From Gammaproteobacteria bacterium (GTDB lineage: Bacteria > Pseudomonadota > Gammaproteobacteria > Xanthomonadales > SZUA-36), in contig JAJRYF010000037.1 of the NCBI GenBank assembly GCA_024275935.1, positions 1-64,000 on the forward strand: DNA of 64,000 nt. The letters are read 5' to 3'. Positions 1 through 64,000 of this stretch are shown here, one piece after another (position 1 is the stretch's first letter; each line of letters starts with the position of its first letter). The notes beneath the pieces are model-generated. The model searched no databases. It had not been told where the DNA came from and saw nothing but the letters and a program-made list of their open reading frames with translations. Position numbers and translations under genes: made by a program.

Positions 1-141
1 CATCCATGGGGGCTCTTCACCCGTCCGACCGCCAAGGATGGCGGAAGTGCAGGTTTTGCAGGAGCAAAAACCTGCCATGCGGGTGGAGGTCTCAGGCGAG
101 CACCCAGAATTCATGCTTGAACAGTTAACGGGACAGCAGTG
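1..141 (+). repeat. Palindromic mobile repeat (MITE-like), copy 1, right part only
   Basis: This is the right-hand part of a non-coding element that recurs at 39058-39267 (same strand) and 53367-53627 (opposite strand). It holds two internal hairpins (arms 29-33/40-44 and 49-59/64-75), then the subterminal stretch containing GAATTC, and ends in GTTAACGGGACAGCAGTG at 124-141. The left half lies outside the window. The two-hairpin module is shared with copy 3 and absent from copy 2. No open reading frame or transposase is inside, so it would need a transposase supplied elsewhere. Confidence 0.8.
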
Positions 142-427
142 ATTTAGCTCATAGCAAATAACATGGATTTTATATAGACTGATTAACTCTAGGGCGTTTC
201 GTAAAATATGGAAGTTTTACTAGTTTCGTGACCTCACAAAATACTCTAAAGACACCCACAATAACGGGAATTGTCCCTGCCCCGCTGCTCTCTTTGAAAG
301 CAATGGACTGCCATTTGCATGCTGCTTTTATTTGGGGAATAAAACATACCAGCTTGAAAGACACTGCTTAGCTTGTATTTGAATAACCCTATAAGTTAGA
401 GGCGAATTAAAACAAGGAGTAATAAGC
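142..427. other. Non-coding region upstream of the DUF1800 gene
   Basis: About 290 bases between the mobile repeat and the DUF1800 start. It is AT-rich with no convincing gene; a 64-codon minus-strand frame here has no recognisable features or ribosome site. A possible -10 (TATAAG at 390-395) lies before the plus-strand gene, with no good -35. A clear Shine-Dalgarno, AAGGAGT, sits at 414-420. Confidence 0.5.
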
Positions 428-2224
428 ATGAATATATATCAAAAGAAATATTATCCAGATGCTGTCAAAAAGGCCGGTGCGGCCTCAGTCAGGCCAGCTA
501 AGTTAAATCAAGCACCAAGTACTAAGAACAAATTCAATCGGCCGTTAAAGCCGGCTAAGCAATTGCTTGCCAAACAACTAAATGGCGCTATCCAATTACC
601 TAACATCATCCATCGCGTATTAAGCAAGATGGCTTTTGGCAGTAACTCAAGCGATACGGCCTATATTCAGGCATTACCCGGCGCAACTGACCAAGAGAAG
701 CTGTTGGCATACATTGACGAGCAACTTAGCCCAAACAGCATAGATGACAGCTATACCGAGGCCATATTAAGTGCTTCGGGGTATACCACCTTAAACAAAA
801 CCCGTATCGAGCTCTACCAGGAGCATTTAAGAAGGCCGGACGGGGTAGAAATACCGTGGCAAACGCATATTTTACCAGGCAGAGAAACCCACTTTGCTAC
901 CTTTGTAAGAGCTATAAACAGCAAACGGCAATTATTTGAAACCTTGACAGATTTTTGGCATAACCATTTCAATGTCTATATTGGAACCAACGGAGCTCCG
1001 GCAATGTTTGGCAATTATGATCGAAATGTTATCAGAGCCAATGTTTTGGGGAATTTTAGAGATATGCTATATGCTGTAGCCCAATCAAGCTGCATGCTTA
1101 CTTACTTGGATAATGGGGTTAACGAGCTAAATGCACCAAATGAAAACTACGCCAGAGAAATGCTCGAATTACATACAATTAGTGCAAAAAACTATATGGG
1201 CCATATGCCTTGGGCAGATGTTCCTGTAGACAATGAAGGCAGGCGCATTGGGTATGTAGAAGCTGATGTGCTTGAGTTAGCGCGGGCTTTAACCGGCTGG
1301 TCATTTAGTGGTGCCAGTTGGTGGGACTATCAAAATGGCAACATTGCCACCGGTGAATTTTTATATCGAGATGCATGGCACGACAAAGGCACTAAACGAG
1401 TTATGGGAGTCAACTATAGCTACAATGCTGGCGACCCAATGAGCGATGTAAACGACATCTTTGATATGCTTGCAGAGCACCCCGCAACTGCTGAGTTTCT
1501 TGCCACCAAGTTATGCAAACGGTTTATCAGTGATAACCCTTCGCAAAGCATTATTGACAGTGTCAAAGATACTTTGCATACAAACTGGCAGTCAGCGGAT
1601 CAGATTAAATTGGCTATGGAAGTACTACTCAAGTCTCCTGAGTTCTTAAATACCTGGTCAGAAAAAATCAAACGCCCCTTTGAACGGGCTATTTCTGCTA
1701 TGCGGCAGCTTGAATTTTCTTTCAACTTTAGTCCTAGCGAGTCGTTATCAGGCAGCCTCTATTGGTCTTTCATAAATTCTGGGCAAAGCCCATTTCAATG
1801 GACCTCGCCCAATGGCTACCCGGACACTAAACAGGACTGGCTAGGAGCATCTAGCACCATGTCTACATGGCGATTTGTTCAATGGGTTGCCCGTCTCAGA
1901 GCAGATCCAATCGCTCCAGATCCAGGAGTACCATACAATACCGTTTTAGCGCAAACTCTAGCGCAATTCCCAAACCCCAACGATATTACTGCCAATAATA
2001 TTGTCAATTTCTGGTATGAAAAATCCTGCGGAGTGGTGCCGGATGTTCAAACTCAGGATAGATTGGCAAATTTCATGTCATTTGAGCATGTAGATACCCA
2101 GACTGGCACAGATAGGGATACGCCTATTGATTTAAGTACAAATTCATGGCCTGGCTACAATGAAGATAGATTATATGCAGTAGTTAGCACAATCTTTTTA
2201 ACCACTGAATTTAATTATCGGTGA
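428..2224 (+). CDS. DUF1800 family protein
   Basis: A 598-residue protein of the DUF1800 family, whose biochemical role is not established. The family hallmarks are visible: the N-terminal His-Arg-x-x-x-x-x-x-Phe-Gly segment near residues 62-71, the central NENYAREMLELHT block near residue 240, then LARALTGWS and a C-terminal region with the KRPFE segment. The start is set by AAGGAGT eight bases upstream. No convincing signal peptide or membrane segment is seen; the first 50 residues are Lys/Ala-rich and basic. The next gene, 16 bases downstream, encodes a DUF1501 protein; these two families are very often paired, so they probably act together. Its partner carries a Tat-type signal and this protein does not, so either it travels with the partner or stays inside. 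By eye the region is AT-richer than the core genes that follow. Confidence 0.88.
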   Translation: MNIYQKKYYPDAVKKAGAASVRPAKLNQAPSTKNKFNRPLKPAKQLLAKQLNGAIQLPNIIHRVLSKMAFGSNSSDTAYIQALPGATDQEKLLAYIDEQLSPNSIDDSYTEAILSASGYTTLNKTRIELYQEHLRRPDGVEIPWQTHILPGRETHFATFVRAINSKRQLFETLTDFWHNHFNVYIGTNGAPAMFGNYDRNVIRANVLGNFRDMLYAVAQSSCMLTYLDNGVNELNAPNENYAREMLELHTISAKNYMGHMPWADVPVDNEGRRIGYVEADVLELARALTGWSFSGASWWDYQNGNIATGEFLYRDAWHDKGTKRVMGVNYSYNAGDPMSDVNDIFDMLAEHPATAEFLATKLCKRFISDNPSQSIIDSVKDTLHTNWQSADQIKLAMEVLLKSPEFLNTWSEKIKRPFERAISAMRQLEFSFNFSPSESLSGSLYWSFINSGQSPFQWTSPNGYPDTKQDWLGASSTMSTWRFVQWVARLRADPIAPDPGVPYNTVLAQTLAQFPNPNDITANNIVNFWYEKSCGVVPDVQTQDRLANFMSFEHVDTQTGTDRDTPIDLSTNSWPGYNEDRLYAVVSTIFLTTEFNYR

Positions 2225-2240
2225 TCCGGAGAGATTTAAT

Positions 2241-3569
2241 ATGAAAAAAATTAATCGAAGAAAGTTTCTTAAAAGTTCAGGCCTAATTACTCTTGGGAGC
2301 CTTGGTGGTTTACAAGTCGGATTTGCCAACACCAACCCCAAAAGCACCGCTGCAACCAATAGCAAAGATCTGTTGGTCTATGTATTTCTGAATGGTGGCA
2401 TGGACGGCTTGAATATGGTGCCTCCGCGCTCAGGCGCTGACTATACTGAGTACTCAACAATTTTAAGGCCTGATTTGCATATCAACAACAGCGAGTCACT
2501 AGCCCTAAATGGGGCTGACCTATTTGGTTTGCACCCTGCCGCCACTGCTATGGCAGATTTATTTAATCAAAATAAAATGGCGATTGTTCACGCAACCGGC
2601 CTGAACGAGTCAAACCGCAGCCATTTTGTGGCCACTGCACTGATGGAACTGGGGCTTGAAGGGCAAATCTCTAGCCTGGGTAGTGGCTGGTTAACCAGGT
2701 ATTTCAATTCATCGTTAAACCCTGCCAGCGCACTAATTCCCGCGCTTGTACCTTCATACAACACTACCGATGCAGTTTTAGGTGATCCGGATGCATTGGT
2801 GATGGGTAACCCAAATGAATTTAGTTTGAACCGGGGGTTTTGGGGCTGGGGAGCTGAAATGCAAATGGTACTTGGGGAGTTAAATGAAAACCCGGACACT
2901 CTTGAAAAAGTGGCATCTAATCAGGCATTACTGGCCTCAACAGTGGTTCAGACTATAGACTGGGATGGTTATCTACCAGGAAATTCCGCAGTTTATCCGA
3001 CCGGCAGGCTTGGTGACCAACTAAAAACCGTGGCCCAACTTTATAAAGAAAGCCCGGGACTAGAGGTAGCCTATATACCTTATGGTGGTTGGGATACCCA
3101 TACCAATCAAGGCTCCGGTAATACTGGCACATTTGCAGATTTAACGCTTGGTTTATCTGAAGGGCTAAATGCCCTTTATCAGGACTTGAGTGCCACCCAT
3201 GCAGACAAATTCACCATTATAGTACAAAGTGAATTTGGTAGAAGAGCCTATCAAAATGGTGCTAATAGTACCGATCACGGTTATGGCAACCCTATGTTTC
3301 TTATTGGTGACAGTGTTGTTGGTGGTTTCCATGGCCAATTTCCCGGGTTACTACCTAATCAGTTATTTGAGGGTCAGGATGTTAGCGCAACCGTAGATTA
3401 CCGTGATGTGGTTAGTGAGGTTTTGCTAAAGCGTATGCACAACCGCTTTCTTGGCCATATATTTTCCGGCTATGACAACTATACAGAGCTGGGGGTGATT
3501 GCAGGCACAGGACTAACGCCAGTTTTTGAGTTTGATTACGATAGAATTTTCAAAGGTGGGTTTGAATAA
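2241..3569 (+). CDS. DUF1501 family protein with Tat-type signal and C-terminal GFE
   Basis: A 442-residue DUF1501 protein, a family related to the alkaline phosphatase/sulfatase fold but without an assigned reaction. The N-terminus has a twin-arginine motif (NRRKFLKSSG, residues 5-14) followed by a Gly/Leu stretch and an alanine-containing cleavage region, so export by Tat is likely. Inside are the family segments with LNGGMDGLN near residue 52 and GGWDTH near residue 280, and a late SEFGRR segment near 330. GGAGA precedes the ATG, and the gene is 16 bases after the DUF1800 gene, so they form an operon. The protein ends RIFKGGFE; the same Gly-Phe-Glu end recurs in the secreted proteins at 42298-45177. 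Its stop lies only six bases from the end of convergent dinB. Confidence 0.88.
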   Translation: MKKINRRKFLKSSGLITLGSLGGLQVGFANTNPKSTAATNSKDLLVYVFLNGGMDGLNMVPPRSGADYTEYSTILRPDLHINNSESLALNGADLFGLHPAATAMADLFNQNKMAIVHATGLNESNRSHFVATALMELGLEGQISSLGSGWLTRYFNSSLNPASALIPALVPSYNTTDAVLGDPDALVMGNPNEFSLNRGFWGWGAEMQMVLGELNENPDTLEKVASNQALLASTVVQTIDWDGYLPGNSAVYPTGRLGDQLKTVAQLYKESPGLEVAYIPYGGWDTHTNQGSGNTGTFADLTLGLSEGLNALYQDLSATHADKFTIIVQSEFGRRAYQNGANSTDHGYGNPMFLIGDSVVGGFHGQFPGLLPNQLFEGQDVSATVDYRDVVSEVLLKRMHNRFLGHIFSGYDNYTELGVIAGTGLTPVFEFDYDRIFKGGFE

Positions 3570-3575
3570 GTATTT

Positions 3576-4748
3576 TTATGGTTTTTTGGAATCTGCAGGG
3601 TACAACTTGCCAAGTGCTGGCACAACTCCACGGTCGCCAAATTTTTTATTTATTTGGTCAAGGGTAGCTTCAATGCTCGGGATTTTGTCCGAGCTGCTTA
3701 ATTGCAACTCCAGACCACTAGCCCCTACTCCCAGTAAGCGCACCGGAACTGCGCAGTTATCTGCTTGCCATTTCAATAGCAAAGCTTTACTAATTTGATA
3801 CAAAGATTTTCCAGACTGAGTGCCGACTTTCAAAGTTATTCTACGAGTATAAGTTTGGAATCTGGAGTTTCTTACTTTCAGAATAATCACCCGGGCCAGA
3901 TAGTTGTTTTGCCTTAAACGCCTGCCAACTTTTTCAGACAAGCGTTGTAGCACTGCCAGCATATCCTGCCGGGCTGTCAGGTCGGTGCTAAAAGTTTGTT
4001 CATGACTAATTGATTTCTCTTTTCTATACGGAATAACTTCGCGGCTATCCTCCCCACGAGCTAGGGCCTGATAATGCCTACTCTGCGAGCCTAATGGCCC
4101 GGCAAGCAGGTGGCTATCAGCTTTGCGTAGTTGCCCGATAGTTAGAACCCCTACCCGGTTCAACCGCTGGGCGGTTTTTGGGCCCACCCCCCATACCCTT
4201 TTGACCGGCATCGGATCAAGGAAGGCCTGGGTATCTTTTGGAACTGGATAAAAACCATCTGGCTTATCAACATCAGAAGCAAGTTTTGCCAGAAACTTAT
4301 TTGTTGCCATGCCCACAGAGGCAACCAGGCTAAGCTCCGTCAAAATCCGTGATTTAAGCATTCTGCCGATGGTTTCAATATCCCCCAATAATTTAAGGCT
4401 GGCAGTAACATCGAGAAAAGCCTCATCCAGGGACAAGCCTTCAACTTGTGGGGTTACCTGATAAAAAATGGAGAAAATCTCAGCTGAAATTTCTTGATAA
4501 CGATTCATTCGGCCGGGGCAATAGATACCGTTGGGGCATTTACGCCTGGCAATAGCGGTGGGCATGGCCGAGTACACGCCAAACTTTCTGGCAGCATAAT
4601 TTGACGCTACAACTACTCCTCTAGCGCCTAAACCGGCAACTATTACCGGCTGGCCAATATATTCCGGGTTATCCAACTCTTCTACGGAGGCAAAGAAAGC
4701 ATCCATATCTACATGGATGATGGCTCGTTGGTGCGACCGGGAAGTCAC
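3576..4748 (-). CDS. dinB: DNA polymerase IV (Y-family translesion polymerase)
   Basis: A 390-residue Y-family polymerase that copies past damaged bases. The catalytic metal ligands are visible: Asp14 in the VDMDAFFASVEE motif and Asp108-Glu109 in SLDEAFLDVT. A helix-hairpin-helix region follows (VWGVGPKTAQRLNRVG), then the little-finger domain from about residue 240. It is slightly longer than E. coli DinB (351). Start is GTG at 4748, overlapping the pilZ stop by four bases, so it is translationally coupled to the holB-pilZ run; placement at the end of this operon is unusual. No strong canonical beta-clamp motif is obvious at the C-terminus, although a LELQLSSSD segment lies near residue 353. 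No LexA box is seen directly upstream because the start lies inside pilZ. Confidence 0.95.
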   Translation of the reverse strand: MTSRSHQRAIIHVDMDAFFASVEELDNPEYIGQPVIVAGLGARGVVVASNYAARKFGVYSAMPTAIARRKCPNGIYCPGRMNRYQEISAEIFSIFYQVTPQVEGLSLDEAFLDVTASLKLLGDIETIGRMLKSRILTELSLVASVGMATNKFLAKLASDVDKPDGFYPVPKDTQAFLDPMPVKRVWGVGPKTAQRLNRVGVLTIGQLRKADSHLLAGPLGSQSRHYQALARGEDSREVIPYRKEKSISHEQTFSTDLTARQDMLAVLQRLSEKVGRRLRQNNYLARVIILKVRNSRFQTYTRRITLKVGTQSGKSLYQISKALLLKWQADNCAVPVRLLGVGASGLELQLSSSDKIPSIEATLDQINKKFGDRGVVPALGKLYPADSKKP

Positions 4749-5086
4749 ATTGTGTGAGTTTTTTTCTCGCTGGTGAGCATTCCCGCCAGGTGCTTATCAA
4801 TAACTGCACGAGCATGATCACCATCTGGGGTTTCAGCAAATTGTACGCCTATACCGGCTTTGCGGTTGCCCTGTGAGCCCATCGGGGTTATCCATACAAC
4901 TTTTCCCGGAATTGGCAGTCGCTCTTCAAGATCCATTAGTGTCAGTAGCAGAAAAACTTCATCGCCTAGCTGAAATTGTTTATTGCTAGGCACGAACAGA
5001 CCGCCACCTTCAATAAATGACATATAGGTTTTATAAAGCGCATCACGGTCCAAAATTGATACCGATAAAATCCCTGTTTGTGTCAT
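4745..5086 (-). CDS. pilZ: Type IV pilus assembly protein PilZ
   Basis: A 113-residue stand-alone PilZ domain. In Pseudomonas and Xanthomonas this protein is needed for type IV pilus biogenesis and works with PilB and FimX-like proteins rather than binding cyclic di-GMP itself. The sequence keeps the GGGLFVPS, LGDEVFLLL and GKVVWITP blocks and the RKAGIGVQF strand. The Arg-rich cyclic-di-GMP motif at the N-terminus is absent, as in PilZ itself. It lies downstream of holB, the classic Pseudomonas order, but separated here by about 190 bases containing an inverted-repeat element. It ends within the dinB start. Together with PilF further on, it indicates the organism makes type IV pili. Confidence 0.93.
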   Translation of the reverse strand: MTQTGILSVSILDRDALYKTYMSFIEGGGLFVPSNKQFQLGDEVFLLLTLMDLEERLPIPGKVVWITPMGSQGNRKAGIGVQFAETPDGDHARAVIDKHLAGMLTSEKKTHTM

Positions 5087-5130
5087 TATTTATGCTCCTT
5101 TATATTCCCAAAACTAAATTATTTAATTTC

Positions 5131-5279
5131 TACCCCAATCACCAGATAGAAACACGGATGCTGCACATACTGTTGATTCCACAGTGAAACCAATATGATA
5201 TGCACGAATGCAGCGATTGCAGGATGTAAAAGAGCTGTCATACACATCATATCGCGCCTCTATCTGAGGATTGGGGTAC
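5131..5279. repeat. Small inverted-repeat element between holB and pilZ
   Basis: The 19-base arms TACCCCAATCaccAGATAG (5131-5149) and its near-perfect complement at 5261-5279 face each other across about 110 bases. Both arms are bordered by a TA dinucleotide, the kind of target used by IS630/Tc1-like elements. There is no coding capacity inside. The right arm runs into the first base of the holB stop codon, so the element may have supplied the end of holB. Related copies were not found in this window. Confidence 0.55.
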
Positions 5280-6265
5280 TACTCTTGTACCCATTGTAGC
5301 AACCATTGCTGAAATAGTAAGTCTTGGCGTAAAGCGGTATCCTGACTTCGATAACCGGCGACTGCTAATTTCTGCAAATGAATGACCTTATCCAATGAAT
5401 ACTCTGGCCTGGTATCACTAACTGCCGTGGCAATCGGGTCGCTACCAGCCTGCTTACTCACCCGACTGCGAATTATATCCTGCAACCACTGACTCAGCCA
5501 CAACCACACCAGCGGCCTGCCTAACTCCGTGCCAAGTTTTACCCATTCGGTGGCCACCTGGTTTGCACCTAGCTGCCCACGAGCGCTTTTAAGCAAGGCA
5601 ACGCCTACTGACCTACGCACTGGCAATAATTCCTGTTGCAAGTACTCCAGAGCCGACAGGGGCAGCCCTCTGGCCGCCAAGATAGCGCTCTGTCTTTGTT
5701 CAGCAGGGTAATCTTGGGCCTCCAGCCAAGTATCTACAATCTGAGCTTCAGCTACTGCCAGAGTGTATTTTTGGCAGCGACTGCGAATAGTAGCCAGCAA
5801 ACTTGCCGGCTCGCAACTGGCCAAAATTATATAAGCATCTCCAGCTGGCTCTTCCAGTGTCTTCAGTAGTGCATTGGCAGCAGCCAGGTTCATTTTCTCT
5901 GCCGGCCAAATAATCGCTACTTTATTTCTGGCTATGCCAGGGGTTAATGTCATCTGGCGCACAAAGTCACGAACTTGATCGACTTTAATTACTTTACTAT
6001 CTGCTGCAGGACTCAGGCTAAATACATCCGGGTGGCTACCTGCAGCGAGTAACTTACAGTTACGGCACTGACCACAAGCCAGCCCGGTATCAGACTGTAT
6101 TTCGGTGCAAATCAGTCTGCCAGCCAAGGCACCAGCCAATTCCTCGACCCCCGAATGCGCAGGACTGGCCAACATAATTGCATGTGGTAACCGTGGCTGT
6201 TGCAACTGCTGCCAAACTGCCTGTTGCCAAGGATAAACTTGGCCCATACCGGTCACTTGGCTCAT
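5279..6265 (-). CDS. holB: DNA polymerase III subunit delta prime
   Basis: A 328-residue clamp-loader subunit of the replicative polymerase, close to the E. coli length (334). Visible are the cysteine-rich zinc module (CGQCRNCKLL, preceded by a Cys about nine residues earlier), the KVAIIWPAEKMN strand, the ANALLKTLEEP sensor region and the SRC motif (TIRSRCQKY). The P-loop is degenerate, as expected for delta prime, which does not hydrolyse ATP. The start overlaps the tmk stop by four bases (ATGA). The 3' end coincides with an inverted-repeat element, so the last residue or two may not be ancestral. Confidence 0.95.
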   Translation of the reverse strand: MSQVTGMGQVYPWQQAVWQQLQQPRLPHAIMLASPAHSGVEELAGALAGRLICTEIQSDTGLACGQCRNCKLLAAGSHPDVFSLSPAADSKVIKVDQVRDFVRQMTLTPGIARNKVAIIWPAEKMNLAAANALLKTLEEPAGDAYIILASCEPASLLATIRSRCQKYTLAVAEAQIVDTWLEAQDYPAEQRQSAILAARGLPLSALEYLQQELLPVRRSVGVALLKSARGQLGANQVATEWVKLGTELGRPLVWLWLSQWLQDIIRSRVSKQAGSDPIATAVSDTRPEYSLDKVIHLQKLAVAGYRSQDTALRQDLLFQQWLLQWVQE

Positions 6266-6879
6266 GCTAGTTGTTCCAATTTTGCTATCACTTGCTTGCG
6301 CACTGAATTCTGGTTGCCTGCGGAATCAATAATTGCAATCCTCTCAGGGTACTGCCCAGCGCGGAGTAGATATGCTTTGCGGACTCGCTCAAAGAACGCC
6401 TGCTGCTCTGATTCAAAGCGGTCTGGCTTACCAGTCCTGCGGGCGCGTTTAAGGCCTAGCCTCACCGGCACATCCAACAGCAAGGTCAGGTTCGGCTGTA
6501 ATTGCCCAAGCACCATTTTTTCAAGCTTGGCAATATCTGCCTCAGGAAGCCCGCGACCACCACCCTGGTAGGCGTAACTGGCATCTACAAAGCGATCACA
6601 AATTACAGTTTTGCCAGACTCTAATGCAGGTAATATTACTTCTGCTAACAATTGCGCCCGCGAGGCGAACATTAACAATAATTCCGTATGCGCCAACATT
6701 CCTGCCCGCTTTCTATCTAATAAGATTCTACGAATTGCCTCACCAGTCGGTGTGCCGCCTGGTTCACGACAACAAACTACGGTTTCGCCGCGTTGTTCCA
6801 GCCATTCACGCAGATAGCGTATCAGACTTGATTTGCCAGCGCCTTCGCTACCTTCAAGAGTAATTAACCGACCTTTCAT
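6262..6879 (-). CDS. tmk: Thymidylate kinase
   Basis: A 205-residue kinase that converts dTMP to dTDP. The P-loop GSEGAGKSS is at residues 10-18, the REPGGTPTGEAIR substrate segment at about 38-50, and the DR(F) motif in VICDRFVDASYAYQGGGRG near residue 95. The lid region follows (RRTGKPDRFESE). Length is normal for the family. It overlaps mltG upstream and holB downstream by four bases each, so the three are translated as a coupled set. Confidence 0.97.
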   Translation of the reverse strand: MKGRLITLEGSEGAGKSSLIRYLREWLEQRGETVVCCREPGGTPTGEAIRRILLDRKRAGMLAHTELLLMFASRAQLLAEVILPALESGKTVICDRFVDASYAYQGGGRGLPEADIAKLEKMVLGQLQPNLTLLLDVPVRLGLKRARRTGKPDRFESEQQAFFERVRKAYLLRAGQYPERIAIIDSAGNQNSVRKQVIAKLEQLA

Positions 6880-7874
6880 TTGCGCCTCAGCATTTTTTGC
6901 ACAGCCTTATTATGTTCAGCATAGGTGTCCGAGAATTTATGTCCGCCGCTACCGTCTGCCACAAAATACAAACTGTTGCCTGCTGCTGGCTGGGCGACTG
7001 CCTGAATTGAAGCGGCTCCTGGTAATGCAATCGGGGTTGGCGGCAAACCATGTCTGGTGTAAGTGTTATATGGGGTGTCGGTGCGTAAATCCTTACGCCT
7101 GATATCGCCATCGAAGCTCGCGCCAATGCCATAAATTACGGTTGGGTCTGTTTGCAGGCGCATACCCTGTTGCAAGCGCCGGATAAAAACTCCGGCTACC
7201 TGCTCTCTTTCGGCAGCAACAGCGGTTTCTTTTTCTACAATAGATGCCAGAATCAACATTTCATAGGAGCTGTCCAATGGCAGCCCTGACTGCTTTGCTT
7301 GCCAGTGCTGCTCCAATACCACTTGCATAGCGGTATGTGCCTGACGCAGAATATCCAGATTGCTATCCCCGCGAATAAAGCTGTAGGTTTCTGGTAAAAA
7401 CCAACCTTCCAGGTTAGTTTCGTCCAAACCCAATAAATCTGGCAGTTTATCAGTTGCGTTTTCAGGCAACTGCTGCTGCAAGCGGGTATCCGCCCTTAAA
7501 GCGATTATTAAGTCGCTTAGTCGCCAGCCCTCAACGATAGTGAAACTATGGTTGATTACCTTGCCACTAGTAAGTTGCTGCAACCAATCTTGTGGGGTGA
7601 GGCCTGGTAACAGCTGATATTCACCAGCTTGAATATGTTGGCTTTGAACCCGGCTTAAAATACGCCATGGCCAGCGCTTTTCGCTTACCCCTGTGGCAAT
7701 CAGTTTATTTACCATGGCGGCATAACTACTGCCGCGAGGTATGTCAATATTAAGCCCTTGTTCCGGGACGGTTAATGGCTGTTGTAAAAACTGTTGATAC
7801 TCTTTCCATACCCAGACACTCGCCAATAGCAACACCAAGAGCATACTTGCAAATATTAGCAATAATTTCTTCAT
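6876..7874 (-). CDS. mltG: Endolytic murein transglycosylase MltG
   Basis: A 332-residue inner-membrane lytic transglycosylase of the YceG family, which cuts nascent glycan strands and ends their elongation. A single N-terminal membrane segment spans about residues 3-24. The LysM-like segment follows, and the catalytic Glu lies in LASIVEKETA near residue 212; the conserved LQTDPTVIYG and GLPPTPIALPG blocks are present. Four-base overlaps link it to pabC and tmk. The order pabC-mltG-tmk-holB is the common gammaproteobacterial arrangement. Confidence 0.96.
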   Translation of the reverse strand: MKKLLLIFASMLLVLLLASVWVWKEYQQFLQQPLTVPEQGLNIDIPRGSSYAAMVNKLIATGVSEKRWPWRILSRVQSQHIQAGEYQLLPGLTPQDWLQQLTSGKVINHSFTIVEGWRLSDLIIALRADTRLQQQLPENATDKLPDLLGLDETNLEGWFLPETYSFIRGDSNLDILRQAHTAMQVVLEQHWQAKQSGLPLDSSYEMLILASIVEKETAVAAEREQVAGVFIRRLQQGMRLQTDPTVIYGIGASFDGDIRRKDLRTDTPYNTYTRHGLPPTPIALPGAASIQAVAQPAAGNSLYFVADGSGGHKFSDTYAEHNKAVQKMLRRK

Positions 7875-8698
7875 GCCGGTCTTGCCAATAATGGTGATTG
7901 TAATGCTAGCCAGTCTTGCAACTGCCTGGTAACCGGGCCGATATCAAATTCCCAATCAGCAATTTTAGTAACTGGCCAAATGCCCCGGATGCTATTACAA
8001 ATAAAGACCTCATCGGCTTCACTTAATAGCTCCTGAGTTACGCGTCGTTTCTCACAACGGAAACCAAACTCTTGTAGTAGCGCGGCGCGAGTAACCCCAT
8101 GAACGCCACAGCGATCAAGTCGCGGGGTTATCAATTGCTCGCCAAAGGCTAGAAATATATTCGCACTGACTGCAGAAATAACAAAACCACCATGATCCAG
8201 CAACAAGCCTTCACCAGCATTTAGCACCACCGGCTCAGTTGCGGCTATTACCTGCTCAAGCCGGTTACTGTGCTTAATCGCCGCCAGAGTACGATTGTGT
8301 ACCAGCCGGTAGTCGGCAATCGGCATTTCAATGCCTTTTAAGCGTGGCAACTCGACCGCCTCAGGCCATGGCTGGCAACTAATTATACGGCGCCCCACTG
8401 CAGGACTTGTAAGTGAGTAGCCGTGCTCGCTGTCGCCCGCGGTTAAGCAAATTCTAACCACACTTATAAGCTTTCCGGCACATACAGTTTGCAAGTCACT
8501 CAGCAAGGTGGTTTTATCTGGCATCTGTAAGCCCAGGCGTTTACACCCAGCAGCTAAGCGTTCCAGGTGCAAGTCCCAGAAAACCGGATTGCCAGACTTA
8601 CAGGCGATGGTTTCAAATACTCCATGCCCATACAAAAACCCCCGGTCAGTAACCGGCACTAGATTGGATATCTCGCCATCTATCAGACAGTCATGCAT
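7871..8698 (-). CDS. pabC: Aminodeoxychorismate lyase
   Basis: A 275-residue class IV PLP aminotransferase-fold enzyme that releases pyruvate from aminodeoxychorismate to give p-aminobenzoate for folate. The GFLYGHGVFET motif is near residue 20, the PLP lysine is in AAIKHSNRLEQ near residue 143, and the phosphate-binding VSANIF segment is near 185. The chosen ATG at 8698 gives the standard start (MHDCLIDGE). It is preceded 63 bases upstream by pabB, its pathway partner, and overlaps mltG by four bases. Confidence 0.94.
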   Translation of the reverse strand: MHDCLIDGEISNLVPVTDRGFLYGHGVFETIACKSGNPVFWDLHLERLAAGCKRLGLQMPDKTTLLSDLQTVCAGKLISVVRICLTAGDSEHGYSLTSPAVGRRIISCQPWPEAVELPRLKGIEMPIADYRLVHNRTLAAIKHSNRLEQVIAATEPVVLNAGEGLLLDHGGFVISAVSANIFLAFGEQLITPRLDRCGVHGVTRAALLQEFGFRCEKRRVTQELLSEADEVFICNSIRGIWPVTKIADWEFDIGPVTRQLQDWLALQSPLLARPA

Positions 8699-8761
8699 GT
8701 GTTAGCTCAAATCTCTCATTTATTCCTTGCTGCTCACTTTATCACTTTCATTTATCACCGC

Positions 8762-10126
8762 CTAGTGAGAAACTGAAGTCAGTCCTAGTGCTACTAGCAA
8801 CCCTTTAGCCTTAGCCTCGGTTTCCAGCAGCTCCGCAGCGGCAATTGAATCGGCAACGATTCCGCCACCAGTACGAAAAACCAGTTTCTCGGCTTGCTGA
8901 AACAAACTCCGAATCAGGATGTTCATATCTAGTTGTCCATCTCTACTAAGGTAACCCATAGAACCTGTATATACGCCTCTGCCAGTAGTTTCCAGTTCAG
9001 CAATAATCTGCATACATCTTACCTTCGGGCAGCCTGTAATTGTACCCCCTGGAAAAACTGCAGCAATAGCATCAATCGGAGTTCTCCCAACCTGTAGTAG
9101 CCCCCGAATATTTGACACAATGTGGTGTACATGAGGATGCTCTTCTAGCACCATCAACTCATCCACCTCAACACTGCCAATTTCACACACCCGGCCAAGG
9201 TCGTTACGCTCAAGGTCTATCAGCATTATATGCTCGGCGCGCTCTTTTGGGTGAGCAATAAGTTCAGCTGACAAGGCCAAGTCGCCATCAACATCACTGC
9301 TTCTGGGGCGGGTTCCAGCGATTGGTCGAGTTTGCACTACGCGCCCGCGAATTTCCAGTAAACGCTCAGGTGAAGAGCTTATTATGGCTGCTCCTCGGTA
9401 GGTTGACAGGCCAGCGAACGGTGCCGGATTGTCGCGGTGCAGGCTTTCCAGCAGCGCCATTGGTTCTGCTATGTGTTGTTTTGTTTGCAGCCGCCAGGCG
9501 CGCGAAAGATTAACCTGAAAGACATCACCTGCATAAATATACTCGCGCGCCCTGCGAACCGCTTCTAGATAAATCTCGTCAGCTTCAAGCTCTAACTGAA
9601 ATTCCGGCAAGACCGAAGCTTGGCTAAAGTTTTTACTCCGCTCTAGGTCTGTCTGCATTTCATCCAGTAAGGCTGCTTCTTCAGCCACCAGCCAGGCGCG
9701 CTCTGTTTGATGCTCAATAATTATTGCAGCTGGGCAACGCTGGGCAAAAGCTGTGGGGAAATCAGGGGCAAACTCAGGCAAGTCCAAAACCGGTTCAATT
9801 TCAGCCGCAAGCTCATAACCCAGGTACAAAAACCAACCACCGATAAATGGCAGTTCCGAATCAGTAGTAGCGGGCAACTGAAGCTGCAAGTACCAATTGT
9901 TTAGGGCGCGCAAAAAACCGGCATTATTGTCGATTAAGCCTGCAGGGCCGTGAAGCTGTAGTTTGGAGTCAAGCTCAAGGCATTCGCCTCGAGCTAAAAA
10001 CAGAATTGAAAAACGCTGCGCAGAAGTGTCTGCGGCACTACTAAGGTAGTGCGGATATTTATGCGGATCGAGGCGATGAACAGCAGCCAGATCCGGAACC
10101 TCTTGCAGCTGTATTTCCTGACTCAC
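8762..10126 (-). CDS. pabB: Aminodeoxychorismate synthase component I
   Basis: A 454-residue chorismate-using enzyme of the anthranilate synthase I family. It aminates chorismate with a glutamine amidotransferase partner to make the PabC substrate. Visible family blocks are PIAGTRPR near residue 272, the ERAEHIMLIDLERNDLGRV block, and FPGGTITGCPKVR near 350 including the catalytic region. The PIAGTRPR form and the adjacent pabC argue for PabB rather than TrpE. Start is GTG at 10126, overlapping the fabF stop by four bases. The amidotransferase subunit (PabA) is not in the window and may be supplied by trpG elsewhere. Confidence 0.93.
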   Translation of the reverse strand: MSQEIQLQEVPDLAAVHRLDPHKYPHYLSSAADTSAQRFSILFLARGECLELDSKLQLHGPAGLIDNNAGFLRALNNWYLQLQLPATTDSELPFIGGWFLYLGYELAAEIEPVLDLPEFAPDFPTAFAQRCPAAIIIEHQTERAWLVAEEAALLDEMQTDLERSKNFSQASVLPEFQLELEADEIYLEAVRRAREYIYAGDVFQVNLSRAWRLQTKQHIAEPMALLESLHRDNPAPFAGLSTYRGAAIISSSPERLLEIRGRVVQTRPIAGTRPRSSDVDGDLALSAELIAHPKERAEHIMLIDLERNDLGRVCEIGSVEVDELMVLEEHPHVHHIVSNIRGLLQVGRTPIDAIAAVFPGGTITGCPKVRCMQIIAELETTGRGVYTGSMGYLSRDGQLDMNILIRSLFQQAEKLVFRTGGGIVADSIAAAELLETEAKAKGLLVALGLTSVSH

Positions 10127-11370
10127 CCCGTGTAGCGTTTTAACAGCAATGAGCCGTTGGTGCCACCAAAGCCAAAAGAATTAGAAATAGCAACATCTAT
10201 TGGCATTTCTACCGCCGTATGGGCCGCATAATTAAGGTCGCAGCCGTCTGAAGGGTTATCCAGGTTGATTGTTGGCGGAGCAATATTATCGCGCATCGCC
10301 AGTACCGTGAAAATCATTTCAACTGCACCAGCCGCGCCTAATAAATGTCCGGTCATCGACTTACTCGAGCTCATTATCAACTTGTAAGCATGCGCACCAA
10401 AGACTGCCTTGGCAGCATCTGATTCGGCTGTATCACCTGCTGGAGTTGAGGTGCCATGGGCATTTATATAGTTTACTTCTTCCGGGTTGATGCCCGCATC
10501 TTGCAAAGCAATTCGCATACACCGGGCTGCACCTTCACCGCCAGCAGGTGGTGAAGTCATGTGATAGGCATCTCCGCTCATCCCAAAACCTGCAAGTTCA
10601 GCATAAATTTTGGCGCCGCGCTTGCGCGCATGCTCTTCAGATTCTAGCACTACCGTACCCGCCCCATTGCTGAGCACAAAACCATCCCGATCTCGGTCCC
10701 AGGGACGCGAAGCCGCTTCCGGATCCTCATTACGGGTAGAGAGTGCTCGGGCCGAGGAAAAGCCACCTACGGCAGTTGGAGTAGAGCCAAATTCTGCACC
10801 GCCGCAGATCATTACATCGGCATCCCCATAAGCAATTAGTCTGGCCGCTATACCAACACTGTGTGTTGCCGCACTACAAGCGGTAACCATAGCCAAATTC
10901 GGGCCACGGTAGCCGTTACGAATAGACAGGTTACCCGATACCATATTGATAATGGTAGAGGGTATATAAAATGGCGAAATCTTTCTTGGGCCACCGCTAG
11001 CGCACTTGAGAGTGGCATCTTCGATTCCGGAAATACCGCCAATCCCAGAGCCAATGTTCAAACCAACCCGATCACGATCCAGGGCCGCGTACTCTTCCAG
11101 GCCAGAGTCAGCGATTGCATCTAAAGATGCGGCCATACCATACTGGATAAAGATGTTCATTTTGCGGGCTTCTTTCGGACTGAGCCATTTATTGACATCA
11201 AAATCTTTGATTTGACCAGCAATCTTGGTCTTGAACAGGCTCGCATCAAACTCTGTCAGTTCAGAAATTCCGCTACGGCCATTACATATTGCGTCCCACG
11301 CGCTATCCAGCGAATTTCCAACCGGAGAAATTATTCCCATCCCAGTTACAACCACTTTACGCTTTGTCAC
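10123..11370 (-). CDS. fabF: 3-oxoacyl-ACP synthase II
   Basis: A 415-residue condensing enzyme that extends acyl-ACP by two carbons with malonyl-ACP. The catalytic triad is visible: Cys165 in VTACSAATHS, a His in NAHGTSTPAGD near 304, and another in MTGHLLGAAG near 341, with the terminal GFGGTNGSL loop. Length matches E. coli FabF (413). It follows acpP after 117 bases containing two hairpins and overlaps pabB by four bases. Confidence 0.97.
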   Translation of the reverse strand: MTKRKVVVTGMGIISPVGNSLDSAWDAICNGRSGISELTEFDASLFKTKIAGQIKDFDVNKWLSPKEARKMNIFIQYGMAASLDAIADSGLEEYAALDRDRVGLNIGSGIGGISGIEDATLKCASGGPRKISPFYIPSTIINMVSGNLSIRNGYRGPNLAMVTACSAATHSVGIAARLIAYGDADVMICGGAEFGSTPTAVGGFSSARALSTRNEDPEAASRPWDRDRDGFVLSNGAGTVVLESEEHARKRGAKIYAELAGFGMSGDAYHMTSPPAGGEGAARCMRIALQDAGINPEEVNYINAHGTSTPAGDTAESDAAKAVFGAHAYKLIMSSSKSMTGHLLGAAGAVEMIFTVLAMRDNIAPPTINLDNPSDGCDLNYAAHTAVEMPIDVAISNSFGFGGTNGSLLLKRYTG

Positions 11371-11392
11371 TGTGTATCCTCGATCTGTAATT

Positions 11393-11417
11393 CATCCGTT
11401 CCGGTCGGAAGCGGATG
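11393..11417. other. Hairpin in the acpP-fabF spacer
   Basis: An inverted repeat with arms CATCCG and CGGATG and additional pairing in the interior. It is not followed by a U-run in the minus-strand transcript, so it is more likely an mRNA structure or processing site just upstream of fabF than a full terminator. Confidence 0.4.
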
Positions 11418-11444
11418 TTTTATCTAAAGCTATTTGATTCAGAA

Positions 11445-11469
11445 ATGGCCAGCCTTCTTGGCTGACCAT
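11445..11469 (-). terminator. Hairpin just after acpP, probable partial terminator
   Basis: A 10-pair stem with one G-U type mismatch region (ATGGTCAGCC and GGCTGGCCAT) around a five-base loop, starting 18 bases after the acpP stop on the minus strand and followed by TTTCT. The U-run is short, so read-through to fabF is expected. This would let acpP be made in excess over fabF, which fits the high need for acyl carrier protein. Confidence 0.55.
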
Positions 11470-11487
11470 TGATTCAAGCGATTTCGA

Positions 11488-11721
11488 TTAAACTGCGCTT
11501 TTTACGTAGTCAATTGCTTGCTGAACATTGGTGATCTTTTCCGCATCTTCATCTGGGATTTCACACTCGAACTCTTCTTCAAGAGCCATTACCAACTCTA
11601 CTGTATCCAGTGAATCAGCGCCCAGGTCATCAACGAATGAGGAGTTATTACTAACTTCATCTTCGCTTACATTCAGTTGTTCAATAACAATCTTCTTTAC
11701 GCGTTCTTCGATATTACTCAT
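11488..11721 (-). CDS. acpP: Acyl carrier protein
   Basis: A 77-residue acidic acyl carrier protein. The phosphopantetheine attachment serine is Ser37 in [18 protein letters not shown], nearly identical to the E. coli protein. It carries growing acyl chains for the Fab enzymes around it and for lipid A and other pathways. It is flanked by spacers of 171 and 117 bases, with its own probable promoter upstream and a hairpin downstream, in contrast to the overlapping genes on both sides. Confidence 0.98.
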
Positions 11722-11753
11722 GATTAGCTTTCCTGTAGAAATTAAGCGCCGTA

Positions 11754-11782
11754 ATTATACCTGAATTTGGACTGTTTGTTGT
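11754..11782 (-). promoter_or_regulatory. Probable acpP promoter
   Basis: On the minus strand a perfect TATAAT (-10) occupies 11754-11759, 33 bases before the acpP ATG. The -35 position (11777-11782, ACAACA) is weak, with 17-base spacing. A private promoter is plausible because acpP is separated from fabG by 171 bases. Confidence 0.5.
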
Positions 11783-11850
11783 ATCCGGCAACGGCTTTGT
11801 CCGGACTAATCAGCTCAAAACAGGTCTCTTAACATTAAAATAACTTATGC

Positions 11851-11881
11851 TCATTATCAATGTATATCATACAGATAATGA
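11851..11881. other. AT-rich inverted repeat after fabG
   Basis: Arms TCATTATC and GATAATGA enclose a 15-base centre that itself contains GTAT/ATAC pairing. It lies 12 bases after the fabG stop on the minus strand. It could be a weak terminator of fabG or an operator for acpP; there is no following U-run. Confidence 0.35.
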
Positions 11882-11892
11882 ATATAGTTAAC

Positions 11893-12636
11893 CTATTCCA
11901 TAAACATCCCGCCATTGATGTGCAGGGTGTGTCCAGTGATGTAGGCAGCCTCTGCTGATGCTAGCCAGCTCACAGCCTGGGCAATATCGTCAACTTCACC
12001 CAAACGCGCCAGTGGAATATCCTTCAACATAGCAGCGCGCAGCTCTTCACTAAGCTGAGAAGTCATATCAGTTTGAATAAAGCCTGGCGCAACTACATTG
12101 ACTGTAATTCCCCGAGAGCCAATTTCACGCGCTAAAGACTTTGAAAAACCAACCATTCCGGCTTTGGCTGCAGCATAATTGCTCTGCCCGGCATTCCCGG
12201 TAGCAGCAATTACTGATGAAATATTAATAATCCGCCCCTGCCTGGCTTTCATCATGCCCCGTAAACAAGCCTTGCTAAGCCGATATACAGAGCGCAAATC
12301 AGTGTCTATAACTGTATCCCAGTCAGCCTCGCTCATCCGCATTAGCAACTGATCTCGGGTAACGCCGGCATTATTAACCAAAATACTAACCGCGCCCCAC
12401 TCATTTTTGATTTCTGTAATTAGGTCTATGACCGCCTCGGCATCATTAACATCCAAAGTACGCCCGGCCCCAGTTCCCTGCCTCAACAGTCTTGTATTTA
12501 TGCTCTCAGCACCGCTAGCTGAAGTTGCAGTACCAATTACCACAGCTCCATCAGCAATCAGTCGATCAGCTATTGCTGCTCCTATGCCGCGACTAGCACC
12601 GGTGATTAAAGCAACCTGTCCTTCTAGTGTTTTCAT
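11893..12636 (-). CDS. fabG: 3-oxoacyl-ACP reductase
   Basis: A 247-residue short-chain dehydrogenase that reduces 3-oxoacyl-ACP with NADPH. The cofactor motif TGASRGIG is at residues 13-20, NNAG near 88, the catalytic Ser in NISSV near 139 and the Tyr-x-x-x-Lys pair in SNYAAAKAG near 153-157. It ends with the usual TGHTLHINGGMFM. The start overlaps the fabD stop by four bases. Confidence 0.96.
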   Translation of the reverse strand: MKTLEGQVALITGASRGIGAAIADRLIADGAVVIGTATSASGAESINTRLLRQGTGAGRTLDVNDAEAVIDLITEIKNEWGAVSILVNNAGVTRDQLLMRMSEADWDTVIDTDLRSVYRLSKACLRGMMKARQGRIINISSVIAATGNAGQSNYAAAKAGMVGFSKSLAREIGSRGITVNVVAPGFIQTDMTSQLSEELRAAMLKDIPLARLGEVDDIAQAVSWLASAEAAYITGHTLHINGGMFME

Positions 12637-13574
12637 TCAAACTCACTCCATTGTGATACAACTGAACGCAAATTATCCGGGGTTTCCAGAGCGGTTACCG
12701 CCACGCGTCTGGCAATTCGACGGTTTAAGCCACTTAGGACTTTCCCTGGTCCACATTCGGCAAATACTGCTACTTCGTAATCCAGCATCCGCTGGATACT
12801 GCTACTCCAACGAACTGGCAGGTAAAGTTGCTTTACCAAATGCTGGCGAATGTTATCCGCAGTGCCAGCAAGTGAGGCATCCGTGTTATGTAACACCGGT
12901 ATTTGCGTAGTTCTAAACTCAATTGTCGCCAATGAAGTCGCTAGTTGCTCAGCGGCAGCCTGCATCAAGGCACAGTGCGAGGGCACGCTTACCGCTAACA
13001 TTATCGCCCGTCTGGCACCCTGTTCAGTACAGTATGCACAGGCTTTTTCCACTGCTGCGGTTTCGCCGGCAATAACCACCTGCCCAGGAGAGTTATAATT
13101 AGCAGCGGAAACTATTCCGACACTAGCAGCCTGGTTGCAGGCACTTTCGATTGCCGCATCATCCAGACCAATAATAGCTGCCATCGCCCCCTGCCCTGGT
13201 GCTACTGCCGCCTGCATTAACTGTCCTCGTTGAGATACCAGTTTAATTCCAGCCACGAAACCCAGAGACCCGGACGCTACCAATGCGGCATACTCGCCAA
13301 GACTGTGCCCGGCCAGGTAATCAGGTCTCCGGCCATCTAGTGATTGCCAAACACGCCACACAGCTATATCAGCAGCCAATAATAGCGGTTGAGTAAATTC
13401 AGTTTGATTGAGTTTGGTTTCCGGACCTTGCTGCGACAGTTCCCACAAGTTCAGGCCCAGACAATCTCCGGCTTCAGCAAAGGTATCTTTTACCAGCGGA
13501 AACTCTGCGGCCATAGTAGCCAGCATACCGAGTGATTGGGAACCCTGTCCAGGGAATATAAATGCAGTTTTCAT
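12633..13574 (-). CDS. fabD: Malonyl-CoA-ACP transacylase
   Basis: A 313-residue acyltransferase that loads malonyl groups onto ACP. The nucleophile Ser91 lies in GHSLGEYAAL, the GQGSQ oxyanion segment at residues 9-13, the Arg in QRGQLMQ near 116, and the catalytic His in VPSHCALM near 200. Length is close to E. coli FabD (309). It sits 18 bases after fabH and overlaps fabG. Confidence 0.96.
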   Translation of the reverse strand: MKTAFIFPGQGSQSLGMLATMAAEFPLVKDTFAEAGDCLGLNLWELSQQGPETKLNQTEFTQPLLLAADIAVWRVWQSLDGRRPDYLAGHSLGEYAALVASGSLGFVAGIKLVSQRGQLMQAAVAPGQGAMAAIIGLDDAAIESACNQAASVGIVSAANYNSPGQVVIAGETAAVEKACAYCTEQGARRAIMLAVSVPSHCALMQAAAEQLATSLATIEFRTTQIPVLHNTDASLAGTADNIRQHLVKQLYLPVRWSSSIQRMLDYEVAVFAECGPGKVLSGLNRRIARRVAVTALETPDNLRSVVSQWSEFE

Positions 13575-13592
13575 GATTTAGAATTGTTGTAG

Positions 13593-14561
13593 CTAATAGC
13601 GGATCAGGGCTGAGCCCCAGGTAAAACCACCACCAAAGGCTTCCAGCAGCAGCATGTCGCCGCGTTTAATTCTGCCACTACGAATGCCTTCATCTAATGC
13701 TAACGGCACCGATGCAGCTGAGGTATTGCCGTGCCTATCTACAGTAATGATTACCTTTTCCATTGGCATCTCAAGTTTCTTGGCAGTAGCGGAAATGATC
13801 CTTAAATTAGCCTGATGCGGGATTAACCAGTCAATTTCGGACTTATCCATATTATTGTCGGCTAAAGTTTCATCAACTATTTTACCCAGAGTGCGCACAG
13901 CCATTTTAAATACATCCCTGCCCTTCATAGAGATTTTTAGGCCACCGTTGTGCTCATTTTTGAAACCCACAGAAACGCCAACATCAGTACCCAACAAGTC
14001 TGCATAACGACCATCGGCATGAATATGCGTTGATAAAACCCCCGGCTCAGTAGCGGCTTCCAGTACCACAGCTCCTGCCCCATCAGCAAATAAAACTGCC
14101 GTGGTGCGGTCGTTCCAATCCATCGCTCGGGTAAGGGTTTCAGCCCCGCCAACCAAAACCTTTTTAGCCATTCCGCTTTTGATGTATTGGTCCGCTATGC
14201 TAAGTGCATAAATAAAGCTGGAACAAGCGGCATTGATATCAAATGCGGCCGTACCCGGAATTCCCAGGCGCTCCTGTAACAAGCAAGCCGTGCTGGGAAA
14301 AATCAAATCAGGGGTGGTAGTCCCAAGAATTACCATGTCAATTTCGGTGGCATCTATACCTGCTGCAGCTATAGCCCGTAAAGATGCCCGCTCAATCATA
14401 TCGCAGGTGGTTTCACCCTCAGCAGCCACGTGCCGTTGTTTGATGCCGGTACGCTCCTGAATCCACTCATCAGTGGTATCAATGAACTTTTCCATATCCT
14501 TATTGGTGACAATTTTTTCGGGCAAGTAGCTTCCTGTACCCATTATTCTTGAATATATCAT
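13593..14561 (-). CDS. fabH: 3-oxoacyl-ACP synthase III
   Basis: A 322-residue initiating condensing enzyme that joins acetyl-CoA to malonyl-ACP. The triad is Cys113 in NAACSSFIYAL, a His in IPHQANLRI near 249 and an Asn in HGNTSAAS near 279. Length is normal (E. coli 317). In most relatives plsX sits between rpmF and fabH; here the spacer holds only terminator hairpins, so fabH starts a new transcription unit. Confidence 0.97.
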   Translation of the reverse strand: MIYSRIMGTGSYLPEKIVTNKDMEKFIDTTDEWIQERTGIKQRHVAAEGETTCDMIERASLRAIAAAGIDATEIDMVILGTTTPDLIFPSTACLLQERLGIPGTAAFDINAACSSFIYALSIADQYIKSGMAKKVLVGGAETLTRAMDWNDRTTAVLFADGAGAVVLEAATEPGVLSTHIHADGRYADLLGTDVGVSVGFKNEHNGGLKISMKGRDVFKMAVRTLGKIVDETLADNNMDKSEIDWLIPHQANLRIISATAKKLEMPMEKVIITVDRHGNTSAASVPLALDEGIRSGRIKRGDMLLLEAFGGGFTWGSALIRY

Positions 14562-14626
14562 TGTAGATGACCCTGTATTTCCTTGGCAGATAGTAACCAG
14601 CTATCTAGGTATAAACAAGTAGATTT

Positions 14627-14652
14627 AAAAAGCATACGCCAGCGTACGCCTG
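14627..14652 (-). terminator. Second terminator-like hairpin between rpmF and fabH
   Basis: On the minus strand GCGTACGC and GCGTATGC pair with one G-U, closing a very short loop, and are followed by TTTTT then AAA. Together with the stronger hairpin at 14661-14695 it makes a tandem terminator after rpmF. The palindromic sequence could alternatively be an operator for fabH. Confidence 0.5.
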
Positions 14653-14660
14653 CTAAAAGC

Positions 14661-14695
14661 AAAAAATCCGTTGTGGCAAAGCCAACAACGGATCC
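14661..14695 (-). terminator. Rho-independent terminator of yceD-rpmF
   Basis: On the minus strand a long stem (ATCCGTTGTTGGC with GCCACAACGGAT, one bulge) closes a TTT loop and is followed by six T residues. It begins about 34 bases after the rpmF stop. It ends the yceD-rpmF transcript, so fabH must use its own promoter downstream. Confidence 0.85.
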
Positions 14696-14726
14696 TTAAA
14701 AGAGCTAGTGATCTGTTAAAAATAAC

Positions 14727-14924
14727 TCACTCTTCTTCGTCTATCTCCACAACATCGGTATCAATTACTTTGCGTCCACGGTAATAGCCTTCTTCGCTCA
14801 CATTGTGGCGCAGATGGATTTCACCCGTGGTTGGCTCAATTGAGAGCGTTGGTGCTTTAAGCGCATCGTGCGAGCGGCGCATACCGCGTCGTGATGGTGT
14901 TTTTCGGCTTTTTTGAACGGCCAT
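14727..14924 (-). CDS. rpmF: 50S ribosomal protein L32
   Basis: A 65-residue ribosomal protein with the typical start [20 protein letters not shown] and the GYYRGRKVI block. It lacks the zinc cysteines, as in enteric L32. The acidic end (VVEIDEEE) is longer than in E. coli. It follows yceD with 41 bases between them, the usual pairing, and precedes a strong terminator. Confidence 0.97.
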
Positions 14925-14965
14925 GTTACTAACTCCTGGTAAATAATATTTCTGTCAGCGTCTGA

Positions 14966-15493
14966 TTACCGGGGCTTTTGCAATGCCGCAAAAGGGTTTG
15001 GTTTTTCAGGCTCTGTATAATCTTCATCCTGGCTGTGGTAATCCACTACCGGACAGTCCGGGTTTACTGCAATCAATGGTAGCGCCAAGATAAGCTCATC
15101 CTCTACTACCTCTGCGATTGCTAACAGGCTGGACTCTACCAGCGCTACATCAGTGCCATCGTCGGCATTATCCTGATGCCTTGTGTCAACAAGGGTTAAC
15201 TCTACTTCATGCTCAATTACCTGCAAATACGACTGCATACTACGCTGGCATTGCAATGGCAACTGAGCCTTTACTCGTAGCTGAATAGTTGAGCGTTTGT
15301 CCATGCTCACACCAAAATCAGCAGTAAACAGCACATCCGACTTTGGTGCTACCTGACCTTGGTCACGGTACAATAGTTCATCTAACCGTGACATCTGACT
15401 AATAGGTATACTGCCGGCCAGTGTTTGCTGATTCTCAGCCATTCTCCATGGATTAACTTGTGCAGGAAAATGTTGCGGGTATTCAGTCGACAT
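14966..15493 (-). CDS. yceD: YceD family (DUF177) protein
   Basis: A 175-residue member of the YceD/DUF177 family, which is almost always encoded next to rpmF and is implicated in 23S rRNA accumulation in bacteria and plants. The conserved Cys in LPLQCQRS near residue 80 and the acidic segment with LALPLIAVNPDC are visible. The ATG is at 15493. The function is inferred mainly from family and position. Confidence 0.9.
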   Translation of the reverse strand: MSTEYPQHFPAQVNPWRMAENQQTLAGSIPISQMSRLDELLYRDQGQVAPKSDVLFTADFGVSMDKRSTIQLRVKAQLPLQCQRSMQSYLQVIEHEVELTLVDTRHQDNADDGTDVALVESSLLAIAEVVEDELILALPLIAVNPDCPVVDYHSQDEDYTEPEKPNPFAALQKPR

Positions 15494-15785
15494 AACCGAG
15501 TCATTTTACTATGCTTTTAAATTGCTGACAAGCCAAATTTAGCTAAAATACGAACGAATCCGGGGGATTAAATACTCAACCTAGTCCAATGCAACCACTA
15601 GTAATGTGGTGTACTCAGGCGCTGCCTTGGAAATAACCTCCTTGCTTATGCCGCCTCAGCAGCTAAAATAGAGCATAAGACTGCGGCTAACACACCATAC
15701 GAAACTTTTGGCATACTACCAACCACAAATACAATAAAGGTTATAGCGCAACAATGCGCACCACTAACGGAACAGCAAAGATACC
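15494..15785. other. Divergent spacer between yceD and maf
   Basis: About 290 bases that must hold promoters for yceD-rpmF (minus) and maf (plus). I see no gene, strong terminator or clear consensus promoter. No good Shine-Dalgarno precedes the maf ATG. Confidence 0.4.
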
Positions 15786-16361
15786 ATGACTATCATTCTA
15801 GCCTCTACCTCTATCTACCGAAAACAGTTGCTTGAACGCCTGCGACTGGATTTCGCTTGTGTCGCCCCGCAAGTTGATGAAAGCCCTTTGGATGGCGAAA
15901 CAGCAATTGCGTTGGTAGATCGTCTAGCAGCCCTAAAAGCTATGGCTGTGGCCAATGATTATCCCGGGGAGTTGGTAATTGGCTCTGACCAAACGGTCCT
16001 GGTTGATGGCCACTTAGTAGGCAAAGCTGGCACGGTTGGAGCTGCAATCGAGCAACTGGAAAACCTTTCCGGGCGCGAAGTAATATTTGAAACATCCGTT
16101 GCCTTAATCTGCCTTCAACGCGGTATTTCGTTGTTGCGCAGGGTCCCCAGTAAAGTTACTTTCAGGCCGCTGAGTAAGGCTGAAATAATTCGTTATATAG
16201 AGCTGGAAATGCCGTTGGACTGCGCTGGCAGCTTTAAGGCTGAGGCTCTGGGCATCAGTCTATTTGAAAGCATCCACTCTACCGACCCGAGCGCCTTAAT
16301 CGGTTTGCCGTTAATTGCTACCGCAGAACTTTTACGCCAAGCTGGCATACAAATTCCATAG
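15786..16361 (+). CDS. yceF: Maf/YceF family nucleotide pyrophosphatase
   Basis: A 191-residue Maf-family protein, which hydrolyses non-canonical or modified nucleoside triphosphates; YceF-type members prefer 7-methyl-GTP. The N-terminal LASTSIYRKQLLERL motif with catalytic Ser/Arg/Lys, the VDES segment near residue 36 and the GSDQTVLVDG block near 76 are present. The C-terminal SIHSTDPSALIGLPL block near residue 165 matches the YceF branch. It sits divergent from yceD-rpmF, as in many relatives. Confidence 0.92.
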   Translation: MTIILASTSIYRKQLLERLRLDFACVAPQVDESPLDGETAIALVDRLAALKAMAVANDYPGELVIGSDQTVLVDGHLVGKAGTVGAAIEQLENLSGREVIFETSVALICLQRGISLLRRVPSKVTFRPLSKAEIIRYIELEMPLDCAGSFKAEALGISLFESIHSTDPSALIGLPLIATAELLRQAGIQIP

Positions 16362-16375
16362 CCTATGGATTTGGG

Positions 16376-16381
16376 TATAAT
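16376..16381 (+). promoter_or_regulatory. Likely -10 box for the FadJ/FadI-like operon
   Basis: A perfect TATAAT preceded by GG, 54 bases before the start at 16435. The corresponding -35 is poor, so an activator may be needed or the match may be chance. AAGGAA at 16423-16428 is a good Shine-Dalgarno for the gene. Confidence 0.4.
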
Positions 16382-16434
16382 AACCCCATACGCGCGCGAA
16401 TAGATTAAATTAGAGACTCCTTAAGGAAATCAGT

Positions 16435-18420
16435 ATGAGTAAATTCCCCGAATTTAAAAACTGGCAATTAGATAGCGATATCGACAATGTAGCCTGGCTC
16501 ACACTCGACTGCACTGGCGAGAAAGTGAATGTGCTTTCAACTGCAGTGCTATCAGAACTAGAGCAAGTTGTAAGTTGGCTGGAAACCGAGCAACCAAGTG
16601 GTTTGGTGCTACAGTCAGGCAAGCCTGGCTCATTTATTTTCGGTGCCGATGTTAGTGAGTTTGATAATGCTACTGACCCTGCGGAGGCCGCAGAGAGAAT
16701 TCGTCAAGTACACGCTCTGTTTAACCGAATTGAAACCCTGACCTTTCCAACTGTAGCCTGTATTGAGGGCTTCTGTCTGGGCGGCGGCCTTGAACTGGTG
16801 TTGGCATTTGATTGGCGTATTGCTAAGAATGTCGATAAAACCAGAATTGGCTTTCCAGAAATAAAGCTTGGTATATTCCCCGGCTTTGGCGGTGCCGCAC
16901 GAACCATTCGCAAACTGGGCGGCAAAGATGCTCTACCATTCATGCTTTCTGCCAGGTTTCTAAGAGCCGGGCCCGCGCGTAAGCTTGGAGTCGTTGATCA
17001 ACTAGTAGGCAAGCATGGTTCGTTACGCTGGGCTGCACGTAAGGCAATTCAGAAAAAACGCAAATCCAAATCTCCAGGACGACTGGTTAAATTGCTAAAT
17101 ACCGGGCCTGTAAGACGCTGGTTAGCCAGGTATGTGCGCAAGCAAACCGCTGCCAGAGCTAACCCCAAGCACTACCCTGCTCCATTCAAGCTCATTGACC
17201 TGCACGAAAATCATGCTGATGATTTCAGCGCCATGCTTGAAGCTGAGGCAGTAGGCGTAGGTGGATTAATAGTCGGTGAAACTTCACGCAATTTGCGCCG
17301 GATATTCAAAATGACTGAACGGCTTAAAGCTGATGGTAAGAAGTCTGATTTCAGAGCAAACCGAGTGCATGTAATTGGCGCTGGGGTGATGGGTGGGGAT
17401 ATCGCTGCCTGGTGTGTATTACGCGGCCTGGATGTCACCTTGCAGGATCGGGAAATGAAATATATAGAGCCCGCGCTGAAACGCGCGGCTAGTTTATTTC
17501 GCAAGAAAATTCGTTCAGAATCTGCCCGCAAAGCTGCGCTTTCGCGTTTGATAGCCGATGTTGATGGTCAAGGAGTAGCTGATGCAGATGTCATAATTGA
17601 AGCCATATTTGAAAATTTGGAAGCCAAACAGGATCTATTCAAAGGAATTGAAAAAAAAGCTCGCAAAGATGCAATTCTGGCTACCAATACCTCTGCCATT
17701 CCACTGGAAGATATAGCCACAGTATTGCGCTCACCAAAACGCTTGATAGGTTTGCACTTCTTCAATCCGGTAGCAAAAATGCCTTTGGTTGAGCTTGTGT
17801 ATGGTGAAAAAACCATGAAAAAGCAAATTCAGCAGGCTTGTAGCTTTGTCAACCAGATAGGTCGCTTCCCACTTCAAGTTAAAAGCAGCCCTGGCTTTCT
17901 AGTTAATCGAGTGCTGGCGCCATATATGAGTAAAGCCATGGCGATGTACCAGTCAGGCATACCCAAAGAGGCACTGGATAAAGCCGCCAGAGATTTCGGT
18001 ATGCCTATGGGGCCGGTGGAATTGGCCGATACAGTCGGCCTTGATGTTGGGCTTGGAGTTGTTTCTACCCTTGGTGGTGAAGACTCTGAGAGCCAAATAG
18101 CCTTTTTGCAAAAGTATATAGACGCCGGAAATCTGGGCAAGAAAACTGGGGAAGGCTTTTATGTCTGGGAAAAAGGCAAGCCCAAAAAGGACTCGGAAGC
18201 AGTGCGCGGCCACAATTTGAAGAAGCTAGCCAAGGAGCTACTACAACCCTACTTTGATGAATGCGAAGCGGTGTTAGCCGATGGCATTGTTGCCGATGCA
18301 GAAATAATTGATGCCGGGATGATCTTCGGGACCGGCTTTGCGCCCTTCCTTGGCGGCCCGTTACATTATCTGGAGAGTCTATCCACCGATGAATCAAACA
18401 CCAAGGAGACCACAACATGA
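16435..18420 (+). CDS. FadJ-like bifunctional enoyl-CoA hydratase / 3-hydroxyacyl-CoA dehydrogenase
   Basis: A 661-residue bifunctional beta-oxidation enzyme with the classic order, hydratase first and dehydrogenase second. The N-terminal crotonase domain (about 1-200) has the FIFGADVSEF oxyanion segment and two glutamates in IEGFCLGGGLEL and FPEIKLGIFPGFGG. The dehydrogenase begins near residue 310 with the NAD motif VIGAGVMGGDIA and includes the catalytic His in GLHFFNPVAKMPLVE. It is shorter than E. coli FadJ (714) or FadB (729), mainly in the linker and C-terminal region. Its stop overlaps the thiolase start (ATGA), so the two form the usual alpha/beta pair. The partner resembles FadI more than FadA, which favours a FadJ-like name; the exact subfamily is not settled. 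Confidence 0.92.
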   Translation: MSKFPEFKNWQLDSDIDNVAWLTLDCTGEKVNVLSTAVLSELEQVVSWLETEQPSGLVLQSGKPGSFIFGADVSEFDNATDPAEAAERIRQVHALFNRIETLTFPTVACIEGFCLGGGLELVLAFDWRIAKNVDKTRIGFPEIKLGIFPGFGGAARTIRKLGGKDALPFMLSARFLRAGPARKLGVVDQLVGKHGSLRWAARKAIQKKRKSKSPGRLVKLLNTGPVRRWLARYVRKQTAARANPKHYPAPFKLIDLHENHADDFSAMLEAEAVGVGGLIVGETSRNLRRIFKMTERLKADGKKSDFRANRVHVIGAGVMGGDIAAWCVLRGLDVTLQDREMKYIEPALKRAASLFRKKIRSESARKAALSRLIADVDGQGVADADVIIEAIFENLEAKQDLFKGIEKKARKDAILATNTSAIPLEDIATVLRSPKRLIGLHFFNPVAKMPLVELVYGEKTMKKQIQQACSFVNQIGRFPLQVKSSPGFLVNRVLAPYMSKAMAMYQSGIPKEALDKAARDFGMPMGPVELADTVGLDVGLGVVSTLGGEDSESQIAFLQKYIDAGNLGKKTGEGFYVWEKGKPKKDSEAVRGHNLKKLAKELLQPYFDECEAVLADGIVADAEIIDAGMIFGTGFAPFLGGPLHYLESLSTDESNTKETTT

Positions 18421-19700
18421 ATGGCTCTCAAACCCGTAGAATCGCCGTCATTGGTGGTAGCCGAATTCCTTTCTGCCGCTCCAATTCTTTTTATGCTGAT
18501 AGTACCAACCTGGATATGCTGGCAGCCGCTATTGATGGGGTAGTCAAAAAGTTCAAACTCGAAGGAGTGCAGCTTGATGAAGTAGTGGCAGGTGCCGTAA
18601 CCACGCACTCCAAGGACTGGAACCTTGCCCGCGAAGCACTGCAGTCAACCGGCTTATCTCCACTTACTCCGGGCATTACCATGCAACAAGCTTGCGGTAC
18701 CGGCTTGCAGGCAGCCTTGATATCTGGCGCAAAAATAGCCAGCGGCCAAATTGAATCAGCAATTATAGGGGGTACCGATACCACCTCGGATGCACCAATA
18801 GTATTTTCGCGTAAATTCTCACAACGCTTGATTGCCCTGGGACGAGCTAGAAACTTCAAAGCCAAAGCTGCAGCTTTTAAAGGCTTCAGCTTCGCTGAGC
18901 TTGCGCCCCAACCGCCCTCTAATAACGAGACCAGAACTGGTTTCTCTATGGGGCAACACTGCGAGCGTATGGCCAGAGAGTGGAAAATCGGTCGTGAAGA
19001 TCAGGACCGTCTGGCAATGGAAAGCCACCAAAAAGCGGCTGCCGCTTATGCCGCAGGCTTCTTTGACCAGTTAATAGTGCCGTTTGCCGGAGTCACCAGA
19101 GATAACAACCTGCGCGCCGATAGCACCATGGAAAAACTCGCACAACTGCGTACCGTATTTGACCGCAGCCCTAATGGCACGCTTACCGCTGGTAATAGCA
19201 CCCCGTTAACTGATGGCTCATCAGCAGTGCTACTGGCTTCAGAGGACTGGGCCAAGCAACAAGACTTACCGATTCAGGCTTATCTGACCTATGGTCGTAC
19301 TGCCGCTGTCGATTATGTTAACGATGAAGGTTTGCTAATGGCACCAGCGGTAGCGGTTTCTGAAATGCTAACCATGGCTAATTTAGAACTACAGGATTTT
19401 GATTTTTATGAAATCCATGAAGCCTTTGCCGCCCAAGTGCTTTGTACTTTAAAAGCTTGGGAGTCAGAAGACTATTGCCGCAACCGCCTGGGTAGAAAAA
19501 CTGCGATGGGTGCGATTGATCCGGCAAAATTAAATGTCAACGGTAGTTCACTTGCGGTTGGACACCCATTTGCTGCAACTGGTGGCCGGATTATTGCAAC
19601 TCTGGGGCAGATTCTTGAACAAGCAGGTTCTGGTCGCGGACTAATTTCTATTTGTACCGCTGGTGGCATGGGTGTAACTGCAATTATGGAACGGTCTTAA
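18417..19700 (+). CDS. FadI-like acetyl-CoA acyltransferase (thiolase)
   Basis: A 427-residue thiolase that cleaves 3-oxoacyl-CoA. The nucleophilic Cys is in MQQACGTGLQAALIS near residue 94, the catalytic His in EIHEAFAAQVL near 330 and GHPFAATGGR near 385, and the second Cys in ICTAGGMG near the end. Length and the CGTG variant match the FadI group better than FadA (about 390). It overlaps its bifunctional partner by four bases, and its stop codon shares a base with the next start (TAATG). Confidence 0.93.
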   Translation: MNGSQTRRIAVIGGSRIPFCRSNSFYADSTNLDMLAAAIDGVVKKFKLEGVQLDEVVAGAVTTHSKDWNLAREALQSTGLSPLTPGITMQQACGTGLQAALISGAKIASGQIESAIIGGTDTTSDAPIVFSRKFSQRLIALGRARNFKAKAAAFKGFSFAELAPQPPSNNETRTGFSMGQHCERMAREWKIGREDQDRLAMESHQKAAAAYAAGFFDQLIVPFAGVTRDNNLRADSTMEKLAQLRTVFDRSPNGTLTAGNSTPLTDGSSAVLLASEDWAKQQDLPIQAYLTYGRTAAVDYVNDEGLLMAPAVAVSEMLTMANLELQDFDFYEIHEAFAAQVLCTLKAWESEDYCRNRLGRKTAMGAIDPAKLNVNGSSLAVGHPFAATGGRIIATLGQILEQAGSGRGLISICTAGGMGVTAIMERS

Positions 19701-20575
19701 TGCTACTTATTCCGCAAACAACATCAGGACTAATAATTGACCCTCAGCAAACCGCCCTGAGCACGGCTGATTTGAAAACTGAATTTGCAGACCCGGGAAA
19801 TACTGACGATAACGAGCGCCAATTAAAAAGCGTGCGCAAGCAGATGCGCCCGTTGTTATCGCGCTTACAGGCAAGCCAGTCACATTCGGTGCTATTGATT
19901 TTTCAGGCTCTCGATGCCGCTGGCAAAGACAGCATGATCCGATCAATTTTTTCCGGTCTGGATCCGGCAATCACTAAACTTGCGGCCTTTAAAGCACCTA
20001 GCGAACTTGAGCGCCGTCATGACTTTCTCTGGCGGACCAGCAAACAATTACCAGCGCGTGGTGAATTAGGTATATTTAATCGCAGCTATTACGAAGAAGT
20101 TTTAGTTGTCAGGGTGCATCCGAATTTCCTCAATGGGCAATATCCGCAGGGGATTGACAACCCTTCCGAACTCTGGCCACTACGCTATGAGGCCATTAAT
20201 GCGCACGAAAAGCAGCTTGCTGCAACTGGCACCCTAGTGCTTAAATTCTGGCTAAATGTGTCGGTTTCAGAGCAGAGAAAGCGCTTTCTGTCACGCCTTG
20301 AGCGGCCAAAGAAGCGCTGGAAATTCAACCCCAATGATGTCCGGGAAATGGCCTACAGAAAAGCCTATGACGAGGCTTTTCTGGAAATGGTAAATACCAC
20401 CTCAACCGAGTATGCGCCCTGGTTCATGATTCCAGCTAATGACAAACCCAGAGCGAGACTTGAGGTAGGTAAAATTATCTTACAAGCGCTAGATGGCATG
20501 GGGCTTGAATACCCAGAACTAGACCCCGAAATAAATGCTGAAGTTGCCCAATGGCAACAGCAACTTAAAGCGTAA
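19700..20575 (+). CDS. Polyphosphate kinase 2 family protein
   Basis: A 291-residue PPK2-family kinase, which transfers phosphate between polyphosphate and nucleotides. The Walker A-like LDAAGKDS is at residues 71-78, the Walker B-like IFNRSYYEEV at 125-134, and the basic lid (RKRFLSRLERPKKRWKF) near 195. A longer frame opens at 19652, but the ATG at 19700, sharing a base with the thiolase stop, gives the natural start and implies coupling. PPK2 next to beta-oxidation genes is unusual; it could make ADP or ATP from AMP released by acyl-CoA synthetase, but that is inference. Substrate class cannot be assigned from sequence alone. Confidence 0.9.
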   Translation: MLLIPQTTSGLIIDPQQTALSTADLKTEFADPGNTDDNERQLKSVRKQMRPLLSRLQASQSHSVLLIFQALDAAGKDSMIRSIFSGLDPAITKLAAFKAPSELERRHDFLWRTSKQLPARGELGIFNRSYYEEVLVVRVHPNFLNGQYPQGIDNPSELWPLRYEAINAHEKQLAATGTLVLKFWLNVSVSEQRKRFLSRLERPKKRWKFNPNDVREMAYRKAYDEAFLEMVNTTSTEYAPWFMIPANDKPRARLEVGKIILQALDGMGLEYPELDPEINAEVAQWQQQLKA

Positions 20576-20582
20576 GAAATCT

Positions 20583-21140
20583 ATGCTTAGCCATATCTCT
20601 CGCTGGATTCTAAACCTGCTGGGTTGGAATATACTCAAACAACTCCCGGAAAGCCCTAAGTATGTAGCTATAGCAGCTCCGCACACCAGTAACTGGGATT
20701 TCCCATTAGGAATTCTGACAGCTTCTGCTATGCAGCTTAAAATTAGCTGGATAGGTAAACATACCCTCTTCCACTGGCCGTATGGCTGGTTTTTCAGGGC
20801 TATAGGTGGAATTCCAATAGAGCGTGGCACCGGGGCTAACCTTAGCCAGCAAATGGCAGCCAGATTTGCCAACAGTGACAGCCTGGTACTGGCAATTGCA
20901 CCTGAAGGTACCCGCAGCAAACTAGACCACTGGAAAACCGGCTTCTACTACATCGCAACCGCAGCCAATGTGCCTATTGCACTCGCTTGTCTAGATTATA
21001 AAAATAAAGAGGTAGGTATTAGCGCTGCATTTGAACCTAGTGGCGATATTCAGGCAGATTTTGAAATTATTCGAGAATACTATCGGGATAAAGTCGGCAA
21101 ATTCCCAGCGAAGGCCAGTTCAATCCAAGCTCGACGCTAA
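20583..21140 (+). CDS. PlsC-like acyltransferase
   Basis: A 185-residue protein of the glycerophosphate acyltransferase family. The catalytic HTSNWD (His-x4-Asp) is at residues 34-39 and the PEGTR motif at 107-111; a GGIPIERG segment lies between them. The ATG at 20583, seven bases after the PPK2 gene, is preferred over an earlier in-frame start that would lie inside PPK2. It is short for PlsC (about 245) and belongs to a compact subgroup of uncertain acceptor. It may feed acyl groups into phospholipid, fitting the lipid context. Confidence 0.85.
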   Translation: MLSHISRWILNLLGWNILKQLPESPKYVAIAAPHTSNWDFPLGILTASAMQLKISWIGKHTLFHWPYGWFFRAIGGIPIERGTGANLSQQMAARFANSDSLVLAIAPEGTRSKLDHWKTGFYYIATAANVPIALACLDYKNKEVGISAAFEPSGDIQADFEIIREYYRDKVGKFPAKASSIQARR

Positions 21141-21181
21141 CTTTTCAAACTGCCATGAACTTGCCTGGTATTTGGAGAACA

Positions 21182-22045
21182 TCAACCTAGAAAATCCACT
21201 CTGATTCCGGCTGCCTCAGCAGTATTCTGCATTAAAGTGGCTACCGTCATTGGCCCTACGCCACCGGGGACTGGACTAATCCAGGTAGCCACACTTGAGG
21301 CTAACGAAAAATCTATATCGCCAACCAGGCTGCCATCTGCTTGGCGGTTAATGCCAACATCCACCACTACAGCGCCTGGTCTAATCCATTCGGAATTAAC
21401 AACCCCTTGTTTGCCAACGGCAACTACCAGTAATTCTGCGCGACGAATATGCGCTTCCAAGTTTCGGGTGAAACGATGGGTAGTAGTCACAGTTGCACCG
21501 CGATAAAGCAGTTCCAAGCTCATGGGCCGACCAACTATATTTGAAGCCCCAACTACAGTTGCATCAATGCCCTTGGTATCAATAGCGTAATAATCCAGCA
21601 AAGTCATAACGCCTCTGGGGGTGCATGGGCGCAAACCCGGTTGGCGTAAAGCCAGCGAACCTACATTGGCGATATGGAAGCCGTCAACATCCTTGTAGCG
21701 GGACACACTATTGGTAATTTTAATTTCATCGATATGCTCAGGCAACGGCAGTTGCACCAAAATACCGCTTACTTCAGCATCTTGATTTAGTTTATTTATA
21801 AGCGCCAGCAAATCTTCTTCAGTGGTGTCTACAGGCAGGTCGTAATCTTTGCTAATAATGCCAGCCCGCTCACACGCCAGGCGCTTGTTGCGCACATAAA
21901 TTCTGGACGCGGCATTCTCCCCGACCAGCAGCACAGCTAATGAAGGTGGCTTACCACCAGACAAAAGATATTTATCAATACTGCTTTTAACTGCATCAAT
22001 CAATTTCTGACTAACCAGCTTGCCATCTAGAATTTGCGCACTCAT
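21182..22045 (-). CDS. folD: Methylenetetrahydrofolate dehydrogenase / cyclohydrolase
   Basis: A 287-residue bifunctional folate enzyme interconverting methylene-, methenyl- and formyl-tetrahydrofolate. The substrate Tyr and catalytic Lys are in IYVRNKR near residues 50-55, the [11 protein letters not shown] block is near 95, the NADP site [11 protein letters not shown] near 165 and the C-terminal [10 protein letters not shown] near 262. Length is standard. It is transcribed alone, convergent with the acyltransferase and divergent from the peroxidase-like gene. Confidence 0.97.
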
Positions 22046-22092
22046 AGTATTCCTCGATAACCAGAGGATTATTTTACCCTGACAACAAGAGG

Positions 22093-22122
22093 TTGTGGAT
22101 TTTTTTATAAACTTGCTATACT
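22093..22122 (+). promoter_or_regulatory. Possible promoter of the peroxidase-like gene
   Basis: TTGTGG at 22093-22098 and TATACT at 22117-22122, spaced by 18 bases, lie about 60 bases before the ATG at 22184. A GAGG ribosome site is at 22173-22176. Confidence 0.4.
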
Positions 22123-22183
22123 AATTACTGAATATTCTCGAGTTGTTTATGTTTTTCAGCAAATATTCACTGAGGCAAGCCAT

Positions 22184-22672
22184 ATGAATGTTTTTGAACA
22201 TAATTTTCTCAGCTTACAAAATGCCCCACTATCTCTGAGTCGTTTTCAGGGGCAGCCCATCTTGGTTGTTAACACTGCCACACAATCTAGCCATGTAAGC
22301 CAATTGACTGCAATGCAAAAACTCTGGAATGACTATAAAAACTCTGGTTTAGTTGTATTGGCAGTCCCTTGTAGTGATTTCTCTGAACGAGAACCAGATG
22401 ACGAAACTGCGATTCAGGCCTTTCTTGATGAGCATTACCTGATTAGTTTTCCGATGACTAGAAAAGAGTCTGTACGCGGCAGATTTGCACACCCTTTGTT
22501 TCATCAAGTAGCAGAAGAATTAGGCCATGATTATCTACCCAGCGGGAATTTCAGCAAAATACTATTTGATTCTCGGGGTGGTTTTGCGAACCTGTGGAAA
22601 ACTAATGTTATCCCGACCGACCTGAAAATAACTCACGCGATTGAATCGAATCTGCAAAGTTGGATACTATAA
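22184..22672 (+). CDS. Glutathione peroxidase-like protein lacking the catalytic cysteine
   Basis: A 162-residue thioredoxin-fold protein with clear glutathione peroxidase layout: the first strand ILVVNTAT near residue 26, then the GLVVLAVPCSDF strand near 55, and the NFSKILFDSRG segment near 125. The family motif NVASxCG is replaced by NTATQSS, so the peroxidatic Cys/Sec position is Ser35. The Gln of the usual catalytic tetrad (CNQF) is also replaced (CSDF). It therefore probably is not a standard peroxidase; a binding, chaperone or regulatory role is possible but unproven. Cys59 remains. The frame is intact, with a good ribosome site, which argues against simple decay. It is divergent from folD. 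Confidence 0.75.
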   Translation: MNVFEHNFLSLQNAPLSLSRFQGQPILVVNTATQSSHVSQLTAMQKLWNDYKNSGLVVLAVPCSDFSEREPDDETAIQAFLDEHYLISFPMTRKESVRGRFAHPLFHQVAEELGHDYLPSGNFSKILFDSRGGFANLWKTNVIPTDLKITHAIESNLQSWIL

Positions 22673-22683
22673 CTCAGTAAGTT

Positions 22684-23802
22684 CTATGCGTATTTTCGAC
22701 AACTACAACCTACCTCGGCTTGTAGTTTGGTTTTTCGGAATCCAGCACTCAAGGCATCATAACTGAGCAAAGCCCCAGTCAGCGGCTCGCCAATACCTAG
22801 CAACACTTTTAGCGCTTCTGTGGCCTGCAATGTGCCGATGACCCCCGGCAACACACCCAAGACCCCAACATCACTGCAAGTTGGCGGTTCGCTAACGCCA
22901 TTATCGACAAACAAGCAACGATAACAAGCTGATAGCTCGCCACTAGCGTCACGGTAGTTAAATACTGCAACCTGCCCTTGAAAGCGAAATACCGCTCCGT
23001 ATACCAGAGTGACGGCGTGCTTTACACAGGCATCATTGACGCAGTATCTGGTTGCTAGGTTGTCTGAACCATCCACTACCAAGTCATAGCCAGCAATTAA
23101 CTCATCTACATTGCTATCATCCAGGCGCAAATTGTGCGCATGAATATTGATTGCCGGGTTAAGGCTACGCAAACGGTAGCGGGCAGACTCTATTTTGGAA
23201 ACGCCAATATGCGCTTCATCGTGAATTATCTGCCGCTGTAAGTTAGATCTATCAACGACATCATCATCAACTATCCCTAGACTACCAACACCAGCTGCAG
23301 CCAAATATAGCGCTACTGGAGAACCCAACCCCCCGGCTCCAATAATCAAAACTTTAGACTGCAGCAATTTTTCCTGACCCTGATCGGAAATCTCCGGGAT
23401 TACTAAATGCCTGGCATACCTTGCCCGTGCGTCGCTGCCAAGTTGGATTGGGGTATCAGACGGCAATGCAGCGACTTTCCAGGCGCTATAACCACCGCTT
23501 ACGCTGACAACATTAGTATAGCCCAAACGGTGTAAATCATCAGCTGCAAACAGCGAGCAAACTCCGCTATCACAGAGTGTGATAATCGCTTGATCAGGAT
23601 CTGGCAACTGTTTTTCAAGCATTACTTCAAGGAAGCTGCGTGACAAACGCAGAGCACCTGCCGGGCTGCCCTGCTCGACACTTCCAGGCTCCCGCACATC
23701 AATCAACGCGGAGCCTTGCTGTTGTCGTGCATATGCCTCATGCGGTGATATCTGGGGGATATTGGCGCGGATTATCTCTAGCCGTTGTTGTTTCAAACTC
23801 AT
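22684..23802 (-). CDS. moeB: Rhodanese-MoeB/ThiF fusion, sulfur-carrier adenylyltransferase
   Basis: A 372-residue two-domain protein. Residues about 15-120 form a rhodanese domain with an active-site loop starting at Cys in LCDSGVCS. From about residue 125 an E1-like adenylylation domain follows, with the ATP motif GAGGLGSPVALYLAAAGVG, the RxxxQRQ-type segment (DRSNLQRQIIH), the zinc cysteines (CYRC and CSC) and the conserved Cys in PTCSDVGVLG. Such proteins activate a small sulfur carrier (MoaD or ThiS) and can pass sulfur to it, serving molybdopterin, thiamine or thiolated tRNA. The fused order here is rhodanese first, opposite to MOCS3/Uba4. Its ATG overlaps the der stop by four bases. 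Confidence 0.87.
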   Translation of the reverse strand: MSLKQQRLEIIRANIPQISPHEAYARQQQGSALIDVREPGSVEQGSPAGALRLSRSFLEVMLEKQLPDPDQAIITLCDSGVCSLFAADDLHRLGYTNVVSVSGGYSAWKVAALPSDTPIQLGSDARARYARHLVIPEISDQGQEKLLQSKVLIIGAGGLGSPVALYLAAAGVGSLGIVDDDVVDRSNLQRQIIHDEAHIGVSKIESARYRLRSLNPAINIHAHNLRLDDSNVDELIAGYDLVVDGSDNLATRYCVNDACVKHAVTLVYGAVFRFQGQVAVFNYRDASGELSACYRCLFVDNGVSEPPTCSDVGVLGVLPGVIGTLQATEALKVLLGIGEPLTGALLSYDALSAGFRKTKLQAEVGCSCRKYA

Positions 23803-25226
23803 TTTTTAGCCTTACGTTTACGACTACTTGGTCTTCTTTGTGAGTTAAATCGCTTAACTTTCTTATCACCCTGATCCGCGCTGCTAGATTTAGACTTATT
23901 ACCGCTATAGGGGTTTTTTCCTTCTCTGAATTCAATTTTCAAAGGAGTGCCTTTGATCTTAAATACAGTGCGAATTTTATTACTAATATAACGCTGGTAA
24001 TCAGGGGTGATTGTGCTTACCCGGCTTCCATGAATTATAATTCTAGGCGGAAAGCGCCCGCCGCTATGCGCGAACCGTAACTTAGCGGTTCGCCCGTGCT
24101 TCATTGCTGGCTGGTGTGCTTCCCAGGCTCTGCGTACAACCTCAGTAAGTCTAGTAGTAGTCATCTCCATACCAGCAGAGTCCCAGGCTTCATTTACCGC
24201 CCGCATCAACTCACGCAATCCACTGCCGTGCAGCGCAGAAAGTGTTACCCGGCGTGCAAATTCAGCATAAGTGAGCTTGCGCTCAAGTTCAGATTTAAGT
24301 CGTTTACGCTGTTCATCGCCGATGCTGTCCCATTTGTTAATTGTTATAACCAGGCCTCTGCCATGATTGAGAATATGCCCCAGCAAAGTCGCATCCTGAT
24401 CTGTAAGGCCTTCTTCAGCATCCAGCATAAGCACTACCACCTGGGACTTGATAATTGCCTGCAGGGCCTTTATTACGCTAAATTTTTCAACCGCATCTTT
24501 AATGCTGCGCCGCCTTCTGATACCGGCAGTATCAAACAGCAGATACTTTCTGCCATCGCGTTCTAGCTCTACCTCAATTGTATCGCGGGTAGTTCCTGGT
24601 AAATCAAAGGCCAGCACCCGCTCTTCACCAAGCAGTCGGTTAACCAGAGTTGATTTCCCAACATTAGGGCGCCCAAGTATGGCCAGCCTGATTACATCGC
24701 CAGCAGGTTCTTCGTCATTATTTTCTGTGGTTACTACTGGTAGCAGGCTAAACACCCGCTCCATCAATTCCTCAAGCCCGCCCCTGTGCGCGGCTGAGAC
24801 ACCAAGCGGTTCACCCAATGCGAGTGCCGCAAACTCCGGTACCGAAAACATAGTGTCGGTACCATCTGTTTTATTAACAACTAACTGCACCGGCTTGCCA
24901 GTTAAACGCAGCATTTGGGTGATTTCTTCATCCGCTGATAGTACTCCATCACGCGCAGAGACCACAAACAGCACCAAGTCTGCTTCGACTATTGCCAACT
25001 TCACTTGTTGAGCGGTAAGGTAATCGATGCCGACCGCATCATCAACCAGACCACCAGTGTCTATCAACATAAAGTGATCTTCACCAAACTCGCCGGTGCC
25101 GTATTGACGATCACGCGTAACCCCTGGCATATCTGCTACCAACGCATCCCGACTTCGGGTTAGGACATTGAATAATGTGGATTTACCGACATTAGGTCGG
25201 CCAACAATTGCGATTACGGGAAGCAT
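23799..25226 (-). CDS. der: Ribosome biogenesis GTPase Der (EngA)
   Basis: A 475-residue GTPase with two G domains in tandem, needed for 50S subunit assembly. The two P-loops GRPNVGKST are near residues 8 and 189, with DxxG motifs (LIDTGG, LFDTAG) and NKxD motifs (VVNKTDG, TINKWDS). The KH-like C-terminal domain ends in a Lys/Arg/Ser-rich tail. It follows bamB as in E. coli, but with a 200-base spacer holding hairpins. Confidence 0.97.
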   Translation of the reverse strand: MLPVIAIVGRPNVGKSTLFNVLTRSRDALVADMPGVTRDRQYGTGEFGEDHFMLIDTGGLVDDAVGIDYLTAQQVKLAIVEADLVLFVVSARDGVLSADEEITQMLRLTGKPVQLVVNKTDGTDTMFSVPEFAALALGEPLGVSAAHRGGLEELMERVFSLLPVVTTENNDEEPAGDVIRLAILGRPNVGKSTLVNRLLGEERVLAFDLPGTTRDTIEVELERDGRKYLLFDTAGIRRRRSIKDAVEKFSVIKALQAIIKSQVVVLMLDAEEGLTDQDATLLGHILNHGRGLVITINKWDSIGDEQRKRLKSELERKLTYAEFARRVTLSALHGSGLRELMRAVNEAWDSAGMEMTTTRLTEVVRRAWEAHQPAMKHGRTAKLRFAHSGGRFPPRIIIHGSRVSTITPDYQRYISNKIRTVFKIKGTPLKIEFREGKNPYSGNKSKSSSADQGDKKVKRFNSQRRPSSRKRKAKK

Positions 25227-25247
25227 AGTTAAGTGAGTCCAGACTTT

Positions 25248-25301
25248 AGGGCATCTCTATTAATTCTGGACACGCGTTCATTGAATTAATAGAGGTGCCC
25301 T
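25248..25301. repeat. Perfectly spaced palindrome between bamB and der
   Basis: Two 19-base arms (25248-25266 and 25283-25301) pair with a single G-U around a 16-base loop; the arm reads AGGGCATCTCTATTAATTC. It resembles the palindromes at 27289-27344 and 56324-56403 in carrying a CTCT-(G)ATTAAT core, so it may belong to a dispersed intergenic repeat family. It could also slow transcription into der. Confidence 0.6.
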
Positions 25302-25322
25302 TTAGGTGATAAGCCATTATAC

Positions 25323-25355
25323 AGGTGCAATACTTAGACTTTCTGGTTTGCACCT
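25323..25355. other. Small hairpin upstream of der
   Basis: Arms AGGTGCAA and TTGCACCT, eight perfect pairs with a 17-base loop, lie about 67 bases after the bamB stop on the minus strand. There is no U-run, so it is probably an mRNA structure or protein site rather than a terminator. Confidence 0.4.
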
Positions 25356-25426
25356 ACCTTTCGGTGCGTTACGCCTCCGGCTAGTACAGCCACACGAGCG
25401 GCACCCACCTGGAGTTAGACTCCTGT

Positions 25427-26584
25427 TTAAATCGCTGGGCCGGCTCTATAAGCTACCAGGTCACCATTATTAGCTAATACATAAACGGTATTGCCAATTA
25501 CCATCGGAGCCGCAGCAAAACCGTCATTATCAACGCGATTTCTTGCCACTAAGGTACCATCGGCTACCTGAAACCAGTGCAAGTAGCCGTCCTGATCGCC
25601 AACTATCACATAATTGTCGTAAAACGCAGGCCTGGTTAAGCCACGATTAAGCAGGATATCTTGTTTCCACTCAGTGGCACCATTGCGTCTATCAAGCACC
25701 CACAAATTACCTTCTGCATCACTAAGCGCAAGGTTTGTTCGATCAACTACCAGCCCAGAAGTAGTACCAACATCTTTAAACCAGAGCAAACGACCGCTTT
25801 CTGAAGCTACCGCACCCATCCGGTTTTTATAGCTGGCCACATATATATCTGATGCGACCATAGCCATATTTCCGTCTATATCAACCAAGCGTTCAAGTTC
25901 TGTACGCCCCTCAGACTCTGCTACTTGGACTTGCCAGCCAACGCTGCCATCACTAACCCGAATGGAAACAAGGTCGCCTCCATCGTAACCAATATATGCC
26001 ACCCCTGCGCGCACTGCCGGGGTGCTGTTGCCGCGCAAGCTAAGTAGTGGCACGCTGGTATCGTAAACCCAAACTCTAGCCCCAGTTTCGGCATTAAAAC
26101 CAAATACACGGCCATCTATGCTTCGTGCCACCACAATACCGTTGTGGAGTACTGGCAGGGCCAATACCTCTGAAGACAGCCTGGCTTTCCAGCGCAAGCT
26201 GCCATCCTCGTTGCTATATGCGTATATTTCGCCTTCAAGCGTACCAATAAAAAGAAAGTCATTAGCCACAGACGGGCCGGAAGATAATGGTAATTCAGAC
26301 TCTACTTGCCACAACTTCTTGCCACTTTCAGCATCTACAGCAATTATATTGCCACGATAATCAGCGGCATAAACCCGACCACTATCATAGGCCGGAGCCA
26401 AGTTTAAGCCCTGTTTTGAGTTACCCTTGCCTATATTGGTGCTCCAGACCTTTTTAACCACCAAGCTAGAGTCAAAATCGACCAGTTTGGCCGGATCACC
26501 CAGTTTTTCTTTCTTGAACCAGGAACAACCAGACAACCCAATTAAGACAATTGAGCAGCAGATAAAGAGCAAGCCTCGTTTCAT
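25427..26584 (-). CDS. bamB: Outer membrane assembly lipoprotein BamB
   Basis: A 385-residue beta-propeller lipoprotein of the BAM complex, which inserts beta-barrel proteins into the outer membrane. A lipoprotein signal ends in the lipobox LSGC near residue 20. PQQ-like blade repeats follow, recognisable from recurring Trp and AxDxxxGxxxW segments such as AVDAESGKKLWQ and VLDRRNGATEWK. Length is normal (E. coli 392). It overlaps yfgM by four bases. Confidence 0.95.
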   Translation of the reverse strand: MKRGLLFICCSIVLIGLSGCSWFKKEKLGDPAKLVDFDSSLVVKKVWSTNIGKGNSKQGLNLAPAYDSGRVYAADYRGNIIAVDAESGKKLWQVESELPLSSGPSVANDFLFIGTLEGEIYAYSNEDGSLRWKARLSSEVLALPVLHNGIVVARSIDGRVFGFNAETGARVWVYDTSVPLLSLRGNSTPAVRAGVAYIGYDGGDLVSIRVSDGSVGWQVQVAESEGRTELERLVDIDGNMAMVASDIYVASYKNRMGAVASESGRLLWFKDVGTTSGLVVDRTNLALSDAEGNLWVLDRRNGATEWKQDILLNRGLTRPAFYDNYVIVGDQDGYLHWFQVADGTLVARNRVDNDGFAAAPMVIGNTVYVLANNGDLVAYRAGPAI

Positions 26585-27267
26585 GATGTTTCTTCAGTTA
26601 CTACTACTGCAGAAGGCATTGGCAGGGGATTATCGCGTTTTAACTCCAGCATCCCCCGATCGCCGGTACCAGCCGCCATTGACTCTAGCGCAGTTGCGTA
26701 GGCTGCGCTTGCACCTTCAGCATCGCCCTGAGCTGCCAGAATATCACCACGGACTTCGGCAAACCTGGCTTTGAAAGCCTCGCTGTCTCCAGCTGCCGCT
26801 AAAGTGTCCATCGCCGCCTCTGGCTGACCTTTAGCAAGTAACAATCTGGCCAGTCGCTCATGGCCTATTAACATAATAAATTCAGGCACTTTTTTGGCGC
26901 TAGTTAATAGCTCCCGGTATAAGCTCTCAGCTAAGTCAGCCTGTCCCTGATCCAGTCTAGCCCGAGCGATCATCAGGTATGCCATTGCGTTGTAAGTGCT
27001 TTTAGGTGCATCCGCCTTGATTGTTTCGAAGTGACCGTAAGCCAGATCGAACTGACTTTGATCCAGAGCAATAGCCAGACCATAGAACTCAGTCGCAGCT
27101 TGCACATCCCCAGCTTGTTGCTTAACCTGCCAGTTCTTCCAGCCGTATAAACCACCAATTGCCAGCACTAGACCCAGAATCATGGCTCCGCCATTTTCTT
27201 TAATCCAGGTACGAACTCGTTCGCTTTGTTCGTGGTCGTCGTAAATCTCTACCATATCATTTACCAA
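26581..27267 (-). CDS. yfgM: YfgM family periplasmic chaperone/ancillary SecYEG protein
   Basis: A 228-residue inner-membrane protein with one N-terminal membrane segment (about 28-45) and a TPR-containing periplasmic domain. E. coli YfgM interacts with SecYEG and PpiD and influences RcsB stability. The start MVEIYDDHEQSERVRTWIKENG is typical, so the true start may be the second Met, four codons in, rather than the annotated one. It overlaps bamB and follows hisS after 192 bases. Confidence 0.9.
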   Translation of the reverse strand: MVNDMVEIYDDHEQSERVRTWIKENGGAMILGLVLAIGGLYGWKNWQVKQQAGDVQAATEFYGLAIALDQSQFDLAYGHFETIKADAPKSTYNAMAYLMIARARLDQGQADLAESLYRELLTSAKKVPEFIMLIGHERLARLLLAKGQPEAAMDTLAAAGDSEAFKARFAEVRGDILAAQGDAEGASAAYATALESMAAGTGDRGMLELKRDNPLPMPSAVVVTEETS

Positions 27268-27288
27268 TTTTATTAGGTGTTTTACAAA

Positions 27289-27344
27289 GCCTCTGATTTA
27301 TGTACAAATCATAGACTCCTTGAGCCGTAAATTGTACCAGAGGC
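27289..27344. repeat. Palindromic intergenic repeat before yfgM
   Basis: The left arm GCCTCTGATTTATGTACAA (27289-27307) pairs with TTGTACCAGAGGC (27332-27344) with a six-base bulge. The CCTCTGATT core is the same as in the repeat at 56324-56403, so both may be members of one repeat family. Confidence 0.5.
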
Positions 27345-27459
27345 AGGTAATATTTGTGTTATTTAGAAAGGTTTTTGTGAATTATTAATTTATGAACATC
27401 CTAATTAATTCCGAATCGCAAGCTGGCGCGCACTGAATTTATAGAGATATCCTTTTATG

Positions 27460-28749
27460 CTAACCTGCGTTAGTTATTGGCTGGGAAATGTGAGTCCGCA
27501 GCCACTGCGCCAACTCAGCTCTAGCAACACTTACTTGCTCACCCTGGCCGCGCAATGGTTTTACAGTAACACAGTTGCTTGCGATTTCGCCGCTAGCTAA
27601 AACCAATGCAAATTGCGCACCAGATCTATCTGCGCGCTTAAATTGTGCCTTAAAACTACCGCCATCCATATTGCTCTGCAAGCGCAAGTTAGGCAATTCG
27701 TCCCGCAATACTTCCGCCAACTGCAAGCCGGCCAATGGACTTTCATCGCCGGCAAGCACCAGATAAACCTCTGGAGTACCAATGCCAGTCAAAGGCTCCT
27801 GTCGCATTAGCTCTACCAGCCGTTCTTCCCCCATGGCAAAGCCTATTCCTGGCCATGGCTTGCCCCCTCGTTGCTGAATCAGGCTATCGTAACGGCCGCC
27901 TGCGCAAACGGTTCCCTGGGCGCCAAGCTCGTCAGTAACCCATTCAAATACAGTGTCTGAATAATAATCCAGACCACGCACCAAAAAGGGGTTATGCGTA
28001 TAGGCAACTCCCAGTTTTTCCAAAGAATTTATCAGCTTGTCGAAATACGCCCGCGAATCATCTCCTAACGAACCCTGCAGCAAGGGCGCTTGCGTTAATA
28101 GCTCTCGGGTGGTCGGGTTTTTAGTATCAAGAATGCGTAATGGGTTACGCTCCAGCCGATGCTGAGAGTCGGCATCAAGTTCATCAAACCGGGAGCGCAG
28201 GTAAGCAACCAACTTTTCTCTATAACTGGCTCTTTCGCTGTTGCTGCCTAGTGAGTTAATTTCCAGACGCAAACCTTTAATCCCAAGCCTGTGCCATAAG
28301 CGCTCCGCCATTACAATAATTTCCGCATCTATATCTGGCCCGGCAAAGCCAAATACCTCAACACCAAGCTGGTGGAATTGACGAGTCCGGCCACGCTGTG
28401 GGCGCTCTCGTCGAAACATAGACCCCCGATACCATAGCCGCTGTGGTTGCCCAAACAAAAGACCATGCTCTAAAGCGGCTCGCACTACCCCAGCCGTACC
28501 CTCTGGACGCAAGGCAATATGCTCGCCGCCACGGTCTTCAAATGCATACATTTCTTTTTCGACAATATCGGTAGACTCACCAATAGAGTGGGTGAATAAC
28601 TGGGTTTTCTCCAGTATCGGGGTACGAATTTCAGCATAACCATAACTGGAAAAAACTTTTGCGGCTACTGACTCCAATTTCTGCCACCAGCTAATATCGT
28701 TTGGCAGAAGGTCGTGCATACCTTTAATTGTGCGGATTTTATCGGTCAT
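27460..28749 (-). CDS. hisS: Histidyl-tRNA synthetase
   Basis: A 429-residue class II tRNA synthetase. Motif 2 is in the ALRPEGTAGVVRA to RGSMFRRERPQRGRTRQFHQ region, the histidine-binding LVRGLDYYSDTVFEW segment near residue 256, and the YDSLIQQRGG block near 285; the anticodon-binding domain fills the C-terminus. Length matches E. coli (424). In most gammaproteobacteria ispG sits between rodZ and hisS; here only 61 bases separate them. Confidence 0.97.
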   Translation of the reverse strand: MTDKIRTIKGMHDLLPNDISWWQKLESVAAKVFSSYGYAEIRTPILEKTQLFTHSIGESTDIVEKEMYAFEDRGGEHIALRPEGTAGVVRAALEHGLLFGQPQRLWYRGSMFRRERPQRGRTRQFHQLGVEVFGFAGPDIDAEIIVMAERLWHRLGIKGLRLEINSLGSNSERASYREKLVAYLRSRFDELDADSQHRLERNPLRILDTKNPTTRELLTQAPLLQGSLGDDSRAYFDKLINSLEKLGVAYTHNPFLVRGLDYYSDTVFEWVTDELGAQGTVCAGGRYDSLIQQRGGKPWPGIGFAMGEERLVELMRQEPLTGIGTPEVYLVLAGDESPLAGLQLAEVLRDELPNLRLQSNMDGGSFKAQFKRADRSGAQFALVLASGEIASNCVTVKPLRGQGEQVSVARAELAQWLRTHISQPITNAG

Positions 28750-28810
28750 AGGCTTATCAGGTAGAAATCACGGACTCGAGATGCTTATCCACGAATAGAT
28801 CATAGTCTCC

Positions 28811-29545
28811 TTAATTAATAGATTCGGAATTAATAGATTCGGCATTTGTAGCTACAGAGATATTTGCAACGCCCCCGGATAGTAAGGCAGGTAGATCTAT
28901 TGATTTGCCATCCAACCACACTTGAGCTGCCGAAACCCGACCTATTTGAAGTTGATACGGAGGTTCACCACGATATTGATACCGCGCACCCCCAGGCATT
29001 AAAGCAGACTCGAGAATTTGCCCCTGAGCATCACTAATACTCAACCAGCTATCAGCGCTTAGCTCAACTTCCAACTGGCCCTTAGGAGCTACCGCAGCCA
29101 CCAATACTTGCTCTGCCTCTGCATGACTGACTGTGGGACTAACTTCGGAATCACTGACGATAAAGCTAGTGTAGGCCCAAACTAACGCAATCAAGACTAT
29201 AGCTACCAGATAAGCAGTTTTCCGCCAATATGGGTTTGTTCTCGTTGCTTGCCGGCCAGGACTGTTGAAGGCGCTTCTCATTGGTGCATCTTTACATTCT
29301 ATGCGTTTAATCTCAGCTTCCAAAATATCTGTTGGTATACCCACAAACTGACCAAATTGTTGTGCATAACCCTTGGCAAATACTGGTGAGAACTGCTGCC
29401 ATTGATCGGCTTCTAGAAGCTCTATTTTATCAACTTGTAGTTTTAGCTGCTGCGCCACATCGGATAAGCTTAAATTCATCGAACGGCGCGCATTACCTAG
29501 CAACTCTCCTAACGAGGTAGTTAATAATTCTGCTTGCTCTGGCAT
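28811..29545 (-). CDS. rodZ: Cell-shape protein RodZ
   Basis: A 244-residue bitopic protein linking MreB to the cell-wall machinery. A helix-turn-helix domain of the RodZ type occupies about residues 12-85 (GELLGNARRSMNLSLSDVAQ), one membrane segment lies near 112-130, and a DUF4115-like periplasmic domain near 150-230. It is shorter than E. coli RodZ (337), mainly in the linker. A 15-base tandem duplication at the 3' end yields the repeated Ser-Ile-Asn tail. It follows pilF by 13 bases. Confidence 0.9.
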   Translation of the reverse strand: MPEQAELLTTSLGELLGNARRSMNLSLSDVAQQLKLQVDKIELLEADQWQQFSPVFAKGYAQQFGQFVGIPTDILEAEIKRIECKDAPMRSAFNSPGRQATRTNPYWRKTAYLVAIVLIALVWAYTSFIVSDSEVSPTVSHAEAEQVLVAAVAPKGQLEVELSADSWLSISDAQGQILESALMPGGARYQYRGEPPYQLQIGRVSAAQVWLDGKSIDLPALLSGGVANISVATNAESINSESIN

Positions 29546-29558
29546 TGCTACTTCCTTG

Positions 29559-30308
29559 CTACAACAGTCGTTTAGTAAAGGAGGAATCAGGAAATTGGCG
29601 AATCAATTTCTGCCGATACTCCTCGCTAGCCTCTTTATCCCCAAGCGTTAGTTCCACAGTATAGCCTACATAAAGACTATGATCAGAGACCCTGCCGGTA
29701 CTATGGTAGCGCTGTATAAAGGCTCTGGCCTTTAAGTATTCTCCCTGAGCCGCCATAAGGTTTGCCATGGCAATCAATGCAGGTGGGTAATTCTTCACCT
29801 GCTTAAGCGCTATGCGTAAATAACGCTCGGCCTTTGGGTAGTCTTTTGCCGCTGTAGCACAGCGTCCGGCATTGGTCAGGGCTAGCTCAGGGGTGGAGTA
29901 AAAAGCTTGTTCGATAGCACGATCAAAATATGGATACGCCTTCTCAAACTTACCATCCATACATAAAAACTGACCGTAATTGTTTAGCACCCCGCCATCA
30001 TCAGGATTCAACTCAGTAGCTCGGAGATAATGCAAGCCGGCCTTTTCATGCTCACCAATGCGACTATAAAGCACCCCAGTTACAGTATGCGCAGTGGCAT
30101 AGTTCGGATCTTCCCGTAAAGCTTTTTGGAGTTTCTCCAGGGCTACTTCATACTGCCCCTTGGCCATATATCCAGATGCCAACTGAACATTAACTCTGGC
30201 CGCCTTGTTTGTTTCAGTTTTTTCATCCGAAAGCTTTACCTCTGAGCCTGTACTGGCGCAAGCTCCAAGAGCAACACTAACCACTAATAGAATCCAGATT
30301 CTCAGCAT
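29559..30308 (-). CDS. pilF: Type IV pilus biogenesis lipoprotein PilF (PilW)
   Basis: A 249-residue outer-membrane lipoprotein with TPR repeats, the pilotin that helps the PilQ secretin assemble. The signal peptide ends in the lipobox LGAC near residue 16. TPR units are visible from about residue 35 on (GYMAKGQYEVALEKLQKAL, then similar helices). The gene lies between rlmN and rodZ, its usual place. With pilZ it supports functional type IV pili. Confidence 0.94.
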   Translation of the reverse strand: MLRIWILLVVSVALGACASTGSEVKLSDEKTETNKAARVNVQLASGYMAKGQYEVALEKLQKALREDPNYATAHTVTGVLYSRIGEHEKAGLHYLRATELNPDDGGVLNNYGQFLCMDGKFEKAYPYFDRAIEQAFYSTPELALTNAGRCATAAKDYPKAERYLRIALKQVKNYPPALIAMANLMAAQGEYLKARAFIQRYHSTGRVSDHSLYVGYTVELTLGDKEASEEYRQKLIRQFPDSSFTKRLL

Positions 30309-30332
30309 AATAATATATTCCTATCCATAGAT

Positions 30333-31427
30333 TTATAAACTAGCCCGGTGGGCAACGCTTCTTCTGGTACGATCAATTACCTTACCCACTAATTGGCCGC
30401 AGGCGGCATCTATATCTTCGCCTCTAGTTTTGCGCACTGTGGCAATTAAGCCACCCCGCATCACAATTTGCTTGAACGCTTCAATCCGTTCCGGGCTCGA
30501 ACAACTGTAACGTGCGCCAGGATAAGGATTAAAGGGAATCAAATTTAATTTACTGGGAACCGTACGCAACAGCTTTACCAGTTGTCTGGCGTAGGCCGGA
30601 TCGTCGTTGATACCACCCATTAAAGTATATTCAAAGGTAATTTGGCACTTGTTGCGCCCTGCAACATAGCGCTGACAAGCTGCGATCAAGTCTTTTATCG
30701 GGTATTTTTTGTTTAGCGGTACTAACTCTACCCGCAAATCATCAATCGGTGCATGTAGGGAAACTGCCAACGCCACATCTACCGTATCCCGCAAGCGGTC
30801 TATCATTGGCACCATACCGGCCGTACTTACAGTTACTCTTCTGGAAGCAAAACCATAGCCGAGGTCAGCGCGCATGATTTTTAGAGCCGGCGCTAACGCT
30901 GCAAAATTTAGCAATGGCTCACCCATGCCCATCATTACAACATTGGTAATAGCGCGTTTACCATTACGCTCATGGCCTAAAGATTGCGCCGCTAGGAAAA
31001 CTTGTCCGATTATTTCACTGGTATCCAGATTGCGGCTAAAACCCTGAGCGCCAGTTGAGCAAAAACTACAATTTAAGGCACAGCCAACTTGCGAGGAAAT
31101 GCACAGAGTACCCCGCTTAGCTTCAGGGATAAATACTGTTTCAACCGCACTCCCACCCGGCAAGCCTAGCAACCACTTAACCGTGCCATCCTCAGAGCGT
31201 TGCTCTTTAAGAATCTTCGGTAGCGTAATGGTAGCCAATAACTGCAACCGCTCACGCAAAGACTTGCCCAAATCAGTCATAGCGGAAAACTCGGTCACGC
31301 CATGATGATAGAGCCACTTCATAACCTGGCTGGCGCGAAAAGGTTTTTCGCCAATTGACTCAAAAAATGCCCGCAAGCCCTCTTCATCAAGATCAAGTAA
31401 GTTTACTTGGGCGGGCATAGTTGTCAT
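30333..31427 (-). CDS. rlmN: 23S rRNA (A2503-C2)/tRNA A37 methyltransferase RlmN
   Basis: A 364-residue radical-SAM methyltransferase. The 4Fe-4S cysteines are in GCALNCSFCSTG near residue 114, and the methyl-carrying Cys is in DIDAACGQL near 345; a second Cys lies in the loop. The MGMGEPLLN block is near 180. Length fits the family (E. coli 384). It is 12 bases after ndk. Confidence 0.96.
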   Translation of the reverse strand: MTTMPAQVNLLDLDEEGLRAFFESIGEKPFRASQVMKWLYHHGVTEFSAMTDLGKSLRERLQLLATITLPKILKEQRSEDGTVKWLLGLPGGSAVETVFIPEAKRGTLCISSQVGCALNCSFCSTGAQGFSRNLDTSEIIGQVFLAAQSLGHERNGKRAITNVVMMGMGEPLLNFAALAPALKIMRADLGYGFASRRVTVSTAGMVPMIDRLRDTVDVALAVSLHAPIDDLRVELVPLNKKYPIKDLIAACQRYVAGRNKCQITFEYTLMGGINDDPAYARQLVKLLRTVPSKLNLIPFNPYPGARYSCSSPERIEAFKQIVMRGGLIATVRKTRGEDIDAACGQLVGKVIDRTRRSVAHRASL

Positions 31428-31439
31428 TTGCAGCCTATA

Positions 31440-31865
31440 TTAGCGAGAATGAATGTCACAACCGCTAAAGAAGTATGCAATCTCAACAGCAGCAGTTTCA
31501 GTGGCATCAGATCCATGCACAGCATTGGCATCAATACTTTCAGCGAAATCGGCACGAATTGTACCCGGCTCGGCTTCTTGCGGATTGGTAGCACCCATCA
31601 ACTCACGATTCTTACTGATCGCATTTTCGCCTTCCAATACCTGCACCATAACCGGCCCAGAAATCATAAAGCTAACCAGGTCATTAAAAAACGGCCGCTC
31701 TTTATGCACTGCATAAAAACCTTCGGCCTCGGCCTGGGATAATTGACGGTACTGTGAAGCAATAACTTTCAGCCCCGCAGCCTCAAATCTACTATAGATT
31801 TGCCCAATTACATTCTTTGCTACCGCATCGGGCTTAATAATCGAAAATGTTCTTTCAATAGTCAC
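31440..31865 (-). CDS. ndk: Nucleoside diphosphate kinase
   Basis: A 141-residue enzyme that balances nucleoside triphosphates through a phosphohistidine. The catalytic His117 lies in [10 protein letters not shown], and the N-terminal [12 protein letters not shown] and central [11 protein letters not shown] blocks are intact. The start is GTG at 31865, with AAGGAAA about ten bases upstream. It heads the ndk-rlmN-pilF-rodZ-hisS run. Confidence 0.97.
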
Positions 31866-32249
31866 TTTAAGTATTTCCTTTAAATATATGATATATATGT
31901 TTATTACATATTCATTTGTTAGTTAATATTAGTACATCAAAACCTTTTGGATTATATCGGTCGAGGGGCTCTTTGGCTATCGTTTTTTTAGAACACAGTG
32001 ACTGCCCTATTGAAGCCAACTAAACCCGTGCTACCTAAGCTGGGAAATAGAGCCCATTGGTGGATCACAAAGACAATACAAAGTCTTGAAACCTTCCTGA
32101 GCGCAAGTCATGCCAATGAGCTGATGGTCACAGCTACTACCCGGTATCACTAAGCTGTATTGGTATACGCATAGTCACGAGCGGCACTGATGTTTAAACA
32201 CTTGATTAAAACGCTTGTTTGAATTCTAATAATAGGCTACATTACCCCC
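31866..32249. other. Divergent regulatory region between ndk and the tetR gene
   Basis: A 384-base gene-free region. The ndk side is very AT-rich (repeated ATATAT near 31887-31900), consistent with a promoter. The middle shows nothing recognisable. A perfect palindrome TGTTTAAACA lies at 32191-32200, and a promoter with an embedded operator-like site lies at 32202-32230. Confidence 0.6.
32202..32230 (+). promoter_or_regulatory. Promoter of the TetR gene with embedded PsrA-like operator
   Basis: TTGATT (-35, 32202-32207) and TCTAAT (-10, 32225-32230) are separated by exactly 17 bases. The spacer contains AAAACGCTTGTTTG (32208-32221), which fits the Pseudomonas PsrA consensus (G/C)AAAC-N2-4-GTTT(G/C) at all but the first position. 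A repressor here would block its own promoter, so autoregulation is likely. A second symmetric site, TGTTTAAACA, lies just upstream. Confidence 0.6.
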
Positions 32250-32936
32250 ATGCTAAGCACCCGCGAGAAGATCCTACAAACTGCTGAAGCTTTGCTCTCA
32301 GAGCAAGGGATTGCTAGCACTTCGCTGCGGGAGATCACTCGCCATGCGGAAGTCAACTTGGCGGCGGTAAATTATCACTTTGGCAATAAGCAGCAATTGG
32401 TGTTTGAGGTCTTTCAGTGCCGGCTAGATGCGCTAAACAATGAGCGCTTACAGTTACTGGATGAAGTTATAGGTAATTCTGATAAGATCAGCCTTGAAGC
32501 GGTCTTACGAGCACTTATATACCCTGCCCTGATGCTTTCCAGAGACACCGAGAAAGGCGGTAGTCGCTTTGTAAAGCTAATTGCGCGCCTGTATGCAGAG
32601 AACAATAAAGAGTTACATACCTTTTTAGCTAATCACTACGGTCATGTGATGAAGCGCTTCGCTATAACCATTCAAACTATTCTTCCGGATATGCCCAGCC
32701 AGGAACTACGCTGGCAACTGGACTTTGTAATCGGTGCTTTAACTTATGTTATGGCCGATTTTAGCGGGCATTTCAGCAAATCTGGCAAGCCGAAGCTGGA
32801 TGCGATCAGTGAAGCTGATAGACTAGTTGCCTTTGCCGCTGCTGGAATGCGTAGCTTTCAACCAAGGTCAGCGCAAACAGACTTGTTTGTAGCAACTGAT
32901 AATAAAACCCAACAAACCACTACGAACCAAACTTAA
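32250..32936 (+). CDS. TetR family regulator, PsrA-like
   Basis: A 228-residue TetR repressor. The N-terminal helix-turn-helix (about residues 5-50) contains SLREITRHAEVNLAAVNYHFGNK, close to the Pseudomonas PsrA recognition region. PsrA senses long-chain fatty acids and controls fad genes. The C-terminal ligand domain is the diverged dimer/effector type with a GALTYVMADFSGH segment. It is followed 38 bases on by fadE, a FadN-type gene and fadA in the same direction, so it likely controls beta-oxidation. Leader is very short and no good Shine-Dalgarno is seen. Confidence 0.88.
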   Translation: MLSTREKILQTAEALLSEQGIASTSLREITRHAEVNLAAVNYHFGNKQQLVFEVFQCRLDALNNERLQLLDEVIGNSDKISLEAVLRALIYPALMLSRDTEKGGSRFVKLIARLYAENNKELHTFLANHYGHVMKRFAITIQTILPDMPSQELRWQLDFVIGALTYVMADFSGHFSKSGKPKLDAISEADRLVAFAAAGMRSFQPRSAQTDLFVATDNKTQQTTTNQT

Positions 32937-32974
32937 ACAACCACAATACTCAAGACTAAATCGAGAAATCTATC

Positions 32975-35419
32975 ATGGGCATTTTGATCACTATGTTACA
33001 TCTACTTATACTCCTTACCATACCCTGCACTCTGGCATACTTCAGGGTTCCTCTACTTACATGGCTGGCGGCTATGGCCGGTGTGACTGTGGTTGGGTTT
33101 TTGGGGCACCAACAGTTTGCCCTTGGCATCTGGATTATGCTGATTCCGCTGCTGTTCACGCTGGTACTGGGGTTTCTTAGCCTGGTTCCAATACGGCGCA
33201 AATTGATTTCGCAGCCGTTATTTGGCTGGTTCAGAAAAGTTTTACCAAATATGTCAGATACCGAACGCGAAGCTCTGGATGCCGGAACTGTCTGGTGGGA
33301 TGCTGATTTATTTAGTGGCAAGCCACGCTGGAAGAAATTGCTAGCAACTAAAAAACCTGAGTTTACTGATGAAGAACAAGCCTTTATTGCCGGCCCGGTA
33401 AAAACCCTCTGCGCAATGCTGAATGACTGGGAAATCCGCCAACAAGGCGACTTGCCGAAAGAAGTATGGGATTACATTAAAAAAGAACGCTTTTTCAGTC
33501 TAATTATCCCCAAACAATATGGCGGCTTAGGGTTTTCTCCGTTTGCCAACTCATCTATTGTAATGATGATCTCATCACGCAATGTAACCGCTGCGGTTAC
33601 GGTGATGGTGCCAAACTCATTAGGGCCTGGCGAACTGTTAATGCATTATGGCACCGATGAGCAGAAAAACTATTATCTGCCGCGCCTGGCCAGTGCTGAA
33701 GAAATCCCCTGCTTTGCCCTGACCGGCCCAACTGCCGGTTCTGATGCCGCAGGAATGCCCGATACTGGAGTGGTCTGTATGGGTGAATTTGAGGGTGAAG
33801 AAGTTTTGGGAATGCGAGTGAACTGGGATAAACGCTATATAACCCTGGCACCTGTGGCCACAGTTATTGGGCTGGCATTTATTGCTGAAGACCCGGATGG
33901 ACTACTGGGAAGCCAAACAGAGCTTGGGATTACCTGTGCTTTAATCCCTGCAGCCACCCCTGGTGTCGAAACTGGCAACCGACATAAACCGGTCGGCTCT
34001 GCCTTTATGAATGGCGCAACCAGAGGTAAAGATGTGTTTGTACCAATGGACTGGATTATTGGTGGCCAGACCAGAATCGGTCAAGGCTGGAGAATGCTGA
34101 TGCAAAGCCTAGCAGTTGGTAGAGCAATCTCGCTGCCAGCACTTGGTACTGCCGGGGGCAAAATGTCGGCTCTATTTTCAGGGTCTTATGCTCGCATCAG
34201 ACGCCAGTTTAGTATGCCTATTGGATACTTTGAAGGCATAGAAGAACCCCTGGCACGAATCGGTGGTAACAGTTATCGCATGGATGCTGCTAGAATTTTA
34301 ACCTTGGCCTCGTTAATGGAGGGTGAGAAACCATCTGTGCTCTCGGCAATTCTCAAACAACAGCTAACCGATGGTAATCGGCAATTAATAAATGACTCCA
34401 TGGATATCCACGGCGGCAAGGGTATTATTGAAGGCTCAAATAACTATCTAGCATCAGCATATACCTCCATCCCCATAGCAATCACAGTAGAGGGAGCAAA
34501 CATCCTGACCCGCAGCATGATAATTTTTGGTCAGGGTGCGATTCGTTGCCACCCATATTTGCTCAAGGAAATGGAAGCGGCTGCCAATGCGGATGAAAAA
34601 CAGGGTCTAAAAGACTTTGATCAGGCGTTATTTGCACATATTGGTTTTGTTATCAGTAATATGGTTCGCGCGTTTTTCTTTGGTATCAGCAGAGCCCGCT
34701 GGGTTCGCTCGCCGGTGGAGGGCCGCACTGCGCGCTATTATCGACAACTAACCAGAATGAGTTCGGCATTTGCATTTATTTCTGATTTAATTTTGGCAAC
34801 CTATGGTGGCCGATTCAAGTTTAAGGAAAAAACCTCCGGCCGCCTTGCAGATGTTTTGTCACACTTATATCTGGCATCGGCAGTATTGAAAAAGTTTGAA
34901 GATGACGGCCAGCCTAAAGAAGATATGCCGCTAGTTCACTGGGCCATGCAAGACAGCTTGTATGTTATTCAAACACGCCTGGTTGGAATTTTACGCAACT
35001 ACCCGATGCGCTTTGTGGGCAAGTTGATCAGGTTTGTTATATTCCCGCTTGGTCTGCCGTATGAAGGCCCCAGAGACACCTGTGGCAAGCATGTAGCGCG
35101 TTTATTATTGACCGACAATCCCAGCCGCGATCGCCTGATTGAGGGTGTCTATATGCCCTCGGCGGATGATGCTGTAGGCCTGTTAATCCAGGCATTTGAT
35201 GCCAATATGCAAGCGGCAATACCTGAGCGCGCCCTGAAAAATGCATTCGGGAAGGCAGTTGGAATCAACAACTATGCTGAGATGGTCGAGCGCGGCCTGG
35301 CTAGTAGCATAATTACTGAAGAACAAGCAGAACTGGTACGCACTGCACAGTCATTGGCCGCACGGGTAATTACAGTCGATGATTTTGAGGTTTTTCCAAC
35401 TCAGAAAATTACTGAATAA
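32975..35419 (+). CDS. fadE: Acyl-CoA dehydrogenase FadE
   Basis: An 814-residue membrane-linked acyl-CoA dehydrogenase, the first step of beta-oxidation. Two or three N-terminal hydrophobic helices (about residues 2-68) precede the catalytic core from about 90. The FAD/acyl-CoA blocks are present: CFALTGPTAGSDAAG near residue 245, and RRQFSMPIGYFEGIEEPLARI near 410. The C-terminal DUF1974 domain (from about 520) is typical of FadE (E. coli 814, the same length). The gene starts an operon with the FadN-type enzyme and FadA. Confidence 0.95.
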   Translation: MGILITMLHLLILLTIPCTLAYFRVPLLTWLAAMAGVTVVGFLGHQQFALGIWIMLIPLLFTLVLGFLSLVPIRRKLISQPLFGWFRKVLPNMSDTEREALDAGTVWWDADLFSGKPRWKKLLATKKPEFTDEEQAFIAGPVKTLCAMLNDWEIRQQGDLPKEVWDYIKKERFFSLIIPKQYGGLGFSPFANSSIVMMISSRNVTAAVTVMVPNSLGPGELLMHYGTDEQKNYYLPRLASAEEIPCFALTGPTAGSDAAGMPDTGVVCMGEFEGEEVLGMRVNWDKRYITLAPVATVIGLAFIAEDPDGLLGSQTELGITCALIPAATPGVETGNRHKPVGSAFMNGATRGKDVFVPMDWIIGGQTRIGQGWRMLMQSLAVGRAISLPALGTAGGKMSALFSGSYARIRRQFSMPIGYFEGIEEPLARIGGNSYRMDAARILTLASLMEGEKPSVLSAILKQQLTDGNRQLINDSMDIHGGKGIIEGSNNYLASAYTSIPIAITVEGANILTRSMIIFGQGAIRCHPYLLKEMEAAANADEKQGLKDFDQALFAHIGFVISNMVRAFFFGISRARWVRSPVEGRTARYYRQLTRMSSAFAFISDLILATYGGRFKFKEKTSGRLADVLSHLYLASAVLKKFEDDGQPKEDMPLVHWAMQDSLYVIQTRLVGILRNYPMRFVGKLIRFVIFPLGLPYEGPRDTCGKHVARLLLTDNPSRDRLIEGVYMPSADDAVGLLIQAFDANMQAAIPERALKNAFGKAVGINNYAEMVERGLASSIITEEQAELVRTAQSLAARVITVDDFEVFPTQKITE

Positions 35420-35448
35420 TTGAAACGATATACTTAAAGGAATTGAAG

Positions 35449-37815
35449 ATGACAAATACTTTATTCAAAGTACGCCGAGTGGCAGTACTAGGAGCGGGGG
35501 TTATGGGTGCGCAAATAGCTGCTCACCTGGTTAATTCGGGTATTGAAACTGTACTGTTTGAATTAGCTGCGAAAGAAGGTAACAAGAACTTGCTAGTTAA
35601 TCAGGCAATTGCTCAGCTGAAAAAGCTAAAACCCTCGCCTTTGGGTTTTAGCGCAGTCAACAAGCTGATTATTCCAGCAAACTACGATCAACACCTGGAG
35701 CTACTACAAGATTGCGATTTGGTAATCGAGGCAATTGCCGAACGCATAGACTGGAAAAAAGATCTCTACGATAAAATCGAAAACCACATCTCCCCACAAG
35801 CAATAATGGCAAGCAATACTTCCGGACTGGCTATTGGTGAGCTGGCTACGGTGCTACCTGAAAGCTTGCGCGATCGCTTCTGTGGCATTCATTTTTTCAA
35901 CCCACCACGGTATATGAATTTAGTTGAACTGATACCACATACCGGTACGGCGGCCTGGGTTCTTGATGCCCTTGAGACTTTCTCAACAACTTTACTGGGC
36001 AAAGGTGTAGTTAGAGCAGAAGACACCCCGAATTTTATTGCCAATCGCATTGGCATGTTTTCCATGCTCGCAACCATGCACCATACCAAAGGTTTTAACC
36101 TGGGTTTTGATACCGTAGATGCCCTGACTGGCCCAGCTATTGGGCGGCCTAAAAGTGCCACCTACCGCACCGCCGATGTGGTCGGTCTCGATACCATGGC
36201 GCACACCATAAACACCCTTACCAATGCGCTACCGAACGACCCTTGGGCAAAACATTACCAGCGCCCGGACTGGCTAGACCAATTAGTGCAACAAGGGTCA
36301 CTGGGGCAAAAAACCCGGCAGGGAATTTTCCGTAAGCAGGGGAAGGTTATTGAGGTTCTGGATGGGCATAAATATCGGCCCGCAGATTACCAGATATCTG
36401 CTGAAGTAAAAACCATTTTAAAACTTCGTGATTGGAATGAAAAACTGACTGCCCTAAGAGCCAGCGAAGACAAGCAGGCAAAGTTCCTCTGGGCAGTACT
36501 CCGAGACTTATTTCATTACTGCGCCTACCACCTTGAAAAAATCGCCAATAGCGCCCGCGAAATTGATGAAGCTATTCGGTGGGGTTATGGCTGGAAGCAA
36601 GGTCCGTTTGAAATCTGGCAAGCTGCTGGCTGGCAACAAGTTTGTGACTGGATTAACGCCGATATGGATCTGGGTAAAACCATGGCCAATGCGCCCCTGC
36701 CCGACTGGGTAAGCGACGGCCGCGAAGGCGTGCATGGCATCCAGGGCTCATGGTCGGCAGCGCGGGGCGAATATAGCTCGCGCTCACAGCTGCCAGTTTA
36801 TCAGCGCCAGTTACAACCACCTCGTTTATTGGGTGAAGCCATTGAGCATGGTGAAACCATTGCTGAAACCGATGCCAGTAGGCTTTGGACTTTAGATGGC
36901 AAGGTTGCCATTTTGAGCTTCAAGACCAAAATGAACACCGTCAACAATCAACTTGTTGCCGACATCAATAATGCTATTGATACTGCCGAGGCCGGTTACC
37001 AAGGTCTGATTATCTGGCAGACTAAAGGACCATTCTGTGCTGGTGCTGATTTGTTTGGCATGTCGATGATGGTTAAAGAAGGCAAGCTGGACCAGCTAGA
37101 AGCTATGATTGATGGCTTCCAGCAAGTCAATATGCGCCTGAAGTACGCGATGGTACCAACCGTGGCTGCAGTCCGTGGTCTAGCTCTTGGAGGTGGTGCG
37201 GAAATACTGATGCATTGCGCCCGGGTGGTTGCCGCTCACGAAAGTTATATTGGTCTGGTTGAGGCTGGTGTAGGCTTGCTGCCAGCCGGTGGTGGTACTA
37301 AAGAAATGGTTCTGCGCAGCCAAATCAATACTCAAGCTGGAGATAGCTCTGCCCTGCTCCAACAATATTTTGAACAACTGGCAATGGGTAAAGTAACCGC
37401 TAGTGCTCACGAGGCCCGCCAATTCGGTTATCTGCGGACTACTGATTTGGTGGTAATGAATGCTGAAGAAATTCTGCATATAGCCCATCAGCAGGTAACG
37501 GCTATGGCTGAGTCGGCCTACCGCCCTCCTCTACGGCATATACAACTGCCAGTTGCAGGGCGCACTGGGCTGGCAAATTTCCAGGCGGCTTTAGTAAACA
37601 TGCAGGCTGGCAACTTTATTTCCGCACATGACTATGTGGTTTCTGAACGAATTGGAACAGTGCTTGCTGGCGGTGAAATAGATGCTGGTACAGCAGTAAG
37701 CGAAGACTGGTTATTGCAGTTGGAACAACAACATTTTTACGCACTGGCACAAATGCCAAAAACCTTGGAACGCATCGCGTTTATGCTAAAAAACGGCAAA
37801 CCACTGCGGAATTAA
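35449..37815 (+). CDS. fadN: FadN-type 3-hydroxyacyl-CoA dehydrogenase / enoyl-CoA hydratase
   Basis: A 788-residue bifunctional beta-oxidation enzyme with inverted domain order: dehydrogenase first, hydratase last, as in Bacillus FadN (YusL). The NAD motif VLGAGVMGAQIA is at about residues 12-23 and the catalytic His in GIHFFNPPRYMNLVE near 150. The hydratase domain from about 480 has GPFCAGADLFGM and RGLALGGGAEILMHCARVV. The ATG at 35449 is preferred over an in-frame TTG six bases earlier; AAAGG precedes it. This architecture differs from the FadJ-like protein at 16435, so the two are not simple duplicates. Confidence 0.92.
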   Translation: MTNTLFKVRRVAVLGAGVMGAQIAAHLVNSGIETVLFELAAKEGNKNLLVNQAIAQLKKLKPSPLGFSAVNKLIIPANYDQHLELLQDCDLVIEAIAERIDWKKDLYDKIENHISPQAIMASNTSGLAIGELATVLPESLRDRFCGIHFFNPPRYMNLVELIPHTGTAAWVLDALETFSTTLLGKGVVRAEDTPNFIANRIGMFSMLATMHHTKGFNLGFDTVDALTGPAIGRPKSATYRTADVVGLDTMAHTINTLTNALPNDPWAKHYQRPDWLDQLVQQGSLGQKTRQGIFRKQGKVIEVLDGHKYRPADYQISAEVKTILKLRDWNEKLTALRASEDKQAKFLWAVLRDLFHYCAYHLEKIANSAREIDEAIRWGYGWKQGPFEIWQAAGWQQVCDWINADMDLGKTMANAPLPDWVSDGREGVHGIQGSWSAARGEYSSRSQLPVYQRQLQPPRLLGEAIEHGETIAETDASRLWTLDGKVAILSFKTKMNTVNNQLVADINNAIDTAEAGYQGLIIWQTKGPFCAGADLFGMSMMVKEGKLDQLEAMIDGFQQVNMRLKYAMVPTVAAVRGLALGGGAEILMHCARVVAAHESYIGLVEAGVGLLPAGGGTKEMVLRSQINTQAGDSSALLQQYFEQLAMGKVTASAHEARQFGYLRTTDLVVMNAEEILHIAHQQVTAMAESAYRPPLRHIQLPVAGRTGLANFQAALVNMQAGNFISAHDYVVSERIGTVLAGGEIDAGTAVSEDWLLQLEQQHFYALAQMPKTLERIAFMLKNGKPLRN

Positions 37816-37832
37816 TACGGAGAGTTAAGTTA

Positions 37833-39011
37833 ATGAAAGAAGCTTATATTGTTGCAGCAGCTCGAACCCCAGTTGGTAAAGCCCACCGTGGTTCACTGAG
37901 CAAAACCCGTCCTGATGACATGCTTGCACATGTGATTCGGGAAAGCCTGAATCAAACTGGCGAAATTGATCCAGGGAAAATTGAAGATGCCATAATCGGT
38001 TGTGCCATGCCGGAGGGTTCACAAGGCATGAATATCGCCCGCATAGGCGTACTGTTAGCCGGATTACCTGACACTGTACCCGGCGTAACCGTTAATCGTT
38101 TCTGCTCATCCGGCCTGCAAACCATAGCTATGGCCGCTGACCGAATCCGCCTGGGCGAGGCTGACTTAATGCTTGCCGGGGGTACCGAGTCGATGACCTC
38201 AGTACCAATGATGGGCAACAAACCCGAGTTCAACCCTGAGATGTTCGCAAGTGAGCATATTAATATCGCCTATGGCATGGGTATAACTGCAGAAAATGTA
38301 GCCAGCCAGTATAAAATCAGCCGTGAGGCTCAGGATGAGTTTGCCTATAACAGCCATCAAAAAGCAATGGCTGCCATAGCCGCTGGTGTTGATACTGGAG
38401 TTAGCCCGATAATGACCCGCTCGTATCAACCAGATGGAACCTCAGTCAAGGTTCTAGAGCGTTTATTTGAGCGGGACGAAGGCCCGCGCCCGGATACCTC
38501 GGTTGAGGCATTAGCGCGTTTGCGCACGGTCTTTAAGGCTAACGGTAGCGTGACTGCCGGCAATAGCTCGCAAATGTCTGATGGCGCAGCCGCATTAATG
38601 CTGGCCTCAGAGGCGGCTGTAAAAGAATACAATCTCAAACCACTGGCTGTGTTCCGTGGTTTCTGCGTTGCCGGAGTTGCCCCGGAAATTATGGGCATCG
38701 GCCCAATTGCGGCAATTCCTAAAGTGCTTAAACAAACAGGCATTAAACTAGCTGATCTGGACTGGATTGAGCTGAATGAAGCCTTTGCCGCGCAAGCTTT
38801 GGCGGTAATTGCCGACACGGGCATGAATGTGGAAAAAGTTAACCCACTTGGCGGCGCTATCTCGCTTGGTCACCCGCTGGGAGCAACCGGGGCAATACTT
38901 AGTACCAAAATGATTCATGCGATGCGTGAGCGCCAGCTTAAATATGGAATGGTGACTATGTGTATTGGTACTGGGATGGGTGCTGCGGGGATTTTTGAAA
39001 TATTAAATTAG
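37833..39011 (+). CDS. fadA: Acetyl-CoA acyltransferase FadA (thiolase)
   Basis: A 392-residue thiolase, standard FadA length. The nucleophilic Cys is in VNRFCSSGLQTI near residue 91, His residues in ELNEAFAAQALAV and GHPLGATGAIL, and the second Cys in MCIGTGMGAAG near the end. GGAGAG precedes the ATG, 17 bases after the FadN-type gene. It completes an oxidation set fadE-fadN-fadA behind a PsrA-like regulator. A MITE-like repeat lies directly downstream. Confidence 0.95.
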   Translation: MKEAYIVAAARTPVGKAHRGSLSKTRPDDMLAHVIRESLNQTGEIDPGKIEDAIIGCAMPEGSQGMNIARIGVLLAGLPDTVPGVTVNRFCSSGLQTIAMAADRIRLGEADLMLAGGTESMTSVPMMGNKPEFNPEMFASEHINIAYGMGITAENVASQYKISREAQDEFAYNSHQKAMAAIAAGVDTGVSPIMTRSYQPDGTSVKVLERLFERDEGPRPDTSVEALARLRTVFKANGSVTAGNSSQMSDGAAALMLASEAAVKEYNLKPLAVFRGFCVAGVAPEIMGIGPIAAIPKVLKQTGIKLADLDWIELNEAFAAQALAVIADTGMNVEKVNPLGGAISLGHPLGATGAILSTKMIHAMRERQLKYGMVTMCIGTGMGAAGIFEILN

Positions 39012-39057
39012 CCAAATTTGTTTAAGTCATGAGGGTCATGAAATAATATTTAGAGTA

Positions 39058-39267
39058 TATTGCTGCCCTGTTAACTTACACAATGACGACAACTCTTGCT
39101 ATCACTTGGTGTACACCACTTTTTGTCACCGAGAGCATGAATTCTGAGCGCCCGCCTGAGACACGCCTTAAACCCATCCATGGGGGCTCTTCACCCGCAT
39201 CCCTGCGGGTGGAGGTCTCAGACGAGCACTCAGAATTCATACTTGAACAGTTAGCGGGACAGCAGCG
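39058..39267 (+). repeat. Palindromic mobile repeat (MITE-like), copy 2, complete
   Basis: A complete 210-base copy of the element. Terminal inverted repeats run from 39058 and to 39267 (consensus CACTGCTGTCCCGTTAACT), and a near-identical 9-base sequence flanks it (39049-39057 TTTAGAGTA; 39268-39276 TGTAGAGTA), the mark of transposition. It lacks the two-hairpin module of copies 1 and 3. It occupies most of the 316-base gap between fadA and the aminotransferase gene. No gene is inside. A TATAAT at 39278-39283 just beyond its right end is suitably placed to act as a promoter for the next gene. Confidence 0.85.
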
Positions 39268-39277
39268 TGTAGAGTAG

Positions 39278-39283
39278 TATAAT
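39278..39283 (+). promoter_or_regulatory. -10 box at the edge of the mobile repeat
   Basis: A perfect TATAAT lies 11 bases outside the element, partly formed by the target duplication, and 45 bases before the aminotransferase start. The matching -35 would fall inside the element and is weak there. Confidence 0.4.
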
Positions 39284-39327
39284 GCGACTGTGTACTAAAT
39301 CTATCAGACCCTCAACAGGCTACTTTA

Positions 39328-41046
39328 ATGACCTTCAAGCTCACCCCTGAATTTCTGCGCCAACAAATAATTGGCATTGATTCAACCTTCACCACCCCGT
39401 TTGGTGAAAGAATGATGGTTTACTGCGATTACACCGCCTCTGGGCGGTGTTTGGGCTTTGTGGAAAAATACTTGCAGTCACTCCAGCGAGTGTATGCCAA
39501 CACCCATACCGAAGATGATATTACCGGCCGCAGCATGACCAGGTTGCTGGAACAGGCCGAAGATGCGATAAAAAAATCAGTTAATGCCGAGCCTGATGGC
39601 AGAATTATTGCACATGGCACTGGTGCCACCGGGGCCATTGACAAGTTCCAGCAAATACTGGGCATATCCCTGGCTCCTGCTAGTCGGGAGGCTTTGAAGC
39701 ATACTCTGGAGGCCTTTATGGGGGCCGAAAAAGCCGAAGAACTACGGCAATTTCAACAGTTAAACCAGCCCGTAGTATTTGTTGGGCCGTATGAGCATCA
39801 CTCAAATGAAATTTCCTGGCGACAAGGCTTGGCAACAGTGATTGAGGTTAACTTAGATGCCGATGGCGGCATTGATTTGCAACACCTTGAAGCTTTGTTG
39901 CAAGACCCAAAGTACCTTGATAGAAAGCGCATAGGTGCATTTTCAGCCGCATCTAATGTTAGCGGCAGAATTTCTCCGGTGGCTGATTTGGCGCGCTTAT
40001 TACACCGCCATAACGCACTTGCTGTGTTTGATTACGCTGCCAGCGCACCGTATGTGGAAATAGACATGAGCCCACCGTTGGATGCCGATGGTGGCGACCC
40101 TTCACTGGATGCGATTTTTATCTCGCCACATAAGTTTCTGGGCGGGCCGGGGTCATCTGGCATATTAGTTTTCAAACAGCAATTATATCAACGACATTTA
40201 GGCCCCACCTTTGCCGCTGGCGGTACAGTAGATTATGTAAGCCCTGTCGATCAGGACTTTATTGCCAATATTGAAGAACGCGAAAAGCCCGGTACTCCAG
40301 GAGTTTTGCAGTTAATCAAAGCCGCCCTGGCATTCCAGGTAAAAGATGATATCGGCAGTCAGGCAATCGAGAAATTAGAACAGAGTATGCTAACCCGCTG
40401 TTTTGAACGCTGGCTAAAACATCCACAAATAGAGATTATGGGTAACCCGGATCAGCGCAAACGCGTTGGTATTGTTTCCTTTAATATCCGCTCGCCAAAA
40501 GGTCGTTACCTGCACCCCAAATTTTTAACCGCATTACTCAATGACCTGTTTGGAATTCAGTCACGAGCTGGCTGCTCTTGCGCCGGACCTTACGGCCATG
40601 CCCTACTTGGCATTAGCCTGGAGGAATCGGAGCAGCACCGGCATTGGGTCCGTGAAGGCTTTGGTGGCATTAAACCTGGGTGGTGTCGGGTCAGTTTTCA
40701 TTACGCAATGGACACTGCGGAAGTCGATTACATCATAGAAACTGTTGAGTTCCTGGCTGAACACGGGCATTTATTTTTACCCCTATATGACTTTGATATT
40801 GCTACTGGCGCCTGGCAGCACAAACAAGAACAAGGCCTTAGCGACTGCCTTAGTATTGCCTGTGCGTTGAGTGTCTCGCAATCAGAGCCCTACCCGCTAC
40901 CAGCCGCTACTAGAGTTGAGTACTATAGAAAGAATCTTGATTCAGCAGCACAAATTGCGGCGCAAATGGCCGAATCTACCGACGAAATGAGCTGTTGTCG
41001 GCAATTAGAAGGCAAACTGGCTGAATTACAGTTCTTTGACTTCTAA
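39328..41046 (+). CDS. Class V aminotransferase / cysteine desulfurase-like protein
   Basis: A 572-residue PLP enzyme of the class V (NifS/SufS) fold. The PLP lysine is Lys269 in FISPHKFLGGPGSSG, with a His at 268, and the cofactor contacts HGTGATGAIDKF near 95 and FDYAASAPYVEID near 235. Two cysteines in SRAGCSCAGPYGH (416 and 418) match the desulfurase active-site loop position, although the whole protein is much longer than SufS (about 400). The extra length is in the middle and the C-terminal region from about 470. The substrate is unknown; sulfur transfer or amino-acid elimination are both possible. Its last codons overlap the next gene, so the two are coupled. Confidence 0.82.
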   Translation: MTFKLTPEFLRQQIIGIDSTFTTPFGERMMVYCDYTASGRCLGFVEKYLQSLQRVYANTHTEDDITGRSMTRLLEQAEDAIKKSVNAEPDGRIIAHGTGATGAIDKFQQILGISLAPASREALKHTLEAFMGAEKAEELRQFQQLNQPVVFVGPYEHHSNEISWRQGLATVIEVNLDADGGIDLQHLEALLQDPKYLDRKRIGAFSAASNVSGRISPVADLARLLHRHNALAVFDYAASAPYVEIDMSPPLDADGGDPSLDAIFISPHKFLGGPGSSGILVFKQQLYQRHLGPTFAAGGTVDYVSPVDQDFIANIEEREKPGTPGVLQLIKAALAFQVKDDIGSQAIEKLEQSMLTRCFERWLKHPQIEIMGNPDQRKRVGIVSFNIRSPKGRYLHPKFLTALLNDLFGIQSRAGCSCAGPYGHALLGISLEESEQHRHWVREGFGGIKPGWCRVSFHYAMDTAEVDYIIETVEFLAEHGHLFLPLYDFDIATGAWQHKQEQGLSDCLSIACALSVSQSEPYPLPAATRVEYYRKNLDSAAQIAAQMAESTDEMSCCRQLEGKLAELQFFDF

Positions 41047-42232
41047 ATCAACTTTCTATGATGTAATCATCATTGGCGCCGGAGCTGCCGGGCTAATGTG
41101 TGCTATAGAAGCTGGTAAACGCGGACGCAAGGCTCTACTGCTGGAACATGCCAATAAGATCGGTAAAAAAATCCTGATGTCAGGTGGCGGCCGTTGTAAC
41201 TTCACCAACCTTAGCGTAAACGCAAGTAATTATATTTCCGAAAACCCACATTTTTGCAAATCTGCCTTGGCTCGCTACACTCCCGCTGACTTTATAAGCC
41301 TGGTAGAAAAACACCAAGTTCCGTTTTATGAGAAAACTTTAGGACAACTATTTTGCCAACATAAATCTGCCGATATTCTTGATATATTGGCCTCAGAATG
41401 CACCTCTTTTGGGGTAAATATTGCTACTCTTACAAGCTGTCAAAGCATCAGCCACACAGATGCAAACACTTATGAATTACAACTTGAAAGAGATGACAAA
41501 GCTAGTTCAGTTAGCTCTACCAGCCTAGTAGTTGCTAGTGGCGGCCTTTCTATTCCGCGGATGGGAGCCAGTGGTTTTGGTTATCAAGTGGCAGAACAAT
41601 TTGGTTTACCACTGATACCCACACGCCCTGGCTTAGTAGCTCTACATTTGGATGAATCCGCCCAGGGAGGGCTAGCGCAACTCGCTGGAATTTCTGTGGA
41701 TGTAAGCGTAAGTTGCAACTCAAAAAGCTTCCAGGAAGCATTATTATTTACCCACAGAGGCCTTAGCGGCCCCGCAATTTTACAAATCTCAAGTTACTGG
41801 CAAGCTGGCGAGGCTCTGGAAATCGACCTTCTACCACAACATGATCTGGAACAGCTATTGACTGAGTGGGAACCACAAAGCACCCTATTAATTAATCAGC
41901 TTTCCAAGTTACTACCAAAGCGCTTGCTGGAATACTGCCTGCAAGACTACCCACAATTACCAACCAGACAGTACAACCGGCAACAACGCCAACAAATAAT
42001 CAAGAGCTTGCATCAGTGGCAAGTAAAACCCTGCAATACCGATGGTTATAAAACAGCTGAAGTAACTCTGGGTGGAGTCGATACCAAAGCCCTGTCGTCT
42101 AAAACCATGGCCGCCAGTAAGCAGCCGGGTCTGTACTTTATTGGGGAGGTAGTTGATGTTACCGGTTGGTTAGGCGGGTATAACTTTCAATGGGCTTGGG
42201 CCTCTGGCTGGTGCGCTGGGCAAGATGTTTAG
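41036..42232 (+). CDS. HI0933/BaiN-type FAD-dependent oxidoreductase
   Basis: A 398-residue flavoprotein of the HI0933/YhiN family (also called BaiN-like), whose cellular reaction is mostly unknown. The dinucleotide motif VIIIGAGAAGLMCAIEAGKRG is near residue 9, the family GKKILMSGGGRCNFTN block near 43, and the C-terminal FAD-contact block EVVDVTGWLGGYNFQWAWASG near 375. The start is TTG at 41036, overlapping the upstream aminotransferase by 11 bases; the next Met is already inside the FAD fold. Length is typical of the family. The overlap suggests joint expression with the aminotransferase. Confidence 0.85.
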   Translation: MTSKSTFYDVIIIGAGAAGLMCAIEAGKRGRKALLLEHANKIGKKILMSGGGRCNFTNLSVNASNYISENPHFCKSALARYTPADFISLVEKHQVPFYEKTLGQLFCQHKSADILDILASECTSFGVNIATLTSCQSISHTDANTYELQLERDDKASSVSSTSLVVASGGLSIPRMGASGFGYQVAEQFGLPLIPTRPGLVALHLDESAQGGLAQLAGISVDVSVSCNSKSFQEALLFTHRGLSGPAILQISSYWQAGEALEIDLLPQHDLEQLLTEWEPQSTLLINQLSKLLPKRLLEYCLQDYPQLPTRQYNRQQRQQIIKSLHQWQVKPCNTDGYKTAEVTLGGVDTKALSSKTMAASKQPGLYFIGEVVDVTGWLGGYNFQWAWASGWCAGQDV

Positions 42233-42297
42233 CCGTTATATAAACTTAGGTAATCCTCTCGAATTTATGTGGTTAATCCTCTTACATCTTAAGCAGA

Positions 42298-43235
42298 TCA
42301 TTCAAACCCATTAGTGAAGATTAAATTTGCGGTTGAAACAGCGCCGTGCACAGAATTGGCACGTATTCTAAAATCGTCTATCAAAAACTTGGTATCAACT
42401 AAAAAACCTCCATCTGGGTCTCCGTTTGCCCAGCCGAGCAGTGTCCCCTTATCTATGAAGTTACCACCATCATTAATTGTAGAGGCGGCATATTTAATCA
42501 GTTCATTGCCATTGAAATTGGGATTGCCAACGCCCCCCATCCCCAGTCATTCAAATTAGGTACGTAAGTGGCTATCAATAATGTTCCGTCTTTATAAATT
42601 TCATAGAACCCATAATCCATCGAATCAGTCGCCAGCTCCAAAAAAATCTGATAAGTAGACCACTCTCCACTACCTGCCTCCATAATGGGCACCTGATCCA
42701 TATTCCATGAATGTCCATAATTCACTTGGTCAATACCGGGATTGATGGATGGTAGGGCTACTGATCCATTACCCCATGCAGCGGCATTAACCACAATATT
42801 TGCAGCCGAATTACCATAGTTACCAGAATGTAAATAGAAGAACTTATGATTATTTTCAACTGGCATGTAGTCAGCAGGTGTAAACATTTTAAAACTAACT
42901 TCTACTTGTACAGCATCTATTCCAAGGAAAAAGTCATATTCTGACCAAGAATCACCACCTCCTTCGCTATTGGGCACATATATCATTTCTAGCACCTTGC
43001 TAGTCGCATCAGGTCGGTTTACACCATAATTAGGTTTGACGCCATTTAGACTAGCACCACCTAACCCTGACCAAAAAGTATTATCAATAGCCCCTTCAAA
43101 ATCGTCAAAGAACTCCCATTCAGGATTAACCAATGTTGTTTGTGCTAATGCGCTGGCAATCCCAAAGCACAAAGTTAATACAACAAACAGTAACTTTAGA
43201 ACTTCAGCTTTTAAATCTTTATTTACCATAAACAT
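42298..43235 (-). pseudogene. Secreted jelly-roll protein gene with a frameshift
   Basis: Two overlapping frames, 43235 to 42498 and 42540 to 42298, together encode one protein broken at a run of six G (minus strand, near 42530-42536). The first frame starts with a signal peptide (cut near LAQ, residue 32) and an AAGG ribosome site, followed by a lectin/glucanase-like beta-sandwich region (WEFFDDFEGAIDNTFW onward). The second frame continues the same fold and ends LIFTNGFE. One more G in the run would restore WGWGGVGNPN. Causes could be sequencing error, decay or slippage. The fold resembles polysaccharide-binding domains, but the family is not certain. Confidence 0.7.
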
Positions 43236-43256
43236 GGTCTTTTACCTTTAAAATAA

Positions 43257-44084
43257 TTATTCAAACCCATCCGAGGATATCAATTCCACATTACTAGATA
43301 TTAACCCGGTTTCTAATAGCCTATCGTGAGCAATAGACGCCATTAAACCGTAGCCAGCAACCGTAGGATGCACATTATCCGGAAACATATCTGTTAAATT
43401 CAGAAAAGGTGTATTGAAGTCGATAAGCTGTGTATTCGCTTCTCCTAAGGCATTATCAACGCCTGCAATCACCCCATTAACGATATTATCATTCCAGTCT
43501 GTCCAGTTAAAAACAGGCGTAGGGTGCCCCAAAAGAAATTTCACATCTGGATTTACAGCCTTAAACTCATTGATCATATCTATATAGTCAGAAGCAAAAT
43601 CATTACCGTAATCATTCCATATAAATGTCCTTGCATCATTGGTTCCCAAGAGCAGGATGACTATATCAGGGATGTAGTTTTTGGCAGCAGTAAATCTTGG
43701 GGAGCTCCAATATGTGTAACTAGATCCTTTTACCATTGTCTTTGATGAATGCCCAAAATTCTGAACATCAACAACTCCAACTCCGTAAGTAGAATCCAGG
43801 AGGGATTGCAACTGGGACGGATACGAATCCACTTGAGGAATTTGCCATCCATAGGTGATGCTATTGCCTACGCAGGCCACTTTTATTGGTGCCGCCACAC
43901 CATTACTTCGCGATCCGACATAGGCAAAGTCTCCTTCTGCCCAAACATCGGTGTAGCTACCGTTATGAGGATCAAGCTGCTTGAGGAGTGTGAGCGGAGC
44001 GGCTCCAACCGGGGTCACAGTAACTGCAAGCAAGGCTATCCAGACTAACAGTGATGCTAAAGTTGTTTTTTGTGTTGCAGCCAT
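43257..44084 (-). CDS. Secreted SGNH/GDSL hydrolase with fused N-terminal fragment and GFE end
   Basis: A 275-residue protein from the ATG at 44084 (AGGAG seven bases upstream); the longer frame to 44156 adds residues before the signal peptide and is unlikely. A signal peptide ends near residue 28. Then comes an LVIVD-repeat-like piece (SYTDVWAEGDFAYVGSR) of about 35 residues. From about residue 66 an SGNH esterase domain follows: catalytic Ser in CVGNSITYG, Gly in QNFGHSS, Asn in LLGTNDAR, and the Asp/His pair in PDNVHPT. It ends in SSDGFE. The LVIVD-like fragment is too short for a repeat domain, so this looks like a fusion after a deletion. It may remove acyl groups from a polysaccharide. 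Confidence 0.75.
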   Translation of the reverse strand: MAATQKTTLASLLVWIALLAVTVTPVGAAPLTLLKQLDPHNGSYTDVWAEGDFAYVGSRSNGVAAPIKVACVGNSITYGWQIPQVDSYPSQLQSLLDSTYGVGVVDVQNFGHSSKTMVKGSSYTYWSSPRFTAAKNYIPDIVILLLGTNDARTFIWNDYGNDFASDYIDMINEFKAVNPDVKFLLGHPTPVFNWTDWNDNIVNGVIAGVDNALGEANTQLIDFNTPFLNLTDMFPDNVHPTVAGYGLMASIAHDRLLETGLISSNVELISSDGFE

Positions 44085-44142
44085 TATGCTGCTCCTGAAC
44101 CAAAAGCGGTGATTACAACTGCGCATTCTAATAAGGCTCATA

Positions 44143-45177
44143 CTATTCAAAGCCATTGAGGAAAATTATGCCAGGCAGTGCTAATTCAGGCGGAGGACTG
44201 GTAGAAATCCACAAGTCATCAATATACATGCTCTGGGTTTGGGGGGCATTGCCGTTCCAATATGTGAAAATCAAAAAAGAATTAGCTTTATCAGTAGCTT
44301 GTTTCAGCGTGTAATCTGTGGTGTCCTCAAACAACAGTGTTAGTGCACCGCCAATAGGCTTATTATCGGCATCAAATCCAGACTCTCCTGTGTGCTTATA
44401 AACCTGAACTAATGGACTTGATGCGCTGAACCTCACTCGGTAGACATATGTTTCCCAGACACCTTTTCGCACTGGCTGCTGAGGCCCGAAGTTGGTCACA
44501 CTATTGCTCTCCACTCTATTTAACTCATAAGTAGTTCCGCTTGTTAGACCTTCAACATTTTCCCACCGTTCAAATGTCAAACCATTGGTATAGTCGAACA
44601 CGACTCGATCAGATTGCTCTGCGGATGCTTCAGGAGCAGCCTTTATTGCTCGGACTGTTGCTGTCGCTCCACTCCCTAAACCTGTAATTGTCTCTCCTAC
44701 GATATAGTCTGTGGAAACCGATATAAGGTTCCTGAACTTTAATCGCCGCGTAGTAGAGAGTTCATTTTGATATCTGTAAGAGCCATCATTCATGATATAT
44801 AGGTCAACATAACCAAGGTGCGTACCGCTGCCTGTTTTAACCCGGAATCGCAAAAACTTAAGAAAAGGGTCAGCAATAATATTGAAGTCAGTTGGAAAAA
44901 AGGTATGTACTTTAACCCAAACCTCATCACCCTCACCAAGCTCAGATGGAAATTGCTTACGCCCGCCCCACAAGCCCCACCCATCAGCACCTTGCTGAAT
45001 ATTCATCTGTGCAGAATTGGCTCCATCATAAACAATGGTTGTATCGTAATATGTATGCCCTGAAGCATCTGAAAATTCTGTGACCTGCTCTCCTGGCACA
45101 CCATTATTGAAATCAAAGTCCAATGTCCATGGTTGTGCTGATACATTTGCAGTTGCTAGCCGCCAAGGTGGTGGCAC
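44143..45177 (-). pseudogene. Secreted jelly-roll protein, N-terminally truncated, GFE end
   Basis: A 344-codon frame with a GTG start that is only the frame opening. Its first residues (VSAQPWTLDFDFNNG) look like the end of a signal peptide and a mature start, so the true start seems lost. A concanavalin-like beta-sandwich follows, interrupted at about residues 150-215 by an inserted module beginning VGETITGLGSGATATVRA, a pattern often seen in phage and marine surface proteins. It ends LPGIIFLNGFE. It overlaps out of frame with the gene remnant at 45113-45640. Confidence 0.65.
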
Positions 45178-45640
45178 GAGCTAGTTTATTTCCACCCCCA
45201 CCTTGCCAACCCGGTTGGGTGCGAACATCTATACGCCAATAAATTTCATCATAATCTTGTGTGGGGTTGACAGCATGGTTACCTATATAGCTACTTGGTG
45301 TCCTGCCAAAAGATTTCTTTATACTTCCTGCACTAACAGTTCCAGCATCAAAAACTGCTCGCAATCCTCTGCTACCAGCTCTACCAACACCATCTGTTGG
45401 CAGAAAGTTTGTACTGCTCGCTTCAAAATAGCGATCAGATAACGAGGCAGTTGATTCAAAGTCGTCACAAAAGAGCACTCCTGCTGGCGCATCAGCACAG
45501 CTGAAGCTTGCCAATGTGGGATAACTGGCAAAGTGACCAGAAAGATCTCGTTCAGGATTAACTTGTGCAAATAGATTTGCACTCGCGAGGAGAACCAAAA
45601 AATTTAATATGAGCAGCCCTTCTTTGCCTGAAAAATCCAT
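45113..45640 (-). pseudogene. Secreted jelly-roll protein, C-terminally truncated
   Basis: A 175-codon frame with a good GAGG site and signal peptide (cut near LFAQ, residue 26). It has the start of a polysaccharide-binding sandwich (APAGVLFCDDFES through EIYWRIDVRTQPGWQGGGGN), then drifts into low-complexity residues where the next frame takes over. The second half of the domain is missing. With 44143-45177 it looks like two paralogous genes joined by a deletion, the junction lying around 45113-45177. Confidence 0.65.
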
Positions 45641-45748
45641 TATTCAGAACCTCGTTTTTATTCGTGAATCCATTCCTGAGCACCCAAGCTCATCAAGCAA
45701 ACGCTTTAAGGACAATAAACTAACTAGTTAAAGCGTAAGATATGCGCC

Positions 45749-46891
45749 CTAGTCTACCTCAAAAAACTCTTTAATTTGAGAATTTTGAGAAAATGCATCC
45801 TGATAGCCGAGATCCATCAAAGTTTTGGTATAGGCCGCTTCAAACAACAGGTAACTGGGCATGCGCCAATCAGATCCCCAGCCACCAATAGCCTTGAGTA
45901 GATAGCGAACACTTGGCGGAATACTACCGGCGTGCTCTTTGGTTATGTCCCTGACATCTACTGAAGGTAGAATCTCGAGGGTTTTGATAGTGCGTAGGCT
46001 TGTGCGCTGTAACTGCTCATCATCTAATAGCGACAAGGTATGGTTAATCCGCTTTAACCGAGAAATATCAGCATCCAGATTATCCATAAAAATGGTATCC
46101 AGAAGGTAGCCACCCAATTCTGCCATAGATGGATAAGCTACTGGAGCGGCAGGCTCGGAAACAGTTCTCCGGTCGCGGGTGCCGATTATAAGAATTCTCT
46201 CAGCACCCAAATGAATTGCCGGGCTAAGCGGGGCCACCATGCGCAAACCACCATCGCCATAGTATTGATTACGGATTTTTTGCGCTGGAAATAGAAATGG
46301 TAACGCCGCCGATGCTAGCAGGTGCTCGATCTTAATATCCTGGCGCAAGCCACGCCGGCGAGTTCGCTGCCACTCGACTCGATCTACCTTACCCTGAAAA
46401 AAACTGACTGCGTTTGCAGTAGTATAGGCAGAGGCTGTAATTGATACCCCATCGAGTTGCCCACTATTAATTGCGCTCTCTATTCCATCAAGCCTAGTAG
46501 ATCGTCGTAATAATTGCTCTAGGGGTCTATTGTCTAGCAAGCTTTTGGGTGGGGAGGCTCCAAAAACACCAAATAAAACAGCTCCCATCAGGCGCGACAA
46601 AGTGGCCAGTATGGTCAGACCATCAGTACGGTAAACATCTTTACATCTGATCTCGCCCCAGAATTTTTCTAACTGCGATATGCCATAGGCAAACTCATTT
46701 GCCCGACTAGCCAAAACTGCCGCATTTATGGCCCCGGCAGAGGCGCCACAAATTATTGGAAAAGGGTTTTGCTCGCGCCCAATTATCTCGGCAATGGCCT
46801 TTACCACCCCTACTTGATAAGCTCCACGAGCACCACCCCCAGGTAATACCAGCGCAGTTTTTACTTTTGTTGGTGCAATTTTAGTATTCAT
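45749..46891 (-). CDS. Patatin-like phospholipase
   Basis: A 381-residue patatin-family lipase. From the ATG at 46891 the oxyanion loop GGGARGAYQ is at residues 18-26, the nucleophile Ser51 in GASAG, and the catalytic Asp in YYGDGGLR near 210. A longer frame to 46936 overlaps the upstream gene and adds no conserved sequence. The C-terminal half has a DUF3336-like helical region. It follows the oxidoreductase by seven bases, so they are likely co-transcribed. It probably hydrolyses membrane phospholipid or acyl ester. Confidence 0.87.
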   Translation of the reverse strand: MNTKIAPTKVKTALVLPGGGARGAYQVGVVKAIAEIIGREQNPFPIICGASAGAINAAVLASRANEFAYGISQLEKFWGEIRCKDVYRTDGLTILATLSRLMGAVLFGVFGASPPKSLLDNRPLEQLLRRSTRLDGIESAINSGQLDGVSITASAYTTANAVSFFQGKVDRVEWQRTRRRGLRQDIKIEHLLASAALPFLFPAQKIRNQYYGDGGLRMVAPLSPAIHLGAERILIIGTRDRRTVSEPAAPVAYPSMAELGGYLLDTIFMDNLDADISRLKRINHTLSLLDDEQLQRTSLRTIKTLEILPSVDVRDITKEHAGSIPPSVRYLLKAIGGWGSDWRMPSYLLFEAAYTKTLMDLGYQDAFSQNSQIKEFFEVD

Positions 46892-46898
46892 ATACTCA

Positions 46899-48227
46899 TC
46901 ATTTTTGCGGGTCACGCCACCAGTCTCTGAGCGCATATTGCCAGTAATTAAGTTGTGCTGCCAATAAACCTAAATGCCCGAAAACCGGCTTAAGGGCATA
47001 ATGGTCGAACCACCTATAGCGCTGGTCCCCTTCACTGATTGCCGCTGCCAGCAATTCACCCACAGCAGTTGTTGGCGCAACGCCATGGCCGCCGAAGCCG
47101 GTTAAGTGCCATAAACCAGGCTTGCTTTGACCAATCATCGGCATTTGCTGTCGAGAGTAACCCATAAGACCGGACCAAACATAGTCTGCTTTCACCTCCG
47201 TAAGTTGTGGAAAAACTCTTGCCAGATCCCGGCGCAGCATAGCTTCAATAATTTGAGGCTGTGGGTCGCGAATGGAAATGCGCCCGCCCCACAGCAAGCG
47301 CTGACCCGGTAGTGGGCGATAATAATCGAAGGCGAAGCGAGTATCGTACACTGCCCATGGCTGAGAAATCAGTTCCGGTAGCGACTCTGGTAAAGCCTCC
47401 GTTACCATTATGTAAGTGGCAATAGGTAAAATCGCAGACCGTGGAGGCGCACGCAAAATTTTCTGGTAACCACCGCAAGCAAGCACCACTATTTCAGTCT
47501 CAACATGAACCCCTGCCACCGCTAGTTGCCATTTATTGCCTTTGGCTTTGATTTCAGTTACCGGACTATTCTGCCAGACCTCTACCCCTCCCCTTTGCAG
47601 CTTTGCTGCCAAACCCTGAGCATATTGTAATGGGTTAAAATGCGCGGCTTCTCGCTCTAGCAGGCCATCGTAGTATCTTTCTGAATCCAGTTGCCGGCGT
47701 AGCTCAGAGCGCGGATAAAACTCCCAGCTTGTAGCTAACTTTTGTTGCATAAACCGCTGTTTCTGTTGTAACAAATCAGGACGATTAAACCAGTCTGCCA
47801 GCATCACTCCAGCTGCTCGGTGCTGACAGTCAATTGCATAAGCCTTTACGCGCTGCTCAATTAGCCCAACCGCAGCCGTGGTTAGCTGATACATTTCCCG
47901 TGCCCGCGCCTCACCTTGCTGCTTTACCAGCGCCTGTGGCGAGAGAGAATAGCCACCAAAAATAAATCCGCCATTGCGCCCCGAAGCACCATGCCCTACT
48001 TCTCCAGCCTCTACCACCAAAACATCGTTAAAACCCCGTTCCTGCAGCCCTACAGCAGTTGCCAGACCTGCAAAGCCGCCGCCAACCACACACACCCGAC
48101 ACTGAACATTCTCCCTGACTGTAGTTACAGGAAGTGAATTTATAGCGCTTGCTCGATACCAGCTCTCAGCGCTTGCGGTTTGTGCCCCTGGAGCTGTTTT
48201 AATGCTCACTGAAACAATGTTCTCCAT
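46899..48227 (-). CDS. DadA/PuuB-like FAD-dependent amine oxidoreductase
   Basis: A 442-residue DAO-fold flavoprotein. The dinucleotide motif CVVGGGFAGLATAVGLQERG starts near residue 46, the GHGASGRNGGFIFGGYS block near 78, and the C-terminal GFGGHGVAPTTAVGELLA block near 375. The ASGRNGGF motif is that of gamma-glutamylputrescine oxidase (PuuB) and related OrdL proteins. The true substrate is not determined. It is divergent from phhA with only 45 bases between the two starts, and patatin lies just downstream. Confidence 0.85.
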   Translation of the reverse strand: MENIVSVSIKTAPGAQTASAESWYRASAINSLPVTTVRENVQCRVCVVGGGFAGLATAVGLQERGFNDVLVVEAGEVGHGASGRNGGFIFGGYSLSPQALVKQQGEARAREMYQLTTAAVGLIEQRVKAYAIDCQHRAAGVMLADWFNRPDLLQQKQRFMQQKLATSWEFYPRSELRRQLDSERYYDGLLEREAAHFNPLQYAQGLAAKLQRGGVEVWQNSPVTEIKAKGNKWQLAVAGVHVETEIVVLACGGYQKILRAPPRSAILPIATYIMVTEALPESLPELISQPWAVYDTRFAFDYYRPLPGQRLLWGGRISIRDPQPQIIEAMLRRDLARVFPQLTEVKADYVWSGLMGYSRQQMPMIGQSKPGLWHLTGFGGHGVAPTTAVGELLAAAISEGDQRYRWFDHYALKPVFGHLGLLAAQLNYWQYALRDWWRDPQK

Positions 48228-48272
48228 TTTATCTCTGATATACTTACCACCTTACCAAAATGAATCCAGACA

Positions 48273-49070
48273 ATGGGAAAAAACAGCAAATATACGGCTA
48301 AATATCCAGATGAGAATGGGCTAATTCATTACACCGATGATGAACACTCTATCTGGGCTGATTTAATTAACCGGCAACTAGAAATCATTCAGGGGCGTGC
48401 TTGCCAGGAGTTTCTGGATGGGCTGGAAATCCTCAAGTTGCCGTGCACCCATATTCCGCAAAGCGTAGATATTTCAAAAATACTAATGCAGCGCACTGGC
48501 TGGAAGGTTGAGCCAGTACCAGCGTTAATTGGCTTCCAGGAGTTTTTTGGAATGCTCGCAGAACGGCGGTTTCCGGCGGCTTCCTTTATCCGTTCCAGAA
48601 CGGAAATGGAATACCTTCAAGAACCCGATATTTTTCACGAAATATTCGGCCATGCGGCTATGCTCACCCTCCCGGCTTTCGCCGATTTTACCCACGCATA
48701 CGGGATTGCCGGATTAAAAGCTAGCAAAGCAGACCGAGTCCTGCTGGCTAGGCTGTACTGGTTTACGGTTGAATTTGGAATGCTCAATACCAGCAACGGT
48801 GTTCGTATATATGGTGGTGGCATTAACTCATCTCCTGGGGAGGCTATTTACGCGCTGGAAAGTGACATACCTGAACGCCGCGAATTTGACCCAATAGCCG
48901 CGTTGCGTACGCCCTACCGTATTGATATTTTCCAAACAGTCTATTACCTGCTAAACAGCATGGATGATCTTTATGATCTGGCCAGACAGGATTTAATTGG
49001 TCTGATTCAAGAGGCTAGAAAACTGGGTGAATTCCCTGCCAGTTTTCCGGTCAAAGAAAAAAGCGCCTAA
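48273..49070 (+). CDS. phhA: Phenylalanine 4-monooxygenase
   Basis: A 265-residue pterin-dependent aromatic amino-acid hydroxylase that turns phenylalanine into tyrosine. The iron ligands are visible: His122 and His127 in PDIFHEIFGHAAM, and Glu167 in FTVEFGM. The TGWKVEPVPALI and RVYGGGINSSPGE-type blocks are present. Size matches bacterial single-domain enzymes (about 262). Its partner phhB follows 23 bases later. Promoter elements must lie in the short divergent spacer. Confidence 0.96.
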   Translation: MGKNSKYTAKYPDENGLIHYTDDEHSIWADLINRQLEIIQGRACQEFLDGLEILKLPCTHIPQSVDISKILMQRTGWKVEPVPALIGFQEFFGMLAERRFPAASFIRSRTEMEYLQEPDIFHEIFGHAAMLTLPAFADFTHAYGIAGLKASKADRVLLARLYWFTVEFGMLNTSNGVRIYGGGINSSPGEAIYALESDIPERREFDPIAALRTPYRIDIFQTVYYLLNSMDDLYDLARQDLIGLIQEARKLGEFPASFPVKEKSA

Positions 49071-49093
49071 AACAATATTTCAAGGAATAACTG

Positions 49094-49432
49094 ATGACTA
49101 GCTACTTAAAAGATCAACACTGCGCCGCGTGCCAAGGTGGTATTGGCATTCTGGAAGCCGAAAAAATTGCCGAATTAATGCAGCAAGTTGCCGACTGGGA
49201 AATTAGCAGCGATGGCAAACAGCTACAAAGAACCTTCAAGTTCAAAGGCTTTTACCGGACTATGGCGTTTATCAATGCCATGGCATGGATTGCCAATGAA
49301 CAAGGCCACCATCCAGATTTTAGTGCTGGCTATAATTTTTGCAAAGTCAGCTGGACTACCCATGAGGCCGACGGCTTAACCGAGAATGACTTTATCTGCG
49401 CAGCTAAAACTGGCGCTTTACTGGAAACATGA
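49094..49432 (+). CDS. phhB: Pterin-4a-carbinolamine dehydratase
   Basis: A 112-residue enzyme that recycles the pterin cofactor of PhhA. The catalytic His pair lies in NEQGHHPDF near residue 75, with the upstream GFYRTMAFINAMAWIA helix and the C-terminal WTTHEADGLTENDF segment. A cysteine-rich start (DQHCAACQGG) is usual for this family. It overlaps the moxR start by four bases. Confidence 0.96.
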   Translation: MTSYLKDQHCAACQGGIGILEAEKIAELMQQVADWEISSDGKQLQRTFKFKGFYRTMAFINAMAWIANEQGHHPDFSAGYNFCKVSWTTHEADGLTENDFICAAKTGALLET

Positions 49433-50388
49433 AGCAAACACAGGCCTGGCAGCGCTTAAAACAATCTCAGGAACAAATAAATCAAGTTATTGTCGGCAAG
49501 AGCGAGGCAGTAGAGGCCGCCCTTGCCTGTTTGTTGGCTGGCGGGCACCTGCTGATTGAAGATATTCCTGGTGTAGGCAAAACCACCCTCGCCCACAGTC
49601 TGGCTATTAGCCTTGGGACTTCCTGGCAGCGTATCCAGTTTACTGCTGACCTGTTACCTGCAGATATTTTGGGTTTATCGGTATACCAGCGCTCAAATGA
49701 AGTTTTTGAATTTCACCCGGGGCCGATTTTTCATCAGTTAATCCTTGCCGATGAAATCAATCGTGGCACTGCTAAAACCCAAAGTGCATTGCTTGAAGCA
49801 ATGGCGGAAAAACGGGTAACAGTTGAAGGAAATACGCGTAAACTACCACAACCTTTCTTTGTAATCGCCACCCAGAACCCACTTGATAACGCTGGCACAT
49901 TTCCACTACCAGACTCTCAGCTAGACCGTTTCTTACTGAGCATATCACTAGGCTACCCAACCGCTAAGGCCGAGCTGGAATTGCTTTCCGGTGCCGATCG
50001 CCAACAAATGCTAGAGAAACTTCCAGTAGTTCTACATGAACATGATTTGGCCGAGTTGCAGGAACAAACCAGGGCTGTCTATCGCTCAGACTCCTTGTTA
50101 CACTATTTGCAAGCACTATTATTAGCGACCAGGGAATGGGCAGGGCTAAAAAACGGCTTATCGCCACGAGCTGGGCTGGCATTGCTTCACTGCGCCAGTG
50201 CTATTGCCGTGCTAGCGGGTCGCGATTATTGCCAACCCGAAGATATTCAGAAAGTCTTCCCGGCTTTATGCCGCCACCGACTGATTTATCAGGACTCCAT
50301 TAGCAATACTCAAGCTGACCCTGAAGCTCTGGCAGCAGAGATTATTCGCTCTGTGCCAGTGCTGGAGGCAGTGCATAACCGGGCATGA
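49429..50388 (+). CDS. MoxR family AAA ATPase
   Basis: A 319-residue AAA ATPase of the MoxR type, thought to act as a chaperone for metalloenzymes or von Willebrand-domain partners. Walker A is in EDIPGVGKTTLA near residue 45, Walker B in LILADEINRGTAKTQSALLEAM near 107, and the sensor and lid in IATQNPLDNAGTFPLPDSQLDRF near 140. It overlaps phhB (ATGA) and the DUF58 gene (four bases), so the phh and moxR modules are translated together. Usual partners follow directly. Confidence 0.93.
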   Translation: MKQTQAWQRLKQSQEQINQVIVGKSEAVEAALACLLAGGHLLIEDIPGVGKTTLAHSLAISLGTSWQRIQFTADLLPADILGLSVYQRSNEVFEFHPGPIFHQLILADEINRGTAKTQSALLEAMAEKRVTVEGNTRKLPQPFFVIATQNPLDNAGTFPLPDSQLDRFLLSISLGYPTAKAELELLSGADRQQMLEKLPVVLHEHDLAELQEQTRAVYRSDSLLHYLQALLLATREWAGLKNGLSPRAGLALLHCASAIAVLAGRDYCQPEDIQKVFPALCRHRLIYQDSISNTQADPEALAAEIIRSVPVLEAVHNRA

Positions 50389-51344
50389 AAAAACTCAAAC
50401 AGCGGCTAGGAGGAGAACTGATGCGGCGTATTGGTGAGCGCCGTGGCCCACTGAAACCGCCGCTACGATTAAATTACCGGCAAATATTTATTTTACCCAG
50501 CCGCTTTGGTCTCGGTTTTTCCTTCATGACCATGGTGATGACCATGGCAGCCTTAAATTTTAATAATAACCTGGCGCTAATTCTTAGTTACCTTCTGCTC
50601 TCAATCTTACTCTTTACTAGCGTACTGGCATATAAAAACCTCGCAGGTGTAGAAATCAAACCCGCTATAACAGCCGCTGTATTTGCCGGGGAAACTGCAA
50701 TTTTCTCAATCTCAATCAAAGTTGCCAAAAACCGCCGCTGGGTGCTGCAGTGCTGGCAGCAAACCCAGCAGTCACAAGTCAATCTTACGCCCGGCACCCA
50801 GGCCCAGTTACTGATACGCAAGCAAGCAAACACCCGCGGGCGATTGCCGCTAGGCCGCTGGAAGTTACAATCTACTTGGCCCTATGGCTTTTTCCGTGCC
50901 TGGTCATGGATTTTGCCAGCAGATTACTGTGTGGTGTATCCGACACCGGCGCCCGCACCACCTGTCCTGCCATTTGCTGGCTTGCAGGGACAACAACTAG
51001 AGCCTGCACAATCTGGTGATGATGAACTCCAAGGCCTCCACGAATACCAACATGGCGAGCCACTCAACCGCATTGCCTGGCGTAGCAGTGCCAGAGCCGA
51101 CAAGCTAATCAGCCGAGAAAGCGAGCAGACGCTCGGCGGCGAGGTGAGCTTGAACTGGGATGCCATAACCACAAGCAGTTTGGAAGAAAAGCTTTCTATC
51201 CTTTGTGCCTGGGCCCTACAGTCTGAATCTATGGGCTTAAAGTGGGGTCTGAAGATACCTGGGTTTGAGCTCAAGCCGGACACTGGAAAAGCACATCTGC
51301 ACCAGGCCCTACGGCAGTTAGCACTGTTTGGCGACGATGAATAA
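50385..51344 (+). CDS. DUF58 domain protein
   Basis: A 319-residue membrane protein with two N-terminal helices (about residues 45-85), followed by a soluble region carrying the DUF58 block (GLHEYQHGEPLNRIAWRSSARADKLISRE, roughly residues 212-240). The Trp-Arg-x-Ser-Ala-Arg form is characteristic. DUF58 proteins accompany MoxR and transglutaminase-like proteins. The function is unknown; von Willebrand-like folding is inferred. It overlaps both neighbours. Confidence 0.9.
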   Translation: MKKLKQRLGGELMRRIGERRGPLKPPLRLNYRQIFILPSRFGLGFSFMTMVMTMAALNFNNNLALILSYLLLSILLFTSVLAYKNLAGVEIKPAITAAVFAGETAIFSISIKVAKNRRWVLQCWQQTQQSQVNLTPGTQAQLLIRKQANTRGRLPLGRWKLQSTWPYGFFRAWSWILPADYCVVYPTPAPAPPVLPFAGLQGQQLEPAQSGDDELQGLHEYQHGEPLNRIAWRSSARADKLISRESEQTLGGEVSLNWDAITTSSLEEKLSILCAWALQSESMGLKWGLKIPGFELKPDTGKAHLHQALRQLALFGDDE

Positions 51345-53355
51345 GTTAGCAACTAACTCTGTGCACTGGAGTCTAGCCACGCTGGCATTAGCAAGTATTC
51401 CCGGATGGATGCTATTCCCGGTGCAAATTATGCTCTTCAGTTTGGCGCTACTCGGATGGCGTTTATTAGCCCTGCACTTTAGTTGGAAAGCACTGTCAGT
51501 ATTACTAAAAATCGTACTTGTACTTTGTGGCTTCGCCTTGGTTTATTTAAGCTACGGGCATGTATTTGGCCGCCAAGCAGCAAGTGCCTTGCTGTTATTA
51601 ATGATGAGTCTAAAAAGTCTGGAGCTCTATACCCAGCGTGACTGTCGGGTGCTTTTAAGCCTTACAGTATTTATGGTAGCAACCTTCTTCTTGTTTCGGC
51701 AAAGCCCGGGAATGCTGATTTATGGCATTGCTGTAGTCTTGCTCATGTTGCACAGCTTGAACCAGTTATTAACCCCCAGTACGGCTTCGCAAACACAATC
51801 AGGTGCGCTAACTTCCACAGCTATGGAGGTTTTTAGTGGCTTCAGGTTGATACTAATCGCCATCCCGTTAGCTGCAGTGCTATTTGTGGTCTTTCCCCGC
51901 CTGGCCACACCTTTATGGGGGGTCAACGAGAACTCTCTGGACGGTAAAACCGGGCTTTCTGAAGATATGAGCCCGGGTAGCATTCAGAATCTGTTTATGG
52001 ATGATAGCCCGGCGTTTAGAGTCGAGTTTGAGACCTCTAGGCCCAGCAATAGTGAGCTCTACTGGCGGGGCCCGGTATTGTGGAATTTTGACGGTAGACG
52101 CTGGACCACCTTGTTTCGAGGCTATCGTGAACTTCCTCCCAAGGAGATACCAACCCCAACCACCAACGACATTGCTTACCAGATCCAGCTAGAGCCTAGT
52201 GAGCGACGCTGGCTATATGCGCTCGATTACCCCGTAATCAAGCCAAAAGATAGCCAACTGACTATAGATTATCAACTTATTACCGAAATTCCAGTTACTA
52301 ACCCACGCCGCTATCGTGTGGTTTCAGAGCCAGCATTTACCGCCACTCCTGAGTTAATGCGCACATTGCGGCAATTCGCACTCGACTTACCACCCGATTA
52401 CAACCCTCAATCTCGTGCCTGGATCAATGCGCTAAAAAGCAACTATCCCGCTGGCTCAGAGAGACTTTTAATCCAAGCGGTATTGGATAATTTCACCCAA
52501 CAAGAATTTTATTACTCACTCAATCCGCCGCCACTGGGCCGCCATAGTGTCGATGAGTTTTTATTCTCAACCAGAAGCGGATATTGTGAGCACTATGCTT
52601 CAGCATTTACAGTACTAATGCGGATGGCTGGTATTCCGGCGCGAGTAGTAACCGGATACCAAGGTGGTTATTACAATGCCACTGGAGAGTACCTACTGGT
52701 GCGCCAATCAGATGCACACGCCTGGTCTGAAGTCTGGCTGGATTCCAGTGGTTGGGTACGCATAGACCCAACCAGCAAGGTAGCCCCGGAACGAATTCTC
52801 TCGGGTGCGCGTGCGGCTATCGGTGAAGCCAGAAACTGGCATGACTTCAATTGGCTCCGGCAGCTTCGCAACCAGGTGGATCTGATTCAGCATTTCTGGA
52901 ATCGTTGGGTGATAGATTTCTCTGCCAGCTCTCAGTCGCGCTTGCTACAAGCCTTGAATCTGGACCAAATAGAGAAACGCTGGTTAGTGTGGATATTGGT
53001 GTTACCGGTGGTCCTGCTTATAGCTCTGAGCATACCATTATTATTGCGCCCCCGATCTTTCACCGATAGCAACCCGAATCTAAACGCCTATAGAAGCTAT
53101 TTAGCCAGTCTGCGTAAGGCGGGCTTTAAATTTACCGACAGCGATAGCTCTAGCGCCATTTCTGCAAGTCTAGGATCTCAGTTAAACAAACAGAAACCAG
53201 AATTAAAAGGCACTGCTCTAGATGCTATCAGAGTTATTGGCAAAGCCTGGAACAGGCAACATTATTCCAAAGACAAAACCGCTGACACTGAGTTTATTAA
53301 GCTGATAAAAGAGTATTTACCACATATTCTCGCGGTTAAGCCCAGCAAGCAGTGA
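51337..53355 (+). CDS. tgpA: TgpA-like transglutaminase membrane protein
   Basis: A 672-residue inner-membrane protein. Six or so N-terminal helices form the DUF3488 region (about residues 8-190), a periplasmic transglutaminase core follows, then another helix near 555 and a DUF4129-like tail. The catalytic triad is Cys417 (SGYCEHYA), His461 (SDAHAWSEVW) and Asp477 (RIDPTS). In Pseudomonas aeruginosa TgpA is essential or important for viability. The ATG at 51337, inside the DUF58 end, is chosen over an upstream TTG three codons earlier. It completes the MoxR-DUF58-TgpA module. Confidence 0.91.
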   Translation: MNKLATNSVHWSLATLALASIPGWMLFPVQIMLFSLALLGWRLLALHFSWKALSVLLKIVLVLCGFALVYLSYGHVFGRQAASALLLLMMSLKSLELYTQRDCRVLLSLTVFMVATFFLFRQSPGMLIYGIAVVLLMLHSLNQLLTPSTASQTQSGALTSTAMEVFSGFRLILIAIPLAAVLFVVFPRLATPLWGVNENSLDGKTGLSEDMSPGSIQNLFMDDSPAFRVEFETSRPSNSELYWRGPVLWNFDGRRWTTLFRGYRELPPKEIPTPTTNDIAYQIQLEPSERRWLYALDYPVIKPKDSQLTIDYQLITEIPVTNPRRYRVVSEPAFTATPELMRTLRQFALDLPPDYNPQSRAWINALKSNYPAGSERLLIQAVLDNFTQQEFYYSLNPPPLGRHSVDEFLFSTRSGYCEHYASAFTVLMRMAGIPARVVTGYQGGYYNATGEYLLVRQSDAHAWSEVWLDSSGWVRIDPTSKVAPERILSGARAAIGEARNWHDFNWLRQLRNQVDLIQHFWNRWVIDFSASSQSRLLQALNLDQIEKRWLVWILVLPVVLLIALSIPLLLRPRSFTDSNPNLNAYRSYLASLRKAGFKFTDSDSSSAISASLGSQLNKQKPELKGTALDAIRVIGKAWNRQHYSKDKTADTEFIKLIKEYLPHILAVKPSKQ

Positions 53356-53366
53356 TAAGAAATTAT

Positions 53367-53627
53367 CAGTACTATCCCGATAACTATTCAAGTATGAATT
53401 CTGGGTGCTCGTCTGAGACCTCACCCGCAGGGCAGGTTTGTGCTCCTGCAAAACCTGCACTTCCGCCATCCTTGGCGGTCGGACGGGTGAAGAGCCCCCG
53501 TGGATGGGTTTATGGCGTGTCTCAGGCGAGTGCCCAGAATTCATGTCTCGAAAGTTGACAAATTGACGCACCCCAAATACTGTAAGAGCTTTAATAGGCA
53601 ATGCGCAAAGTTAACGGGACAACAGTG
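53367..53627 (-). repeat. Palindromic mobile repeat (MITE-like), copy 3, complete, inverted
   Basis: A 261-base copy in opposite orientation to copies 1 and 2. Terminal inverted repeats begin CAGTACTATCCCGATAACT at 53367 and end at 53627 (reverse complement CACTGTTGTCCCGTTAACT). A perfect 9-base duplication, AGAAATTAT, flanks it (53358-53366 and 53628-53636). It contains the two-hairpin module seen in copy 1. It fills most of the 325-base gap between tgpA and slp. It has no coding capacity. Confidence 0.88.
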
Positions 53628-53680
53628 AGAAATTATAGTTTATTCAGCTTAGAGTCAGCTAATAGCTGTATTATTAAGCA

Positions 53681-54205
53681 ATGATGATAAATAAACTAAA
53701 AATTAGCAGCCTACTACTATTGAGCACGGTGCTGACCGCCTGCGTCAGCATCCCAGAGCCATTAGTGGGTGAATATCCTCTTCTGGAGCCTCAACAAGCC
53801 ACCCAGTTGGGGCAAAGCCAAAATATACGCTGGGGCGGGGTTATTATCGCGGTCAAACCAGAGGCCGACTCAACCTGTATGGAAATACTCAGCAAACCGT
53901 TGGATAGCAAGCAACGGCCGATTAATCAAGATGGCACTACCGGCAGGTTTATCGCTTGTAAAAGCCAGTTCCTTGACCCAGCAATATTTAAAGAAGGCCG
54001 AGAAGTAACTGTAACCGGACCAATCAAGCAAATTGAAGAGCGCCTGATTGGTGAATTTGTTTATGCCTATCCAATAATTGATGCAACCACTATTTACCTT
54101 TGGGCTGAGCGGCTAGAGAGGGTTTCTTACTACACTGGCGGATTTTACTACTGGCCGCACTATATTCCGTATTTTTATGGTGGCGGCCATCATGGCATAC
54201 ACTAG
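53681..54205 (+). CDS. slp: Slp family outer membrane lipoprotein
   Basis: A 174-residue lipoprotein of the Slp/YeaY family, starvation- or carbon-stress-linked in E. coli. The signal ends in the lipobox LTAC near residue 21. The IRWGGVIIAVKPEADSTCMEIL block, LDSKQRP, and the GREVTVTGPIKQ strand are conserved. The C-terminus is rich in Tyr, His and Gly (YYTGGFYYWPHYIPYF), which might bind metal. It may be co-expressed with the DUF502 gene 17 bases later. The start follows the mobile repeat. Confidence 0.88.
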   Translation: MMINKLKISSLLLLSTVLTACVSIPEPLVGEYPLLEPQQATQLGQSQNIRWGGVIIAVKPEADSTCMEILSKPLDSKQRPINQDGTTGRFIACKSQFLDPAIFKEGREVTVTGPIKQIEERLIGEFVYAYPIIDATTIYLWAERLERVSYYTGGFYYWPHYIPYFYGGGHHGIH

Positions 54206-54222
54206 CACGGCTAATATAATAT

Positions 54223-54849
54223 ATGCCAACTACTCTTGCTAATCAGCTAGGGAAGCTTTTCCTCAAAGGCCTAATCGTTGTTCTACCGATTTTATTAACC
54301 GTCAGTTTGTTCTGGTGGTTAATTATCACCGCCGAAAAAACTATGGGCGGCTTACTTCTGAACTTACTTCCTCAGGGCTGGTATATTCCCGGACTGGGGG
54401 TATTGGTAGCTCTGGTTCTGACAACATTTATTGGCCTGCTCACACACTGGCTGTTTTTCCAACGGCTACTGGGATTTGGCGAACAAATATTTGAGCGACT
54501 GCCGCTGGTAAAATCCATTTATTCTGCACTCCGGGATTTCGCCAGCTACTTTAATCCCAGCCAAGAACGCAAATTAGGCCGTGTGGTTAGCGTACAACTA
54601 CCAAATCAAGCATTTCAAATGATTGGCTTTGTAACCCAGGAAACTATCGCACACCCTCAGCTAGTCAATTCACTTGATCAGAATGAAGAACCCAAAGTCG
54701 CTGTATATTTGCCAATGAGCTATCAAATAGGCGGATACACTCTTTATTTGCCGATTTCGGCTATTACTGAACTTGATATTTCAATTGAAGATGCATTGAA
54801 ATTGACACTAACTGGTGGCGCTGGGATTTCCTCAACCGAGATAGATTAG
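54223..54849 (+). CDS. DUF502 family membrane protein
   Basis: A 208-residue protein with two membrane helices (about residues 12-35 and 55-80) and a conserved soluble tail, characteristic of DUF502. The PLVKSIYSALRDFASYF segment near residue 92 is a hallmark, and the short NPS/QxxFQMIGFVT strand follows. The function of the family is unknown. It appears to sit in one unit with slp. Confidence 0.88.
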   Translation: MPTTLANQLGKLFLKGLIVVLPILLTVSLFWWLIITAEKTMGGLLLNLLPQGWYIPGLGVLVALVLTTFIGLLTHWLFFQRLLGFGEQIFERLPLVKSIYSALRDFASYFNPSQERKLGRVVSVQLPNQAFQMIGFVTQETIAHPQLVNSLDQNEEPKVAVYLPMSYQIGGYTLYLPISAITELDISIEDALKLTLTGGAGISSTEID

Positions 54850-54982
54850 TACGCATAAACTTACAGTGCGCCCATCCTCACCATCCCGGAAATGCCCCGC
54901 TCTTCGTCATTCTGGAAATATCCTGTTAGATTTAAACAAGACAGTTTTACGCATAGGCTACACAAATAACCACAACTACGGG

Positions 54983-54988
54983 TATAAT
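54983..54988 (+). promoter_or_regulatory. -10 box of the cytochrome c pair
   Basis: A perfect TATAAT preceded by GGG, 44 bases before the first cytochrome ATG. There is no obvious -35, so its activity is uncertain. The 182-base gap holds no other recognisable site. Confidence 0.4.
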
Positions 54989-55031
54989 TACCGCGCTGGT
55001 TCCCTAAAAACACTAAAAGCGAGTTAAGCCC

Positions 55032-55358
55032 ATGAAAACTGCAAGAAACTCTATTAAATACGCCTTAATTTCAGGCCTAATGCTGGCTCTGAGCCCTGCT
55101 CTATTTGCAGCTGATATAGAGGCCGGAGAAGTTAAAGCGACTACTTGTCTTGGTTGCCACGGAATTGTCAATTACAATAATGTATACCCGGTATACAAAG
55201 TGCCTAAGATTGGTGGGCAAAATGAACAATATCTGGTGTCTGCTTTGCAAGCCTATAAGTCCGGCGAACGCTCTCACGCAACTATGCAGGCCCAGGCAGC
55301 TAGCATGAGTGATGCCGATATTGCCGATGTAGCCGCCTGGTTTGCCAGTCTGAAATGA
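55032..55358 (+). CDS. Small c-type cytochrome, class I
   Basis: A 108-residue periplasmic cytochrome. A signal peptide ends near FAA (residue 26). The heme motif CLGCH is near 37-41, and the axial Met is probably in SHATMQAQA near residue 85, followed by the usual ADIADVAAWFASL helix. It is nearly adjacent to a second cytochrome, with which it shares the fold. Such pairs carry electrons to terminal oxidases, or serve cytochrome c4/c5-like roles. Confidence 0.88.
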   Translation: MKTARNSIKYALISGLMLALSPALFAADIEAGEVKATTCLGCHGIVNYNNVYPVYKVPKIGGQNEQYLVSALQAYKSGERSHATMQAQAASMSDADIADVAAWFASLK

Positions 55359-55369
55359 AGGTCTCAAAT

Positions 55370-55705
55370 ATGAAAATAAAATCATTCTTACTTATCGCTG
55401 CTTGCACCTTGATGTCTGGACTATTGCTGACACCCGCTATAGCTGCAGACATAGAGGCTGGTAAAACCAAGTCTGCCATGTGCGCCGCCTGTCATGCTGC
55501 TGATGGTAATGGCCTGGATCCAAGCTACCCTAAACTCGCTGGCCAGCATGCTAGCTACCTAGCACAATCTCTACAAGACTATAAATCTGGCAAGCGTAAG
55601 AACCCGATCATGTCGGGTATGGCTGCCGGTCTTACAGATACTGACATCGAAGATTTGTCGGCATATTATGCCTCTATGGATGGCTTAAAAGACTTGGGCA
55701 AATAG
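55370..55705 (+). CDS. Second small c-type cytochrome, class I
   Basis: A 111-residue periplasmic cytochrome with a signal peptide ending near AIAA (residue 26). The heme motif is CAACH near residue 38, and an axial Met is likely in NPIMSGMAAGL near 83. An earlier start at 55355 would overlap the first cytochrome (ATGA); the ATG at 55370 has GAAGG upstream and gives a standard signal peptide. It differs from its neighbour in sequence but shares the fold, so the pair probably arose by duplication. Confidence 0.86.
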   Translation: MKIKSFLLIAACTLMSGLLLTPAIAADIEAGKTKSAMCAACHAADGNGLDPSYPKLAGQHASYLAQSLQDYKSGKRKNPIMSGMAAGLTDTDIEDLSAYYASMDGLKDLGK

Positions 55706-55714
55706 CTCAACAGA

Positions 55715-56299
55715 TCAATAATAAGGGTTTTGGCCGGAGGCATGATCTGTGGCATCAATAACTGCAGTCACCTCCGGCAGTTGCTCTTTAAGAGTTTTCT
55801 CTATTCCGTTTTGCAGGGTAACATTGGCCATCCCACAACCCTGACAGCCGCCACCGAATTGTAACGACACAACTCCATCTTCAGTTACTCCGACCAAAGT
55901 TACATGGCCTTTGTGACTCGCTAGTGACGGATTAATTTCAGTATCAATCAACCAGCCTACCTGCTCTAGCAGGGGTGCATTTGTCGCTGGCGCAGACCCC
56001 TTAATTTTAGGTGCTCGAATATTCAGGCGACCACCGGTACCTTCATTAATATAATCAATTTCAGCATCAACCAACCAGTCTTGGGAGGCTTGTTCTATAA
56101 ATAAATTAATTTCACCAATCGGCATCAGTTGATCATCAGCCTGGCTTTCTCCGTTACCACAAAATATCAATTCACAGTTTGCAGCCGGGGTTCCAGCCGC
56201 GGTAACCCGTAAGCGCAAGCCTAATCCTGGCTCATCTTGTTTTGCCACCAATTCATTTAGAAACTGGTTAGCCGATTCAGTGATTTCAATTGCTAACAT
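55715..56299 (-). CDS. nfuA: Fe/S biogenesis protein NfuA
   Basis: A 194-residue two-domain scaffold that delivers 4Fe-4S clusters. The N-terminal domain is a degenerate A-type (IscA-like) domain without its cysteines, and the C-terminal Nfu domain carries the Cys-x-x-Cys in GGGCQGCGMANVTL near residue 147. Length matches E. coli NfuA (191). It is transcribed opposite to the cytochrome pair, tail to tail. Confidence 0.96.
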   Translation of the reverse strand: MLAIEITESANQFLNELVAKQDEPGLGLRLRVTAAGTPAANCELIFCGNGESQADDQLMPIGEINLFIEQASQDWLVDAEIDYINEGTGGRLNIRAPKIKGSAPATNAPLLEQVGWLIDTEINPSLASHKGHVTLVGVTEDGVVSLQFGGGCQGCGMANVTLQNGIEKTLKEQLPEVTAVIDATDHASGQNPYY

Positions 56300-56323
56300 A
56301 ATCCTTCTCTAATTTACTATAGG

Positions 56324-56403
56324 AATCTCTGATTAATATACACATCCTCAGGCTGTAAGCCCCACAGGGCAAGCTGGGGATGCATGTCTATTAATCAGAG
56401 GCT
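56324..56403. repeat. Palindromic repeat at the esterase 3' end
   Basis: The left arm (56324-56346, core CTCTGATTAATATACACATCC) pairs with the right arm (56376-56403). It overlaps the last codon and stop of the esterase gene. The CCTCTGATTAAT core is the same as in the repeats near 25248 and 27289, so it may be part of a dispersed family. It could act as a bidirectional stop between nfuA and the esterase. Confidence 0.55.
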
Positions 56404-57411
56404 ACTATATAACCAGGGTAGTGAAATATCTAACCTGTGATCTATCCCTGAATGGGTACCATCAAATTCTTCGTAATGGTGGGCAATACCAAGCTCAGTC
56501 AGGCGTTTATTGAAGATACGATTACCATAGTGGATATTATACTGATCCCGATTACCAACATCCAGATACAAACCTTTTAATTGCTTTAAGCCTAACAGCT
56601 TCTCAGCAGGCATCACCACCGGATCAAACTCTAACCATCTATTCCAAATATCAGGGTCAAGCTGGCAAGTTTCAAGGTCGAAGGGTAGACGAAAAGGCAA
56701 ACCAGCCGTTAACTCACTGCTCTGCTTAGGGGAGTAAGTAGCTGCCATACACAAGACCATAAGAGTGTGAAAATCATCACTACCAGGCTGTTTGGAGGCC
56801 CAAAACTTACGCATGAAAGTCGGGATATCATATTTAGATCTGGCTAATACCTTACATGCAGTAGGGAAATCCGGCCGATACACCAAGTCGAAAAACATAT
56901 CTCCGGAGTGACAGGCAGCTGCGGCCCAAATATCAGGATGGCGAATAACTTGCATCAAAGCACCATAGCCGCCCGATGACTTGCCAAAAACCACATGCGC
57001 AGAAACCCCATAACGAGATTCAACCACAGGCATTAACTCTTCCAACAGATAATCTTCGTAAAACCCTACTGCTGGAGAGTTCAGGTATTGATTGCCGCCA
57101 AGCGAGGTATAACAATCGGGAAACACCATAATGGTCGACCCCATTTTTTCTGTTGCAATCAGGCGATCTAAGCGCTGTGGTAAGTTTTCACCATGATTGC
57201 GCCAATTTACATGACCCGGGCCCGAGTTTGTGTAAGCCGCTAAATCCCAAAACACAGGTAAGCTACGACTATCATCGTAGCCTGCAGGTGTGTAAACCAA
57301 CAAATCCCGGACAGTTGGATCTCCCCATGGGTTGTTCGCCAATACTGCTGATTTATGCGCGATACGGGCAACCTTCCCAGTTGGCCAGTCTGCTTGATTT
57401 TTAATCTTCAT
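56395..57411 (-). CDS. Putative alpha/beta-hydrolase esterase
   Basis: A 338-residue esterase of the esterase D family fold. The nucleophile Ser145 is in VFGKSSGGYG, and the last catalytic His is likely in GTHSGIDHRLD near 325, with an Asp between. It lacks a signal peptide. The C-terminal residues are encoded inside a palindromic repeat. The substrate is unknown; it is upstream of no obvious partner. It is separated from galU by 28 bases, so co-transcription with the polysaccharide genes is possible. Confidence 0.82.
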   Translation of the reverse strand: MKIKNQADWPTGKVARIAHKSAVLANNPWGDPTVRDLLVYTPAGYDDSRSLPVFWDLAAYTNSGPGHVNWRNHGENLPQRLDRLIATEKMGSTIMVFPDCYTSLGGNQYLNSPAVGFYEDYLLEELMPVVESRYGVSAHVVFGKSSGGYGALMQVIRHPDIWAAAACHSGDMFFDLVYRPDFPTACKVLARSKYDIPTFMRKFWASKQPGSDDFHTLMVLCMAATYSPKQSSELTAGLPFRLPFDLETCQLDPDIWNRWLEFDPVVMPAEKLLGLKQLKGLYLDVGNRDQYNIHYGNRIFNKRLTELGIAHHYEEFDGTHSGIDHRLDISLPWLYSSL

Positions 57412-57439
57412 ACAATACCTATACCGAGGCCTACCTGAA

Positions 57440-58324
57440 TCAGGCTGTACCCTTGCTCACAGTGGCGGCAATATGTGCCAGCACTTTGTCACGCAAGTCA
57501 GCCCGCTCCAAAGCATAGTCAACTGTTGCCTCAATAAAGCCAGCCTTGCTGCCACAATCGTAACGCCTGCCTTCAAACTCGCAGTACTCTACTATTTGGT
57601 CTTCCAATAACAGGGCAATTGCATCTGTAAGCTGAATTTCACCGCTGGCCTGGTTGGCGACTATATCCAGTTTAGGGAAAATTTCCGGTGTCAGTATATA
57701 ACGGCCAACAACTGCCAGATTAGATGGAGTATTTTCCGGGTTTGGCTTTTCAATAATAGAATTTAACTGACAACCATCTATTGTTGGTTCAATGATGCCG
57801 TAGCGACCGGTATCTTCATCGGCCACACGCTGCACAGCAAGAACACTGTTGCCACCAATTTCAAATTGCGATATCAATTGCTGCAAGCAGCCCTTACCTC
57901 TTGATTTAATTAAGTCATCCGCCAAAATAATTGCACAGGGCTCATCACCAACCAACTCTCTGGCGCAATTGACTGCATGGCCTAGCCCAAGCGGCTCGAT
58001 TTGCGGAACTTCGGCCCGGGTAATATGGCTGGGAATAATATTCCGTATAGTGTCAAGTAGTTCAGAGTTACCGCTAGCTGCCAATCTGGTTTCTAATTCG
58101 AAGGCCTGATCGAAGTGATCTGAAATGGTATGTTTCTTTCTGCTGGTGACAAATATCAGAGTTTCAATACCTGCCGCAATAGCTTCTTCAACCGCATACT
58201 GAATCAACGGCTTATCGACAATTGGGAGCATTTCCTTGGGGATAGACTTAGTTGCTGGCAAAAACCTGGTGCCCAGTCCGGCTACTGGAAATATAGCCTT
58301 ACGCACCTTCTGTACACTACTCAT
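57440..58324 (-). CDS. galU: UTP-glucose-1-phosphate uridylyltransferase
   Basis: A 294-residue nucleotidyltransferase making UDP-glucose for polysaccharides. The N-terminal GLGTRFLPATKSIPKEML signature is near residues 17-34, followed by VDKPLIQYAVEEA and the GLGHAVNCA block near 105. Length is normal. Start overlaps the upstream dehydratase by four bases. Confidence 0.96.
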   Translation of the reverse strand: MSSVQKVRKAIFPVAGLGTRFLPATKSIPKEMLPIVDKPLIQYAVEEAIAAGIETLIFVTSRKKHTISDHFDQAFELETRLAASGNSELLDTIRNIIPSHITRAEVPQIEPLGLGHAVNCARELVGDEPCAIILADDLIKSRGKGCLQQLISQFEIGGNSVLAVQRVADEDTGRYGIIEPTIDGCQLNSIIEKPNPENTPSNLAVVGRYILTPEIFPKLDIVANQASGEIQLTDAIALLLEDQIVEYCEFEGRRYDCGSKAGFIEATVDYALERADLRDKVLAHIAATVSKGTA

Positions 58325-60219
58325 GATTGCTTATCTAGACCTACCCTCTGGCTAGTACGGTTGATTGATACAACCTTCTCTGACATAGGTGCAGAGACTC
58401 TGTCCAGCTCAGGAACTAAAGTTACCAGAGTCGTATACAAACTTTTTACATCATAGCGTTTCACAGCCAATTCTGACTCTCTTATTGCTGCTTGCAATAA
58501 GGGCCAGGCAGTTTCGCGGTGTCTTGCCAGGAAAATCTTTTCGTGTGAGGTTTTCTGGTATGGCTCATGCTCATGGAATAACTCTTCAAACAATTTCTCA
58601 CCCGGGCGCAGACCGGTATAAATAATTTGTATATCTTTACCCGGCTCTTTACCCGCAAGCCGAATAAGTTGTTCTGCAAGATAGTTTATCTTTACTGGCT
58701 CACCCATATCTAGAACAAAAATTTCACTACCCTCACCCAATACCGCCGCTTGCATAATCAGCTGCGATGCCTCGGATATGGTCATAAAATAACGTGATAT
58801 TTCTGGGTGGGTAACAGTTACCGGGCCGCCTTTTATTATCTGCTGCTTAAACAGTGGCACCACACTACCATTTGAGTTTAATACATTGCCGAAACGCACA
58901 GTGATAAAGCGCGTGTCAGAGCGGGCATTCATATTCTGACAGTAAATCTCGGCAACCCGTTTAGTTGCACCCATAATATTAGTGGGGTTAACTGCTTTAT
59001 CAGTTGAAATCAACACAAAAGTTCCGACATTGTGTCGGTCTGCCGCCTGTGATATGCGTACCGTGCCAAGTACGTTATTACGATATGCTTCACGAATATG
59101 GTTTTGCAATATAGGTAAATGTTTATACGCAGCCGCATGGAATATCATATCTGGACGATAGTCGCCAACTACCTTTTCTGCAGTTGCCGGATCACAGATA
59201 TCCCCCAACACGCAGGCATAAAGCAAGTCCTGGTAGTCGTCTCTTAATTCGTTATCAATTTGATAAAGGTTGTATTCACTATGATCGACAACGATCAGCT
59301 CTACCGGGTTGAGGCGAGCTATTTGACGGCAAATCTCGGCACCAATGGAACCGCCACCGCCTGTGACCAAAACTCTCTTTCCAGCCAGGCCGTCGCGGAT
59401 TGAGTCCCAATTAAGCATTACCGGTTGGCGACCTAGCAGGTCATCAATAACCACTGGCTTTAACTCATCGATTCGAGTTGCGTTGCTGCCAAAATCCTGA
59501 AGCGTAGGCAAAGTCATAAACTTGATGCCAGATTCCTCACAATATTCAACAATCTGTTGCATTTGCAGATTTGTAGCCGATGGAATCGCAATTATAACCA
59601 GCTCAGCAGTATGTTCAGTGACAATAGCTTGCAGCTCGGATATTTTACCTAATACTGCTATTCCGTGAACATTGGCGCCTTTAAGCTTGTGATTATCATC
59701 TAGAATTCCGAGAATATTAAAGCCACCTCGGTGGCGTAATTCACGCACCAGTAGTGCCCCTGAGTGACCCGCACCCAGAATTAAAGTACGCTTACCCTCG
59801 CTGGAAACTGATTCCAGTCGCCGGTCTTTCCAGATTCTGTAAAGCATCCTTGGAATACCTAACAGCAGGAATAAAACCAATGGGAAGGAGATAAGAATTA
59901 CAGATGAAGCTGCCAATGAGCCGCCAGTTAGAAGAACAAACAAGGCAACCAATAAGCCACCGTAGGTACTAGCCCTGATAATGCTCCATAAGTCCAGGAA
60001 GCTGGCAAATCGCCATAAACCTCGATATAGGCCTATGTACCAGAATAGTAGCCCTTGCATACCTAGAATCAAAAGGGTTTCTACACCGAACCAGTCACCC
60101 ATAGATGCAACACCCATAATTTGGGTTTGCAGCCAGTTAGCAGTGAGCCAAGCAATCAAAACCATGACTAAGTCATGGCAAACTACTGCGGCGCGCGGGT
60201 GTCTAAGCCAATGCATCAT
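58321..60219 (-). CDS. WbpM/CapD-like nucleoside-diphosphate sugar 4,6-dehydratase
   Basis: A 632-residue membrane-anchored sugar dehydratase. Four N-terminal helices (about residues 15-125) are followed by a first nucleotide-binding domain (LILGAGHSGALLVREL near 147) and a catalytic domain with the NAD motif VTGGGGSIGAEICRQ near 288. The WbpM-type Ser-Met-Lys catalytic set is visible in STDKAVNPTNIMGATK near 408-422. WbpM makes the first sugar for O-antigen from UDP-GlcNAc. Overlap with galU and proximity of a glycosyl-phosphate transferase support an O-antigen or exopolysaccharide role. Confidence 0.92.
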   Translation of the reverse strand: MMHWLRHPRAAVVCHDLVMVLIAWLTANWLQTQIMGVASMGDWFGVETLLILGMQGLLFWYIGLYRGLWRFASFLDLWSIIRASTYGGLLVALFVLLTGGSLAASSVILISFPLVLFLLLGIPRMLYRIWKDRRLESVSSEGKRTLILGAGHSGALLVRELRHRGGFNILGILDDNHKLKGANVHGIAVLGKISELQAIVTEHTAELVIIAIPSATNLQMQQIVEYCEESGIKFMTLPTLQDFGSNATRIDELKPVVIDDLLGRQPVMLNWDSIRDGLAGKRVLVTGGGGSIGAEICRQIARLNPVELIVVDHSEYNLYQIDNELRDDYQDLLYACVLGDICDPATAEKVVGDYRPDMIFHAAAYKHLPILQNHIREAYRNNVLGTVRISQAADRHNVGTFVLISTDKAVNPTNIMGATKRVAEIYCQNMNARSDTRFITVRFGNVLNSNGSVVPLFKQQIIKGGPVTVTHPEISRYFMTISEASQLIMQAAVLGEGSEIFVLDMGEPVKINYLAEQLIRLAGKEPGKDIQIIYTGLRPGEKLFEELFHEHEPYQKTSHEKIFLARHRETAWPLLQAAIRESELAVKRYDVKSLYTTLVTLVPELDRVSAPMSEKVVSINRTSQRVGLDKQS

Positions 60220-60220
60220 C

Positions 60221-61225
60221 CTAATGCCCTAATTCTTGTTTTTTTAACCTGTGGATAGCATACCAGCCGGAACTGAACAGCAGGTAAACAACCAGCGCCA
60301 CCCAGTAGACGCTAACGCGCCCAGTTTCCGCCAACCATACCGCAGGAAGTACAATTAAGCAGTTCAGAGCCTGAAAAATAAACCAGGTACCAACATGTCC
60401 ACTAGCAACGGATACAAGCTGCTGATAAACATGTTCTCGATGCGCAGTATACCACTGTTGGCCTTTAAAAATGCGAACTATAAGAGTTAGGCTTGCATCA
60501 ACCACAAAACTTGCCAGTACCAAGGACAGTAAAACCGGATTTAATTGGTAGTTAGCCCAGCCAAGTAATAGTAAAACCGCAAAGCCCACCCCTAAAACAC
60601 CGCTAAATACATCGCCCATAAAAATTTTGGGTTTCGGGAAGTTCCACACTAAAAAACCACCAGCAACAGCGGCCAGCAACAAACTAAGCAGGGCTAATTC
60701 TTCGGCCCCGGCACGAACAAACAGCCAAGTTAACAAAGACCCGGAAAATACAGCTTGTGCCGCTGCCAAACCGTGACTACCATCCATAAAATTGTAGAGA
60801 TTGGTTAACCAGACCATTGCTAATAGTGCTGGAATCCACAACCAGTATATCCAGGTGTGCAAGCCTGCAGGCCAGAAGACATATACAGCCAAGCCGCATG
60901 CAAGTACCTGCACAATCAATTTATAACGATTTGCCAATGCACCATGATCATCCAAAAAGCCAACCACCCCTAGTAGAACCACTGGTTGCAGGAAACCAAG
61001 ACCCACAATTCCTGAAATATATTGCCTAGAAATTAAATATATAATCAGCATCAACAGCACCAGTACCGCAACCACACCTCCGCCCCTTGGAACCGGGCTA
61101 TGGTGGGAGCGGCGCGGTCCTGGAAGATCCAGTATCTGCATTTTCCGAGCATAGAGTATCGCTAATGGGGTTAGAAACACAGTAAGAAAAAAACCAAACA
61201 GCGGGTAAACTAACAGCGAATTCAT
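60221..61225 (-). CDS. WecA/WbpL-like undecaprenyl-phosphate sugar-1-phosphate transferase
   Basis: A 334-residue polytopic membrane enzyme with about ten helices, glycosyltransferase family 4 type, which starts O-antigen or related polysaccharide synthesis on a lipid carrier. The conserved RGGG(V)V block is near residue 42, the LYNFMDGSHGLA block near 145 and the NFPKPKIFMGDVFSG block near 195. The ATG at 61225, overlapping the lapB stop, is used; an earlier in-frame start would lie inside lapB. It is adjacent to the WbpM-like dehydratase, its expected supplier. Confidence 0.91.
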   Translation of the reverse strand: MNSLLVYPLFGFFLTVFLTPLAILYARKMQILDLPGPRRSHHSPVPRGGGVVAVLVLLMLIIYLISRQYISGIVGLGFLQPVVLLGVVGFLDDHGALANRYKLIVQVLACGLAVYVFWPAGLHTWIYWLWIPALLAMVWLTNLYNFMDGSHGLAAAQAVFSGSLLTWLFVRAGAEELALLSLLLAAVAGGFLVWNFPKPKIFMGDVFSGVLGVGFAVLLLLGWANYQLNPVLLSLVLASFVVDASLTLIVRIFKGQQWYTAHREHVYQQLVSVASGHVGTWFIFQALNCLIVLPAVWLAETGRVSVYWVALVVYLLFSSGWYAIHRLKKQELGH

Positions 61226-62394
61226 TCCCCGGTTACGCCACGAATCCGGCAAGTGGTATCCCAGTTCTTACAACTTGGGCAGTGCCATTGGTGCTGTTGA
61301 CCAGAGAAACCGCATTGGGTACAGCGATAAACCGGCTGGTTTTTCAACAACTGCCTGGTTAATTCCAGCAAGACCTCGCGATTCTCTGAATCCTTAGAGA
61401 TGCTAACATCGGAATTCATATCAATCAGGTACTCCAGACCGCGCACGGAAGGATGCCGTCGCAGATGGGCGACCAAAAATTCCGCAGCCGCCTCCCTACC
61501 CTGGCACTGCTGATAAATTTTAGTACGCTCAATCACCGGGGTAATTCCGTGGGTTTCGTTAACCAGGCGATCTAATAATTCAGGGATTTCCTGCTCACGG
61601 CCTGCAGCGGCAAATACCTGAAGCATTGCTGGCAAAACTTCCGGCAAGCACTCCAGGTTAGTTTCATAGGCGCGCATATAGGCACTCGCTGCCAGCTCCC
61701 ATTCTTGTCGCTGTTCAGCCATCCGCGCCTCTATCAAGCTGGCACGAACCGATCCTGGGTGAGATTGTCGGGCCTGGCGTAGCAGGCTCATAGCTTGCTC
61801 CGGATCTTCCTGCTTAATACTTTCCTCTGCCAACACACAATAATAGTTACCAATAATATGGCCCATGCTACGACTATCTGCCCGTGCTAATTGTTGAGCT
61901 ACGACTATCGCTTTTTGCCAATCCTTCTCTTGCTGATAGATATCCAGCAAGTGTCGCAATGCTGAGGGTGTGTGTGCGTCATTTTCCACTAATTCAGAAA
62001 ATAACCGCTCTGCTCTATCCAGCAACCCGGCACGCATATAATCCTCACCCAACTCCAGCAACGCTCTGGTTCGTTGCCGTTCGGTTAACCCAGGTTTGGC
62101 GATTATATTCTGGTGACAGCGAATTGCACGATCCACTTCGCCCCGACGACGAAATAGATTTCCCAGGGCGTAGTGAGTTTCAACCGTATCTTGATTTACC
62201 TCAGCCAGGCGCAAAAATACCTCAATCGCCTTATCTTGCTGCTCGTTGAGCAAGTAATTGAGGCCACGAAAATAATGACTACGGAATTTTTTCTCAGGAT
62301 TGGTTTGCCTCTGACTTGCCCCACTATTACCGATTAACCAGCCAATAGCTACGGCCAGCGTCAGCATCAATAGAGAAATCCCCCAATCAGGCAT
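61222..62394 (-). CDS. lapB: Lipopolysaccharide assembly protein LapB
   Basis: A 390-residue inner-membrane protein that controls LPS synthesis by guiding LpxC degradation. One N-terminal helix (about residues 5-22) is followed by TPR repeats (from about 35), and the C-terminal rubredoxin-like zinc module has two Cys-x-x-Cys pairs (CTQC, CPSC). The ATG at 62394, overlapping the lapA stop, gives the E. coli-like length (389); an upstream start at 62433 is less likely. It overlaps the downstream glycosyltransferase. Confidence 0.95.
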   Translation of the reverse strand: MPDWGISLLMLTLAVAIGWLIGNSGASQRQTNPEKKFRSHYFRGLNYLLNEQQDKAIEVFLRLAEVNQDTVETHYALGNLFRRRGEVDRAIRCHQNIIAKPGLTERQRTRALLELGEDYMRAGLLDRAERLFSELVENDAHTPSALRHLLDIYQQEKDWQKAIVVAQQLARADSRSMGHIIGNYYCVLAEESIKQEDPEQAMSLLRQARQSHPGSVRASLIEARMAEQRQEWELAASAYMRAYETNLECLPEVLPAMLQVFAAAGREQEIPELLDRLVNETHGITPVIERTKIYQQCQGREAAAEFLVAHLRRHPSVRGLEYLIDMNSDVSISKDSENREVLLELTRQLLKNQPVYRCTQCGFSGQQHQWHCPSCKNWDTTCRIRGVTGE

Positions 62395-62689
62395 TTTTGG
62401 TGGGCGGTCGGGTATTTCCCAGACTGTCACCATTAACAGAGTTTAATTTGGCTTGATTCTTTTGCGAGCGCTTTAGGGCCATGCGTAAAGGCAAAACCCG
62501 GGTTACATACAGGGCGAAAACCCCGGCTAAAGCACCGACCACAAAGGCTAGCACCAAAATGCCACCCAATGGCGCACTAAATTGCCACCACAGAAGGTCT
62601 ACAGATACCTTATCAGCATTAAGCGTCCCCAGTATTAAACCTGTGAGTAACGCAATAATTGCCAATATATACAGGCTAAAACGAAACAT
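62387..62689 (-). CDS. lapA: Lipopolysaccharide assembly protein LapA
   Basis: A 100-residue membrane protein with two helices (about residues 5-25 and 40-65), DUF1049 family, which pairs with LapB in LPS quality control. The VDLLWWQFSAPLGGILVLAF segment is typical. It follows ihfB by 12 bases, as in most gammaproteobacteria, and overlaps lapB by eight bases. Confidence 0.94.
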   Translation of the reverse strand: MFRFSLYILAIIALLTGLILGTLNADKVSVDLLWWQFSAPLGGILVLAFVVGALAGVFALYVTRVLPLRMALKRSQKNQAKLNSVNGDSLGNTRPPTKNA

Positions 62690-62701
62690 TTTAACCCGCT
62701 G

Positions 62702-62998
62702 TTACTGCTCTTTCTTCATTGAGTTATTGACTCTTTCACGGAGAGTTTTGCCCGGCTTGAAATGGGGCACATACTTACCTGGCAAGGCTACAGAAGCACC
62801 AGTTTTAGGGTTGCGCCCCATCCTTGGTGGACGGTAGTGTAGTGAAAAACTACCAAAGCCCCGCACTTCAATTCTTTCGCCTGCCGCCAGTGACTGGCTC
62901 ATTTGCTCAAGAATGGTTTTAACTGCCAACTCAACATCGACATGCGCCAAATGCTGCTGTTGGGATGCAAGTAAATCTATTAACTCTGACTTGGTCAT
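62702..62998 (-). CDS. ihfB: Integration host factor beta subunit
   Basis: A 98-residue DNA-bending protein. The HU/IHF signature [21 protein letters not shown] is near residues 47-66, with the Pro of the DNA-intercalating arm. It is slightly longer than the E. coli form (94). Position after rpsA and before lapA is standard. Confidence 0.97.
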
Positions 62999-63043
62999 AA
63001 TTTGTCTATAAATAGTTGGCTGTAGTTTTTATTAGTGAAATAA

Positions 63044-63068
63044 CGGAGGGTTACAAAGCAACCCCCCG
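63044..63068 (-). terminator. Terminator-like hairpin after rpsA
   Basis: On the minus strand CGGGGGGTT pairs with AACCCTCCG (eight of nine) around a GCTTTGT loop, followed by TTATTTC. It lies about 35 bases after the rpsA stop and could partly end rpsA transcription before ihfB. Confidence 0.6.
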
Positions 63069-63100
63069 CCGTCAGTCTATCAGATTACGCAGCTTCAGTA

Positions 63101-64000
63101 TCAGTCTTTTTGATCCAGCTGCTCGCGCAACAGATCTCCAAGAGTAGAACCGGTTGCTGCCTCAGCAGTGCTTTCGTACTCTTCCAGAACTTCTGCAAGC
63201 TCATCATCTTCTTTAGCTTTGATGGACAAGCTTAGCACACGGTTCTTACGATCAATGTTAAAGAACTTGGCTTCGAGGTCGTCACCAACTGCAAACAGCT
63301 TGCTAGCGTCCTCTACCCGGTCTTTAGAAATATCACTAACTCGTAGATACCCATCTACGCCGTCGGCTAACTCTACCAACACTCCACGAGCGTCAACTTC
63401 TTTAACCTTGCCTTTAACCAGGCTACCACGAGGGTGCTCTGCCATAAAGGTTGCAAAAGGGTCTTGCTCAAGCTGTTTCAGGCCAAGCGAGATACGCTCG
63501 CGCTCAGGATCTACTGCTAGCACTACCGCTTCCAGCTCATCACCTTTCTTAAAGCTACTAGAGACATCATCACCACTTAGCATCCAAGATATATCTGATA
63601 AGTGAATCAGACCATCAATACCGCCATCCAGACCAATAAAGATTCCGAAATCGGTAATCGATTTGATTTTACCAGCAACTTTATCACCCTTATTATGGGT
63701 GGCTGCAAAATTCTGCCATGGGTTAGGTTGACACTGTTTCATGCCTAAAGAAATACGCCGACGCTCTTCGTCTATATCAAGCACCATAACCTCAACTTCC
63801 TGGCCACTGTGAATTACTTTGGCAGGGTTAACATTACGGTTGGTCCAGTCCAGTTCAGATACATGCACCAGGCCTTCTACGCCTTCTTCAATTTCAACAA
63901 AACAACCATAATCGGTAATATTGCTGACTTTACCAAACAGGCGTGTGCCAATTGGGTAACGGCGCGACAAATCCTGCCAAGGATCATCACCTAACTGTTT
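63101..64000 (-). CDS. rpsA: 30S ribosomal protein S1, C-terminal part
   Basis: The last 299 codons of ribosomal protein S1, cut by the window edge; the frame is open to 64000. S1 motif repeats are visible, each with the G(K)VxxIxDxGxFVEI pattern: [16 protein letters not shown] near the left end of the fragment, [18 protein letters not shown], and [20 protein letters not shown]1 holds mRNA on the 30S subunit. A methionine at 63970 is not a start; the codon is an internal TTG (Leu) with conserved sequence before it. The C-terminus is acidic, as usual. Confidence 0.96.

Follow-up and report, generated by a model that had tools for sequence, protein, structure and literature searches.

A glutathione peroxidase family gene that appears to have lost its peroxidatic cysteine repeatedly at one syntenic locus in Gammaproteobacteria

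Introduction

What does a glutathione peroxidase (GPx) family gene encode once the peroxidatic Cys is missing from an otherwise intact frame? The survey reported in PMC10084747, which used about 2,000 sequences from bacterial isolates, gives the peroxidatic Cys, Trp and Asn as 100% conserved, the catalytic Gln as 95% and the resolving Cys as 94%. The window analysed here, a stretch of 64,000 nucleotides from contig JAJRYF010000037.1 (assembly GCA_024275935.1), carries a gene of this family with Ser at the peroxidatic position. An earlier sequence-only reading of the window had pointed out this Ser and suggested that the protein may have acquired a different function. In the following sections, we will describe the window gene, follow its orthologues through two bacterial families of the same order, designated f1 (the window's own) and f9, and weigh what the loss of the Cys may have led to. 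Genomes of the comparison are given by G numbers.

The window gene and its catalytic positions

The gene extends from 22184 to 22672 on the + strand, encoding 162 residues in a frame that is intact, as the sequence-only reading had stated. The ribosome site noted at the same time is plausible, GAGG being present at 22172–22175 (+), 8 nt upstream of the ATG. The promoter described as good is not supported, since a sigma-70 scan of 22000–22720 returned two sites against 1.9 in shuffled sequences, and the single site on the + strand ends at 22048, about 135 nt upstream of the ATG.

The encoded protein matches the PF00255 (GSHPx) family model with 72.5 bits (cut-off 27), and this is the sole match above cut-off in the whole assembly (2.42 Mb, 155 contigs). 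Its AlphaFold2 model has the GPx fold (pLDDT 93.2), and the nearest solved chain is that of human GPX7 (2p31; Z 25.3, rmsd 1.4, 154 aligned residues, 30% identity). The model of a more divergent Cys-less relative, G044, behaves similarly (pLDDT 95.2; best Z 24.8, rmsd 1.5, 156 aligned residues), and five Cys-less relatives that were scanned scored 70.8 to 101.6 bits against PF00255, all above the cut-off.

The segment that usually reads NxASxCG is NTATQSS in the window protein (residues 30–36; 22271–22291, +), and alignment places Ser35, encoded by TCT at 22286–22288 (+), at the position of the peroxidatic Cys, in agreement with the earlier reading. Three further changes had been overlooked. 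According to PMC10084747, the catalytic tetrad consists of Cys61, Gln95, Trp150 and Asn151, with Glu96-Pro97-Gly98 directly following Gln95, so that the catalytic Gln corresponds to the Q of the QEPG motif and not to that of CNQF. By this numbering, Arg69 (CGA, 22388–22390, +) occupies the position of the catalytic Gln. By alignment, Leu81 (CTT, 22424–22426, +) takes the place of the resolving Cys, Gly121 (GGG, 22544–22546, +) that of the catalytic Trp, and Asn122 (AAT, 22547–22549, +) is the sole catalytic residue retained. The enzyme's Cys, Gln, Trp and Asn thus read Ser35, Arg69, Gly121 and Asn122.

The sequence-only reading had also remarked on CSDF standing in place of the usual CNQF. The CSDF segment is indeed there (residues 63–66; 22370–22381, +), but it is not diagnostic, as Asp65 is normal for the subfamily: an Asp stands at the third position of this segment in 35 of 35 Cys-bearing orthologues and, among the matches listed, in 73 of 78 named homologues. 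An interpretation of Asp65 as the replacement of the lost catalytic Gln was rejected because Asp is usual there and the tetrad numbering points to the Gln of QEPG.

With regard to classification, the family-model match and the predicted GPx variant of the thioredoxin fold place the protein in the GPx family by descent. Considered as an enzyme of this family, it has neither the Cys or Sec nor the Gln and Trp, and keeps the Asn; considered as a thioredoxin-dependent GPx, it has Leu81 instead of the resolving Cys. Judged on these residues, the window protein belongs to the GPx family in ancestry and fold but lacks three of the four catalytic residues, and the name "glutathione peroxidase" should not be applied to it.

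Orthologues at a shared locus

In the window, the gene lies between folD, its divergent neighbour (21182–22045, −; PF02882 208.8 bits, PF00763 128.5 bits), and a convergent gene coding for a ThiF/rhodanese protein (22684–23802, −; PF00899 257.8 bits, PF00581 53.5 bits), which is followed by a gene for a der/EngA-type GTPase (23799–25226, −; PF01926 187.1 bits, PF14714 73.4 bits). Farther off, a polyphosphate kinase 2 is encoded at 19652–20575 (+; PF03976 206.6 bits), between thiolase and acyltransferase-like genes, and a relative was matched in only some of the gpx loci compared.

Orthologues were drawn from searches of relatives, of the family and of the order, and from fetched loci. Residue 35 could be read in 55 of them, 31 from f1 and 24 from f9, a count in which the broken G003 gene is represented by its first part and from which the copy of G014, cut by a contig end and showing Cys, is omitted. 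The neighbourhood was likewise compared in 55 loci, here with G014 and without G003. On one side, folD adjoins gpx in 52 of them (exceptions G020, G023 and G018), and on the other side a der or ThiF/rhodanese gene lies within 1.6 kb in 53 (exceptions G034 and the contig-end copy of G014). This shared position marks the gpx copies of f1 and f9 as orthologues rather than scattered paralogues.

Residue 35 is Cys in 35 of the 55 orthologues, Ser in 18, Ala in one (G111) and Leu in one (G119). The earlier reading had named a lack of orthologues sharing the Ser as a refutation; with 18 such orthologues, it is not refuted in this way. In f1, it is present in all four genomes of the window's genus and in G006, G013, G021, G016 and G022; in f9, it is carried by nine members of one clade, whose tenth member is the Ala-bearing G111. 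The Ser codons that were read differ as well. Within the window's genus, the window has TCT, and G001, G002 and G003 have TCC, TCG and TCC, respectively; TCN is also used in G016, and AGY is found in G013, G021, G022, G006 and G044.

Of 78 named homologues, from which L040 and L041 were left out as their contigs have the same lengths as those of G002 and G033, 77 show Cys among the matches listed, the remaining row not spanning the site. In class-wide samples, the Ser form of the motif, searched as a DNA pattern, was found in the window only (TCN 1/369, AGY 0/369), and the Cys form matched in 24 of 114 genomes; these samples comprise one f1 genome and no f9 genome, and divergent forms escape an exact pattern. 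The order search covered 398 genomes, 331 of which gave matches at 1e-40, and residues were read there for the f1 and f9 orthologues, the f1 paralogues and a few further rows.

A second GPx might be thought to make the Cys of the first dispensable. A second GPx match is present in G006, G016 and G022, but absent in the window genome, G001, G002, G013 and G021, and redundancy was rejected as a general cause of the loss on account of these five genomes.

How often the cysteine was lost

On a tree built from FolD, Der and BamB of 56 genomes, the 20 Cys-less orthologues need six changes, all six being forced by starred branches; G018 is misplaced in this tree, its FolD row seeming to be a wrong pick, as no folD adjoins the G018 gpx. 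The six lineages are the window's genus, G006, G013/G021, G016/G022, the f9 clade of ten, and G119. The gpx tree alone (49 rows) needs four changes, and an AU test on it does not reject a single Ser clade (p 0.21 with 10 rows, 0.34 with 8 rows). The count of six losses hence rests on the neighbour-gene tree, on which a single origin of Ser was rejected, even though the gpx tree taken alone is compatible with it. Regain of the Cys in some lineages may also be conceived.

Five of the six losses led to Ser, if the Ala of G111 is taken as derived within its Ser clade. With the single-base neighbours of TGY codons as the null, the chance of at least five Ser outcomes in six is 0.009 under uniform change and 0.003 when transitions are doubled.

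Residues lost along with the cysteine

The other catalytic positions differ between the two groups of orthologues. Gln69 is retained in 33 of 35 Cys-bearing proteins versus 2 of 20 Cys-less ones, Trp121 in 33 of 35 versus 8 of 20, and Asn122 in 35 of 35 versus 10 of 20. The resolving Cys81 is less constant among the Cys-bearing proteins themselves, being present in 22 Cys rows (missing in 13) versus 2 of the 20 Cys-less rows. The ten proteins of the Cys-less f9 clade retain none of the four catalytic residues. A paired test of co-loss over six independent pairs was not significant, Gln69 changing the same way in 4.3 of 6 pairs and in the opposite direction in none (median p 0.125); no independent pair ran in the opposite direction.

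Several proteins show only part of these changes. In G119 (L170, 4049–4534), Leu replaces the peroxidatic Cys, and Gly36, Thr38, Gln69, Trp and Asn are retained; this may be a more recent loss. In two f9 proteins, those of G123 and G210 (L172 and L173), the peroxidatic Cys is kept, Cys-Glu and Cys-Gln replacing the usual Cys-Gly, but neither the resolving Cys nor the catalytic Trp remains (RTNF for RWNF). They may represent half-way forms.

Rate of change, selection and possible decay

The most serious alternative to a retained function, one that we regard as possible but rather unlikely, is that the Cys-less genes are decaying remnants, in which function went with the Cys and the intact frames are leftovers, above all in the window's genus. 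Rates of change bear on it directly. They were expressed by dividing the gpx branch length by that of the neighbour genes, both fitted to one topology, for 53 of the 56 genomes (G018, G003 and G014 dropped). This ratio is 0.81 for Cys branches and 1.21 for Cys-less branches after the loss, and all six stems on which the loss occurred are sped up (1.78, 2.69, 2.10, 2.51, 9.17 and 2.33), as decay would have it. Per branch, the median is 1.21 for all Cys-less branches (30) versus 0.73 for Cys branches (68), with P 0.002. Speed-up also occurs outside the losses, 7 of the 68 Cys branches reaching at least 1.78, with a maximum of 3.67.

The window's genus supplies further points in favour of decay. 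Two of its four copies, those of G003 and G001, are damaged, versus none of the 35 Cys copies, and the catalytic Gln and Trp have gone too in the window lineage. The gpx gene of G003 is interrupted by an insertion of about 161 bp (L120, 879–1039, contig C101) with terminal inverted repeats, resembling a small, non-autonomous mobile element; downstream of it, the frame is broken a second time by a stop codon. In G001 (L152), the usual in-frame start codon is absent, and the earliest one available is internal to the gene. For this pair of genomes, the first part of the gene gives a dN/dS of 0.247 and the second part one of 0.086; for G001 and G002, the value is 0.039, at a dS of 2.34. The window gene itself, with its nearest relatives 58–59% identical, is too distant for such estimates. 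Elsewhere in f1, some genomes, such as G028, G031 and G061, have no gpx match at all. However, the neighbour-gene tree places G001 and G003 as sisters, and one of the two assemblies is 60% complete, so the damage may in part be an assembly fault or a recent local loss.

Against decay as a general account stands the state of the remaining copies. Of the 20 Cys-less copies, 18 begin at an ordinary start codon and have an open frame, as do all 35 Cys copies, these at full length; the ten-member f9 clade keeps its frame without any of the four catalytic residues, and the predicted model of G044 keeps the fold. Five intact Ser pairs gave dN/dS values (NG86) of 0.014, 0.099, 0.059, 0.077 and 0.066, compared with 0.038–0.077 for Cys pairs and 0.029–0.112 for folD and der in those compared pairs that gave values; several dS values are saturated, and the Cys range stands for six of eight pairs, two having no NG86 dS. 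As the Ser pairs resemble the Cys pairs, these Cys-less proteins appear constrained about as tightly as the enzymes. Retention under selection is thus well supported for G013/G021 and the f9 clade, from which close intact pairs are available. For the window's genus, G006, G016/G022 and G119, it is tentative, and in the window's own genus gpx may be decaying.

What the Cys-less proteins may do

We consider it probable, without being assured of it, that a GPx has here repeatedly been converted to a non-peroxidase protein, a pseudoperoxidase, kept for another role. The ancestral copy at the old syntenic locus would have been a Cys-type GPx, whose peroxidatic Cys was, on the neighbour-gene tree, replaced in at least six lineages, the window's genus included, five times by Ser. 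The catalytic Gln was usually lost with the Cys, and the resolving Cys and Trp often; fast protein change at the loss would have given way to purifying selection again in most lineages. Judging by the residues that remain, peroxidase activity would be gone, and the new function would be independent of thiol chemistry. The retained role would most likely involve a partner or ligand already bound by the ancestral enzyme in the old active-site cleft. The window protein probably has a different function, as the earlier reading had surmised, although in its genus the gene may be decaying.

Thioredoxin may be named as a candidate partner. The residues that PMC10084747 describes for thioredoxin recognition, Pro97, Phe106 and Tyr111, correspond to P71, F80 and Y85 of the window protein (via the numbering of Gln95 and Cys107), and it is the presence of all three that brings thioredoxin into consideration. 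F80 is not retained in G006, G013, G021, G016, G022 and G228, and its loss in several Cys-less lineages makes thioredoxin a weak candidate. With regard to peroxide defence, the window genome encodes a glutathione synthetase and has ten AhpC-TSA matches above cut-off, so this defence need not depend on the window gpx.

A bolder form of this proposal, which we put forward as speculative and on balance doubtful, is that the locus has repeatedly given rise to a non-redox protein with one shared function, new or formerly hidden, for instance that of a thioredoxin- or ligand-binding regulator, and that loss of peroxidase activity was favoured in parallel. The change from Cys to Ser, with Gln69 and the neighbours of the site changing alongside, would then reflect this common pressure. 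Under either form of the proposal, the Ser itself does not seem to be required, since Ala (G111) and Leu (G119) also stand at the site.

This last observation weighs equally on the idea of a chemistry that depends on the Ser, whose hydroxyl would activate a bound thiol by analogy with kappa-class glutathione transferases, in which a Ser at the place of the N-terminal Cys of CxxC appears critical according to an atlas of the thioredoxin fold (PMC2757866). The preponderance of Ser (five of six losses), the predicted retention of the GPx fold and the glutathione synthetase of the genome would suit such a mechanism, but the Ala and Leu forms speak against an essential Ser, the residue following it is variable, and we hold the idea to be improbable.

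It is still harder to credit that the protein remains a peroxidase through Cys63 acting in place of the lost Cys. The sequence-only reading had named such a stand-in as the finding that would overturn it, and none was found: Cys63 is the only Cys of the window protein, and although it occurs there and in 16 of the 20 Cys-less copies, it is absent in the other four, three of them within the window's genus. It is, moreover, found at a similar frequency in Cys copies (27 of 35) and forms part of the ordinary PCNxF segment, and the Gln and Trp are lost too. Finally, a sequencing or assembly error in the window can practically be dismissed, for although a single base separates Ser from Cys codons and the assembly is in 155 contigs, the sister genomes refute it, all four members of the genus having Ser, encoded by TCT, TCC, TCG and TCC, and further catalytic positions are changed as well.

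Comparison with known GPx proteins and significance

Compared with bacterial thioredoxin-dependent GPx-like peroxidases (PF00255), the window protein shares the fold, the length and core residues (Asn-x-Ala, Pro, Glu-Pro and Phe-x-Lys), and occupies the same locus as its Cys-bearing orthologues; of the conserved residues that the PMC10084747 survey lists, it keeps only the Asn. Human GPX7, its nearest structural neighbour, is described as a Cys peroxidase of the endoplasmic reticulum (PMC9925728), and the window protein is without that Cys. A Ser in the place of Cys is compatible with the fold in the S. aureus GPx C36S variant (9kzm, Z 24.1), in which C36 is taken as the peroxidatic Cys from its number; that protein is a laboratory mutant, whereas the Ser35 protein is natural. 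In searches of the open-access literature, we recognised no description of a GPx with a naturally occurring Ser at this site, which does not prove that there is none.

The nearest parallel to the proposed pseudoperoxidase is mammalian GPX6. According to PMC10958145, its Sec was replaced by Cys on five independent occasions, the protein evolved faster where this happened, and classic peroxidase activity is lacking; a synthetic Ser form of the mouse protein is called redox inactive there. In both cases, a single orthologous GPx gave up its catalytic residue repeatedly, and its rate of change rose when it did so. They differ in the outcome, since Sec gave way to Cys in GPX6, whereas Cys gave way to Ser, Ala or Leu in the bacterial gpx, leaving no redox residue at the site.

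A Cys reported as 100% conserved (PMC10084747) has thus apparently been lost at least six times at one syntenic gene, and the Cys-less proteins were mostly kept under selection. For annotation, caution is advised: each of the six Cys-less proteins that were scanned scores above the GSHPx cut-off and would be labelled a peroxidase. For the biology of the family, the gpx locus offers natural replicates of one loss, with Cys-bearing sisters as controls, by which the role of the GPx fold apart from peroxide reduction becomes testable.
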